From Letharia columbiana (lineage: Eukaryota; Ascomycota; Lecanoromycetes; Lecanorales; Parmeliaceae), in the NCBI RefSeq assembly GCF_014066305.1, contig NW_023501114.1, forward strand, positions 62,001 to 126,000: a stretch of DNA of 64,000 bases. The letters are read 5' to 3'. Every line of letters begins with the position of its first letter. The stretch's first letter is position 1. Both the position numbers and the translations under genes were made by a program. This document shows positions 1-64,000 of the stretch, piece by piece. Below the pieces are notes generated by a model. That model saw only the letters and a program-made list of their open reading frames with translations, was not told the DNA's origin and made no database searches.

Positions 1-239
1 AAGTCGTGCCGAACATACATTGAAGGTAAATCATACTTCTGACTCCCATCATTCGACGGGTCTCCGAGCGCTCATGCTGAGTTGAAGAGGCTGTCGAAGC
101 CAAGCTCGAGCCATGATGTTCGAGACGTCGAACTCGTGAGGACAGTCACCCCGGCAAGAGCTCTCGGAGGTGAGGATCTAGTCTCAGTAGCCCCACGCAG
201 TGGGTCTGAGTAGGAAACCCTGCTAAGCCTCATTTTTTT

Positions 240-1420
240 GGTGGTTTAGCTGATATGAGATATTTATCTCTACGTATATATAGGCATTAAGTATCAGTCG
301 TAGAGCTGAGTATTAAGCATGGCCTTTATATAAGAGAAGGTATTAATATTGCTAATAGGATATAAGATACTATTAAAATCACGGCAACTACTCTACTCCT
401 CCGCACTTTCGCGATATCTAGAATATTATCTTAATAAGAGCGAAGAAGAGCTTAACCCGCTACTCGTTTTTTAAAATTTTATAAAAATTCGTTCTACTTT
501 CGTGCGGGGGAATTAAATATATAAATTTTTAAATTTCTTTCGATTTAAATTATTAAAAGTTTTTAGACTTTGCTATTATATAGAGAAAGAATATTATTAT
601 AAAATATAGAGAGATTAATATCTATAATTTAAAGATATCTTATTATCGTCGTTATAGAGAAAGTTAAATATCTAAATATCTTTAATATATTTTATATTTA
701 TACGAGCTCGTTCTAAGCGCGCTAATCGCGTTAATATTATTTAAAATATATATACTATAATTCTCTTAACTCTTAAGTAAAGTATATTCGAGTTAATATC
801 TATTTCTATAGAGAAAGTATTTTAAGTATCTAACTTTCTAACTAAGAGTAATATAACGAATCTATTTTAGAGATTTCTTAACTTAATTCGTTATATAACC
901 TTTTAATAATACTAAATACGATATACTATCGTCTAAGATTTTTCTAATAAAGATTAATCGATTAATATTAAATACTATAAGCGTTAATATTAGAATCGAT
1001 ATAAATATAATATTAATATAAGTATATTAAATAAGATAACTAAGATATCGAATTATATAGATAGAAAGAAGATATAATATAATAGAAGATATCTTCGCTA
1101 AGGCCCGCTAGTTATAGAGCTAAGGGGTATATTAAAAATACGCTCGTAATAGTTAACGAAGATCGTAATCTCGAATTAGCTTATATAATAATAATAAGCT
1201 ATTCGATTTTAATAAAAGACTTAAATACTTAATTAGCGACCTCGATAAGCTTATTCTCCTCGCGATTAATTTTAAAGAATTATATAATAGTCGTGGAAAA
1301 ATCGTTAAAAGTCGCGAATTTCGCATTTCGATCAATTATTACGAGTGCTTTATATAAAATAACGATTAATATAGCGATTTTAGGATTTCCTACTTAGACT
1401 CTAAAGGGGGGGTATACCGT
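240..1420. mobile_element. RIP-degraded AT-rich repeat remnant
   Basis: The sequence switches abruptly from balanced composition (1-239, nothing recognised) to very high AT with TA-rich dinucleotides and stops in all frames. It ends at a purine run (seven G after CTAAA, about 1402-1412) that resembles a polypurine tract, after which composition is normal again. That suggests the 3' part of an LTR retrotransposon in plus orientation, with its LTR starting near 1413. No protein domain could be read through the mutations, so the family is unknown. Confidence 0.6.
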
Positions 1421-4400
1421 AATGAGCTTGCGATATGATTGGCCCCCGAAGCGAGGAACGAGTGTAGGGCTGGCCATAGGTGGTACCCCGGCTAGCCGTG
1501 AGTCTGAATTACTGAGACTAGTCACTAGTAAGGATCAATCGAACACTATGCTGACGTCATGGACTGGGATAGAGTCTGAATAATGATTCACAGTGTGAAC
1601 GGAGTAGTAGCTATGAAGGTCTTATGTAGGTAGTGCCAAGTCGCACTAGGCCCAATTGGGAACCGTAGTGTTGAGACCTGAGTACACACGTTTCATACGT
1701 TCACTAGGCAAGCTTTTCACTACTGGATAGTCCCGCGCGACCGGCATACCTTATATTACTGAGACCCATGCGAGAACCTAGCTGCACTGCATGGATGAAT
1801 ACATCAGGGTAGCAAAGTTTTGAAGACGACTTTTGCCAACCACTTCCCCTTTTCCCATAAAATCTATGCACCCTTCCAGCGTGTGCTCGGGAGGTCCACG
1901 CTAGCAGGGGTCAAATGTAGAAATTAGTCATTTGATCCAATGATCGCGGTTCTACAGACTAGGATCTTAAGACTTTGCTTACTCTTGGAGCTAGGCAAAC
2001 GTCGATCGGACACTAAATAAAATACCTGCCTACGATTTGACCCCTACTTATATAGCGTTTTGAAGATTGAACCTCCATATGAACATTTAAGATTGACCAG
2101 GGTGTTATTTTAATGCTATATTCCGTGAGATCGCATTAAAAGCGTTAGGGTAAAATAAAAACTAACTGTATAAAGATAAGATTCAGTCTTCAAAATCTTG
2201 GCTGACCCTATCTAGATCATCCGCGTAGCCGGTATCAGCGCACTCACCAACTCGTTTCCGACGCGGGGTTGCGTTTCTCCCCAGAACCGTGGGCTGGCTG
2301 ACATATCTCGGCTCACGGTCAAAGTCCATTCATATAATTTCATAATAATGATAGGACACAGATCCGAATCTCTTGCCCTTGACTGCCACTTAGATATTTC
2401 GCATACCCTATAAGCAGTCTCATCGAGTCGGGTTCGAGAGGCCTTCCGCCCCGATCGGAATAGCTTGACCTACACGCCTACTCGATGTCTCTTGTCACTG
2501 ATAACATACGCACATTGTCCCTTCACAAGGAGTTGAAACCTCACGCGGAAGAGGTTCGAATTTTGCAAGAGGATGACCGACCCCACCGGAACAGAAGCGG
2601 AACATGCGGGCAGGAAATCCCCATCGTTCGGAATAGAGACCGAGGACGCTGTTGCGTAGAGCTTGAGAAGCTTTTGCAAAAACAGACTCGGCGCAAAAGG
2701 GGCCGATGGGCGGAAAGTGCCCAAAACAACCTCTTCCCGCGGTGGGAAAGGTAAATCAAGACGGCCTCTCCGCTCTACAAAGCCTGAACGTATCTGCCGG
2801 AAAGCTTCGCCCTCTAGGTGGCAACGGCGATCAAGAAGCGATCCTCCAATCCCTCGCGACCAGGGGACCCGTATCATTCGCGTCAAACCCAAGGGTCCAC
2901 GGCATCCATCGCCGTACCATTCATTGCCAGAATAATCCGCACCGGGACAACAAAACCCAAACCAACTCCATCACCGCCCGTCCCAACCTATTGCCCCCCA
3001 GCGCCTGCCCGATATCGCCAACGCCCCCACTCCAGCGCTGACCGGCGACCATCGAGACCTGACCGAACGCCACGACCGAAGAGAACAAGACCCACCGAGC
3101 ATCAGGCGCGTGGATCCGTGACGACATTTCGGAAACCGAAATTTTCCCGCCAAAAGGTGTCGGGTCCCTACCGCTCGCTCTGACGTTCGCGCGTGGCCGA
3201 GGATGACCCACGGAGGCGGCCGAGGATGACCGGGCTGCTGCGGTGGGGCACGGTTGGCGGAGTCTCGTTGGAGGATGAGAGACGGCACTGTTTGGAGAGA
3301 GGGCATAGGTTGGCCGATCGACGCTCTGGCTTGCCTGCCCGGTGGTGGATTCGGATCCCGTGAGCACTCGACGACGGTGCGCGATCGGGCCGTCTAACAT
3401 CGGAGCCCGCGTTCACCGGTGCGGAACCTGGATCGGGTTCCTCGCAGCGGAAAAGTGTAGAGCGAAAGGGGTTGCCCCTTCCGACATACATTTCGGATGC
3501 TGGACCTACGATGGCGTTTCGGGGGTCCGCGACCGAAGCGCCACATGCGCTGTCGACAGTGTACCAAGCCGCGGGTGGCGTGGTCGGTGTAGGTACGTTT
3601 GACACGCGAAAGTTTTAGCCTGTAAGTTGGAAGGGTTGGTGGATTTCACCGATGGTCGATTTTGAAAGATGGCTTTGGAAACCCATAGCTGCGTCGGTCG
3701 AGGAGTGTCTGTCACTGAAACTCGGACGCATCACTTTGGCCCTTCTGCTGAATTCGGGATCGTGGATTTGATTCTATTGGCATGGTGAGATGTTGGGGAT
3801 ATCAGGTCGATTCCCCGGCGTACCACGGGCCACAGCCCGAGATGTCGGGAAGAGTCAAAGATATACAATTCGCCATCTCAGTACCTCGCCCCGTACGGAA
3901 AGAAACGATACCGTGACAACTCGTCTTGACAAAACGTGCGCGATCCGGCTTCTACGTTCCAGACCTAGAGCCAACCCGCGCACGTCACTTGCCCCTAGAA
4001 TACAACATATGACCAACGCAACAAACGGTAAGGAATGCGCAACATCGCAAGGATGTCATACGATATCCTCCTTGAAAGGGTCAACATTGCCTCCGGACCA
4101 CTCTTGAAGAAGAGACAACGGGTTCGCGATGTGCAATTTAGCCTTTGGAAAAGAAGTGAGACCAGACTGGGGAAACCGAGTAAAACGGGTGAGGTCCAAT
4201 ATTGGCAACTAATAACGCTTTCGTCCGTTAACCTCCCTATGCTTGCCTTGAGAACGGAACGCTCGAACTGTGTACTGTAGTTTCGCTTCTCTCCCATCGC
4301 ACGTCACCACGGTTTCCAACAGTGGGATTGAGGACTTGTGGGTACAGGGCGGAATCCAGTGGCCAGCCGTTCTTCCGATCCAGTGTTGTATCGCATCGGG

Positions 4401-4807
4401 AAGCCGCGAGCGGGAGTGTGTTTATCTGATGCGGTGGCCGAGGACATTGCGGGAATGATGTAATGGTAGAGATATGTAGAGTCGAGGGTGCCCCGTCAAG
4501 AGGCTTCTGGGTAAGGGAAACGGCAGCGAAAATCATAGTAAAAGCACTTGTACAAACCGGAAGAGAAAAAAATGAACCTCAGTCGCTCGCTCGCTAAATT
4601 CACAACCGGAGTCGTATACACCTAAAGCACTTCGTTTACCTGTCGTACCGTTCCTACCGTATCCCGAACCCCTTGATTCCAGTACTGGTCATGAGTTCCC
4701 CCCCCCTGTCCCACGCCCCATTTCCTATTTGCGTTTCCCCGGGCCAGCACCCATCTATATCCTGCAGGTTATATCCACTAAAAATGTCAAATGCATTGGA
4801 AGAGGCG
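1421..4807. other. Gene-free stretch
   Basis: This sequence has mostly balanced composition. The first few hundred bases may be the LTR or flank of the element ending at 1420. Between 2470 and 3715 many overlapping open frames exist on both strands, rich in Pro, Arg and Ser as expected from GC-rich non-coding DNA. None shows a domain, and no frame stands out. A small inverted-repeat element sits at 1904-2048. The last 250 bases are the 3' flank of the minus-strand zinc-finger gene. Confidence 0.5.
1904..2048. mobile_element. Possible small MITE with TA flanks
   Basis: A 145-bp segment is bounded by inverted repeats reading GCAGGGGTCAAAT at the left and, reverse-complemented, AGTAGGGGTCAAAT at the right. 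Each end directly abuts a TA dinucleotide (1902-1903 and 2049-2050), as expected of Tc1/mariner-type insertions. The shared arm is only about 13 bp, so chance or another palindromic origin is not excluded. Confidence 0.35.
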
Positions 4808-6826
4808 CTATCTCGAGCTCTTGACCAAATCTCTAGGATCGCAAGTGTCGAAGAAAAATAAGCTTCCTTCCCAGCTGGACGACTGTGCACGATCGTCGAG
4901 ATCAAAAGGCAGGGTCCCAGCCGTCTTGGTGTTGCGAGTAGGTCCGTGGTATGTCCTGGACTGCTCTCCAAGCATATCTGCGGCGCCTGCAGATTGCAAG
5001 GGGCTAGGTGTAATCGATGGAGTGGCTTGCCAGAGCGTACTTGTGCCAGAGCTGTCGTATCCCGACGGGGAGCTAAACTCGGTAAGACTGGATGCTGGTT
5101 GGATCTGAATTTGTGAACAAACGGGTTGCGACCGTGTCGCACTGCTAGCGCTGGCGGTTGGGAACCCTCCCGGCGCTAAAGGGTAGGCCCCGTGATACTC
5201 CATGCTAATTTGTGCTTCTGGTGCATCACTTCGGTCCAATGCCAGCCCATATGTCGGCCTCAAACAGCTAGTACTAAGGGCTGCGATGTGGTCTCCATCC
5301 AAAGACCAGGGATGTTCCGAGCCTTGCGCAACTTCCACGATCTGATGCTTACTGTTCATTTCCAGGCTCTCGGCTGGATCAGCGAAGAAACCCATTGACC
5401 CCTCGCCTTGGCCGATGAAATTTAGACCCGAGAGGATCATTTGGGGATACTGCCCATTGGAGTTCTGCCGGCTCAAATTGAATGCAAGCATCCTGTATGC
5501 AGCAAAAGCAAGGGTCTCTGCCGCATCCTCTGCCATCTCCAGTCTTCGTTGTAAGTCTTCGATCATATCCCTATCCCAATGAAGATCTCGGTCACTTGCA
5601 AAATGGTCTGAGCTAAGTAGATGTTGGAATGAGCTGGCTACCGTCGGTGAAAGCAAGAGGCCTCGAATCACATTGGTGGCACTCCACTCATTTATCAGTT
5701 GACCTTTCCTGAAATGATCCATATCGATATGGTTCAACTGTTCGAGGATTGTAGAGAAGATACAGACGCAGAATCCACATGCATAATGTTTCTTACGGAG
5801 TGTTCTTTTCCATTTATCAGCAAGACCGCGAGTACGATTGTCAGAGACTCCATGAGATCGCTGCAGATGCCCTTCGAGGTTGGCCCTTCTTGAAACGCCG
5901 CGACGCTTAGCGGATGTGTCCCCACATTCACCAATGGAGTGGTCAGCCATGTGGCTTTCGCTGGGGTTCATTGAACCACAAAGCGCACAGATCAGGCCAG
6001 TTCCTGCAGTTTCAAACGGCCCGTACGGCATGCAAGGCCAGTCTGTCTCATGTTCTTTCATGTGTCTCTTCCATCCATCACAAGTGGTATAGACCTGAAG
6101 GTTCCGGTGTGTATCGCAGAACATATTTACGCACCTCCAAGGTTGTGGATTTGTGACGCGTGATGGACGAGCTTCTTGAGTGAAGACTTGTCGTGAGTTA
6201 TTTTTCACGAAGCGATGTGAACCGAGGGAGTTTGTCGACGTGATATGAGAGTTCTGGCCGCCGTAGGCTGGTAAATAACCGGATAATGCAGAAGATGGTC
6301 TCGTAGTCGTCCTTAGTGGTCGCCGTAACGCATTTTTTGAGCTACGTGTCACAGCACTTTGAGGTGTGGGAAGACCGCTGATGTGCGGGTTCCGAGATTG
6401 ACTTCTCGCTCCTACCACTATGTATCAGAGTCAATTCTATGGGTTTCAGGATGGTGGTTGCTCCCGACCTCGAGAGTATCTCAACCACAGTAAGACAAGA
6501 CTATCAGGACAAAGTTTCAGATGTGAAAGTGCGTCAAGTTGTTCTCCAGAAAGGCCTTCAAGACATGGGCTATGAACATGGCGTATCGGACGAATGGCGG
6601 ACAGCAAGTCCAAGACCTTGCTATCCTCGAAATACTTTAGAGTCTCGATAGCCGATAGCTGCAATGGTGAGCGGTAGGTTGACTCGTCAAGCTCATCGAC
6701 GGAAGCAGCAATAGCTTGGTGCTCTTGTGATTGGGATTCTTTGAAGTGCTCAGAGCTCTTTGAGTCAATGTCCCGGAAGCTAGATGAATAGCTCCAGTCC
6801 TGGAAAGAATGTTGAGTCGACGACAT
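4808..6826 (-). CDS. C2H2-type zinc-finger protein, paralog 1
   Basis: Two exons: 6826-6469 and 6417-4808, with a 51-nt intron (6468-6418, GTCGGG donor, ATAG acceptor, phase 1), giving about 655 aa. The first exon encodes an acidic/serine-rich start and a short helical block (LSGEQLDALSHLKLCPD) shared with the two paralogs downstream. The second exon carries divergent zinc-finger-like units: a first one with Cys-x2-His in place of Cys-x2-Cys (about residues 220-242); CALC...H-x3-H (263-279); an RRANLEGHLQRSH unit lacking the expected preceding Cys; and a canonical C-x2-C-x12-H-x4-H (about 332-354). A conserved segment with NEW...VIRGLLLSP follows, then a long Ser/Pro/Gly-rich tail. The family is a poorly characterised fungal C2H2 group; nuclear or DNA-binding function is inferred. 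The splice donor is weak, but it is the only one that joins the frames. Confidence 0.72.
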
Positions 6827-7597
6827 CGGTAGCGAAGGACGAATGTGTGTACAAGTCTAATAATTATCCAGGTAGAAAGAGTGAGGCATCACTGCTCGTT
6901 GTGAGGTCCCACAAGAATGAAGAGTGACTCGCCTTCTCAACCGCCATCTAGGGCGGATTGAAGCTGGTTGAATGAGAGAGGAGTTGAAAGACGCAACGGA
7001 ACTGTTTCGACCCAATTCTTTTTTTTCGTTTCTGGGCGGGCGAAATTCAAGATGGGAAAGATTAGCCATGTGTTAGCCGATGATCATTGGCAGGCGCTAA
7101 GCAAGGGTCAGCGGAGTCCTTAATTATACCTTACTTTAGGTTCATCTGATTAGGGACGACAAGGCTGCAAAAAGAACGGCACCGCCCAGTAAATTATTGG
7201 GGGCACCATGGGGGAGGGGCTTGACCCCAAATATGGGCCGAGTCGGAGATTACATGACACTTGTGGCGTACGCAGGAGACGATTTCGTCACATATCACAA
7301 TATCGTCCTTCTCTCAAATTATTATAATCAACAGTGTGACGAGACTAAGATGATTTTGAAGCCGAGGTGCCTGGAGCATGAATTAAGTTGTGTAAATGTG
7401 GCCTGCTAAACGGGTGTGGCGCGCGACCCCACCGGACCCCTGGATCCTGGATTCCTGGGCCGCCTAGCAGTGGTTTTGCCGGCGGCCACGGGAGATACCC
7501 GTTCTATCCCCGAGGCTGGGCTCACCCATTACCACGGATCAGCGAGCCCAGCAGAGCGAATAGACTTTAATGGACCAACGTCTGTTCCACAGTCCAC
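6827..7597. other. Upstream region of zinc-finger paralog 1
   Basis: This is the 5' flank of the minus-strand gene at 4808-6826. A pyrimidine/purine-rich tract with a run of T (about 7020-7027) lies inside it. No coding domain or RNA gene was recognised; short open frames here have no distinctive content. Confidence 0.4.
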
Positions 7598-7900
7598 ATG
7601 ATTCTTCTTCCGAACGCGAACAGTGCTGCACCCAATTTCCCGCTCCCAGGGAACCGGAAACCACCTGGGTCCGAGCACTCGCTGTACCTTCCACCCAGGC
7701 CATCCAAAGCGGGAAATGGCGCTGCAGATCCGACGGTCGAGACTGAAGGGGAAGAGGGTAGATGGGTGGACATTGATCCAGTGGATGGAGCGCTTATGGT
7801 GAATATTGGTGACATGATATCCCGATGTAGCGGAGGAAAGTGGAAAGCGACGGGACACAGAGTTGTGAATGAAGGAGTGGGGTTATTGAGGGAAGAATAG
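7598..7900 (+). pseudogene. 2OG-Fe(II) oxygenase C-terminal fragment
   Basis: A 100-codon frame contains the segment WVDIDPVDGALMVNIGDMI followed by GGKWKATGHRVV. This matches the stretch around the distal iron-binding His and the HRV end of the isopenicillin-N-synthase-like dioxygenase fold, where the usual pattern is W..V.P..GA.VVNIGD......G.(F/Y)KST.HRV. The upstream HxD iron-ligand motif and the N-terminal domain are absent, and the frame stops soon after HRVV. It is therefore a 3' scrap of a gene, probably left by rearrangement. The reaction of the parent enzyme cannot be told. Confidence 0.6.
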
Positions 7901-8180
7901 GCGACTGGTCAAGGAATCATCCCACCTGTGCATGCCCCCGAGTCGTGTCATTCGTGCGCGATAGCTAGCGAGCGCATTAGCCCAGCATGCGCATGTCCTC
8001 TAAATTCCAATAACCAAAGCCACGGGAAGTCAAGCAGAAATCTCTTCCTTATCTGCGGTAGCTTTCAAAATCCCCCACTCGCATGCCGAGCGTGTGGCTA
8101 AAACCATGACATCCTCGTGGCAGAGCGTACCCTAGTCTAGCAGCGCGGAATATCTCCGCCGCCGAAGACGAGCGCTCGGC

Positions 8181-8260
8181 TGTTGTTAGAGGTATTTAGT
8201 TCGTATTAGGTTCGATCCCAACTGGCGCTGGTACAATGGTGTTACGGTGCTTTTTATTTT
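8181..8260 (+). repeat. Direct repeat, copy 1
   Basis: Begins TGTTGTTAGAGGTAT and ends GGTGCTTTTTATTT; a second copy lies at 8406-8484 with mostly transition differences. It contains GGTTCGATCCC, which fits a tRNA-type B-box, and a T5 run near its end, so a degenerate tRNA-derived SINE is conceivable. A cloverleaf could not be drawn. Confidence 0.5.
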
Positions 8261-8405
8261 CTGGCAACGCCATTAACCTCAGATTTTTAGAGTTCTTAAC
8301 CGGGAACAGCCATTGATTCGAATTCCGTGCGATGCATTGATTTGCAAAGCGAAATATTCGTTAATTAACTTACCGTCCGAGGCAGACGTCTGTTGGTTGT
8401 GGTCG

Positions 8406-8484
8406 TGTTGTTAGAGGTATTGAGTTCGCATTAAATTCGATTCCTAATGGCGCTGGTACAATGGTGTTGCGGTGCTTTTTATTT
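8406..8484 (+). repeat. Direct repeat, copy 2
   Basis: Second copy of the unit at 8181-8260, about 225 bp downstream and in the same orientation. The B-box-like motif is here AAATTCGATTCC, carrying G-to-A and C-to-T differences from copy 1. It ends in the same GGTGCTTTTTATTT. Confidence 0.5.
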
Positions 8485-8800
8485 CCTTCGGCACAGCGTG
8501 ATTGGGAGACGCGTTATCAAGTCCCCAGCCAAAAACCCACGCAGGGCCTACCGGTCTGAGGAACACAATGCTGGCATCATGTATATAGTGTAGTAGCTTT
8601 CCCGAGATGCAAAAACCAGAGATATCACAGTAGCTCAGTCAAACGTCGAGGAGCCTTAATAGTAGACCTACCTGTCAAAGACTAATTCAAGGCTTCGTGC
8701 AGTTGCCCGCTGGCTGACACTCACAATGAGAATTGTGTGGATCCATGTTTACTATTTCTCAAGCGTCTTCTTTCAGGTACAAGGAAAAAAAGTCCTCGTA

Positions 8801-11800
8801 AAACACTGAAAAAATTTTCACACAACACCATTTTTCGAATTTGCTAGTGAAGCCTCATAAAAGGTATTATAAGAAATTTTTCTATTCTCTTCTTCACTTA
8901 ATATCTATAACATTAAAGATTCGAGAGAAATAACGCAACTCTCTTCTTTTCATTTTAAAACTATTATAAATTTCTAATATATAACTAAGCAAGATAAATC
9001 GAGTTAGCAACCTCCTTACTTAGATATTTAACCGACAATAGTTCTTGCTATCTAACGATATAGCGGAGGATATCGCGGCTATTACGAATCTATAATAGGT
9101 TATTAGCGTCGATTAACTACGTAATTAAGCCGATAAGAAGCCTAATTAGTTTCTTACTATACTCCGCGACCTCCGCTATTAATAAGACTAATTTCGAGAC
9201 GTAGCTAAATAATATATCGATCTTAAGACTAAGAAGGATAAGATAGTAAATTAATGAAATAAGGTTTAATAACGCTTAAAGTAAGTTAGTATTAAGGCCG
9301 AGGAGCTATAAGAATAAAATAGAAAGCTTCGATAATAGCTAATAGTAATGCGGTTAGGTATACTTAAAGATCTATAAATCATCTCTAAGATATAAGCGTT
9401 AATCTTAATAAAGCCTATCTAAGTTTTATAACCTATCTATAGAAAAGAGAAGTTCATTAAGCTATCGAATCCTCTCTTCTTTATCGACGATAAGAATCCT
9501 ATATGAGAGAATTAATTAGTTAAAATAAAGGAAAAGTTATTAGATAATAAGAATTACTACCCCATCGAGACGTCTCGAATTATCTATCTTCTATTATATA
9601 TAGATAAAAAAGCGATCTCTTATACTCTAAATAGGAGATATAGAAGTATTATAAACTTCTATATGTTAGTTAGCGAGGTTATAGATTAGCTAACTAAGAT
9701 CTATAAAGAGATAAATTATCGTGAAAAGATAAGACGCGAATATAACTCTCTTTAATAGATAATTTAGCCCTTTAATAGATTCTATATAGAACTCGTTAAA
9801 CTCGATTTTATACTTAACTATAACGAAATCTATTTAAGAAATAATTTAAATATTAAGCTACGAATATGTACCCGACTTTACTTCGTTTTTATAGCCCTTT
9901 CTAGTTATAAGTCTATACCTCTAAGAGATATTAAGAAATATCTTATAGATAACGATAACTTATAGCGCGTAAACTATAAACTACGTCTGGCTCTAGCCGT
10001 CGATAAAACGACTTCTAAAACTATTGTAATTCGGATAAGAAAGACGATTACCGCTATAATCGAGGATTATATATCTTTCGCTATTATATTAAATATTTAT
10101 ACCTCGAGTACCTTTTAGAGTATATCGAAGGCGACGATCGATATAGATTCGAGGGACTTAATATATTTTAATTATAGGAAGACGAATTACGTAAGGCGTA
10201 ACTATCTAGTATAGAAATAGATTAACGCTAATAAGAAGGCCTTATAAGAGGTAGGAATCTACGAACTTATTATCGATGACGAATATAAGATAAATCTACT
10301 AGCCGACGCTTACGAAGCCTCTAAGAATTCGAGAAACGAATAGCCTCTATTAAAGTTACGGTAAGGGGGACCTATAACGTATATCTACTAAATGCTTCTA
10401 ATAATTCTTTAATACGCCGTTCTTTTAGAATATAAGTAACGCTATCGTTATAAGAACGAAAATACTTACTTTAGAACGCCCTTATCGATAGTGGGTGTAT
10501 TAGGATATATATAGTTATTAATAAGTCTCTAGTTTATAGGGTTTATAAAGAATTGCTATTGAAATCGATTTCACTATCGAAATCTAAATCTCTAAAGAAT
10601 TACGATAGCCGGATCGCAAAGAAGCCTATTATCTACTATTTACTTTCGATAATAATAGTAAATAATTATCGAGAGGGAACGTGTTCTATACTCATCGCCC
10701 TTATCACATATAACATGATTTCTAGAAAAACTATAGATAAATAAGTATAGGGTATTCCTCGATATAATGAAAGATAAGATTCTTTTCATATTAAACCGCT
10801 ATAATTATAACGATAACGAGACCTCGATAGCGAAGAATCTCGCTATCTTACTAAATCCGAAACCGAAACCCCCTATCCTATAGACTATCTTAAAGAAAAA
10901 ACCTTCTCCTTAACCCATATATAACAACGACTTGAACTTCACTATCGACTCGAATGTCTCTAGCGAATCAATTAATGAAAAGAGGTTTACACCTACTCTT
11001 CGAAACGTAAAATAAAAACGAGATATAGATCTATAATCTATTAATATCGTCGAAATTAATATTGTATTATACTATCAATTAGCGCGTAATAAGGGAAACC
11101 ATCTATTTATCCTTATTATAAACGAGATCTATAACTCGCTATTAAAGGAGTTACCTCCTTAGAAGAAATCACGTAATCCTCACATATCGATTAATAAGCT
11201 ATATTCTTATAACTTAGAAAAGAAGTATAAGAGGTACTATAAATCGAATTACCCTATTTAAATTAGCGCTATCGAAATCGTTAGCCCTAAAGATATTAAA
11301 CGAAAACTCCTTATCGAGTATTACGACTATTTAAATATTTTCGATAGAACGAAGGTGAACGAACTATTATTATATCGCTCTTATAATCATAAACTAAAGT
11401 TTACCGAGGCCGATATCGCCGGCCTATTAAAGAGTTGAGTCTATTCTATATCCGAATATAAGTTAAAATAGGTTAAGAAGTATTTAAACGAGTATCTAAA
11501 AAAGGGGTTTATAATATCTAGTTATGCTTCGTTCGTATATCCTCTATTCTATTTACCGAGAAATTAAACGAGGGCCTACGCTTTTATATAGACTATCGAA
11601 GGCTAAATACTATTATCAAGAGAAATCGATATTTAATTCTATTAATAGACGAGGTTCTCGCGAGAATTTAGAGCTGTAAATATCTCACTCGATTAGATAT
11701 TATAGCCGTATTTAATAAATTGCGTATATACCCCGATAGTAAGGATTTTATTATATTCGTTACCTTCCTCAACGCATATAAGTATCGGGTACTCCCCTTC

Positions 11801-14800
11801 GATCTAATTAATAATCCAGCCACCTATTAGTAATATATAAATAATATTCTATTCGAGTATCTAAACGACTTCTGTTAAGTCTATCTTAACGATATTCTTA
11901 TTTACAGTCGATCGAGAAAGAAATACATTACGTATATTCGAAAGATTCTTTAGAAGCTACGGAAGGCCGGATTGCAGATAGATATTCTCAAATGCGAATT
12001 TCATATTTAAGAGACGAAGTTTTTAGGCCTTCTTATTTCGATTAATAGCCTTTAAATAAACTCTATCAAAATTTAAGCTGTTATTAAATAATCTACCCCT
12101 ATTAATTTAAAGGAGATATAGATCTTTATTAACTTTTACAACTTCTATCGTCGATTTATAAGAGATTTCTCGAAAATTGTAAAACTAATAATAAAACTTA
12201 TAGTTAAGAAAGTAATATTCGATTAATTACCGGCCTATTAGAAAGTCTTTTATTTACTAAAGATAGCCGTTATAAGAGCTTCGATTCTACGCTATTTCGA
12301 TAGATCGAAGAACGTTATACTCGAAACGAACTCCTCTAATTACGTTAATAATAATATTCTATTCTAGTATAACGACGACGAAGTCTTATACCCGATAGCT
12401 TTCTATAGTAAGAACCTCACCCCAGCTAAGTATAACTATTAGATCTACGATAAGAAGTTACTAGCTATTATTCGCTATCTAGAATACTAACGTCCTAAGC
12501 TAAAATACATCGATATCTCTATTAAGATCTTCATGGATTATAAAGGCTTAATATACTTTACTAAAGAAAGGAATTTAAGTCGTCGCTAGGCTCGCTATTT
12601 AGATATACTATTCGAATTTAATATTAAAATTATCTATCGTCTAGGGCCTTAGAACGTTAAGGCCGACGTATTTATATATATAGCCAGTTCTAAGCCGAAT
12701 AGCTTAGAGAACGAACGCTTAAAGTAGTAGTATTAGATAATACTTACGCTTAATCATTTAAAACTTAATAATAGCGACGTCGAAATATATACTATCGACG
12801 ATCTCTATCTTTTATAGAATAGTCTAAGAAAATAAGGCTAATAAGTTTTATAACGAGATTCGTAAGGCAATTGCGGAAGGTAAGGACAGACTTCGTAGAG
12901 TTACGCTTAATAAGTGCTTTATAGAGGATGGGGTACTCTATTATAGAGACCGCCTATAGATACTAGAAGGTCTATATACTAACGTTATTCGCGAAGTATA
13001 TGATTAGCTCTTATATAAACATTTCGATATAGTCCGTATCTATAAGCTACTTAAGCGGAAATACTATTAATAAGATATAAAAGCTATCGTTACTATTTAT
13101 ATCCGAAATTACTACATCTACTATAGGTCTAAGGCCCCTCGTAATCGGAAATATAGCCTGCTATAATCTCTATTAATTCCTTAAAAGCGATAATAGAATA
13201 TCTCGATAGACTTCGTGATGGGTTTACTCATATCTGATGAATATAACGCTATCTGGGTAGCGATAGACCGACTTATTAAGGAACGATACTACGTCGCGTG
13301 CTCTAATATAGATGAAGGAATTACGGTAGAAAAAACGGTTAACATGTTACTTAAGGAGGTCTTTCGCTTATATAGCCTACCGGTGTCGATAGTTTCGGAT
13401 AGGGGCTTTTAATTTATATCGATAATATGGAAAGTCTTTTATAAATGACTCGGGATTAAGGCTAAGCTATTAATAGTCTTTTACTCCAAAATCGATAGAT
13501 AGACTAAACGGGCTAACTAGAATATAAAACGCTATCTTCGAATATATTATAATTATATATAAGACGATTAGTCTAGATAATTATCTATTATCGAGTTCGT
13601 CGATAATAATACTACTTCCATAGCGATGGGTGTTCTATTATTCTTTATAAATAAGGGCTTTCACCCTCGAATAAGTTTTAGCTTAGATACTATCGACTAT
13701 AATATCACTTATAAGCGCCTCGACGCTACTTAAGCAGAGGATATTATCGAGTATATACAGTAGGTTCTTAACTATATCTAAAGTAATATAAATCGCGCTT
13801 AAAAGGCTATAGTAACCTAGGCCAATAAGCGATAACAGAAGGTTACTTTTAAAGTAGGCGATATAATCTTTCTTAGTAGTAAGAATATTACCTCGAATCG
13901 ATCATCTCGAAAACTGAATAATAAGAGGTATAGCCTATTTAAAGTGATAGGTCTCGTGAAAACCTCATATCGCTTAAAGCTTTCAGTGAGTATAAAGATC
14001 CATAATATATTTCACCCCAATCTCTTAAGCCTCATATCGATAGACCCCTTGCTTAGATAAATTAATTCTTTATCGAAGTACGTTACTGTTAAGGGCCGAA
14101 TCGAATAGATAGTAAAGGAGATTATCGCCTTTAAATTCATCAATAAGCCGTCTTAAGTATCGAGTGAAATGGGAGAGTCTCGATAAGGACCTTAAATAGT
14201 ATAACTCGGACGATGGCGAATTCGAAAACTGTTAAGATATAATCGACGATTTCCATAAACGGTATCTGAAAGCAGCCCACTAGGCACGGCAATACCTCGG
14301 ATATCGTGTTTTTGAACGAATTGGAACCGTCCGATGTCTTTAACGGCTTTATCTTTTTTCGCGTTCGCAATTCGATTCCTTAAGCCCATATTGCTTTATA
14401 ACAGCCTCAGTCCAGGCCTACTAAGCCGGCTCCCCTTGTTGACACAACCCTTGACATGTTCCGGGGCCATACCAGGTTACACACGGATCTTACTGTCGCC
14501 GTCGCTGGGCATAATCGATGTTGACCAGGTTGCTTATCACGGAGAGGCCTACGCCAAACTAATTTGATACTAAATTAAAGTTTAGCGCCTACGGCTCGAT
14601 TCGGTTCGGGACCTCTCGACTAATCAAGTCGCACCATTCCATCAATATCCTTTGCGCTGGAATACCAACTCGGGAATCACCATCACCCACCAAAACACTT
14701 ATAATCACTACTCGCCCATTGCCACACCGATTTCTTTTAGACTAGGACTTCTATGCTCGCCATATCTCTGGCTAGCGATGACGCCAACGCGAAGGCCGAG

Positions 14801-14975
14801 ATACAAGCTCTCATTACCCGTGCTGCCGCCGGGGAAGACCGCAGTGTTGAAGGTCCTAGACACTAAAAGTTCTTTATTATTTCATCAATTTTCAAGCGAG
14901 CGTGCATACACACTATTTTTACTACTCTTTTATTTATTAATCATGAGGGTATGATTCTATAAGGGGGGGGGGGTA
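8801..14975 (+). mobile_element. RIP-degraded Ty3/Gypsy chromovirus retrotransposon
   Basis: Reading the plus strand through frequent TAG/TAA stops gives a complete gag-pol order. A gag-like region lies near 9430-9700. The RT lead-in follows at about 11330-11500 (FDRTKVNELLLYRSYNHKL). Next come the RT core at about 11670-11830 (LTRLDIIAVFNKLRIYPDS), RNase H at about 12300-12720 (YLDILFEFNIKIIYRLGP), and the integrase core at 13200-13410 (WVAIDRLIKERYYVACSN; SIVSDRG). An SH3-like integrase tail is at 13850-14030 (IHNIFHPNLLS), then a chromodomain at about 14140-14280 (YRVKWESLDKDL; DIIDDFHKRY). Many expected Gln codons are TAG or TAA, the RIP signature. The stretch from about 14380 to 14975 has normal composition and ends in a long G run like a polypurine tract. 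No intact frame remains, so the element is immobile. Confidence 0.85.
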
Positions 14976-15162
14976 GTGTTACGAGCGTACCCTGCATCTC
15001 CCTTAACACACCATTCAGCCCTATGGCCTATTAGGGCCTAGCGTGTCTTGGCAGAGCCATCTGCTACTATCTGATGCCTTCTATCTACATAGCTGTCCGG
15101 TACCTAGTTGTCTTATTCAATATACCTACATTGATACCACATCTATACCAAACCAAAAAAAC
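14976..15162 (+). repeat. Probable truncated 3' LTR of the chromovirus
   Basis: Directly after a G12 polypurine-like tract the sequence begins TGTTACGAGCGTACCCTGC, a typical LTR start. It runs without RIP signs for about 185 bp and is then interrupted by the homopolymer block at 15163-15372. No matching 5' LTR is visible upstream of 8800, so the assignment rests on position and the TG start only. Confidence 0.5.
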
Positions 15163-15178
15163 GGGGTTAAAAAAATTT

Positions 15179-15209
<31 letters not shown>

Positions 15210-15236
15210 TTTTTTTAAAAAAAAAAAAATTTTTTT

Positions 15237-15289
<53 letters not shown>

Positions 15290-15312
15290 TTTATTAAAAA
15301 AAGGGGGGGGGG

Positions 15313-15347
<35 letters not shown>

Positions 15348-15372
15348 AAAATAAATAAAAAAAAAAAAAAGG
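15155..15372. repeat. A/T/G homopolymer block
   Basis: About 210 bp made almost entirely of alternating long A and T runs with one G run (about 15302-15312). No biological repeat unit is seen. It falls inside the presumed LTR and looks like a poorly resolved low-complexity or gap region of the assembly rather than genuine sequence. Confidence 0.8.
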
Positions 15373-15463
15373 GAGGTACTGACGAGACTTTCCCATCCCA
15401 TATGTAGAACTTCATCAGTCATAGAGTCCTTCAACTCGTATCAAACGCTAATTGCCACGTACT

Positions 15464-17252
15464 CTACGCAAACATATCATCAGTACCTGGGTCGTCGCTG
15501 GACACTGTTGGTGTCGTCCAGATATGCATCCCGCTGGTAATGCTGCTTTGCTCTTGTTGCACATTGAGGCCGGTGTATTGGTCTGCTGCAGATGAACTTT
15601 TCTGGAAAGGATCCGATAGCCAAGGATCTTGCATTAAGCTACTGCCATCGTCCGAAGAGGAAGCTGGGAAGGTACCGTAGTCGTAGGTGGCCGTCGGAAC
15701 CCCGCCCAATGCCGAGACACCATGATGAAGGGTGTCGGCGGGTGCTACAAACTGAAACTGGTCGTGTTCCGAGCTCGGCTCATATGCTCCTTCCGTGATG
15801 GAACCATAGCCGCTTGTCGGCACGTTAGCACTCGATCCTATTGCTCCATGAATCGGTGCAAAGCCAAGCGGCTTGTAGTCGTTGAGCAAATGCCAATTGG
15901 ACTGGCGCGCGTTGTACGCTGCTTTCGCGAGAGCTGCCGCATGCTTTGTATCGGATGGCCCTATTTCGAGATCGTGCTGCAAACCTTTCACAACATGCCT
16001 TTCCCAGATGATTTTTGAAGACTCCCAGCCCAGTAGGGAATCTAGTTGAGCTTTCCAGGCACTCGCCATTCTTGGTTGTAACAACAAGCCTTCTATTACT
16101 TTGGTAGTGTCCCACTCATCAAGTGTTTGACCGCGCTCGAAATGCGTTGCGACATGCTTGAGACGATCTCCAAAGGTGTGAACCAGGTAACCACAGAAGC
16201 CACATGACCACGCTTGCTTCTTGGTGGTTTCTTTCCACTTATCCGCTATGGCTCTACCTTGGGCCTTCCCCTGAACGTCGTGTAATTTCTTCAAATGTTC
16301 GACCAAGTCAGCCCTTCTCTTACAAAAGAACGAGCCTGGGACTCCCTTTCCACATATCTGGATCTTGTGCGCGCCAAGATGCTTTTCGCTTGGGTTCGAT
16401 ATTCCGCAAAGGATACATTTGGTGCCGCCCTCAGTCTTTTCTAATGGGCCCCCAAGCATACAGACATATGTATCCACATGCTCCTTCTCGTGTTTCTTCC
16501 AGTCCGAGAGATTCTTGTAAGGGCGCCGGATCTCGCAGATAGTGCACCAATAGAGATTGACTGCCTTTGTTGCTTTGCGTGAAGTATTGGTCTTGTCAAA
16601 CGTCTGGTGCTGGTCAAGGTCGGAAGTATTCGGGGTGATTTGATGGGAGCCTTCAATCTGAACGCCATTGGGCGGCGCGCGGACAGATGCGCTACCGCCG
16701 GGAGCGTGCACAGTTCCCTGCAAATGCCCCGAGGAGGGGAGGTACGAGTATGCGAAGCCAGATTCTTGGCCGATAAGGCCCCGCGGGTAATTGCGTTGTT
16801 CAGTGTCGCTTGCTAGTCAGCGTCAGCTCTTTGAAACCTAAAAAATTTCGTAAGTCCTCACAAAGCTTGCGAGCTTGTTCCAACAAGGTCCTGATTTTAT
16901 CATCGGCATAATCTCTCAGTGCCCCGACAGCCAGGACTTGGTCGCTTGAGAGTGAGCCATGGCCAGGAAAATAGTGGAGGCTTGGACTGAGAGACCGCGC
17001 AAGTGTGAGGTACGCGAAAATGATTTTGTCATGCTGATCGAGTAAAATCGTGATGGCCTTCTGCGGCTCCAGACGAGTGGTTGCGGAATTCTGCGCCAAT
17101 GACGGGGAAGGTCTCTCTAGCGCATGAGCTAAGCCTGAAACGGGCCTCTGCAAATCGTCAAAACCCATTATTATTAAGAGCACGAAAGAACAAAGGGCAA
17201 CTTTCGCACAACGCGCACACCTTATTATTGAAATCACACCACAACCACGCAT
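15464..17252 (-). CDS. C2H2-type zinc-finger protein, paralog 2
   Basis: Two exons: 17252-16862 and 16812-15464. The 49-nt intron has a GTGAGG donor, a GCTGAC branch and a CTAG acceptor, in phase 1. From the ATG at 17252 the product is 579 aa; the ATG at 17168 (551 aa) is also possible and avoids an odd Cys-rich leader. Exon 1 carries the shared block LSSDQVLAVGALRDYADD...LLEQAR. Exon 2 has the best-preserved fingers of the three paralogs: C-x2-C-x14-H-x3-H (residues 220-242), C-x2-C-x8-H-x3-H (263-279), a CKRRADLVEHLKKLH unit, and C-x2-C-x12-H-x3-H (334-354). A conserved DEWDTTKVIEGLLLQPRM segment and a Ser/Gly-rich tail follow. The role is unknown; nucleic-acid binding is inferred from the fingers. 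The gene ends just inside the low-complexity block and seems complete. Confidence 0.78.
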
Positions 17253-18929
17253 CCTACGGACCTGAGGCCTTCAGTACGGTGATCAGCTCATTATTTGGTA
17301 TAGGGCCCGTATTAATAATGAAGCGATTACACGACTGTGGGCCTCAGGACCAAAATAACCCCTGAAGATCGTAAGTAACGCGTCCTTTCGAGAGGCAGTA
17401 TTTCCTCCTCTCACTGGATTTAATAGTCAATTATCACTGTCACACACCGATCTTCCCTCCTAAAAGTAATATTATCATCATTATCATCAGCAATAATAAT
17501 ACCAATTCTGCTCTTTCGACATCGGTATTAGACGCTATATATTATTTCAGTTATTTCAGCTTTAACGCCTTTACACTGTAATAACTATATTTCACTTTAC
17601 ACTAATTCACCAATCAAACTACACCGTTACACCACATCTATTCTAAGAGATATATCTCTTTTCCCTTCATCGACTAGCAATTAGCCTACAACGCGAAAGA
17701 ATCTCCACCTTTCTTCGTGCCTTCTGGAGGTGCCTTGAGATATATAGTACAAATCGTTCGACCTCGCTCTATCGAAACGTATCCGACGTGTGGTACCGGA
17801 TCTTGAACCTCGGCCTTGTTTATCGAGTAATGGATTGCTGAGAGTAGTAACCTTCAGTAATTATTAGAGCAACCCCGCCGAGCAGAATGATTGACAAAGA
17901 GTTGGATTTGGATATTATTTCTACGGGACTCCCGGCTCAGTGGAGTCCTTCATTCATCTACAAGCACACACACATGAGGGTTACGGGTCAAAAAGAAGGA
18001 TACGGCACTTGAGTCAGGGCTCTGCGTTTGTAGGGGACCCCCTTTCAGCTTTCGGCTAGTCCAAAACGGTTAGATAGATTAGTTACGCGTCTCGCATAGT
18101 CGGCCATCAAGGCAAGACTTCAGGGTAGTATGATGTAATCAATCAATCAATCAAAGCACGAAAGAACAAAGGGCGAGAGGTGCTGAAACTTACAACTATT
18201 TGTCGCTGTTCGTCTAATTGATCTGACTGACCTGCTTGGCCAACCTGGCCGACCCTAATACGTTGTGAGAGTGGTGGACCGCCGAGCGGAATTCACGGTA
18301 TTTGTGTGGATGTTATACCCTGACTTCCAACATTGCCTGAGCTGAGTTGCCTGAGCTGAGATGACTAGCGTGCTTCTCCTTCTTTCGGAGATAACCAATT
18401 CGCTCTTTCGTAGAGGACACAACCAGCTCTCATACCATTGCAACGCTAGCTTCTTGCAACAAAACTTTGGGGTACAAAGTTTCAAGTCAGCATGATCTCT
18501 ACAGCTTTGCTCCCACAGATGCTGAGCCGATTATCGTTGTTGTTGGAAATTATGAATGGCAAGGCGACTACACCTTTCTCAGATTAAGATATTTCATGGC
18601 GATGTCGGCAGGCTCGTAGATCGGTCGGAGCGATTGGTCCATCCATTTCAACCCTGGCATCAGGCCTTCCTGCATCATGCCTGCAACATTCCTTCCCTCG
18701 CATGAACCAGCACATCAGTACTCTCGCTTACCCCAGGTATCTTAAGGTCACACATCCGTAGAATCGAAACGTAATTCCATTCTAACTCAGCCTTCATCGC
18801 CGCTATACATACAAGAGCTTATATGCCCGTTCGCAACCACTGTTGCAGCTTCACGTTAACAGAGACAAATGAGGAAAGCTGATGCTTTCCGCGATTGTCT
18901 TCCTCAGCCCCAACAGCTCAGGGGAGCTA
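17253..18929. other. Intergenic region upstream of paralog 2
   Basis: Balanced to moderately AT-rich DNA with simple repeats: ATC/ATT-type triplets at about 17465-17505 and (AATC)n at about 18136-18153. A 19-bp direct repeat, GCACGAAAGAACAAAGGGC, occurs at 17180-17198 (inside the presumed 5' end of paralog 2) and at 18156-18174. No coding or RNA gene is supported. Confidence 0.4.
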
Positions 18930-19564
18930 AGGGCCAGTTCGGTAACCACATATTTTGAAAATAACCCCTACTTATTTTCAACTTAGCGTCATATATATAT
19001 ATAGAGTATCGTTCGATTATTATATTTTTAAAATATATTTTTAACATATCTAAAAATAAGTCTTAAGTCTTATTTTTTAGTAAAATAAGGTTAAGTACGC
19101 TAAAATAATAGATATTTATAACTAATATATATATAGATATTAAGAGTTACTCTTAACTTTAATCCTATTAATAAAGATATTAGTAGGAATATTAATAGAA
19201 ATATTAGTAGAAGATATTAACTAAAATATTAGTAGAGATATTAATAGTAATAACGAGGGTAATAGAAGTATTAATAATAGTTAAAGTCTATATAGTAGTA
19301 GTAATAGATATCTTCGTTATAATAACGTGAAATTATAGAAATTTAATAGTTATTAATAGAGAAGATAATTCTCTTAATTTTTTATAACGATTTTAACTTA
19401 GTCTTAGAAATAGAATTATCGAACGAAATCGTATATATATTTTACATATTTTAAATATAAATTAATATTATTTTTAAGTTATATTTTCATTTATTAAGAG
19501 ATAACGTTATTTAGTAAAAATAAGTAGAGGTTATTTCTAAAATATATAATTATTGAACTGACTC
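18930..19564. mobile_element. RIP-mutated MITE with TA target duplication
   Basis: This 635-bp AT-rich element has long terminal inverted repeats (about 65 bp). The left end reads GGGCCAGTTCGGTAACCACA; the right end reverse-complemented reads GAGTCAGTTCAATAATTATA. Both then continue through ATATTTT..AAATAACC(C/T)CTACTTATTTT. Differences between the arms are largely C-to-T, consistent with RIP. Both ends abut TA (18928-18929 and 19565-19566), as for Tc1/mariner-like transposons. A shared subterminal TCGTTCGAT occurs near both ends. No transposase frame survives, so it is non-autonomous. Confidence 0.7.
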
Positions 19565-19566
19565 TA

Positions 19567-20480
19567 AGTAAGATAGCGAATCTCTCGAGCGAGTAAGTAC
19601 TCTAAATTTGATTCTAAAGTATAGTCGAGGCCTTTAATACGTTACTTTAAGATCGATAGAGAGATTTTTACTAATCCTCCCCGGATAGTCTTAGCAAATT
19701 TATAGGCGGAGAATATTTCGACTCGTATTGACAAGGCATAGGGTATAAGTAGCTATAGTGTAAAATAAAATCGTATTTTATAGAGATCCTAGGAGTATTT
19801 TTAAACCTTAGGAGATTTTTCGCATCTGCCGCTCGGTTACTTTTTGACTTTTTATTACCTTGCTAATATTGTTTTTGTTTTAAAAGATTTAAATTTGTAT
19901 TTATATATTTAAACTTTTATATTAATATTATTATATATTATTATATGTATTTTATTTTAGCTATTTTAAATCGTTTGTTATGTGTTTTTGTTTTTTATAT
20001 TTTATTTTTTATATGATGTTATATTGTCTAGGAGATCTCTAAATCGTAAGATCTTTTTAGTTCTACTATTAATAACTAAGCTATAATTTACATTATAGCG
20101 TAATACTACTTTATAGCCTATACTTCATTTTATTACATTTCATTACCCTCTATAAGATAAGATCTCGAGAATATTACCCCGACGAGAACTTTGACTAAAT
20201 CGCTTTAAAAAGCGTGGATGTAATTTATAGTAGCCAGATCCCGAAAATAAGGCTTAGCATTCGTATTTACGGAAATAATTATAGAAGACTCGCTTTCTTA
20301 GAAGACTCCCGGGAGGAGTCTTAAGCCACGATATTATGAGATTAAAAAATAATTGATATGAGAAGATTCTTCAAGAGGATTTTAGGGTAGATACGTTGAA
20401 TCTTGTAATAAATCTTTTTCTGTAAATGATACTTATGGTATTCTTGTTACATAACTAGCCTACATAGACCATTACGAAAA
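19567..20480. mobile_element. RIP-degraded AT-rich repeat remnant
   Basis: Continuation of AT-rich, stop-filled DNA immediately right of the MITE. Composition returns to normal near 20480. No reading frame, LTR or inverted repeat could be recognised, so it is called only from composition and its RIP-like dinucleotide character. Confidence 0.45.
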
Positions 20481-20811
20481 ACCCTCTGCCGACCTGAGTG
20501 CATCACGAATGCAATGTAGTCTCAGTACTCAGACTCTATTCGGAAGGGTTGGTGGTAGTGGTGGGTCGGAAAAACATTTCTTCCGCGCCGAAATTAGTCT
20601 CAGTATGTAAATGCAACGGCAGAGGGTGCCAGTACGAGCCAGGCAGCAATTCACGTGTGCTTTGCTACTTCAGTGCCCAGCTTTTGGCGCTTGAGAGCTG
20701 TGCATCCGGGCAGACGCTCCTGAATCGAAGCCATCGCCTGGGAATTGGACATATCGAGGAAGGAATCTGCATCTAGCTTGGCTGAGCCGAGCTGATCTGT
20801 AGGGGCGCTTC

Positions 20812-21259
20812 CAGGGCTGGCAATGGTGGACCAACTAACTGGTCCACTACCAGTGGAACCGTTAGTTTCTCGTAGTTGATGGTGTAGTTTGAGGTCTACC
20901 GGTTGGTAGTCAGTGCAGTTCTGACCTTAAAACCAACTGGTTCAACTGATAGTGGAGTATTTTATAATTTTTTTATAAAAAAAGTCGGTTTTTTGGTTAA
21001 AAGAGCTAATAGGTCAATATTTATAGGGCTAAAGTAGGGCTGAAATAGGCTGATAGAACTTTACACTTGATATATTAACCGGCCCCCCCCCCCCTGAGCG
21101 ATATTTTATCTTTTATTACAACTGCTCCACTATCAGTTGCACTGATAGTGGGGTAGTTGGTTTTCAATATATGGTAGTTGGTGCAGTTTCGATTTCCAAA
21201 TCTAGTAGTTAATGCAGTTTACCCTCTAAAACCAACAATTTCCACCGTTGCCAGCCCTG
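20812..21259. mobile_element. Non-autonomous hAT element (MITE)
   Basis: This 448-bp element has terminal inverted repeats CAGGGCTGGCAAYGGTGGA at both ends and a perfect 8-bp target-site duplication GGCGCTTC (20804-20811 and 21260-21267). CAGGG-type termini with an 8-bp duplication are diagnostic of the hAT superfamily. Inside are several subterminal copies of a TAGTTG..GCAGTTT-like motif, a C12-C13 run near 21081 and no coding capacity. The ends differ at one position in the first 19, and there is little RIP damage, so the insertion is young or too short to be recognised by RIP. Confidence 0.88.
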
Positions 21260-21267
21260 GGCGCTTC

Positions 21268-21930
21268 ACGCAGTGCACAGCGAGGGCACAGGAGGCTAGG
21301 ATGACAGCTGTACTGGGAAGATAAGGAGAAGAGCGGTTTAGGCAACGCGAGGAAATCAATCCAGCGCTCTGTTGTCCAGGGAGACCAGGGTAGTCTTGAC
21401 GTGGAAGATAAAGACTGGGGAGGGCGCGCGACTGGGTAGCAGAAGCATGCTCGTGGAGTCTTCGACGATAGCATACAACGGAGATGTCGTACAGGGATAA
21501 CATGACTGACAGAATACTAAAGGGTCAATAAACCGCTGCCTACTGTTCAAACGCAACCCATCTGGTAGCGGACCAGGATTGAGTCCTAGCTCGGAACCTG
21601 GTAGGCACGGGCGCCATTAGAGAGATTCGGATTTGTGGTGGCGTTCCGAAAAAGACGGTAAAATGCAGTGCTGACTAGGGGAAATAGCTTTGAGAGATAC
21701 TCCGCTTGAACTTGTCTTACTAATTTGTCTGGGTATGGTACCCAAAGATTGAAGAAAACAGCGGTCACGCACGGCCCCTTCTAACACAGTGCTTGCTCCG
21801 ATGTTAGCCTGGGGGTTCAGAAGGGCTCAGAAGGATTCTGAAAACGCGCAAATTTGGCATCAACTCCAGTGCAGTAGTCGAAACATTCATTCCATGTATT
21901 CGTGTCCAGCTCATTACCTCGTTACATACA
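21268..21930. other. Intergenic, 3' flank of paralog 3
   Basis: Short overlapping open frames on the minus strand (within 21219-21768) have no recognisable content. Nothing else was seen. Confidence 0.35.
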
Positions 21931-23541
21931 TCATTGACCGTACCAATTTGGTGTCAAATAAGGCGCGCCTTGACCACCGTAGCTTTCTGACGGCTCATAG
22001 CCGTTGAAGAAGGTTCCGGTTTCTGAGGCAGAAGTCCAACTTTGAGAGTGGTTGAGGGATGGCATCGCCGGCTCTAGCGTGTTTCCGAGGGGGCAAGTGT
22101 TCGTCGGAACTCCAACGTATGAAGGATCGCTGGAGATGAGATGGGCAGTAGAATCCGTGGTCGCTGGACTCGGGCGATGGTACAATCCAGAATCGGACAT
22201 TAGAGCTGAGGTCGCCTGATAGGGGTTTGGTGATGACAAGAGACTCAACTGTTCCGTTGCATCCGAATGGGGGATGGCGTGGGTCGTGCCGCTCTGAGAC
22301 CAAGATCCTCCATTGGATTCGCTTGCGGAATAGACAGCGTCCGCAAGGGTATTTGCATGATGGTCATCCGAGGGGCCCCTCTCCAGTTCTGCTCGCAAAT
22401 ATTCTGCGACAGCCTTATTCCAAGCAAAGTTTTCCGGGTGCACCCAAGGAGTCAGTAACGCTGTTCTCGTCTTCCAGGCGTTTTCCATCTTCGGCTGTTG
22501 CAATAGGCCCAAGATCACCTTGTTCAAGTCCCATTCGTGGATGCTTTGACGCTCTCTGAAATGCTTGATATCGATGTGCTTGAGACGATCCTGAAAGGTT
22601 GAGAATATGGTGATGCAGAAACCACAAGACCATGCTCGCTTCCCCACGGTGTGTCGCCATTGATCTGCGAGCTCACGGCCTCGATGTGCCTCCATTATTC
22701 CATGCAACTTGTTCAAATGATTGACCATGATGTCCCTTCTCTTGCACGTAAACCGTCTCGAGGCGTGATTTTGGCCAGCCCTGCTACTTCCTGCGGCATC
22801 ATCCAGACCGCAAACGAATATTGTCTCGTGTTCCTTCTCGTGTTTCTTCCAACTTCCACTGTCTTTGTAAGACTTCAGTTCTTCACATACTGTGCACCAG
22901 TAGTGGTTGTCAGTGTTTCTCGACCTAGTCGACCTGGAAGACCTGCTGGAGTCGTTTCTGGAAAAATGGTCGGTAGCAGACTGCGGTCCCCAAGGGTTGG
23001 GGATTATTTGTGATGGACCCGTCGCAGTCGCATCCGTCCCTAACGTGAGCCCGGCTACGGACTGTTTCGGCTGCGCACGGAAAGATGGAAGCAGGGTGTC
23101 AGAACCAGACCCAGACTCAAGGATTGGAGAGGTCGGAACATGACCTACTAAAGGCTGTCAGCCTTTCCTCCACGTTTACATATGATAGCGTATCTACTAA
23201 CGGTGGAGACGGGCTAGCTCTAGCCAACCCAAGATCCTACCATCCGGGCAATCTTTCAAGGTAGATAGCGCAAGGACCTGCGAGGGAGAAAGGTGCCTCT
23301 CTCCTGGACCCTGCTCCGGAATGGGCTCGATATGGCGAGTGGATCGAGCAAGCTTGAGCAATACGAGGACATCATTGTTGTTGAAGTCTTTCAATGTTGA
23401 AGCTGCGTCCTGCTGCTGTTGCACTGTAGAAGCATGATGCGTCGAATAGGAGGGTGCCGCCCCACCAGATTCGAGCTCGATTTGCTTGGCACAGTTTTGC
23501 GCCCAGATATCAGAATTAATGCATGCATAATTATTCATCAC
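21931..23541 (-). CDS. C2H2-type zinc-finger protein, paralog 3
   Basis: Two exons: 23541-23202 and 23147-21931. The 54-nt intron has a GTTAGT donor, a CTGAC branch and a TTTAG acceptor, in phase 1, giving about 518 aa. Exon 1 has the family block HLSPSQVLALSTLKDCPD...LELARLH. Exon 2 opens with a Ser/Arg-rich stretch and the first finger HYWCTVC...WKKHEKEH (C-x2-C-x14-H-x3-H). It then goes almost directly to FTCKRRDIMVNHLNKLHG. The C-x2-C-x8-H-x3-H finger present in paralogs 1 and 2 is missing, an in-frame loss. The last finger is canonical: WSCGFC...RLKHIDIKH. The conserved HEWDLNKVILGLLQQPKM segment follows, then a low-complexity tail. The frame is open throughout, so the gene is probably expressed. 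Function is unknown beyond an inferred nucleic-acid-binding role. Confidence 0.76.
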
Positions 23542-26265
23542 GCGAGCTCGGCGGCAGTGGCTCTACTGTAAACTGCTCGAACCGTTTCAAGTTCGCTGAT
23601 GGTGCCTGTCACTTTCGTCCTAGAGGTAAGATGAGAGATATTGGATAGATCTATGTCTGGATAAGGAAAACCAGCCCAGGAATACTTCAAGAAGGAAATA
23701 TGGTATTTGCAGCAGGTGCAGTGCTTTTTATGTGATGATGGGCGTTGCGACTATTTCAACCTCAGTGACGGCCATGGCCGTGCCTGGCTGCATCTACTAC
23801 ATGCTACCTAGGTGTCCATACGCTCGCTTCCCACCCGTTTATTACTTTGTTCGTTCCACAGAGATTGTTTCAGTACGCCTGTGAGGCTGAATGCCACACT
23901 GCGTAATACACAAGCAGGGTACTGGCAGGGCACTAGCAGCTCACTAGCAACTCACAATTTTAGGTACCTTACTGACTCGATCTAAGACTGAGCTTGCCTC
24001 GAAGCGGAAATCAGATCTTCATGTCTAGTACCTAAAAGGCAAGGCAAGCGAATGCGCTTTTCTTAGGCAGGCACACCTATGGTGGCAAAGGTCTGGGAGT
24101 GCGTACGTGACAGCGACTGAGTGGGATGTACCTGGAGTCCATCCTGCAGGACTAAGGTAACTCAGCTACTTTGGAAGCCTGATTCCTTTCTGATTGGTTC
24201 CCATGCTGACTCACATTTCGTCATGTTCGCGCACAGACCGGGTGAATAGACCGTCGCATAATAATAATATACTACAATCGAATATTGGATCTCTCCTAAT
24301 CTCCGTTGGAAACAAGACTACAGCGGGCTATCCCGCCGAGCCCGCCCGCTGGTCGATTCTTTTTCGTCATTGTTTGCCACCTTGCTCTCCATCTAGCAGC
24401 GGCCGTGAAACATCCTTTTTTTATATATATATTTTTTTTTTTTTTAAAAAGAACTACTCGTCGTTGAAACCCTCTGACGCTTGTGTGCTTGAGAAAATAA
24501 ATAAGCACATTGAGATCCATTCAAGTGAGCTATGGGCATTCCAAACCTGAGGCTACGGTAACGGTACATCGAAGAAATACGATCTGCATGCAGGCTGCCT
24601 CACCTTTAGCCGCAAACTCCCTTCAATCCTTGAGGCCTGTAGTCCTGTGGCTGGTAAACACGTAGACTTTCGTTCTTGACTGCAATCTTAATTTCAACTC
24701 CCGCTGGTAACAATCATGCTGTCGATGCATGTAGGCTGACAGGATCTTGGCCTCGCATTGTCCATGTCAGAACCCGCTTTTTTCCCCATCCGTACAAATT
24801 ACCGGTTTAATCGTCACATAAAATACTCCATCGTTATAAGACATCCTTGCACGTAAGATACTCTTCAGAATGGCTATTTTCAGACGTAGACCACAATTGG
24901 ACTGTAAGATAGTAATCCCGTGGAGTCGATTAAATACTGAGAATACCACCACGCTGGGTGGGGAGACAGCCTGGTTGGAGCGCTAAAGATCGTATTTCTG
25001 ATAATATTGGCTGATCCTAGCAATTGCGGTCCAAAATAAGAGACCCTTTTTGAGCACAGTGCGGGTTCACTTTAGGTCACACGATACCACAGTATTAAAA
25101 GGCCCCCTAGCATGTAAGATACGGTTCCAAATAAGGATTCCGGACGTTTCGTCTGCATGATAATATCTTATATGACAATTAGTCCGGTAATAGAATCAGG
25201 GAAAAATCCATGAAACCACAGCAGAACATTCGGCTTTCTTTGCAATAGAGGCCGATGGTCATCCTGCGGTGAAAATCTGTACTTGTGGCAGCACCAGGTG
25301 TCTTGGGGACCAGCCAATGAGCTTTCGCCTCTTCCAACGGAGGCTTTGAAAATGACTGGCAGATTCTTGAAGGTTAAAGTCTATGCATGCAATGACATGT
25401 GTACTTTGAAAAGAACAGATGCGCAGATATTTCGAGAACAGTTCCTGACTCCATAGCCTTGCCCCATTCCGGCTTTACCTACACCGACTTTATTACAACC
25501 TTACAAGCGGCCCACTGCCCATTGTTCCCCCTACTCCTTCGTCAATCACATTGATATAATTCGTCGAGCAGTGGAAAGGCATCAATCACGGTAATGTGAT
25601 TCGTTGAGCAGTGGAAAAGTTCGTTGGCCCCACAGCTTTCTCTTTCCATGCATGATGAAGACCTTCGATCTGTCGTCAGGCAGATCGGGCTTTCTACATA
25701 CTTTACAGTTGTCGATCAAACAGGATTTCACGACTCCAAGGGCTCCAGGAAGCCAAGACCCGCAGATGGCAGGGTGGAAGCTTCCCCGCTCTCGGAAGCT
25801 CCCATTGGGCAAGGAAATTTGAGTACCTGTTCAGCACCCAGAAGTACAAACCTCAACAATGAATCATTTTGACAAGTTGAATTCTGCTGGCAAAGATGAT
25901 CGATTGGATATTCCGAATGACTTTGTACGCGAAATCTTATCGTCAACTTTGAAATCTGATAACTTGTACTAGGACGTTGAACTCTTGGGTGAGTTCGAGT
26001 AACCCCAACATCACCGGCTAATGACATCATATGCCTTCCACTGGAACCCCTCCGACCTTCCACAGCTTCGGTTTCTGATGTTGCTGAATTCAAGCTACTG
26101 TGTTTTTGAGAACTTCATTCACAATGGAAGACCGCAGCTTCCGCAGAATAGGAGGGACACCCCACCAACACACCTAACTGTTGATATCGCAAACCCCAAA
26201 CCCGTGAGCCGTATCCGAGCCCGACCCTCCAGAAGGCTCCTCACCATCAAGCAATCACTCTCACC
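23542..26265. other. Long intergenic region
   Basis: About 2.7 kb without a recognisable gene. It contains an (AT)n/T14 tract at about 24420-24446. It also has a tandem pair of ATTCGT(C/T)GAGCAGTGGAAA near 25559 and 25601. Small open frames have no recognisable content. The final 100 bases form the 5' flank of the oxidoreductase pseudogene. Confidence 0.4.
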
Positions 26266-27427
26266 ATGCCATCCTGGTCCAACAAACCCTCCGGCACCAT
26301 GACCGCCGCGGTCCTCACACCCCCCGGCGCTCATCCCCCCACTGCATGCTTCACCATCAACCACACCTACCCCAAGCCCACCCTGCCATCCGAGGACTGG
26401 GTCCTCGCGCGCGTCAGAGCCGCCGGCCTCAACAGAGCCGAGCTACGCGGACGTAACGGTGATGCGCCCGCGCCGGCAGAATTCGGAATATTCACATCGG
26501 AATACCATGAGGATCCGCCAAAGGTAGAGCAGTATGCTCCTCACACCTTCAACCCACCCCCCTTCTCCCAGCTCCAAACGATCCCTACCCGAGCCACCTC
26601 ACCAACCCACCATCCCCCAAGATCCCAGGCGAAGAATCCGTCGGCAGCGTCGAAACCGCCGGCGCCTCCACCCCCTTCCACCCCGGCGACCCCGTCGCCG
26701 GCCGGGTCTACGGCGGCGGCAAAGCCCACGCCAGTACGCCCTCTGCCACTCGCGGCGCTGCTTCTCCACCCCGCCCACCCCCCTGCCCTGGGACGTCCTC
26801 GGCGGCATCTTCCTGAGCATGTGGACGGCATGGGGCTCCCTCTTCGACGCCGCGGAGCCGAACCGGGAGCTCGACCGTCCTGGCGCCACGGCGGCACCAG
26901 CAGCGTGGGCCTCTGGGCCATCCTCCTCGCCACCGACCACCAATGCACCCTCACCGCCACGACGCGCCAGGGGGAAAAAATCGCCAAACTGCAAGACGCG
27001 GGCGCGCACCACGTCCTCCTGGAACCGGACCCCGACGCGCGCCTCCGCCCCCTCGTCCCCGAGGGCCTCGACCGCATCCTCGAACCCGTGGCTCCGGACC
27101 GCATCCTCCACGTCGCCCTCCCCGCCACGGCTCCGCCGTCGCGACGGGCGTGCCGTCCAAGGCGTGGAGCCTGGACCCACTTCGCGCCGTCGGACATTCC
27201 CGCCGAGGCGGAAACTGACGTTCTACGCTACGGGGGAGGGGGAACGAGTGGACGGAGCAGGCGCCGCGGGTGATGGAGGCGGTGGTGAGGAAGGTGGAGA
27301 GCGTCAGGTGGCGGAAAGAGGGGTTTGTGGGTCGGGTGTTTGAGTTGGAGCACGTTGGGGCGGCGCATGAGTACTTGGAGGAGAATAGAATGGGGCGGTG
27401 GGGAAGGTGGTTGTTGTGGTGCCGTAG
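26266..27427 (+). pseudogene. Zinc-type MDR quinone oxidoreductase, frameshifted
   Basis: The N-terminal catalytic domain reads well from ATG 26266 or 26299 (WVLARVRAAGLNRAEL, EFGIFTSEYHEDPPK). A plausible 100-nt intron at 26525-26624 joins it to IPGEESVGSVETAG. From there the protein only continues by changing frame repeatedly. Near 26735 it shifts into LPWDVLGGIFLSMWTAWGS; near 26870 into HGGTSSVGLWAILL and the nucleotide-binding region (TATTRQGEKIAKLQDAGAHH); near 27125 into SAVATGVPSKAWSLD; near 27215 into KLTFYATG; then EWTEQAPRVMEAV, and finally AVGKVVVVVP before the stop at 27425. At least five small indels and no RIP-type stops point to decay by indels, or to consensus errors in GC-rich sequence. 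If intact it would be an NADPH-dependent quinone reductase/alcohol dehydrogenase-like enzyme. Confidence 0.7.
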
Positions 27428-27928
27428 GGGAGTCTGGTGAACAGTTCGGGTACTGCGATCTGAATTGCCTGCGGTCGGAATGTCGGGAGTAGATGTATAC
27501 GGATATTAATTTTCTGCGGGTGTGCGGGCCCAAGAAGCGGACGGAATGGACAGCATGTCCTCCAGGACTCTAGCCCAGCCCTGCTGGCTCGGAGCACAGA
27601 CGAATAGCATGTCCATCAGGACACCCCTATTCGGCTCGGAAAATTAACAGGCAGGGCAGTCTTTCGGACATCAGCTGAGGAAATTGTGAGAATGGATGGT
27701 TAGTATTTCAAGTCGTTCACACGTGCCGGAAAATGGCTAGGGTAGATAGATAGAGTTCATTCATGGTAGATTGTAATTTGATTTGAACCCAAACGGAGCT
27801 CCGCTCAGGGAGTAACAAACAATCCGCTTGGATCGCACTAGACATTTGGGCAGATCATGAGCGATCGCCGTGGTATATAACAGTAATAAAGACACAAAAC
27901 AAACAACATCAACTCAAACTTTATCATC
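27428..27928. other. Intergenic between two gene 3' ends
   Basis: Separates the plus-strand oxidoreductase relic from the minus-strand F-box/UBA gene (tail to tail). No gene or repeat was recognised. A CA/AC-rich stretch lies near 27890-27915. Confidence 0.4.
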
Positions 27929-30900
27929 TCACGTCCAAGCTCTGCCCCCAACATTCAGCCCGAGACCAACGGCGTCGCGGATAGCACTCTCGGCGTTCGC
28001 ACTCGCGATCTCATCGCTCTCTCCAGTTGGGGTGGCGGGTCCTCTATACCCTGAATGCATCAAGCCACCCACATCCCTCTTCCTCTCTCTAACCAACCAC
28101 TCGAGTGCTCTCGCGAAATCGACTGAATTTCCCGTGTCGGTCTCGGCAAGCGCTTTGGCGGCCTTCTTCTTCTCGAAACCCATAGCTACGAGCCTATCGA
28201 CAGCGACATCGACAGGGTCGCGGACTTGAGGGCCAGCAGGCACGACGAGGGCAGAGACGAAGTTTTTGGAGGTGTCAAGGTCGGAAGGAGTTCGAGAGTG
28301 AGCTGACGGGATAGCAGGAACAGGAGGGGCAATACCCATGTCCAGCTTTTCGAGAACGTCAGGGAATTCTGACATGGGTCTGTCCTCTGAAGGCGGCAGA
28401 GCCTTGAAGCCAGGATCGCTGCGCTTGGCGCGGATTTCTGCCGCGTGGCGAGCGCAACGCCAGCGGGCGGCCACGACGTCGTCTATGGGCTGTTTGGAGA
28501 TGGGAGAGGAGGGGTCCGTGATCTTTCCTTTTGAAGACGGGCTGGGCGAGGTAGGATGGCGCTCTGCAATTCTTTCCTGGTAGACGCGGGAGACGGCTTC
28601 TTTGAGGAAGGTGGCGCGGGAAACGGTAGGTGTTGTCCAGGTGGTGTAGCCACGCGAACGGGCGTGGGCAAAGGTCGCAGCTGTGGGTGAGGTGGGCGAG
28701 GTGACGTCCAGGACGGCGGGAGGAGCGAGAGTGAGGAGGTGGTAGGTCCATTCCTCTGTCGATGGTGTTAGCAAAGGTCTGACGGTAGGGAAGGGAGGCA
28801 CGTACCAAGCACTGAATCTTCCTGTTCGACATCACCAGTGATGATGTCTGCCTTGTCGAAGATTCCATACTCCCTCGCCTCTTGGCGCTTGCCCTGGAAC
28901 CCGCGGACGAGAACGCCCAGGCAGGTCCAGATCTCTGTCATATCGTAGAGGTCCTCCGCTGTCAGTCCACCCACATTGCCTTTGCCGAATGTTGGCGGCG
29001 AGTTGTAGAGAACACTATTCCTGTTCACGTCGGCACCGAACTCCATGGTGTTGGCAGTCCGTCGTTGATGCTTGGCCATGGTGCCTCCCCTTAGCCAATC
29101 CATCTGACCAACGATGTCATCGCCTCGGTTTGATCCACATCCGAACACCTGGCAGAAGGTCCACACACGCCAAAAAGCATCGTCGATCTGGGAGGCTCGT
29201 TCAGTCTCACCGCCTGCGAGTGCGGTGATGGTGTCAGCACGAAGGAATGATTCGCAATGTATCAAAATCATTGACTTGAGAGCGATCATGGTGTACATGT
29301 CCCTCATGTAGTGTTGTAGATAGAGAGAAGGCGAGTATTCAAGCAACTTTGGAAGAGCGTTATCACCGCTTTCTAACCCAGGATAGGGTGGGCTCATTTC
29401 GCGAAGCTCCCAAGCAGCTGGAGACATGCCGTAAAGCGCATTCTTCATCAAGGGAAGCTCGTGTCGCTTGAAGGTGCGGTAGAATCCCCTGCTGACTGTA
29501 GCAGTAGCGAAGAGATCTTGCAGGTTGTCAAGGCTTTCCAAGATGCGTAGAAGGACTACCTCAGCTGCATCGGCGGAGATGTCACGTTCGACGTCTTCTA
29601 CAAAGAAAGACTGTCGACTTCTGATCGTCAATCCTGGAGATGGGAGGCTGGCATAGATATCTGGAATCTCTGACATCGCAATGGACGCAAGGGATCGTGG
29701 TCTCTCAGTCATTACAATAGAAGCCATTGACCGGCGTCGTTGGGGCGACTCGTCCTGGGCAGCCCGCCTCTGAAGGGGGTGGATGTTGCTTTCGTCATTC
29801 TCGTCTATGGGCGCATCAAGGCCGATCGCGATGGTGACCTGAGATTCCTGAAATTCCTCGACTGGCTTTAAGTAGATGGCGGGCGCAGTCAGTTCAGTCT
29901 GCGCGTTGCTACTGTTCTCTGGAGTTGTCGATGGCAGTATCGTGTCAGGAGTCGCGTCATCGATTTGTGTCTGTAGTGGCCTATTAATGGAAGAAGACGA
30001 TTCTAAATGTTCCTTTGTTTTCGGAGCGAAGGCCGCGAACTGTTCAGAATCATTGTTGTTCTTGGGGCTTAGTAACTCCAACCTCGCTCGAACTTCTTCA
30101 TAAGCGTGATCTGGGATGGAAGAAATGTCGGTCTCGGGGGTGCTAGAATCCTCTCTTGACATGGTCGGGCTTGAAGAATCGCCGTCATACATAGTCTGGG
30201 GAGATTCGCTAGAGCTCCAGTTAGATTCCGAGCTGCTTTCCCTCGCCATTTGAGTCGCAGGTTTGCCAAGAATCTTGTCGGCTTTTGCGGTCGATCCCAC
30301 TGCCGGCGCGGAAATGCGGCGACGTAGGCCACTCCTGCTGCTGTCATCGGAATCCCACTTTGATGAGTCTCCACGCATCTGCATGGCAACGTGGGTTGCA
30401 CTCTTCTTCTGTAATCGCTTCCGGCTGCTGATACTTCCATCGCTCAGTTTCAGCGACGATGGCGGATGAGGTGCGTGTCGTGATGGAACCATCGTGTTGG
30501 GTCCACGACTTATTTGCAGAGGGTCATGTGCCATAGGCATCATGTTTGGATGTTGCATTGTAGGCTCTTCACTGATGGTGCCTAAATGAGCTTCCAACTC
30601 CGCCTCAGCCTGACTCAGCGAGGGTTCGGGTTGGTACTCGAATCCTGCCTGGACGTTGGGACTCGTCTTTGTGAAGGCAGCGTCAAGAGCGTCGAGGTCG
30701 GCGGGAGTATATTTCGAGCGCAAGGAGGACATTCGAGATGGAAACTGTGACGGCGTCTCATACATAGACGACCGTGAAAATGTGAGAGGCGAGGGCACCT
30801 TTCGCTTTCCCTTCATGCTGCCGGCCCGAGAGTATGCAACATTCAGGGGCGCTACTTCTGCTCCTGGCTCCGGTGGTAATGGCTTGTTCATGTCGACAGA

Positions 30901-32100
30901 AGCTAACGAGGTCGTGCTCTTGAAGGCCCTCAGCCTGTTGTTTTTCAATGCGAGCGGTGTACCGTCAAACACCCCAGCTGCCGCGGGTGAAATGATGGAG
31001 AAGGCGATGCTTTGACACCGGTGGTGGGATTTGTGAACGGCAGTATCCTCCATCAAACTTGACCTCGAGGAGCGACCGCTGTAATTTGATGATCTGTCAT
31101 CAAGGTCGCCTGTGTCATCCGACGAATCCGAGCGCGCCAATTTTTCCAACGACGGAGCGTTACGAGGCGTGTCGCTTGTCATGTCTTCCAGAGAGAAGGC
31201 AGAGAAAGGCCTCCTTGGTTTTGGCATTTCAACGACTGATAGAGGAGAAACGACGGATAACCTTACAGGCACGTCCCCTGCGTTTTGCTGATGTGTGGTC
31301 GATGAGGGAGGTGAAATTTGTGTCTGTATATCCCCGCTTCTCCTCTGCGACTTTTGCCTGTCCATCTGCGTTGCCAAATGTGAGGAAGAGTGCGGTCGTC
31401 TGGTGACCTTTCCAGGGATGGTGACCTGTATTTTGGGTCTTCGGTCTTTGGCAGAGGGCGCAGCAGCGGGATCCACGTGGAAGTTCACTTCCATTGAGTC
31501 ACCAGTCATTGCACTTATGTCAGAGTCTGGCCGCGCCTCCGAAGCCTCTGGTACTCTGAGTCTTTGTATCGCTGCAGGCCTTGGCTTCTCTTCTCCCTGC
31601 AGACCGAAAGCCTGTGACAGGTACTGGTTGTATGCGATTGAGCGATAGGACTGGTCCATGTTGTTCGACGGCCTCATCTGCTTCACACTGATGCCTTTGT
31701 TTTCCTTGCTTGTTTCCACTCCCCGATGTGGGCCATCGTTCCTCCTCGAGTGCACGCCTTCACCTTCATTGTGTGATGCTGCTTCCATTAGGTCGAGATG
31801 CTTGGGAGGCCTCCTAATGGAACCAGCAGCCATGGCGGACGCCAGTGGTTTCGGTCCTGGATTACTCTCGTTCGAGTTCTTCTTTCGGTGTAGATTCCTC
31901 ATCTTGTCCGACAGAGACCTATTGTGTCCAGTTGATAGTCCCATGTCGGAGCCTTGGAGATGTGTATTAAGTGGTCTGTTCGTTCCAGTAAGGGTAGATC
32001 TGGGCTTGGAGTTCAAACTCAAGGACCTGCGCAAGCTGCTGTTGCTGCGGTCATTCCTGTGTGAAGGGGTAAAGATGATTCCGCAGCCCGGTGCAGCCAT
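27929..32100 (-). CDS. F-box-like and UBA domain protein
   Basis: Two exons: 32100-28806 and 28755-27929. The 50-nt phase-1 intron has a GTACGT donor and a CGACAG acceptor, giving 1,373 aa. The first ~800 residues are Ser/Pro/Arg-rich and look disordered. Around residues 850-900 is an F-box-like motif (VLLRILESLDNLQDLFATA followed by VSRGFYRTFKRHE), then a conserved helical region (WRVWTFCQVFGCGSNRG, LTAEDLYDMTEIWTCLG). After the intron there is a UBA domain at roughly residues 1280-1330 (DVAVDRLVAMGFEKKKAAKAL...FARALEWLV). F-box proteins recruit substrates to SCF ubiquitin ligases, and UBA domains bind ubiquitin, so a ubiquitin-pathway adaptor is likely. The substrate is unknown. The reading frame is undamaged, unlike its neighbours on both sides. 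Confidence 0.82.
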
Positions 32101-34443
32101 GTTGGTGGTGGGGGCTTGTTGGTAATACCGTCACTCGGGAAATTGGAAAGCTTCTAAAGGACGGCACAGCCCACATCAGTAACGATCAAACACGACAGGT
32201 CTGAGCTCAGCCTAACAACGAGATGATCGAACTTACATATATCAGCTATGTTCTCTTCCGACTGTGCGTAGAAGTGAGCGGGCTCAATTGCCGTTTGACA
32301 TGACCTGTACTCCAGCATCCAAATCCTTCGAAGCTCAAGTGAAGGTGTAGAGTAGAGCTGCGCCGGAATTAGGCTTTAAGCACTCTGCCGCTGCAACATC
32401 GATTTCTCTCAAACCACAGCCCACTCAGCATCGACCACGGATCAAATAGAAGGTATTCAAAGAGTTGAAGATGAAGAAGGACGAAAGGCAGCAGAGGAAT
32501 GCTCCTGCTTTTGCGCGTGGATGCAAGTCTTTGCGACAGGCATATTGATGGTGCGGCCTGAGAGTGCGCACAGCATATCCGTCGCAAATGCAAGAGGCAG
32601 ATCTGGCACACACCTCGCCAGGACTGCCCCAGCGGATCGGCGGATTCGGCGCATCATGCAGTCCTGAAACAGCCTACTGCTCCAAATGCCAAAGAAGAAC
32701 AGGGGGATGCTAAGGACACTTGGAGACGTTGGTGTGGGATGCTGCTGCGGCGAAGATTGCTTCGTACAAGAATGGGCCCCCCCAAGAAAAGTTGGGAGTT
32801 GGTTGGAGAGGGAATGCGAAGTTCCCGCTGATGGTTTCATCTTTACGGCAAGCATGATTCACTAGACTACTTTGGGGTTAGACTTCCGAGCTACGTACCA
32901 TTTTGCCGACATTCACACTCGACAGTGACTTCTACGCATTCCGCCTCGGCAATGCTTATGCTATGTTGGAAGACTCGGAGTAGGTGAATAATACGGGAAC
33001 CGAGACAAAGTACAGTCAGAATTTCCTACCGATCCAGTTGATACTGCGACTGCCTAGCATGCTCACGCCTCCGTACGAAATGACGGACGAGCGTGTGACC
33101 AAGCAACTTATAATCTGCGCCAATGGAAGGTACTTTTGATCCCAGGTGCGGATACAGTTGGCATGTGGGTCAATCTTTGAGCTGACAGCCGAAACCCTCA
33201 TTGATGCGCAAGGTCGTATTCCACCTGTACTCCCACTGTACTCTAGACAATAATGTGACCGCAAAAGTTCCTTAAAAACATCGAATTGACGAGCGTCTTT
33301 GTAGTCACAATCCTTAAGGTTGCCACTTGTATACGTGGTGCCGTGTGGTGGAAAAGTATCACAGATGAAAACAAATAGGTATCGGCCCGACCAATCAGAA
33401 ATTGCCCTTCTCACGTGGTCCTTTTAGCTAACAATCTCTGTCAACGGTGAGTGCCCCCACGATAATAACCCTGAATCGCCAATAAACGTGATTCGTGGGG
33501 TGGCTTTCATTTTACGACTCAACAGGCGCGCTTGATGTGAGAGAACTTCCTTCCGCACTGCCGCCCAATAATAGCGACACGAGGAAGAAAAGGACTGGAC
33601 CTGATGGCCGGTACTCTACCGTCGCGAATCTGATTCCAGCCAACTTATTTCGTATCTCAAGGTTCTTATTAATGTGCAGGTGATGCGAAAGAAATAGACC
33701 ACGACAGTGAAGGAGCCATCGTATTCACGTACAGGCCCGTCGAGTCTGCCTCGCATTTACGCCACATTATCATGGTTAGTCGACCAATGAGATTGCTTGC
33801 TAGTTGCGGTGGTTACCAATTCATGTCGTGTCCTAGGCGTCACTTCGGGCACAACAAAAGATATGATTTAGGTACAACCGATAGGCGGTCAACGGCAAAC
33901 TTGTTTTATTCATCGTATCCAACTTCCTATCACACTCAACTAATAAACAGCACGATATCCAATCTGGATAAGTCATCGCTATCATGAACCCCTCTTCAAA
34001 GCAATACACTGGACCAACACGAATTCGAAATCTACTTTCCGGCGAATCCAGACAAGTAATAACGACGACAGCAGCGAGCTCGCTCGGCTGGCTCGCCTGA
34101 AGTTGACAATGTACAACGCAAACTCACAGCCACATCCGGTAAGGCCAGTGCAACCTTCCTTTCAACTCAAACCACGGTGTCGTGCTCAACCCCAAACGCG
34201 GCTTTACCCGCCGTTGGTATCAGGGTAAGACCAACTTGTCTCAATTTGCGCCGCACAGGTCTCGTTTCAGATACAAACCCCGGCATCAATCGACGGAATT
34301 CGGCTCTCCGGCTGTCGGATATGTCTCGGCATGCAGCTGCATAGGCCGCATTGATTCTTCGCTACGAATGATGTTCAGAGCACGCTGTTTTTATTAAATG
34401 GCTCTTTGATGTTTCTATATACAGTCAAGATGCCCTCAGGTAT
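32101..34443. other. Intergenic, 5' flank of the F-box/UBA gene
   Basis: The first several hundred bases are the probable promoter and leader of the minus-strand gene. Short frames on the minus strand (for example 32457-32855 and 33016-33414, the latter without an ATG start) show no recognisable domain. No repeat or RNA gene was seen. Confidence 0.4.
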
Positions 34444-35058
34444 TTAGATCCCTAACGTTTTCTCAATCTCAACATTTTTCACCAGGTGAAGGACTTCGGG
34501 AGAAGTGGTCGGAAGAACCTGAAACCTGTCGCAGCCAGCTGTGCCACCAAAGACCCCAGATCTTGACTCTCTCTCGCAGACCTTGCGGAAGTCTAGCCAA
34601 CCTCTCTTGAGCCAGTCCTTACCAGGTTGAGCTATGCTTCCTACGACGGAGCAGCCGCGAGTGGCTCGACGCCGTCGAATTCTGCTGGTGCATTCTTCGC
34701 AATCGTGGCCGACGATGACGGGACATTGAGGGGTGCACTTAGCAGCAACGTCCGATCTGAGCGTCGATATTTGGCCACAAGACAACGAGCTTGACCATAT
34801 AATAACATTCTTGTCATCGAGTATCTCGTACTCATGTGGTGGCTCAAACAAGGAGCTTCCCAGCTATTTTCTCACGTCGGGCGTTTGAGAATTCCCGGCT
34901 TCTGCGAATGCGTCGTCTCTATGTGCAAGTAATAGCCCACCCTTCCTAAAATACTCGATCGCTGTCATCACATGTGGCATCCACGGCCTCTCACGCTGCC
35001 ATCTTTTGTGCATAGGAGAGGGCGCAGACGGCAAGTCTTCGGCCGTACACAATGCCAT
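34444..35058 (-). pseudogene. Hypothetical ORF interrupted by one TAG
   Basis: From the ATG at 35058 a single frame runs to 34444 (about 204 codons) broken only by one TAG at 34866-34864. The upstream part is 64 aa. The downstream part of about 139 aa includes a Cys-containing stretch (CTPQCPVIVGHDCEEC) and DWLKRGWLDFRKVCERE. No family was recognised. A single nonsense change is the simplest reading, and TAG could come from CAG by a C-to-T transition. An unrecognised intron or chance adjacency of two ORFs is also possible. Confidence 0.35.
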
Positions 35059-35679
35059 AAAGGGTCTCGCATCGGGTATTGTTATCGGAAAGCAAAGACG
35101 AAGGGTTGTTGCAAGGTATTTGATTTTGATTCCGGCAGCGGTGTGCCTGGCTTCTTTTGCCCGCGCTTCATCCTAACAAGCACCGCTCGTCCTCTTCTCG
35201 TACCAAGACTGGTCCGGCGTTGTTTTCAGAGAACGGTGACAGAGCGAGTTGTCTGAGGACGCCGGTGGTTATCACCAGCCCCATCGCGAACAGCCTCGAC
35301 ATCTTCGATCACCCTTTTCTAATCACAATGCATCGGTGTGTAGCCGCTACAGAAGCGCGTTTCACTTTTTTTTGTGATTTCACCATATCAGTCGCAGTCT
35401 CCCCAACACCGTTGGGACAGACTGCGTTGTGCTGTGTTGCACCGTTCTACCCGGACTTTGTCTTCAGACGCGTATCTCAAATTTTCACGGCGTCGGTGCG
35501 CTTTGCGATAGCCGAAGATAAAAGTCTATACCATGAAGGAATCGATCTTTTGCTCGTGGCGCAGGACTGCGATCTTTGCTTTTGCACGATGTCGCGAGCA
35601 CATCCAGCCATTCCCACGTCGTATTCCAACCACAAGCTGTCCCTTTTGCTCCGAGACGCTTTGTCATTTGTACCTCAAT

Positions 35680-36698
35680 ATGACAAGCCTCATCGTCAGT
35701 TTGGCTCTTCTCGTCTATCATCTCAGCGTAGTCACCGCCTCGTTTATCCCTCTTCAAAGACTCGGCAACAGCATTCTTTCCAACAATTTCATTCGAAATA
35801 ATACACTCGCTCCTCTGAGCGCTGTAAACCTCACTGCCGCTACTCCACCACAAGGCTTCTCGAATGATATCACTTACGTAGGAACCGCGATATTCGTTCC
35901 TATGGAAATGTATATTAAACGCCGTTGAAGCAATGTCCCTTTTCGCTTCCTACCCCTATGACGCGCAGCTCAGGTTTGACCAACTCGAAGTAAGCAGTCC
36001 ACATTTCTGCACTGAGATTTTTGTCACAAGGATACAGCCAGTATTGCAGTCCAAGCGCGTGGTGGCGGCGTTGTATAAGACTGGCCTCGCAATAGCTAAT
36101 GGAAACAAATTCCATAAAAACCTCGTGTTTTTGAATATAGAAGAGAAGCTTGCAGGGCTTTTGGCTTTCTGAAATATACAACGCGGAATGCGTGATTGAG
36201 GGTCGGTCTTCGAACACGACTGATCTTGTGGCTCGTGCCGAGGGTACTCCTACTTCCACCAAACGTCACCCTTACCGCCGACTCGGGAATCACCATCGAT
36301 CCAACCCACAGCAAGTTCAAAATCACCTACAAATATGACAGCGTGCGCATTAAGGCGGCTGACGTCTTCACCTCTTTCCTCGATGCTATCGCAGTAAGTG
36401 CCGAACACGATCTCGCTAAGGTTTCGATGCTTCCGTGAACGCGGTCAGCGTGTCGGGCCTGTGTACGATCAACGTACGCGCATGTTATGGGCGGCAGTTG
36501 AGTTGGGCCAGGCTGATCTGAGCGTTGGTGTTGGGTTGGGAGAACCTGATTATAGATGGTCCACTTAGTAGAGGGAGGTATGAAGGTTTGGAATTTGAGA
36601 TGGTATATGATGGAGTGCAGATCTGGGAGGGCCATTCTTGGAAGCTGCCTGCAGTTTCGGGTGCCTCGGAAGGGCCAGCCGTCGCCAGGCGAAGATGA
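35680..36698 (+). pseudogene. Decayed secreted-protein gene
   Basis: The frame starting ATG 35680 begins with a clear signal peptide (MTSLIVSLALLVYHLSVVTA) followed by Asn/Leu-rich sequence (SAVNLTAATPPQGFSNDI). It stops near 35926, but protein-like sequence continues in other frames: FDQLEVSSPHFCTEIF (about 35970), SEIYNAECVIEGRSSNTTD (about 36165), LTADSGITIDPTHSKFKITY and KAADVFTSFLDAIAVSAEHD (36270-36410), ASVNAVSVSGLCTINV (about 36430) and RYEGLEFEMVYDGVQIWEG (about 36575), ending at 36698. The pieces are collinear and suggest one secreted fungal protein of unknown function broken by several small indels. An intron could explain one of the shifts but not all of them. Confidence 0.55.
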
Positions 36699-37397
36699 TT
36701 ATGGTCTGTGTTATTAACGTGCTGCTGTATCTCTACCGTCTATCCGAGAGCTGAAATTTGGGCTTCGAGCCGGAATGCGATGGCCGTTTCTGCTCGAAGG
36801 TCATACATAGCGAGCAGGCTTTAAGGGGCACCAGCGCCCAATATCATGGCCTTTTGTACCTCACGAAGGTTCCAGCGCGTAGTTTTGACCCTCCTTGAGG
36901 AGACATTGAAGATTTAGGCCTGTAGTACAATGGTCCTTCTACTAAAGTACAAAAAGTTGAGAATGCACTTGGGACTCAATACCGTAGTGTGAGAGCCCAT
37001 CTCTCTCTAGAAACCGGAATTTGAGAGAGAATTCGGAGTCCATGTACAAGAAAGTGATGACCCTCCTTCTCCTGCAACAGCAAATCGAGAAGAGACTTTG
37101 ATACCTAAGACTTGCAGTTTCTAGAATTGGAAGAGGTTTGGTAGGTCTCGGAAACATAGGACATCTGGGGACTGGGTCCGAAGCATGACAAATGGGTTTC
37201 GAGCTTTGGATCCACGCTAACCTACCACCTACGGAGGTAACTCCGGCACTAGATCGTTAAATCCGAACCGGAAGAATCAAGGAAGCAAACAACCGTTGCA
37301 CAAGAACATTGGAACCCAATGGGCACTGCTACTGCTCTACATGAGTTTTCAAAACAAACATACAAAGAATGATAGGAAAATAACGGGTACCAACAAT
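36699..37397. other. Upstream region of the beta-glucosidase gene
   Basis: No gene was recognised. This segment separates the decayed secreted-protein gene from the GH3 start and presumably holds the GH3 promoter. No confident regulatory motif can be named. Confidence 0.4.
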
Positions 37398-40316
37398 ATG
37401 ACGCGTGCAGCAGAACTTGCCAGCAGCCGAGAAGGCCTCCTTGACCATGAAGCTGCCAGGCCTTATCGCCGTTCACTTGGTAGCGACCGTTCCTCATCCG
37501 AGCTGGATCTTGACGAGCTACCACCGCCGCGGTCAAGAGGTGGATGGTCACCATCACCATCAAGAGGAAAGAAAAGCAATAAGGAAAAGGAAAAGGAAAA
37601 GGGATACCCGGGACTGCCCAAGGCAAAGAGGAAGGGAGGATTGCTCCGGAAGACAACATGTCTGCTGATCATGTCGATACTGTTAGGGGGGCTGCTAGGT
37701 CTGATAGCAATGGCGCTATGGGTATGGAGAAAAGCCATCCCGCTAGATGGGCAGTCACCGCCCTGGTACCCGTCGCCAAAGGGGGGGACCCTAGCACCTT
37801 GGGAGGAAAGTTACAAGAAAGCGGCTGCTATGGTCAGCAAGATGTCACTACCCGAGAAGGTGAATATCACGACAGGGACTGGCTGGTCACAGGATTTGTG
37901 TGTTGGCAATACTGCACCTGCGAACGGCGTGGGCTTCCCTCCGCTTTGTCTACAAGACGGGCCTCTCGGTATCCGTTTCGCAGACCACGCAACTGCTTGG
38001 CCAGCCGGTATCACCGTCGGAGCCACATGGAACAAAGACTTGATCTACAAAAGAGGAAGAGCGCTAGGTCTTGAGCATCGGCTAAAAGGCGTGAATGTGT
38101 TGCTGGGGCCCTCGATGGGACCACTAGGACGAATGCCCGCTGGCGGGAGAAATTGGGAAGGCTTTGGTCCCGACCCCGTGCTGCAAGGCATTGCGTCTGC
38201 TCAGACTATCAAGGGTATCCAAGATGAAGGAGTAATGGCCACTGCAAAACACTACGTCGCAAACGAGCAGGAGCATTTCCGACAGGCTAACGAGTGGTTG
38301 ACGCCGCACGCCATATCCTCCAACATTGATGACCGAGCTTTGCACGAAGTATACTTGTGGCCCTTTGCCGACAGCATTAGAGTTGGTGTTGCAAGCGTAA
38401 TGTGCAGCTACAATATGGTCAACAATTCTTATGCTTGTGGGAACAGCAAGCTGTTGAACGGCATACTAAAGGATGAACTGGGCTTCCAAGGGTTCGTGCA
38501 GTCCGATTGGTTAGCTCAACGAAGCGGAGTAGCCAGTGCCTTAGCCGGTCTTGATATGACGATGCCTGGAGATGGTCTTTATTGGATGGACGGAGATTCT
38601 TTATTTGGTCCCCACCTCACTCGATCGGTTCTCAACGGCTCTTTGCCCGTTGAGAGGTTGGATGACATGGCTACACGTGTTGTGGCTGCCTGGTATCAAC
38701 TCGGCCAAGACGACAAAGCCCGCTGGCCGAATATTCCTCCTGAAGGTGATGGTAGACCAAACTTCTCATCTTGGACAAATGACAAGGTCGGAAAGATCCA
38801 CCATGGTAGCGATGATCCCACGACGGCGGTGGTCAATCAATTCATCGATGTTCAGGGGCAAGGGAAGGACTTTCACGGGCGTCTGGCTCAACAAGTCGCC
38901 GCCGAGGGCACTATCCTCGTCAAGAATGAGAACAACGTCTTGCCACTAGATCCTAAAGGCTGGACTGAACAGTATCAGCCCCACGGTACTGGTAAGTACA
39001 AGGTCGGAGTCTTCGGCGAAGACGCAGGATCTAATCCAAATGGGCCAAATGATTGTCCCGACCGGGCCTGTAATGTCGGTACTCTAGCTTCGGGGTGGGG
39101 CAGCGGTGCCGTGGAATTCCCATATCTAGTTCCACCAATCGAAGCATTGGAATCCACCTTCGACCTTGGCTCTGTTGATATTACGGCGACATTGACAAAT
39201 GACCTGCCCAAGAATTGTTACTCCGGTCAAGACCTTTGTTTAGTGTTTATCAATTCAGATGCAGGTGAAGGCTACATCCAATGGAACGGGATCACGGACA
39301 GAAATGACCTGTACCCTCAAAAAGGTGGAGATGAACTTGTCAAGAAGGTCGCCACAGAGTGCTTGCAAACGGTTGTCGTTGTCCATGCCGTCGGCCCTGT
39401 CGTTCTCGAACGTTGGATCGATCTTCCCAACGTCAAAGCTGTCATCCTTGCCAATCTTCCCGGCGAAGAAAGCGGTAACGCCATTGCCGACGTTCTGTTT
39501 GGCCGAGTGGACGCGACTGGACGACTACCCTACACTGTGGGTAAATCCATGTCTGAGTACGGCCCTGGCGGACAGGTCATGTACAAACCCAATGGTCTCG
39601 CACCTCAGCAAGACTTTAAAGAAGGCCTGCTCATTGACTACCGACATTTCGACAAACAGTCCATCACCCCACGCTACGAATTCGGCTTCGGCCTCTCATA
39701 CACTACTTTTACATTCTCAAACCTCGCTCTCACAACGCTGAAACCCAAATCGCCCTTCCCTTCGCCGCGCCCTGAGGGAACAATTCTACCTCCCACATAT
39801 TCAACCGACATCCCTGACCCATCATCTGCACTGTTCCCAAAAATCTTCTGGAAGCTGCACAAACGCATATACCCCTACATTGACTCTACTAAAGAAATCA
39901 AAACCGGCTCTTACCCCTATCCGACTGGTTACAACGACCAGCAAGTCCCGTCTCCCGCTGGCGGTGGCGAAGGCGGTAATCCTTCCCTTTATGAAGAACA
40001 TATCCTAGTCTCGATCGACTTGAAGAACACGGGCCCTCGCACAGGAAAGCAAGTCGTGCAGGTCTACGTCTCGTTCCCTGAAGATGTGATCGACTCTAGC
40101 ACGGGAAGCAAAATCGAGTTTCCCGTGAGAGTACTTAGGGGCTTTGAGAAAGTGGAGCTCGCTGCAGGAGACACGACGAGAGTGGAAGTCCGCCTAACAA
40201 GAAGGGACTTGAGCTATTGGAGCGTCGGCTACCAGAATTGGGTTATTCCCGACGGTGATATTGTCGTCGCAGTTGGGGCGAGTTCGAGAGATTTGCCGTT
40301 GAGCGGGACTTGGTAG
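37398..40316 (+). CDS. bglE-like: GH3 beta-glucosidase, type II membrane protein
   Basis: A single-exon 972-aa protein. The ATG at 37398 was chosen over an upstream in-frame ATG at 37341 because it starts a normal hydrophilic, Lys-rich cytosolic tail. A transmembrane helix spans about residues 88-110 (TTCLLIMSILLGGLLGLIAM) and is followed by an extracytosolic catalytic part. The GH3 N-terminal barrel shows GPSMGPLGRMPAGGRNWEGF, ATAKHYVANEQE and the nucleophile motif GFVQSDW, with Asp370. The alpha/beta sandwich domain (GTILVKNENNVLPL) and a C-terminal fibronectin-III-like domain (NTGPRTGKQVVQVYVSFPE; RVLRGFEKVEL) complete the family's usual layout. Membrane-anchored GH3 enzymes of this length are known in aspergilli as beta-glucosidase E; they cleave terminal beta-D-glucosyl residues from cello-oligosaccharides at the cell surface. 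The gene is convergent with the RNase H-like gene. Confidence 0.92.
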   Translation: MTRAAELASSREGLLDHEAARPYRRSLGSDRSSSELDLDELPPPRSRGGWSPSPSRGKKSNKEKEKEKGYPGLPKAKRKGGLLRKTTCLLIMSILLGGLLGLIAMALWVWRKAIPLDGQSPPWYPSPKGGTLAPWEESYKKAAAMVSKMSLPEKVNITTGTGWSQDLCVGNTAPANGVGFPPLCLQDGPLGIRFADHATAWPAGITVGATWNKDLIYKRGRALGLEHRLKGVNVLLGPSMGPLGRMPAGGRNWEGFGPDPVLQGIASAQTIKGIQDEGVMATAKHYVANEQEHFRQANEWLTPHAISSNIDDRALHEVYLWPFADSIRVGVASVMCSYNMVNNSYACGNSKLLNGILKDELGFQGFVQSDWLAQRSGVASALAGLDMTMPGDGLYWMDGDSLFGPHLTRSVLNGSLPVERLDDMATRVVAAWYQLGQDDKARWPNIPPEGDGRPNFSSWTNDKVGKIHHGSDDPTTAVVNQFIDVQGQGKDFHGRLAQQVAAEGTILVKNENNVLPLDPKGWTEQYQPHGTGKYKVGVFGEDAGSNPNGPNDCPDRACNVGTLASGWGSGAVEFPYLVPPIEALESTFDLGSVDITATLTNDLPKNCYSGQDLCLVFINSDAGEGYIQWNGITDRNDLYPQKGGDELVKKVATECLQTVVVVHAVGPVVLERWIDLPNVKAVILANLPGEESGNAIADVLFGRVDATGRLPYTVGKSMSEYGPGGQVMYKPNGLAPQQDFKEGLLIDYRHFDKQSITPRYEFGFGLSYTTFTFSNLALTTLKPKSPFPSPRPEGTILPPTYSTDIPDPSSALFPKIFWKLHKRIYPYIDSTKEIKTGSYPYPTGYNDQQVPSPAGGGEGGNPSLYEEHILVSIDLKNTGPRTGKQVVQVYVSFPEDVIDSSTGSKIEFPVRVLRGFEKVELAAGDTTRVEVRLTRRDLSYWSVGYQNWVIPDGDIVVAVGASSRDLPLSGTW

Positions 40317-41044
40317 GGTCATGAAGCATATGTTTGTTCTGGGTCTGCGTCGGCAAAGTGCGGTATCTGTCTAGTCGTTTGAGCAGCATAAGAATTAATG
40401 GAACAGTACTTGAGCATTTGTACCTGGGACTTGGAGAGTTGCCCGGCTTAGCCAACGTTCAAAATGCTTCCCAGGATGAACGTGCTTTGATTGAGGGGAA
40501 TGATGCCCAGAAATATAATAAGATTTTCGTCTCCAAATCTACACACTGTAGCACTCTTCCCTAAGAAATTTAGCCTCATTGCCTTACTCGATCTATTTCC
40601 CACCCCGTTTTTCGATCTGGACGTGCTGTGACTGATGGTACTGCTGTCCAAAATCCCTTACCACTCTTCAGATATAACTGCATAATGCAGCGCTGTTCCC
40701 CCAAAAAGCCTGAGCTCCCAGCTTACCCAGTTGACTTGCGAAACATAGACGGGTTCAGATATATCTTCATTCATGGGACAAACGCTCTAGAACCACATGT
40801 GTGTGCATTACCAAACGGTTAGAGCCTTGCCTTTTTTCCTTGCTAGGTAGGTGAAAATGCCGTTGCGTAGCTCTAATTGACTCGATTCTGAATCACAAGT
40901 GCGTTTTCCTTGCTTGACCCGCATACGCATCTGCAACGGGAGTGACACGAGCACCAAGTCATCCCAGAGCATAGACCACGACAATGCTCGGTGCACATCG
41001 GTACGCCCCCCCCTTGTTTCTCATCGCCGAATCCACCCACCCAC
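40317..41044. other. Convergent intergenic region
   Basis: Lies between the 3' ends of the GH3 gene (plus) and the RNase H-like gene (minus). No gene or repeat was recognised. Confidence 0.4.
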
Positions 41045-41608
41045 CTACCAACTCCCCCCCTCCCACTCCGGCCGCCGAACCGGCTCATCCGAATCCTCGT
41101 CCTCAGACCCAAACTCCATCCCATCCAACACCCCCTCCACCACCGCCCCAACCGCCCCGTTCCGCCCCCTCGGCACCCAAACCCACTCCACCGTCCCCGC
41201 CCGCAGCACCTCCCCCTCCAGCAGCAGCGCCCGCTCGATCAGATCCCGGTCCACCACCTCCCGGCCCCGGCGGGTCCGGAACCCGTTGCGCGCCCACTTC
41301 CAGCACCACTGCGTCATGCAGCCCAGGGCGTACTTGGAGTCGGTGTGGATCGTGACGTCCACGCGCGGGCGCGGACCCGGGCCCGGGCGCGGTTGCAGCG
41401 CTTTGAGCCGCGCTTGCTGCAGCGCGAGGATGATGGCGCATAGTTGGGCGCGTTGGGGCGTGGGTGGTGGGGATGGGGGCAGCTGGTGGGTTTGGGTGGT
41501 GCGGCGGGCGTATTTGTTGGTCATGGTTACGGCGGCGGCGGCGATGGGGCCGCGTTGGCTGGTGGGGCGGCAGCGGCCGCTGGCGTGGAGGGTCATGGTG
41601 TAGGGCAT
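41045..41608 (-). CDS. RNase H-like protein, catalytic residues lost
   Basis: A 187-aa single-exon frame with a true ATG at 41608. The fold is recognisable as the RNase H type of fungal cytosolic proteins: a start like MPYTMTLHASGRCR, QRAQLCAIILAL, the strand DVTIHTDSKYALGCMTQW, NGFRTRRGREVVDRDLIE and WVWVPRGRN. RNase H enzymes cut RNA in RNA/DNA hybrids using four acidic residues. Here the first Asp of the DG motif is Ser (ASG), the Glu of the AEL motif is Gln (AQL) and the last Asp of the N..AD motif is missing (RNGAVG). Only the Asp of TDSKY remains. The protein should therefore be catalytically dead, either a binding-only relative or a pseudogene with an open frame. Its very high GC content sets it apart from its flanks. 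Confidence 0.72.
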   Translation of the reverse strand: MPYTMTLHASGRCRPTSQRGPIAAAAVTMTNKYARRTTQTHQLPPSPPPTPQRAQLCAIILALQQARLKALQPRPGPGPRPRVDVTIHTDSKYALGCMTQWCWKWARNGFRTRRGREVVDRDLIERALLLEGEVLRAGTVEWVWVPRGRNGAVGAVVEGVLDGMEFGSEDEDSDEPVRRPEWEGGSW

Positions 41609-42908
41609 GGTGGGCGCGGAGGAGGGTGGTCTTGGGAGTCGATGGGTGAGGTTTGGAGGCGATGAGGGTACTCGGTATTGCTTGTGGGGTTGGCTGGTTC
41701 GGGGGAAGTGAGCTGCTGTTCTGAAAGGTGCGGAATGAGTGGCACGGTTACTGGGAGCTTGGTTGAAGATGCGTAGCGAGCGTGATCTTCCTCTGCAGCG
41801 TCTTGATAAGCGAAATCAGTGTCACGGCGGGCAGTCTTTGAAAAAAGTCAGAATTGGAGTTCCTTCTTAAAAGACAAGAGCCGAGCGATGAGACATCTTG
41901 AAGTGGTATGAGAGCCTTTTGCTTCCAGTCATGTCTCGTGGTAGGTAGAGTGGTCCAGGATAGGAACAGATTACGCCAATAACAAACATACCGTCTTTTA
42001 AGTTATTTAAAGACCCCAGAGATGTTCGTGTGATGAAATGTCAGTTTGTGTCCGTCTGGGATAGAAACATAGAGCCCGCGTCGTTATGGGAGCCATGTCG
42101 ACGCTATGAGTCTCCTGTCCCCAACCCCCCAAGGTCTGATATGTGTTGAAGACAAAGTGGTCGTGCTAGGGACATTGCATGTTCGCCACGCCGGTATTGG
42201 CAATTTGATGGTGTTTCATACCCATCAAATCAAGGCCAATCGGTAGAACTATACGCAACACTTTGCACTCTCCAGTAGAGATGATCTCTGACATGTTTTT
42301 AATCTTCATCTTATGATTGGAAATTCCGCTGTCAGCTGTTGAGGCAGTAATGAGAGGTATCAATGCATACGGGTGCTTGTACAGTCACACAAATAGATCT
42401 GAGGAGCACTGATTCCATCTGCTTGCTCATGATGAAGCAGATTATGGGGTGTCAAACTTTCCAAAGGGATAAGATGAATGTCTCCTGAGCGGCATCCAAG
42501 GACTGAGATGCTCTTTTGACCCATAACTCTCCTTACGCTGTAGAACCTGACCCAACCCGACTCTTGACTGCGCATTTGGCTTGACGCTGATGATTGGTGA
42601 TGGCTGAGGTGTAGGTAAGGTTCAACTCAGTCTAATCACGTCAAATGAATTAAGCGGCGCCAAAAGCCAGAGACGGATAACCCCGCCAAGCCGCGCCCTC
42701 GAGTGTTATCTACGTGCTCGGCCATAGGCAAACTTGCATATGGTTCAGACTATGATTAGGGCTTAGGTCTTAACGAATCTTTGTGATTTACTCCATTCAC
42801 AATGAACCCACAGCTCAGGGCAGAGGAGACAATATCCATGTATCTCCGAAGAGCAACAACACTTTTGATTTAGTCGTTTGTGACTGATTCAGACATCGGC
42901 GTCTATGG
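41609..42908. other. Intergenic, left flank of the second Gypsy element
   Basis: No gene was recognised. Two short, adjacent minus-strand frames in 42166-42575 (70 and 65 codons) might be parts of one degraded protein but have no identifiable family. Confidence 0.35.
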
Positions 42909-43053
42909 TCGGAAGGTGCTTCCTGCGGGGTCGTTCTTTCTAGCTTTATATAGTATAGTTTGCTTAGCTAAATTCTTAGAGAATCCTCGAGATCCTACTT
43001 CCATAGAATCTACATCCTCTTCTACCCACACGAGCCTAGTTATTCTTATTCTT
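42909..43053 (+). repeat. Left LTR segment of the second Gypsy element
   Basis: GTCGGAAGGTGCTTCCTGCG and the following ~125 bp match 50230-50375. This copy shows A or T where the right copy has G or C (for example TTAGCTAAATT against TTGGCTAGATC), so it is the more RIP-mutated of the two. The true LTR ends could not be fixed, because the right copy may extend further on both sides. Confidence 0.75.
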
Positions 43054-46000
43054 TAAAGATCCTACTTAGATTTTTTATAACCCTAAAGTAGAATCATCTT
43101 TACTATTATTCTTATATATCTTTAAAATCTTTATTTAGCCTATTTAACTATTATCTATTATTATTTATTTTTCTATTAAATCTCTTACTAAAAATCTTAC
43201 TATAAAAGTACTTTCTTAAGTCATTCAGTCTAGAAAGCCTCTTATATCTATTAAATCACTTCTAGAGACTTAAGAAGCCTTTAATAAGTATCTTAAGAAG
43301 TTACTATTACTTAACTCGATTCTTAAATTATCGTTATTACTTATTAGAACTCTCTTACTACTATAAAAAATAAGTTATAGTATTATTATTCTAGCGAGTA
43401 TTAAAAATCTTTTTAAGAAATTAATCTATCACTATTAGCTTAATATCCTAGACTTCTTAAAAATTCCTCTTAATAATAGTTCTACGAATTCTATAGTCTC
43501 GTTATTAGAATCTTATTAAAGCACGTTTTCTTTAAATTAGTTTAAAGCTTTTATATAGTCTAGCAATACTATAAAAGCAATTATATTTTATCTTATATTT
43601 ATTATATATAATAACTTCTTAAAAATTACTAATATATTAGTATTAAAGTAATTTCGAAAGTTTAACTTTAATATAGAGAATTATTAAGATAAAGAAGATT
43701 ATTTCTCTTTAGCTAAATATCTAAAATATCTTAATATACTTTTTATTAACGATACTTTCGAGTAATTAGAAAGTTATTTAAAAATTATTTAACTTTTTAT
43801 CGAAATAAAGTATATTAATTCCTAATAAATAATCTAATAATTTCGAATTATATTCTATAAGAAGTTTTTTTTAAAAGCTATAAAAGTAAGTATAATTCTA
43901 TTTAATATCGAGATTATAAAACTTTATTAACGTTTTAAAGAATTTCTTACTTTCTACTTTAAGCGTATTATTAACTTAATATAAAGAGTTAAAATTAAGA
44001 ATAAATCTACTATTACTCTTAGTGCTACCTTTAATCTTCTTAAATCTACTATACTCGATATTATTCTTTATATCTTTATTAGAGAATTAAATAATTAAAA
44101 AATTTAAAAGAAAATAATAAGAGATATAGTATCTTTTAATAGATTTTTATATATAATCTATAATCTCGCGAAAGAAATATAGCGTATTAATATTAAAATC
44201 TAGAAGCTCTTAAAATAAAGAATCGAGATCTAATTAACTATAATTCTATAAGTCTCTTATAAAATAAAGATTATCGAAGTAGTAGATAACTTTCTTACTT
44301 ATTTTTTATTAAGTTATTAAAGTCTTATAACTCTTATATTATTAATCTTAATTCTTTTATATAAATCTATTAAAGTAACTATTAGAGGCTTTTACGAGAT
44401 CTTAATATTTTATATAATCTTAATCTCTAGAGTATCGTTATTCTTTATATAAAGTTTTAATTCTTACTTTAACTCTAATTTTAATTTTAGCTTAAAATCT
44501 TAATAAAGAAAATATTAATAGAAGTAAATCTTCGAATTTTATAGCTAATAGTTACTTTCATAATTATTAATTTATTTTAAAAGATATATCTAATTATAAT
44601 ATTTCGAAAAACTCTTATATTAATAGTATAATTTATTAATCTTATAAGAAAGATAATTAGCTATATATTAAATATAGTATTAAGAGTTATATCTCTTCTT
44701 ATTATAAGAGTACTTTACTATCTACTTAGAAATAGTTATATCTAAAAATACTTATTTTTAAAGATAATCTATAATTAAACTTTACTTTCGTTAAGTTTAA
44801 AAAGTTTAATAAATCTTCTAGACTCTATAAGACTATCTCTTCGTCGAAGTCTTTCATAATTTCTTCTTCTTCTTCTTCTACTAAATCGAGTTAAATAACG
44901 CCTTTAAACTTTATAAATTCTTATATTTTATCTTATTCTAATTTAGTATAATTTAAAGTAGTAGAGCTAAATTAATCTTATTTCGCTAATATAAAAATCG
45001 CTAAAGCTTTTCTCGATAAAGGATTAGAATCTAATAAGCGAGTTTATATAAAAGAAGTATTAATATTAATATTAGCGTCGATATTAATATCTTAATAATA
45101 ATAAGAAAAATAATTTAAGAGGTCTTAATTAGTATTTATTTAATTATAGTAATTTATATTATAGTAGTTTTAGATATCTTAATATTAATAAAAGTAGTTT
45201 AATATTAATTTAAATTCTAATACTTCTTTCTATCTATTATAAGTTTCTATTTAAATAAATTTATAATAGCCTTTAATAGCTATAAATTAAAAATCTTCTT
45301 TCTAAAATTAATTATATTTATTCTAAGTTACTTCGAAAGAAGAGTATTTTAAATATAAGAATAAAAAGCGAGTTAGTAAGAAAGTAGAACCTTAGCCTTT
45401 AATAAATCTATTTAATAAATTTAAATATAATTCTCTTATATCGATCTAATATATATTTAAGAGTATTAAAGTTAATATAAATATAATAGATTTTATAATA
45501 TAATTACTTACTATATATAAGAAGTTAAAGCGCCTTTATACTTAAGTTTTTAAAAAATAAACTTTAAAGTCTATTATAAATACTACGTAAGCACCTTTAA
45601 TTAGCTTTTAATTCACTTTTATTTAATAAATTCTATAGATATCTATATTATCTCTAAGGTATTTATAAGCTTATTAACTTATATTAATATTTCCTTCTAT
45701 ATCTATATCTTAAATATCTATATTTTAATCTTTTTAGTAAACTTTAGAGAACTTTACTACGTTAGTATTTATATTCTAGATTAATATTTCTATTATAAAA
45801 ACTAAGAAGTATATATACTTTCTAAGCTCTCTTATAAGTGTGAATAAGACGTTTTATATTCTTATTATTATAAAGAAATAGAATAAATTTAATATTAATC
45901 TCGAGAAATCTTATATTTAGACGAATTAAGATTTCGATATAAATATAATATCTTCTAAACTAATATATCTTCTAGATTTATATTTTTATCTACTTACGAA

Positions 46001-49000
46001 GATTAAATTTAAAAGCCTTTTTATACGAATAATAAATTATTATAATATTATACTAGAATATTAGATATAGCTTATAATTAATATAAAAGAAATTTAAAGA
46101 AATATTTAATATTTTATAGCTTCGAAAGTTATATTTATTATAAAATTAGAGAGATCTAAATATCTTAATTTAATCTTTAAAATTCTGTAACTTTATACTA
46201 TAAATACTTTTATTTCGATTTATTTTTCTACTATTTTTCTAGAAGATAGATCGAAAGATAAGAAAGTTCGAAGAATCGTAGATTTAGAAATTATTTTTTA
46301 TAAAGATTATAATTTATTAATATATCTTAAATTCGCTATAACTACTTCGAAAGCTATTAAATAAGATATATTAAAGACTTTCTTTAAGAAAATTAATTTT
46401 TTAGAATTTAATAGTTCTTCTAATTCTAGAAATAACTTATAAGATAAGAAAGAGATTAAGCGTTAAGATTTCTAATAAATTAAATCTATCTTAAATAGAA
46501 TATTAAAATATTAGAGCTTATAGAAGCTTATCTTAAGAATTTAAGCTCTTTAAATATCTCTATTATTATCTTTAAAGTTTTTAATTCTTTTTATTATTTA
46601 AGTTAGTAAGTATTATAAGTTTTTATACTAGTCTATTAAAGTCTTTAATACTTTTAGAATACTAATATTATTATTTCATAAATATCTCTTAAATAAATAT
46701 TTTCTATTAAAAGAATAATTCGCTAAAGTCTTTTATAATATTTCTTATTATTAGAATTTGAAAAATAGATTAATAAGCTAGAATTAAGATTAATTTTTAG
46801 ATTATTTATTATTATAGTAGAGTAGAGATTATAAATACTATAATTATTATATTAATATAAATATCTTAATAAAGAAGATCTAAGAGATCTATTTTATACG
46901 AATTTTATTATATATTAAGTACGTATTATATTTAATATAAAGTCTATTTTCTTAAAATTTTAGAAGCGCTAGTTTCTTTATATAGAATAATAACTAAGAA
47001 AGCTTATTTAAGACGATCTCGAAGATAATATTTATAAACTTATTAAGTCTATAAATAGATATATATTTTAATAAAATATATAAGCTATTATAATAGATAA
47101 AGTCGAGAATTCGAAATCTACTAATAAGTCTAGAATAACTTTCGATTATTTACGAGTTATAGAGCTTTTTTTTAGAAGCTTATCTTAAGCTAAGCTTAAA
47201 AGTTTACGATTATCTATTTAATTTATATTATAAATACTTATTCTTAATTAATTTAAAGTACGCGTATCTTATAATACCTCTATATTCTAATAATAAATAT
47301 TATTTTATTTTTATTATTTTAGATATTAGTTAGATATAGCTTATAAGAATATAATAGAGATTATAATCTATAGGCTTTACTATAACGAAGCTGGCTTATA
47401 GAGCATTTAATCCTATTTCTTTAAAATCTTCTTTACTATATTCGTCGAATTCTAAGATTCTACTATCTCTTATATTCTATATAAATAATTTCTTTAATAA
47501 CTTTTATAATTTTAAGAATTTATTTTCTTTTTTATAATATTACTTTTTTTCTAGAGTTAAGTAAATTAAGTTACTTTTATTCTTTAAGAAATTATAATTA
47601 TTTATATTATTAATTAAGAACTTTAATATAACTTATATTATTAAAAAATATATTTATATTTTTAAAAAATAAATTATTAAAGTAATTAAATAATCTATTT
47701 CTTTAGATTAATTAAAAATTCGAGATTTCTTAAAAACTATCGATATTATATATTAATAAATAAAGAACTTCGCGAAAATCGCGAGATCTTTTTCTAGATT
47801 TATAAGAAAGATAAAATAGCGATAAACTTAAGTAGAATAGCTATTCTTCGAGATTCTATATATTAAATATACTATAAAAATAAATATATATAATATTAAC
47901 TTAAGTTAAATCGTTTATATATATATTAATACTTTCGATTTTATAGCTAAGTATACTATTATATAATATTATATTCTTATATTATAAGAAGCTATTCTAT
48001 TAGAAGTTTTATAATCTTAAAAGTTTATCGTAATAGAAAAGAATAAGAAAGTATTTATCTTATACGATTTATTTATTTTTAATCTTACTTAAAAGAAATA
48101 CTTTACTTATAAATAAGAACTTTATATTATTATTATATTTTATAAGAAGTATAATTATTTATATAAGTTTTTATATTAGCTTACTATAATATATACTAAT
48201 TATAAACCTCTTATATACTTTCTTAATTTAGATCTTTATAAAAAAATCTATAAGTATTAAGTTAATAAATTTTATCGCTTAAATCTTATTATTTAGTATA
48301 TATCTAGGCCTCGAAATAAAGCTACTTATTAACGACTTATTAAGAATCTTATTCGATATTAAATACTTAGAGAATATTATAATTATATAAGTACGATAAA
48401 AATTAGAGAATTATAATTTAAAATAAATCTAAAAGAATAATAAGAATAAATTTATTTTATTTTTAATAGTACTTACTAAATTAGAGTAACTTAAAATTAT
48501 TAATAGAGATACGCTATATAATATTTCTTCTTTCTTATTAAAAGCTATTTCTACTATAAAAGCTATAAATTTATTTATAAAAATCTTCAATAAGATTAAT
48601 AAGAATATTAAGATTTAAATTAAAGCTTATCGTAGTAGTATCTAATTTAATAAAATCTATAAATTTCTTATCATAGAATCTTCGACTTTCACTATTACGC
48701 TATTTTAAAGAGCTTTTAAATATCGAATAATACGATATATTCTATAGATCTTTTAAGAAGATATATATTTATCTTATATATCGAAAGAAAAGATATTTAT
48801 AGTACTTTAAAAAGTTTATAATAAAAGCGAATATTAGATTAAGATTAATATTCTAATAAGACTACGTAACTACTATTAGCCTAAAAAAGTATAAGATATT
48901 AAAAAGTATATTATTAGATATCTCGAGTATATTAAATATAAACCCGCTATTAGATCTTAGCCTTTATATTTTATTAAAATTATATACTCTTTCTAGCTTA

Positions 49001-50229
49001 TAAAAATTAATTTTAGAAATTTACTTAAAATTACTAAAGTAAGATTTACTTTTATATTTATAAAAGTCTACTATATAAGTAAATTTATAATTTCCTTTAT
49101 TACTATCTCTATTAATATAAAGAATATTATCTAATATCTTAAATTATTCTTTATTATATATAAAAAGCCTTATATCTACTATCTTAATTACGATTAATAT
49201 TTCTTTAATAATAAATTAAAATAATTCTTAAGATTTAAAGATATTATTATTATATATAATTTTTTTAATACTTTTAAGAGTATAAGAATAATCGAAATCT
49301 ATAATAAACTACTAAAAGTAGTACTTTATAAGGATTCCCTTTATACTAAATTAAAATAAGATCAGCGTCTACTAAAGACTAGAGATTCGATTAATATATA
49401 AATTATTAAATATTTAGAAATTTCTTCTATTAATATTCTTTTCGAATCGCTATTAGAAGCTTCTATTAGTATATCTATTTTATATATACTTCTCGAATAT
49501 AATATTTCTATTTAGATTACGAAGCTAGAGAATTCTATTAATTATATTTAAATAGTATATTAATATTTTATTTATTAAGCGAATCTTTATAATATGATTA
49601 GATAACGTTTAAATTAGTAGAAGAAAGATATAACTTTCCGATATAATAAAGAGATTAAGCAAGTTACGCATTATATTAACGATCTAATTATATTATATTA
49701 AAAAAATATAAAAAAATTAAAGACTCGTTAAAGAGATTTATTTCGAATAAATAAGTATAGTAAATCTTATAAAAGATTCTTTACACTTATATAACTCAAT
49801 AATCGAAAGATTAAATATATATTTTACGAAGATTATCTTAAGAAATTTATTACTTATATAGACTATCTTCTAAATCTCGCTATTCTCTTATTATTATAAT
49901 AATAAACTACTTAATATCTTCGCTAGAAGCTTTTCTAGAGATTTATACTTCTTATAAAAGACTTTAAAACCTATATTTTCTCGAAGTTTATATCTTCTCG
50001 AAGCCTATACTTTCTCGAAAATATATACTTTTACGAAGTAGAGTTTAAGCTATCTACGAAAGGCTTCGACGTTCTTACTTTCTATAGTATTATATGAAAA
50101 TAATTATAGGAATAGTAGTAGTTTTATTCTTACTTTAGGTGCTATGCTATGCTATAGCTTTATTTCTTTTATCTATATTTATATATAGCTTTATAGTCGC
50201 TAAGGCTCTATCTTGTTTGTTCCGTAGTA

Positions 50230-50375
50230 GTCGGAAGGTGCTTCCTGCGGGGTTATTCTTTCTAGCTTTATATAGTATAGTTTGCTTGGCTAGATCCTTA
50301 GGGAATCCTCGAGATCCTGCTTCCATAGAATCTACATCCTCTTCTACCCACACGAGCCTGGTCATTCTTGTTCTT
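50230..50375 (+). repeat. Right LTR segment of the second Gypsy element
   Basis: Matches 42909-43053 in the same orientation. It keeps more G/C, with one position (GGTTATTC against GGTCGTTC) mutated in the opposite sense, so both copies have been hit. An open frame across it (50139-50417) is not considered a gene. Confidence 0.75.
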
Positions 50376-50590
50376 GTCTATGTAAGCCTATTTTTATTTC
50401 TAGTAGGGAAGCGATAAATATACACCCCTATTTGATAGGTTGACGACTCCTCTCGAAATCGGGTTAGCGGCGAGTACAGCTTCAATGGGTACCAATCTAA
50501 GGTACCTACCCCACTGGTAGCCTTGTACTCAGATTGTCCATCCCACTCTGACATAGTGAGTAAGAGCCTTGGATATCCGAGAGACTCATC

Positions 50591-50895
50591 ATGGATCCTC
50601 TCTCTGTCACACAGCCGTCGCGACTCTCGTGACAACCTGCACAAAAGCAGCTACTTTATGCAATACACTCATTGGCAAGTACGAGAACGCACCGACAACA
50701 TTGGCATCTATCCGAACCGAATGTACCACCGTCAAAGCTGGAGTGTCATATGTGTACTTCTTTATCAATCGGGACACGGAATCATTTTCATCCCAGCTGC
50801 ACGCTCAAGGACTATTGGCGGAGACCTTAGATGTCGCTATAACAGGAAGCACAGTGACATTCTCACTTCTTGATTTTGAGTTGCAGAACATTTGA
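50591..50895 (+). pseudogene. Fragment of a fungal N-terminal signalling domain
   Basis: ATG 50591 starts MDPLSVT, then a small indel shifts the frame into AVATLVTTCTKAATLCNTLI and continues with IRTECTTVKAGVSY, INRDTESFSSQLHAQG and VTFSLLDFELQ before a stop at 50893-50895. The MDPLSV(T)..(A/V)TL start and this helical pattern are typical of the N-terminal domain found on many fungal ankyrin/NACHT-type proteins. Only about 100 residues remain, with a frameshift near the start, so this is a relic lying right beside the retroelement's end. Confidence 0.55.
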
Positions 50896-51758
50896 GACTG
50901 CTAGTAGGCTGGCATTGTTGTTCAAGCCGAAAGCAATTGGGAGAGCTTGATGGCTGCGAATTGATGTGATATAGACGGCATGTCATCGCTTCGAGATCTT
51001 GTTCTCTGGCTGAGTCAGGAGCGTCTGGTCGTATTGGGAACCGTACAGCGCCACAGTCGCCGCGATATGCATTCGAGAAGGCGGTCGAGAGGAACTCGGT
51101 CTGGATAGACTTTTAATACGTTCGATTCGGGGTAGGCCGTGTCGAGTCTTTTCGTATCCATCATGGACAGGGATCGCGGACAACCTTTTGTATCTAACCA
51201 GAGGTGCTTTGGTTCCACCTAGACCCGAATTAAGCTAGTACGCACAGGGAGATCGGTCTGGGGCAGCTGCTAAAAGCAACAACAATGTATTGTGGGTTAG
51301 AGTCCGAAAGGAGGTCGGGCAGTGCGTAAAATGGCTATCAGCTGAACCATGTCTTGGCATTACGAGTACTCTAGGTCCTGTCGCGCCAAGGCATCGACGT
51401 AAAACCAGCGCCTTATCACTGCGACTCAAATGCTGCTAAAGAATGAGGGATTAGACGGGTTTCGATGTACAAAGCTACGAAACTTCAGCTAAGCTGCTAA
51501 ATGCTTGCAGTCTTGAGTCATGTCGCTCGAAAGGCAAACTTTTTTGGTTCTCTATACATTATAGTGAATTAATAGTTCAAACCCGAGTCTTTTGTTAGCA
51601 ATGACTTACGATATATTTTGCGACTCCAAAGTCATTAGAATTTGTCCACTCTGAAACTGTTGTTATTTCGAGAATTAAGAGACGTAGCGAAGACGCCATG
51701 TGTAGAAGGTTTGCCGAAGCAGTTTACTACTTGTAGTTGTCCCCCACGAAATTCAATG
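50896..51758. other. Intergenic upstream of tRNA-Lys
   Basis: No gene was recognised; small frames on the minus strand (50983-51429) have no identifiable content. Confidence 0.4.
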
Positions 51759-51765
51759 TATATAA
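51759..51765 (+). promoter_or_regulatory. TATA-like element upstream of tRNA-Lys
   Basis: TATATAA (51759-51765) lies about 30 bp before the tRNA 5' end. That is the position where upstream TATA boxes help TFIIIB placement in some fungi. It may matter here because the internal A-box is split by an insertion. Confidence 0.45.
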
Positions 51766-51794
51766 TTTAAGATAGTCGCAAATTAAAATTGGAT

Positions 51795-51929
51795 GCCCGG
51801 GTGGCACAATGTAAATTGCCCTTTCTAGTTTCTTCTGATGCCGGTACTAACTATTTCAGTGGCTAGCGCGTGAGACTTTTACCACAATGTACAATCTCAA
51901 GGTTGAGGGTTCGAGCCCCTCCTCGGGCG
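51795..51929 (+). tRNA. tRNA-Lys(UUU) with two interruptions
   Basis: The acceptor stem GCCCGGG (51795-51801) pairs with CTCGGGC (51922-51928), with discriminator G at 51929. The T-arm is GAGGG-TTCGAGC-CCCTC (51905-51921). The anticodon stem is TGAGA (51871-51875) with TCTCA (51895-51899). The loop reads CTTTTA...A, so the anticodon is UUU (lysine). A 12-nt intron (51882-51893) sits at the canonical place one base 3' of the anticodon. The D-arm is interrupted at 51811-51859. With both insertions removed the D-arm is GCAC-AATTGGCTA-GCGC (one A-C mismatch), with the conserved A14, G18, G19 and A21, and the mature RNA is 74 nt. A T7 terminator follows. It could be a functional gene with an unusual second intron, or a disrupted copy. 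Confidence 0.82.
51811..51859 (+). other. Spliceosomal-like intron inside the tRNA D-loop
   Basis: This 49-nt insertion begins GTAAAT, contains the perfect branch-site sequence TACTAAC (51845-51851) and ends TTTCAG eight bases later. Its length and signals match the mRNA introns of this window (48-54 nt). It splits the A-box (TGGCACAAT/TGG). No obvious bulge-helix-bulge of the tRNA-endonuclease type was found at its borders. Confidence 0.6.
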
Positions 51930-51934
51930 ACAAA

Positions 51935-51941
51935 TTTTTTT
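51935..51941 (+). terminator. Pol III terminator of tRNA-Lys
   Basis: A run of seven T five bases after the discriminator base, on the coding strand, as expected for RNA polymerase III termination. Confidence 0.8.
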
Positions 51942-52771
51942 GTATTTGATGCTTCATTCCCGTTCCGCATGGCTTTGAACGGCTGTTTTGATGAATGAGG
52001 GAGTGAGCACATTGTCATAGGTATGCGGCTATTTCCCTGCCACGCCGGTTATGCGCGTGGCCCCTTTGATTTAACCGGGATTCAGCAGGTGGACTGCCAG
52101 ATCCATTTTTCCCCCTCCCTCCCTCTTGCGTCTACGAGCATATGACTACGGCGTGATCATGATAGGATCCAAGACTCGGCCGTAATATCCGTGCAAAGGC
52201 TCGCATGAGGTGACAAGGTCTTATTGGACCAATCTTGAGATCTCAACCCCATCTAGTAACCACTCCGCAGTAGGCTCCCGACAGTCACGGCGAGATGCAA
52301 AGACATGCCCTACAGGCGCTTTTCGATTTGGACACGCTCCTTCTGTTGGTTGAAGTCATCGGAGAGTCGCAGCAGCACACATCTCCACGGAGCCGTTGTC
52401 TAATATCACATTGGTTGGCACTTCCGGCCTACAAATGAGACGCTCAACAGAATGATCCCTATAACTGTCAACTTCTTTTAAAATAAAAGTCATATCTAAG
52501 AATCCCACTTCTATCTCCAACGTCTGGTTTGGTCAGGACCAATACTAGCGTTAAGCCCTGCATTCGCTTAATGGTGACTTGCAGAGCTGCAGATCTCTTA
52601 GCGCTGTCAACCCGACGCCGCGAACCCCAGATGATCGCGCCAAGGCCAGCTCCCCTCCCCTCGGCGCACAAACAGCACACACACGATAGTCATCTTTCTT
52701 TCTTTCTGACAGCGTATTGATTGACGACAACAACCTGGTTCATTTGCAGCTTTGCACCCTTGTTCAATCCC
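51942..52771. other. Intergenic, promoter side of the Zn2Cys6 gene
   Basis: No gene was recognised. A CTTT-rich pyrimidine tract (about 52696-52709) lies shortly before the start codon of the regulator gene, a feature common in fungal promoters and leaders. Confidence 0.4.
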
Positions 52772-55358
52772 ATGGCAACGATCACAATTCCTTCCCCGTC
52801 AGCTTTCCTTCGATCCCCCGGCAGCACACCTGCGCCCACGCACACGGCCAAGGTCTCCGTCAAGGCTTCTTCCAAAAAGAAGTCAGCGGTGGCAAAGCAC
52901 AGTCGCAAGTCTGCAACCCACGCAAATGCTCATTCGAAGCCTAAACAAACAAAGAGTCGCGATGGCAAGTGTTCCAGCAGCACCTTGGTCTTATCTTAGC
53001 TGTACAGGTTCTCCAACCGCTAACAGTCGCCATAGGATGTAGGACCTGCAAGGAAAAACGCTTGAAGTGTGACGAAACCAAGCCCGTCTGCCAACAATGC
53101 GATAAGAAGGGTGTCCAGTGCGAGGGATATGAAAAGGTTCTGAAATGGCGCCCTCAAGAGGATACGTTCAGGACCAAGCCTACATCCCCAAGGCCAAGAA
53201 AGAGTAGGTTGTGCAGCTCCTTAGCGTCGCGACAATGACTGACAACTTCAGAATCCGTCACCTCAACCAGCTCCCGCTCTCTCCTGCCTCCCGTCCCCTT
53301 TCTACCGCCAGAATCCTCCGGGTCACCCACCAGCAATGACTTCCCACCCGTCCTCCCCGACTATCCCACACCACCACAGTCTGCAGTCTCTCTCGTCTCC
53401 CAGCTTGTGCATACATCGCATCCCGAGCCGCCCATCCTCCCCTTCCAAACTGCACACGCTCACGAGGAGTTTTCTATGTTGCAAAACCGTCTGAAGACAG
53501 AGAACAGCTTTCCTAGCTCCACACCCAGTCTCATCAACGATGGCTTCGATGATGAAGTACCTCCTCAATCGGCAACGACAGCACCATCAACTATTTGGTC
53601 CGACAACTCTCCCAAGCTGGAGAATCTCTTACTACCTGGCACAGATCTCAACGCTAGGCCTTCTGACTACATGGACTACGAACCTACACACATATACCGA
53701 CCCAGCGGCTTTCCGAGCACTCCCCGCTTACAGACCTATCCATCCTCAGGTTCAGAGGACGACGTGGAAGAGATCATGCGAGAGCCGGAGCCCCCAGATG
53801 CTTGGGCCATGGCATTCCCATCACCAGTATTCTCCGACTCTTCCTCCTCGTCCGACGGCTTCCGCTTCGACATGCTCTCTGCAGCCATCTACGGCCAGCC
53901 AAGACTACACCCTGACAGCGAAGAAATGCTCACGCTGCGCTTCGACACCCAAACGTGCGGCATACTTTCAATAAAGGATGGGCCGACCGAGAACCCATGG
54001 AGGATGAAGCTTTGGCCGATGGCGAGAGAGTCGCCGGCGCTACGATATGCTATCAATGCAATGACAGCATTCCACGCGTCGAAGGAGAAGCCGTCTTTAA
54101 GAATCAGGGGTATGCAAGATTTTGGCCAGAGTCTCAAACTTTTGTCAGCTGAGATCCAAGATACACGTATAGACATTTCGCTCGCTACAACACTTGTCTT
54201 GGCGTTCGCTGAGTCCTGGGACCAGCTGATATCTACGGGAATTACGCATCTACGAGGAGCCAAAAAATTGGTCAGTGAGGCACTGATCAACCACAGACAG
54301 GGCTCAATGCACCCTGAAGCCGCGGCGCGGCTTAGTTTTTTATGTAGAACGTGGGTGTATATGGATGTCATCGCTCGCCTGACTTCTCTCGACGGTGATG
54401 AATCCGAAGACTTTGACACCGTTCTCAGCCCTCTGTGCGGACCATCAGCTCCCAATCAAGGCATTGATCCATTGATGGGCTGTGCCAGTACGCTATTTCC
54501 ACTTATCGGTCGTGTTGCGAACCTCATCCGAAAAGTGCGCACGTCGGGAGAGAATTCTTTGCCAATGGTCTCTCAGGCCAGCGAACTAAAAGACTCCATC
54601 GAAAAGTGGGAAGCCCCGGTGATGTTTGAAGCACCAGAAGACCAGTCGACGGAGATCAAACACAGCCAACGAACGGCAGAAGCATACCGTTGGGCCACCC
54701 TTCTGTACCTTCACCAAGCGGTTCCGGAGATTTACTCTGGGTCAGTGACTGAACTAATAGCTGCGATGGCGAAAGAAGTCTTGAACCACCTCGCTAACGT
54801 CCCGCCCACTTCACGAGCGGTCATAATTCACATCTTTCCTCTCTTAGCCGCTAGCTGCGAGGTCATTGGTGCAGAAGACCGCAAATGGGTGGCAGATCGA
54901 TGGGAGGCGATGATGGCACGTATGAATATACAGAACCTCGACAAATGCTGGATCGTCGTCAAGGAAGTCTGGGAGCGTCGCGACAACCGTGAACAAGAGC
55001 GGCGCCGACAACGACATCGAGCTGCTGCTGATCATTTGCTGACAGGTTATATGCCTACCAAATGTATGAAGAGGAAATCAAGCTCTGGGGATGATAACGT
55101 CCATGATGCCAACTCAAATGATGGGAGTACACGTAGAGTAACACAGAACACGAGGCCCTCACCGTCGAGCAGGTCAAGATCTGGCATGCTCCGCAAAGAT
55201 TCGTCAGGTACCGCACCAGGAGGTCTCGATTACGAATTGACGGTCCGTGGGGACTTGCACTGGGCCGGTGTGATGAAGGATTGGAAGTGGGAAGGTGAGT
55301 TGTATAATCTGTGGTATTGCCTATGGATAGCTGACAGAATCCAGTCCTTCTCGGATAG
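52772..55358 (+). CDS. Zn2Cys6 transcription factor
   Basis: Start at ATG 52772 (context CCCATGG). A Ser/Lys-rich leader is followed by an intron ending at 53035 (CTAAC branch, CATAG); its donor could not be fixed (candidates 52956, 52971). The next exon (53036-53203) encodes the zinc cluster C-x2-C-x6-C-x6-C-x2-C-x6-C (CRTCKEKRLKCDETKPVCQQ...). Intron 53204-53251 (GTAGGT, CTGAC, TTCAG) is phase 1. The main exon, 53252-55294, has a Pro/Ser-rich linker and a fungal-specific transcription factor domain (TQTCGILSIKDG; NPWRMKLWPMARESPALRYA; HLRGAKKLVSEAL). A last intron, 55295-55344 (GTGAGT, CTGAC, CCAG), leaves only VLLG before the stop at 55356-55358. Such proteins are nuclear activators binding CGG half-sites. 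The target genes cannot be told from context. Confidence 0.85.
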
Positions 55359-56408
55359 GGACCCATAATGTGACACTCTCTTTTCTTTCTTGCTCTTTAC
55401 TTCTCATATCCTTCGCATGTTGGTGTCATATCTTATGATTTGCTTGACTTTACAACGCTCTGCTGTAACGTTGTTCAGCGAGCGACGATTTTGGTTGCTT
55501 TGACCTTCTCGCCGGGCTTCTGGATTTTTTCCATTCTTTATAGCAAGGCGCTCTGGCGAACGGATGGGCAATTCCGCGCTCCTCCAGGGGTTGTGCCGAA
55601 GGGTGTGGGATGCTGACTGGAGCTATAGACTACTTTCAGCTACCATTCATGTCAATCTACCTTTAAGTATGAATCAAACCTCAACGGGCCAATGTGGTCC
55701 CTCTTCCTTGATGTACTGTGGTATCTCAACCGAGCATCCAAAACCAATCGAGTCTAGTCAAGACTGAGCGGACAGGATAGTCTTGCTGAATAGAGGCTGC
55801 AGATGGATTTTTCCCAGAAGTGGGGAGACTGGCATAAAGGACCCCGCAAGAGTAATGTAATTATCGCCTTGTTCCCGAGGCTTGGCACGTCTTATCGATA
55901 AGCCTCGACCTTTCCATATGAGGAAATAATATCCCCCCATCCAACTTCTTTTGCGTCTTTCGCTGGCTATTCGTGAGCCTGACATAATTCTCCAATTGTA
56001 TCGGTGGATGGTATCGCTATCTGCGAGTCATCGTTTCAGCTATGCCAGATGTCCTCCGAGCATTGACCGTGCACTGGCCCGCGGGAAAGCTCAAGACCCT
56101 GTTTCCTGGTGGCACCCACGCACTGTTCCTCATGCAGTCAACCATTCCCCTGGTGCACTGAAGCTCCTTCTCGACGGAGCATTGGTCTTCTGTCGCTGTA
56201 CAGCATCGACCGTCGTTTCTGGCAATCTTATCACCGCATCACGTCCCATATCGTATCATTGGCATTGATTGATTCATTGACGCCGCAGCACACCATTTCA
56301 AGCACGAATAAGTACGCAATTGACCCCTCCCACCATCTCCACCCCCATCCAAACCAGACCTCAACAGCCCAACCCTCAATCTTTACCTGCATAGATCAGC
56401 TAACATCA
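55359..56408. other. Intergenic between regulator and cupin gene
   Basis: No gene was recognised. The last ~150 bp before the cupin start are rich in C and A with pyrimidine tracts, typical of fungal leaders. Confidence 0.4.
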
Positions 56409-56963
56409 ATGGGTTCCCTCCTCAGCACCGTCAAGCAAAAGACCTCTCCTTCCACAACCGAAAAGACCACAACTTCCACCATGGCTTCCTCCACCCCCGA
56501 CACCTTCAAGCATTACGCCAACGCACAAACCGACTTCACAAAGACCCTGCCCCTAATCGGGAACGAGAACGCGTTCTTGGGCGACATCTTCTCCTCGTAC
56601 GTCTCTTCTTCCCATCCGCCACTCCCCACGACGTCTTTCACCTAGGAGTCCCCCTTCTCCCACCCATCATCAGAACCCCACATGCTGACCCCACTCTCCC
56701 CTCACAGTGACCGCAAAGACAACCCCATCTCCTCCGGCTTCTACCGTCTCGACCCCGGCACCCCGCTCGTCTACACCTATACCTACGACGAGATGAAGAT
56801 CATTGTGGACGGTGACTTTGAAATTTCGGATCAGAGCGGCCAGAGTGTCAAGGCGGCGAAGGGCGATGTCTTCTTCTTTCCAAAGGGGAGCGTGATCACG
56901 TTCAAGACGGAGAAGGGGGGGCTGGGGTTTTACTGCGGGCAGAGGGGGAAGGATACCGCTTAG
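56409..56963 (+). CDS. Small cupin-fold protein
   Basis: Two exons: 56409-56596 and 56708-56963, with a 111-nt intron (GTACGT donor, CTCACAG acceptor), giving 147 aa. A second in-frame start at 56481 (context CACCATGG, 123 aa) is equally plausible and would begin right at the conserved part (MASSTPDTFKHYANAQTD). The protein reads FLGDIFSS, then DRKDNPISSGFYRLD, YTYTYDEMKIIVDGDFEISD, GDVFFFPKGSVITFKTE and FYCGQ. This is a single cupin beta-barrel similar to EutQ-like proteins in fungi. The (F/Y)DE..I..G and GDV..FPKGS motifs are the two cupin boxes, but the metal-binding His residues are largely absent. The function is unknown; a small-molecule-binding role is possible. Confidence 0.82.
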
Positions 56964-58744
56964 GTTGGAGGTGAAGGGGGGATTGTGAGGCGGGGAGGGG
57001 GCAATTCTGGAGGGAAGTCATATGGCAATGAAGTGTTTTTGGATGTTTGGCAGGGTACAAGAGCGATGCTGTTGGTACCGCTATCTAGCTTACACCAACA
57101 CTAAAATCTGGTCAGATGGCCCGTACCGAAAAGCTTGGGTAGCCGTTCAACGTTACAACCCCAACACTTGAAACTTGAATGGCTCCGGCCGTGATCCAGG
57201 CTCGAGACGCTGGATATTGGAGTAGTTGAGTACCTTTGCATCGTTCAAGTTCCCCGCAAGGCGCGAAGCCTAAGCCTCGTGCCTCCGTCGAATGAGAGCT
57301 GTGTGTTTGCTTCACAAGGCCTCTGGGTTCGCTTGGCGTCTTGACCTCTGAAGGGTACGACTCCTACGCCAGGATCTCGGACATTCGCTCCCACCCGCGA
57401 CGATGCGCTTGGAAGTGCTCCGCCGTCGCACCTACGTGTTTCCGGGGGCTCAAGGCCCCTATCGTGCCACCAACACAGGTCCTTACAGTTCAATCCGTGC
57501 GGTAGTTCTAGGGCTGCTTTCCGAGCGTAGGGGGTAGGGCCACTTCTAATTAGCGCTGTTCAGGACTTTTGATGACGATGTCGACGAGGCTGTAATTTGT
57601 AACGGGCATCTGCACATCGCAAGGACTATTGCGTGCTCACCGTGCTGGTTGGCTCATCTTGGGGTGTTGTTGTTGGAAATAGTTTCACGTTATATACGGT
57701 TCCAACGCCGTGCGCTTGGGCTTGGGAGCGAAAGTCGTTGGCTGATAGTCGTAACACACTGGAACCGTCGATCCCCGGAGCATCGCGGCCAGCTTCGGGC
57801 GCTCTTTTCGTGATCGTCCAGGAGCATCCGCATTTGGGCGTTGTATCGCCGAGTTCCTCAAAGGCGCGCAATGTCGCAGATGGATTTGCTTCGCTGGTGT
57901 CTCCGTGGTCATCGTACTGAGTGCTTCTGTGTAGAGAGTAAGTAAGCTGAGGCGTCTGTGTAGTGGTGCCAAGAAAGCACGCGGTGGAGAGATGCATCTG
58001 TGTTCTCGTTCCGTCCGATTATTTGCGCCCGGGGCGAATTGGGCCGATGCAGCGAACCGCACACCCCTCCCCAGGGCACACCGACGTCAGAAGAGGGCCC
58101 TGTTGCTTCTCGAAAAGTGCAGGGTAACAGTGCTATGAGACCAATCGGCAGTTGCAAAAGTTTGGGATGCTGCCGCCGTCGCTTTTGCAGACTCCAGTCC
58201 TTTTCAGGCCGGGATGGAGGGGACTTCGCTGTGTGGTCAGCCTCACCTGCATCTGCGTTCTGTAGCGCGGATGCAGAGTCTGTGGCGTCTTTAAGCGATG
58301 GTGTGTCGTATTGCAACGTTCGGACTGAGACTCCGCAGAAATGGACTCAGCCTGATATGATATGCGTTAATAGGGAGCGATCCCACCTTCCCTGCATTCT
58401 TGCACCATGCACTACCCTCGTCATTGCCAAAATTGACGACGACCCTGCCGCAGACGCCAGAGCCTCGTTCGGTTCTCTGCAACCTGAGCACAATGTCTCG
58501 AAACTCGACACCGTGATAGCCAAGCCCAACCGTGCTCTTGATTTGGGATTCAGAGTATTCTCGCGAGCTATGCAGCAAATTGAAGTCGCCCAGGTACCCT
58601 CCATCATTACTCTGAAGGCAATGGAGGCATTGTTGCTTTGAATTCGCACAAGATGGCCTTGAAAAGTGCTGTACTTCTGGGCTGGAATGGTTCCTAGTAG
58701 ACAATCTTTGAAGGTCGAGTAAGACCACAATTCTTATGCTCGGT
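56964..58744. other. Gene-poor region with spurious ORFs
   Basis: Several open frames overlap on both strands (for example 57626-57997 minus, 58000-58641 plus, 58291-58770 minus). None contains a recognisable domain, and their content looks like translated non-coding DNA. A real gene here cannot be ruled out. Confidence 0.35.
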
Positions 58745-59880
58745 GGCGCGAATGGACCGCTGACCTTCACAAATCTCTGTAATATCGTTGCTGTTCATGG
58801 CCTTGAAGCAGATACCCTCGACACTCGGTCATGGGCTGCGACGTCTGCCGAATGGACATCTTTTGGGCTGGAGGAAGCGCCCCATCAAGATATTGTCGAA
58901 TCTGGAGACACCGAGAAAGTACTGTGGTTCATACAGTTGTTGCCATTGGACTTACCAGATGCTCGCATCATGTTGTTTGAGCACGAGTGAAATTCGAGTT
59001 ACAAGAATGCAACGAATCTCATTAATATTGTTGAAGTTGAAGGGAGGTTATGGATTGATTAACTATGGAGTGGTACGTAGGTTACTTATATATCATATGA
59101 AGCCCCTACTAATTTGCCGCCTGATTGCCACCATAAGGGGTAGCTACAACACAGGTGCTGCAGCAAATCTCAACAGATATCGCAAGGTCCCTGCTAACGA
59201 GCTCGGTGGACACGAGGGAGAGCCGAATTGTAAGCAAAGCGCCTCGTTGCTCTCTGGTATGATCTGAACTGAATTACTCGAGAAGTGGGAAAGACCCACC
59301 ACATTGGTGGCCCATTCGCTTGGAGGGTTGATTGTAAAGCAGATAAAAGCCTCTTACTTCAATATCAGTCTTCCCTAGCTCTCGAACAAGTACTGATCAC
59401 GTAGGCCCTCCTGTACTCCGACAACGAAACTGCCTTTCACAACATCCAGAACTGTCTGACTAGGTTATTCTTCCTCGGAACTCCGCACAGAAGTAGTGAA
59501 AGAATGAAATATAGAGATGTCGCGGGACCTTTATCAAAGGTAACACCAAAGAAAGACATTCGCATTGTGATTGCACTATATGGAGAGAGTGATACTATCA
59601 GATAATTACACTCGCAGTCCAGAGAACAGTTGCCAAGATATTAAGTGTTCAGCTTTTACGAAACGCGGGCAGCCAGGCTAACATCATCGTCTCTTTATTC
59701 GTCATCTTTGGTAAGTCTCAGCAGTAGATGACTGAAACTCTTTGACTCGTCTGGATTAGATCGTCGAAAGCACTGTACTGTCGTGGATGTGGGTTGGGAG
59801 TTTCGAGGACCCATAGATGCAGACCGTCGAAAGTCGTGCAAATTTGCGTCCCGGGAGGATGCAAACTTTTTTTCTATCCG
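58745..59880 (+). pseudogene. Relic of an alpha/beta-hydrolase (DUF676-like) domain
   Basis: Collinear pieces in different frames: CNIVAVHGLEADTLDTRSW and LLPLDLPDARIMLFEHE (58770-58990); TTLVAHSLGGLIVKQ with the G-x-S-x-G nucleophile elbow (about 59298-59342); ALLYSDNETAFHNIQNC and LFFLGTPHRSSER (59404-59505); and PIDADRRKSCKFASREDANF (about 59808-59868). This is the order seen in the PGAP1/DUF676-type hydrolase domain that precedes NACHT or NB-ARC domains in many fungal NLR-like proteins. Stops and frame changes separate the pieces. One gap could be an intron (acceptor GTAG before ALLYSD). No nucleotide-binding or repeat domain follows, so it is a truncated, non-functional copy. Confidence 0.6.
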
Positions 59881-60094
59881 ATGCAGGTTGCAATGCTGTG
59901 GTTTTGGGCCATTCTGCAGAGACCGGCACTGAGCGTTTTAAGACTGTCGCAAAAGGTGCCCCAAGCAAGTTGCGAAGGATGGTAAATGAGGTCCTGTGCG
60001 ATTTGGTAGGACCCCCCCCCCCGCACGGTCTCATGCGGATGTTCGGTTCCGGGCGCATGGAAAGAGTTTGTCTCTGACTGTATCTACGCATGCT

Positions 60095-60571
60095 GGGTAA
60101 ATTACAAATTCATACCCCAAAACCTTGGATCTTACAAATTATACCTAATTACATTTTCATACCCTCCACTAAATCTTGGGGTATGAAAATGTAATTTACC
60201 ATTCTTTGGGGTATGAATTTGTAATTGATTAAACTACGTCTTTAAGTGCCCGGCACTTAACGTCCATAAAGAAGCCCCGGGAGCCTTAAAAAGCCCTTAG
60301 AAAATTGAACCCTAAATTTATCGCGGATTGAGCTCGCCTCAGCCCCGGAGCGAGATTTCGACGAGTTACACGGCGAACCCTAGAGGTCTTCAGTTCGGGG
60401 CTCCCGGGGCCGGTCCGGGCAAGACCTAACCTCAGCGCACTATGGTAAATTACATTTTCATACCCCAGGAATGGCAATTACCGATTCATACCCCATTGGG
60501 GTATGAAAATGTAATTAGGGGTTGAATTTGTAAGGATCCAAGGTTTTGGGGTATGAATTTGTAATTTACCC
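60095..60571. mobile_element. Mutator-like MITE A
   Basis: This 477-bp element is flanked by a perfect 10-bp direct duplication TACGCATGCT (60085-60094 and 60572-60581), a size typical of Mutator-like elements. The terminal inverted repeats exceed 65 bp: both start GGGTAAATTACAAATTCATA and continue CCCCAAAACCTTGGATC. The arms contain a motif of about 20 bp (ATTAC..ATTCATACCCC) repeated about five times in each orientation. The core (60235-60430) has a 19-nt perfect palindrome (60242-60260) and a GCCCCGGGAGCC / GGCTCCCGGGGC inverted pair. It has no coding capacity. Confidence 0.85.
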
Positions 60572-60581
60572 TACGCATGCT

Positions 60582-60980
60582 ACATGCATCAAGAAGGTGC
60601 GCTGACCTGCAGCTGCGAGAGTAGCGCAGGCCTTGCTTTAAGGTACATAGTCCGGCTTGGCTCTCTGATCAACGGTCGGAAGGATCTGCGCCTAGTGCGA
60701 GATTCAGGTTGGCCTTGAAAACCGATGAGGGGATGACAATGTACGGAACGATCGTAAACCGCCTGATAAGAAGAGATTAAAACATTGATAACCAGTTATC
60801 GAGTACTATACGTTGTCTCGACTACTATATCACATAGACTTTCTTACTTGGCAAGGAAGTTCTTAGAGAAACTAGTCCCCGAACATGAGCAACGATGTGA
60901 GGCTGAGTTTCTGCCTCTTGTTGTTACAAAATCAACGGATCCGACTACTTCAATGGTGGAGGACATGTGTGAGATTCTTA
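60582..60980. other. Spacer between the two Mutator-like MITEs
   Basis: A balanced-composition sequence of 399 bp; no gene or further repeat was recognised. Confidence 0.4.
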
Positions 60981-61576
60981 GGGCAAATTACCGAATCATA
61001 CCCCGAAAGTACGAATCCTTACCGAATCATACCCCGACACTAAATCACACCGAAAAATGTGGTATGATTCGGTAATCTGCCATTGCTTGGGATATAATTT
61101 GACGAGGGTCTTGAATAATAGCTTGGTACGAGACGGTCTGATGAAGGTAGCGGTAGCGGTAGGCTTAATCTTACTAAACGTCTGGTAGTAGTTGTCGACT
61201 TGATTATTAATGACGGTGGTATTGTTAGGAATTATTCCTTCGGGGGCCCTGCGGGGTCCCATGAAGGGCCCTAGGACCCGATATAGGCCCGAATAGAGGT
61301 ATTTACAGCGTGAAGTGCGGACACCCCCGGGCTCGAATTTCGCCCACTCGACTTTTATCGGATGTTTTTAGGCTGATAAAATTCTCATCAAATGCGGTCG
61401 GAGAAACTCCCTTATTTCTATGATCGAATAGGCCAGATCGCGGATTATCTCCTTCGTAGTTTGAGGCCACTTTGACAACTCACCAAATAATACCCCATAT
61501 TTGGGTGAAATTTGGTGTAGGGGTATGATTCAGTAATTAGGGGTATGATTCGGTAAGGATCCATACTTTTGGGGTA
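60981..61576. mobile_element. Mutator-like MITE B, right end truncated
   Basis: The left end (GGGCAAATTACCGAATCATA, then CCCCGAAAGTACGAATCCTT) is homologous to the terminus of MITE A. The right arm, reverse-complemented, reads TACCCCAAAAGTATGGATCC and continues TTACCGAATCATACCCC, so it lacks the outermost ~20 bp. The missing part is replaced at 61577 by the start of an LTR-type repeat. Extra inverted copies of the motif occur inside (for example GGTATGATTCGGTAATCTGC at 61061). It has no coding capacity. Confidence 0.7.
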
Positions 61577-61785
61577 CTAGTGCTGTCTCGCGTAACATTC
61601 CATGAAAACTACACGCACAATGAGTTCTAAACGATGATTGGCTGGGTCCTAAGGCCCAGCCGCACGCAGATAGCGGTTTACTATACAGCTTAATCCTAGG
61701 AAAACTCCTTCTATATAAGATAGAAGACCTAAAGTCTAAGTATAAGAAAACGCTAAAAAAATAAAGCGCGGGTAGATGAGAAAAG
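61577..61785 (+). repeat. LTR-like repeat, lightly mutated copy
   Basis: Starts CTAGTGCTGTCTCGCGTAAC and shares the first ~200 bp with the RIP-mutated copy at 61944. This copy keeps C and G at nearly all sites where the other has T or A. Confidence 0.7.
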
Positions 61786-61943
61786 TATAAAAAACCTCTT
61801 TTTATAACGAGAGGAATAAGAATAAAGAGTAAGAAATAGAGGGGATACCGCCTATTTAAGGCTTTTCCAATATAATAATCTCGGCTATTCTATTATAAGT
61901 ATTTATATTCTATTCTTACTAGTCTTTAATTAAGCTATAACGA

Positions 61944-62155
61944 CTAATACTATCTCGCGTAATATTCTATAAAAACTATATATATAAATAAGTTCTAAAT
62001 AATAATTAATTAGATTTTAAGATTTAATTATATATAGATAGCGATTTACTATATAGCTTAACTTTAGAAAAACTTCTAAAATAGATTTATATCTAATAAG
62101 AATCTATTAGCTTTAAATTATATAAAAACGCTAAAAGTAATATAATATAGCGAGA
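61944..62155 (+). repeat. LTR-like repeat, RIP-mutated copy
   Basis: Starts CTAATACTATCTCGCGTAAT. It aligns with 61577-61785 almost only through C-to-T and G-to-A changes, which is direct evidence of RIP. The 367-bp spacing suggests two LTRs head to tail, for instance a solo LTR followed by the 5' LTR of the next element. Confidence 0.7.
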
Positions 62156-64000
62156 ATATAAATCGAGTATATTTCGATATATAGACGATATAAATTAGAC
62201 TTCTAACGACTAAATAGTTAAATCTTATTATTAATTAGATCGACGTCTCTCGCGAAGATAGCGGTTTCTCTATAAAAAGAGTATTCTAAGTAATAACTCG
62301 AGTAATTAAGTATATATAGAGTATTATATAATATAGCGATAATATATTATCTTATAAAAGTCTTATTCGAATTAAATAGCGACGATAACTTACTAGTAGA
62401 AAAGCGAGTAAATAAGTTTTATAGCGAATAAATAGAGTAGATATTATTATTTATAGCGGTAATAGATAATATAATTTCTCTTTTAAATAGATTCGTCTTC
62501 GAGAATAATAGTAATAGCTCTATATAGTAACTATAGAGCGTAATTAAATATCTTATAATATATTATTATTTAAAGTCGCTATTCTTAGATTTAGCTTAAG
62601 ATTATATAAATTCGCCTATATAAAGAAATATAGTAAATACGAGATAAAAGAAAGTATATAAAGTAATTTTCTCTAGGAAAGTCTTATCGAATTAGATAAA
62701 GATATAAAGTAGTAGATCTTATATAATTAAATAGCGTTTTTTAATATCGATCTTATTACGTAATTTATAAATATTAGCGATTACTCGCTATAATAGTAGA
62801 TAATAAAAGATCTCGAGATTCTTAAATCTTATATTTATATAAGCTAATTAAACGTCTATAAGATAGATCTTAATAGATTTAATCTAAATATAATAATTAA
62901 TTAGATATATTATTTAATCGATAAATAATTAAATAATAGCGAAAAACGTAATAGTTCTTAATAGGGTATAAAACTCGATATAGAAGGCCTTCGCCGTTTA
63001 ATAGCTACTTCTTATCTTATTAATTAAACTCTATTAGAGATATCTCGCGATATTATAATTTAGAGAAGTCTTCTTATATTATAATTTAGATAAATCGCGA
63101 TTTAATAATTTCTATATAGATTAAGAGCGTTTAGCTATAAATATAAATTAATAATTTTATTAAATTTAAAGTAAGAGAGTAAGTCGACTAAAGTATTTTA
63201 TTTAACATCTATAAATCTGAAAAGTAAATTTTCGTACGATTTTCGCCGAGTTCGTATTATAAGTATAATTTAGTCTATTAAGTAAACTTTACTTATATCT
63301 AATTCTTTTTATTAATTCTACTAGTTTAGTAACTTTAAAAACTTTTAGTAACTTTAAAAATTTTATATAATATACTCTAATATACTCTAAGTATTATTCT
63401 ATATATATATAATATTAATATATATTATTATTAATATATATATTATTATACGCTATATTAGAGTATTATCTACGCGACTAATTTTATTAAATCGTTTAAT
63501 TTTATAATTAAATTTAAGTTAATATTGATATTTATCGTCGTAGAACCTTATCATCGCAACGTCGATTATTAGAACTTTTCTTTTTTTATACGTATTACTA
63601 TTAAACTAATAGAACTAGTAAAAAAGATTAGAATAGTTATTAAACCGGCGGAATTTAGGTAGATTCTAATTAGATTTACTAATTCGATGAATTTTGTAAT
63701 TTCCGCGATAAACGCGCGATTAGCAATTTCAAATTTTATAGAAACTTTTTAAATTTGCAGATGAATAGAGATTTAAATTATATTATAAATAATATCGTAT
63801 TAGGCGAATAATATAACTATTTATCTAAGTAATACTATAGCTAATTTATATATAGAATTACTATTAATATTCTTAATAATAATATTATTATTATAGTAGA
63901 GTATAAGATATAATTAATATAAGTAAAATAGTTATTTAAAAATAATTATAAGAATAATTATTCTTTTTACGATAGCGAATAGCGAAGTATATATTAAATA

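Follow-up and report, generated by a model that had tools for sequence, protein, structure and literature searches.

A lysine tRNA gene with two inserts

The window, by which we mean the whole 64,000-nt stretch of Letharia columbiana DNA that was analysed, includes reading frames for a GH3 protein and a Fungal_trans_2 factor. The best named matches of the GH3 protein come from Cornicularia normoerica (90%) and Imshaugia aleurites (89%), both presumably Parmeliaceae, with two other 89% matches between them; the other names among the matches listed are those of lichen fungi. On the forward strand, at 51795..51929, lies a 135-nt gene for tRNA-Lys(UUU), all of whose parts named below are on that strand. 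Its first exon (51795..51810; positions 1-16, tRNA position numbers being our own assignment on the standard cloverleaf) contains the 5' strand of the acceptor stem, T8 and G9, the 5' strand of the D stem and A14, A15 and T16. There follows, at 16/17 in the D loop and inside the A-box region, a 49-nt insert of spliceosomal type (51811..51859). It starts with GTAAAT, carries the branch-site motif TACTAAC at 51845..51851 (predicted branch A at 51850, 9 nt from the intron end) and finishes with TTTCAG, its 3' end reading TATTTCAG. The second exon (51860..51881; positions 17-37) holds G18 and G19, the 3' strand of the D stem and the anticodon TTT at 34-36. It is separated by a canonical 12-nt 37/38 intron, CCACAATGTACA (51882..51893), the expected substrate of the tRNA splicing endonuclease, from the third exon (51894..51929; positions 38-73), which comprises the 3' strand of the anticodon stem, the variable loop, the T arm, the 3' strand of the acceptor stem and G73. 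The B box, GGTTCGAGCCC, occupies 51908..51918 (113908-113918 of contig C79). A TATA-like element, TATATAAT, is found at 51759..51766, 36 to 29 nt 5' of the mature 5' end, and a run of seven T resembling a Pol III terminator at 51935..51941 in the 3' flank.

Removal of the D-loop insert would create the junction GGCACAAT/TGGCTAGC, and the joined exons amount to 74 nt. Acceptor (7/7, one pair being G-U), anticodon (5/5) and T (5/5) stems are then fully paired, and A14, G18-G19 and A21 are in place. A sequence-only reading of this locus had described the tRNA gene with its 12-nt anticodon intron and its 49-nt D-loop insert, and both sequence and coordinates proved exact. It had further claimed that cutting precisely from GT to AG yields a 74-nt cloverleaf with these conserved bases; this stands, but the D stem is paired at three of its four positions, with an A12-C23 mismatch that the reading did not mention. 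ARAGORN identifies the joined exons as tRNA-Lys(ttt). On the window as it is, neither ARAGORN with introns disallowed nor Rfam at its gathering score reports a tRNA, and a relaxed Rfam run gives a partial tRNA match of 21.2 bits from 51858. The exact 3' part of the gene had no match in collections of genome contigs and viral contigs.

The splice signals attributed to the insert by the same reading are present, and their combination is singular: TACTAAC occurs nine times on the two strands of the window, and only the copy in the tRNA gene has GTRA[AGT] 24-45 nt upstream and YAG at most 15 nt downstream. The further statement that mRNA introns of the window have the same length and signals is borne out in part. 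A frame test that required GT, a branch motif and YAG gave ten candidate mRNA introns, some of them alternatives for the same place. The three best-judged junctions, all frame-based, define putative introns of 48 nt (53204..53251, +; GTAGGT..CTGAC..TTCAG, in the Fungal_trans_2 frame), 50 nt (28756..28805, -; GTACGT..GCTAAC..GACAG, with 57- and 80-nt alternatives sharing its 3' site) and 49 nt (16813..16861, -; GTGAGG..GCTGAC..CTAG), but the other candidates measure 57-96 nt. A looser frame-based set of 15, which includes doubtful cases, has a mean of 62 nt.

Fifteen inserts in ten nuclear tRNA genes

We searched the 52.2-Mb assembly (161 contigs, the window lying in C79) for further genes of this kind. 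A pattern combining branch motif, YAG and B box occurred at six places, against three for a reversed control; the six were the window gene, two more insert-bearing tRNA genes and three apparent copies of one repeat. Other genes came from Rfam tRNA matches, from B-box places inspected singly and from two B-box classes listed completely. The latter comprised 73 places of GGTTCGANCCC and 70 of GGTTCGAMTCC, 143 in all, 13 of them on mitochondrial-looking contigs; three were left out (C105, C143, C156). The 143 places hold 13 nuclear tRNA genes, as read with a fully paired T stem and about 290-500 nt of upstream sequence, so that imperfect or longer genes, like those with other B boxes or T-arm introns, could escape this census. 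Spliceosomal-type introns are found in seven of the 13 (Ala-UGC, Arg-UCU, Lys-CUU, Lys-UUU, Leu-AAG, Ser-GCU and Gln-CUG), or in six of 12 if the starting Lys-UUU gene is excluded; Ser-UGA, Glu-UUC, Ile-UAU, Leu-UAG, Leu-CAG and Leu-CAA have none. From all sources together 22 nuclear tRNA genes were modelled, ten with such introns and 12 without. Two more genes were read by hand and are likewise without them: Ile-UAU and one of leucine type whose T stem is unusual. Excluded from consideration were three Rfam matches of mitochondrial or uncertain appearance (L027, L038, L041) and four low-scoring ones.

The ten genes carry 15 inserts: four in Lys-CUU, two each in Gln-CUG and Ala-UGC, and one each in Lys-UUU, Leu-AAG, Thr-AGU, Thr-CGU, Ser-AGA, Ser-GCU and Arg-UCU. 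They are distributed over the D arm, the anticodon arm, the variable region and the acceptor stem. Leu-AAG is interrupted at 16/17, as is Lys-UUU, Arg-UCU at 15/16, Thr-CGU at 19/20, directly 3' of the A box, and Thr-AGU at 43/44; in Ser-AGA and Ser-GCU the intron is in the variable arm. The Gln-CUG introns, at 10/11 and 15/16, flank a 5-nt exon, TGTAG, and the second of them is the GC-AG intron of the set. Those of Ala-UGC, at 32/33 and 70/71, have a 17-nt canonical intron between them; joining the exons restores the loop TTTGCAT, A73 and G3-U70, the alanine identity element. In Lys-CUU, which is without a canonical intron, the sites are 10/11, 17/18, 27/28 and 45/46, with a 7-nt exon, CTCAATC, between the first two, and the predicted junctions read GTTAG/CTCAATC/GGTAGAGCGT/GTGACTC and CACAAG/GTTGTG. 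Introns that cut stems fix their own boundaries, as at Gln 10/11, Lys-CUU 10/11 and 27/28, and Ala 70/71. Canonical 37/38 introns, of 7-30 nt, accompany the inserts in eight of the ten genes.

Both lysine tRNA genes thus belong to the interrupted set. Their joined exons, used as BLAST queries against the 161 contigs, match only C79 and C33. When a lysine anticodon combined with a B box was looked for, nine places emerged, of which one was the window gene, six were on mitochondrial-looking contigs and two were judged to be chance. No second lysine gene of either kind was found at BLAST sensitivity, which settles at that level a check that the sequence-only reading had proposed. The Lys-UUU gene is probably the only nuclear tRNA-Lys(UUU) gene to judge from this assembly; the uniqueness test concerned lysine only.

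Several observations were made along the way. The leucine-type gene mentioned above (L034, C4:544810-544891) has GTGAG/TTTAC as its T stem; repeat-induced C-to-T mutation may have altered it, although this is a guess. Upstream of Ala-UGC (L085, L211; C5 at about 624.0-624.2 kb, minus strand) there is an intron-like stretch of about 40 nt, GTATGA..GAGCTAAC..CTTCAG, ending 2 nt before the mature 5' end, which could be a leader intron or chance. Directly 5' of a tRNA-His gene (L029, minus strand) lies a stretch resembling a tRNA 5' half, ..GCATAGTCTAACGGTTAGGACGGTGTGAGTATCC.., for which no 3' half was seen by eye. Many of the GGTTCGATTCC matches read belong to an interspersed repeat whose core, TTAGGTTCGATTCCTAATGGCGCTGGTACAATGG, resembles a T arm (L045, L046, L058, L059, L090 and others). 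The mitochondrial-looking contigs C94 and C110 are rich in intronless tRNA genes, and the tRNA pattern of C94 recurs after about 90.5 kb, which would fit a circular genome of that size assembled beyond its start.

Signals and relationships of the introns

The 15 introns measure 49-58 nt, against 48-50 nt for the three chosen frame-based mRNA introns of the window. Fourteen are GT-AG and one is GC-AG, ends that the intron model described below demanded and the structure-only test did not. At the 5' site the third base is A in 13 of the 15, the fourth A in 10, the fifth G in 13 and the sixth T in 10. A CTNAY motif whose A lies 9-18 nt before the intron end is present in 13, and a branch motif in 14 if the TTAAT of Thr-CGU, 10 nt before the end, is included; near the 3' site of Ser-AGA there is a TTGAC but no motif of the CTNAY type. 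In the window no family matched at the gathering score, and at five of the other loci no intron family matched at E up to 1; 49-58 nt is too short for a group I or group II catalytic core.

Recent spread of a single intron family receives no support, as the similarity of the tRNA introns to one another and to 15 putative mRNA introns stays inside the shuffled range. The best value, 26, relates the first Lys-CUU intron to one of the putative mRNA introns, located at its own locus (L145, about 1299-1353), the 95% point of the null being 29. These two introns, roughly 1 kb apart, share a 13-mer, ACTGACTTGGTGC, at the branch site; not significant against shuffles, it would fit a tRNA intron derived from a nearby mRNA intron. 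Nor is there significant evidence for selection against T5 runs in the introns: their lack, expected under Pol III transcription, has a P of 0.13-0.22.

Restoration of the tRNAs

With its intron option off, the joined exons containing no intron, ARAGORN recognized all ten joined sequences with the expected anticodon (Lys, Leu, Gln, Thr, Thr, Ser, Ser, Arg, Ala, Lys) and none of the ten uncut genes. With the option on, the joined exons gave no calls or odd ones for the most part. When introns of 4-120 nt were allowed, six of the ten uncut genes were called, two with a wrong anticodon: Ala-UGC became Ala-CGC with a 71-nt intron, and Thr-CGU became Ile. Removing the spliceosomal introns alone, with introns still allowed, raised the number called to eight, the two genes without a canonical intron receiving no call; Leu-AAG, its canonical intron left in, was miscalled Ile(tat). 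Shifting the boundaries was uninformative with this program, since it went on calling a tRNA after 161 of the 289 shifted excisions in the D loop. In the joined exons the acceptor stem is paired 7/7 in nine genes and 6/7 in Ala-UGC, where T6 faces T67; the anticodon stem is 5/5 in all ten, the D stem 4/4 in four and 3/4 in six, and the T stem 5/5 by the requirement used in selection.

Two tests address the boundaries. An intron-aware model, in which an intron had to be 38-76 nt long, begin with GT or GC, end with AG and contain a branch motif in its last 45 nt, scored the ten genes at 25.5-31.2. Among 570 dinucleotide-shuffled controls (57 T-arm sites, ten shuffles each) three reached 20 and none 22, the highest being 21.5; as the model demands intron motifs and the genes were partly found by motifs, these counts are not free of selection. 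In the structure-only test every excision of 40-70 nt was tried for one intron at a time, the rest being removed and the Ala-UGC acceptor intron left out. At all 14 introns a GT-AG or GC-AG excision was among those whose score equalled or exceeded that of the true one. For the Lys-UUU intron 19 of 4185 excisions are no worse than the true one at restoring the tRNA; one of the 19 is GT/GC-AG where 0.12 would be expected. For the ten introns outside the variable region, 3-32 excisions reach the score of the true one, with 0.02-0.23 GT/GC-AG excisions expected per case, and the true excision ties the maximum in nine. The tenth is Thr-CGU, where other excisions beat the GT-AG one, 34.0 to 30.5. 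In the variable region (Thr-AGU, Ser-AGA, Ser-GCU and the fourth Lys-CUU intron) 108-195 excisions tie and 0.8-1.2 GT/GC-AG are expected; for the Lys-CUU intron the model gives 30.5 when it is retained and 35.0 when it is removed. The introns having been chosen with knowledge of the motifs, these results are not multiplied into one P value. Taken together, the shuffles and the structure-only test support most boundaries, those of the variable region and of Thr-CGU less.

Transcription signals

All ten genes have a B box, which was used to find them, and a run of at least five T starting 0-33 nt past the 3' end, whereas such a run occurs in 5.9% of 45-nt pieces drawn at random from the window. 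A TATA element 21-52 nt upstream is found in nine of the ten; tRNA genes used for comparison have one in nine of 12 cases, and 31-nt pieces drawn at random from the window in 20.5%. The A box, uninterrupted in tRNA genes transcribed by Pol III, is split in five of the ten, by the introns at 10/11, 15/16, 16/17 and 17/18 of Lys-UUU, Leu-AAG, Gln-CUG, Arg-UCU and Lys-CUU.

Discussion

We consider it very likely that the Lys-UUU gene and the nine others are working tRNA genes, transcribed by Pol III, freed of their additional introns by the spliceosome and of their 37/38 introns by the tRNA splicing endonuclease. Pol III would start at a TATA-assisted promoter, the B box being intact even where the A box is split. 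In the Lys-UUU transcript a U2-type spliceosome would take the 49-nt D-loop intron, which, like a short intron of a fungal mRNA, would be recognised through the signals that it carries itself, and the endonuclease would remove the 12-nt intron at 37/38. The latter cleavage would presumably follow the joining of the D arm, because the endonuclease is positioned from the tRNA body, through Sen54 and the D arm according to a passage of PMC4090602. At least nine other tRNA genes, with 14 more introns and up to four per gene (Lys-CUU), would use the same route.

One could ask whether the inserts are instead endonuclease-type tRNA introns at unusual positions, of the kind described for Cyanidioschyzon, nucleomorphs and archaea in parts of PMC4090602. 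The window insert does form three of the four pairs in the bulge-helix-bulge register tested. However, over the 15 introns the helix between the cut sites has one to three of four pairs and never all four, with a mean of 1.67 in the strict register, and simple arithmetic gives about 1.5 at random if G-U counts; the full helix that the sequence-only reading associated with an endonuclease intron is thus absent, in that register, from all 15. The inserts moreover share their length, a GTAAGT-like start, a branch motif and an AG end, whereas the 37/38 introns of eight of these genes have only 7-30 nt. We give this explanation very little credence. The spliceosomal nature of the insert, suggested by that reading for one gene, gains support from the whole set, whose members share length and signals and whose removal restores cloverleaves even where stems are cut.

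That the interrupted genes are pseudogenes, with intact copies elsewhere supplying the tRNAs, seems scarcely more than conceivable. The assembly may be incomplete, no rDNA having been found in it by one conserved 18S pattern; but both lysine genes are interrupted and BLAST shows no further copy in 52.2 Mb, all ten genes retain B boxes and T-run terminators, and their stems are paired save for the mismatches named above. Such introns are also frequent in the two complete B-box classes, whether or not the starting gene is counted. A different possibility is that the spliceosome does remove the introns, but from Pol II transcripts running through the tRNA genes. Spliceosomes normally act on Pol II transcripts, and the A box is split in half of the genes. 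Against this, T runs lie 3' of all ten genes, TATA elements precede them about as often as ordinary tRNA genes, and the U6 RNA of fission yeast is a Pol III transcript and yet is spliced, as stated in part of PMC10484740. We regard a Pol II origin of the spliced transcripts as improbable, and return to Pol III transcription with spliceosomal removal as the reading preferred here.

Spliceosomal introns in structural RNA genes have precedents. Bhattacharya et al. (2000) reportedly described them in the nuclear rDNA of lichen-forming ascomycetes, and Tani and Ohshima (1989, 1991) are said to have found an mRNA-type intron in the U6 snRNA of fission yeast. To our knowledge, the tRNA introns of archaea, nucleomorphs and Cyanidioschyzon are without GT-AG and branch motifs. 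Lichen fungi are known for spliceosomal rDNA introns (in passages of PMC8527467 and PMC6652019), and a 57-bp rDNA intron of Cladonia grayi inserted in yeast rDNA was removed there (PMC8527467). The introns of the present set resemble these in being short, of spliceosomal type and located, in lichen fungi, in structural RNA genes outside the Pol II domain. They differ in that the rDNA introns interrupt multicopy rRNA genes transcribed by Pol I, whereas here tRNA genes with Pol III flanks are concerned and exons are as small as 5 nt. The fission-yeast U6 gene offers the parallel of a spliceosomal intron in a Pol III transcript, Pol III being presumed in our case; however, U6 is the spliceosome's own RNA, and its intron, near catalytic nucleotides, is thought to stem from reverse splicing (both in part of PMC10484740), whereas here the hosts are tRNAs, with up to four introns per gene in four tRNA regions.

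As for tRNA introns proper, canonical ones are described as occupying one position, where protein enzymes cut them with no need of the spliceosome or of GT-AG motifs (in part of PMC13149111), and eukaryotic tRNA genes as limited to one intron (in part of PMC8450103). Archaea, nucleomorphs and Cyanidioschyzon merolae offer the parallel of introns situated in the D arm, T arm and anticodon stem, with some genes having two or three, but these introns are attributed to splicing endonuclease and sites of the bulge-helix-bulge type; those of the Guillardia nucleomorph have 3-24 nt, and the cutting of very short nucleomorph ones is called unknown (all in passages of PMC4090602). Among the open-access titles and abstracts searched, none reported spliceosomal introns in tRNA genes; an earlier description may exist in the subscription literature. 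A set of tRNA genes that each carry one to four introns of spliceosomal type departs from the tRNA introns known so far in where the introns lie, in their signals and in the machine presumed to remove them. On these grounds we regard the set as new in kind, or as a new variant if ectopic spliceosomal introns count as one kind.

Transfer RNA introns have been treated as a separate class, cut by proteins at one position, and spliceosomal introns in tRNA genes would cross that line. They raise questions about the encounter of the spliceosome with Pol III transcripts, about the joining of 5- and 7-nt exons while the tRNA folds and about the way in which transcription factors locate an A box that is split. 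Intron gain in RNA genes by reverse splicing also becomes testable, as tRNA structure narrows the intron boundaries. A practical consequence is that genes of this kind may be overlooked or wrongly named by standard tRNA searches: with E up to 1, Rfam reported no tRNA for Lys-CUU, Gln-CUG or Leu-AAG, while it did find Ser-GCU, and Thr-AGU and Ser-AGA were found by the genome search. With both lysine tRNA genes interrupted, the cell probably needs its mRNA splicing machinery to make tRNAs. It is likely, we believe, that the spliceosome is an obligatory machine of tRNA maturation in this fungus, on which all nuclear lysine decoding and several further isoacceptors would depend, most of the transcripts also passing through the endonuclease. 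If so, the supply of tRNA, like that of rRNA in lichens, may be tied to splicing capacity.
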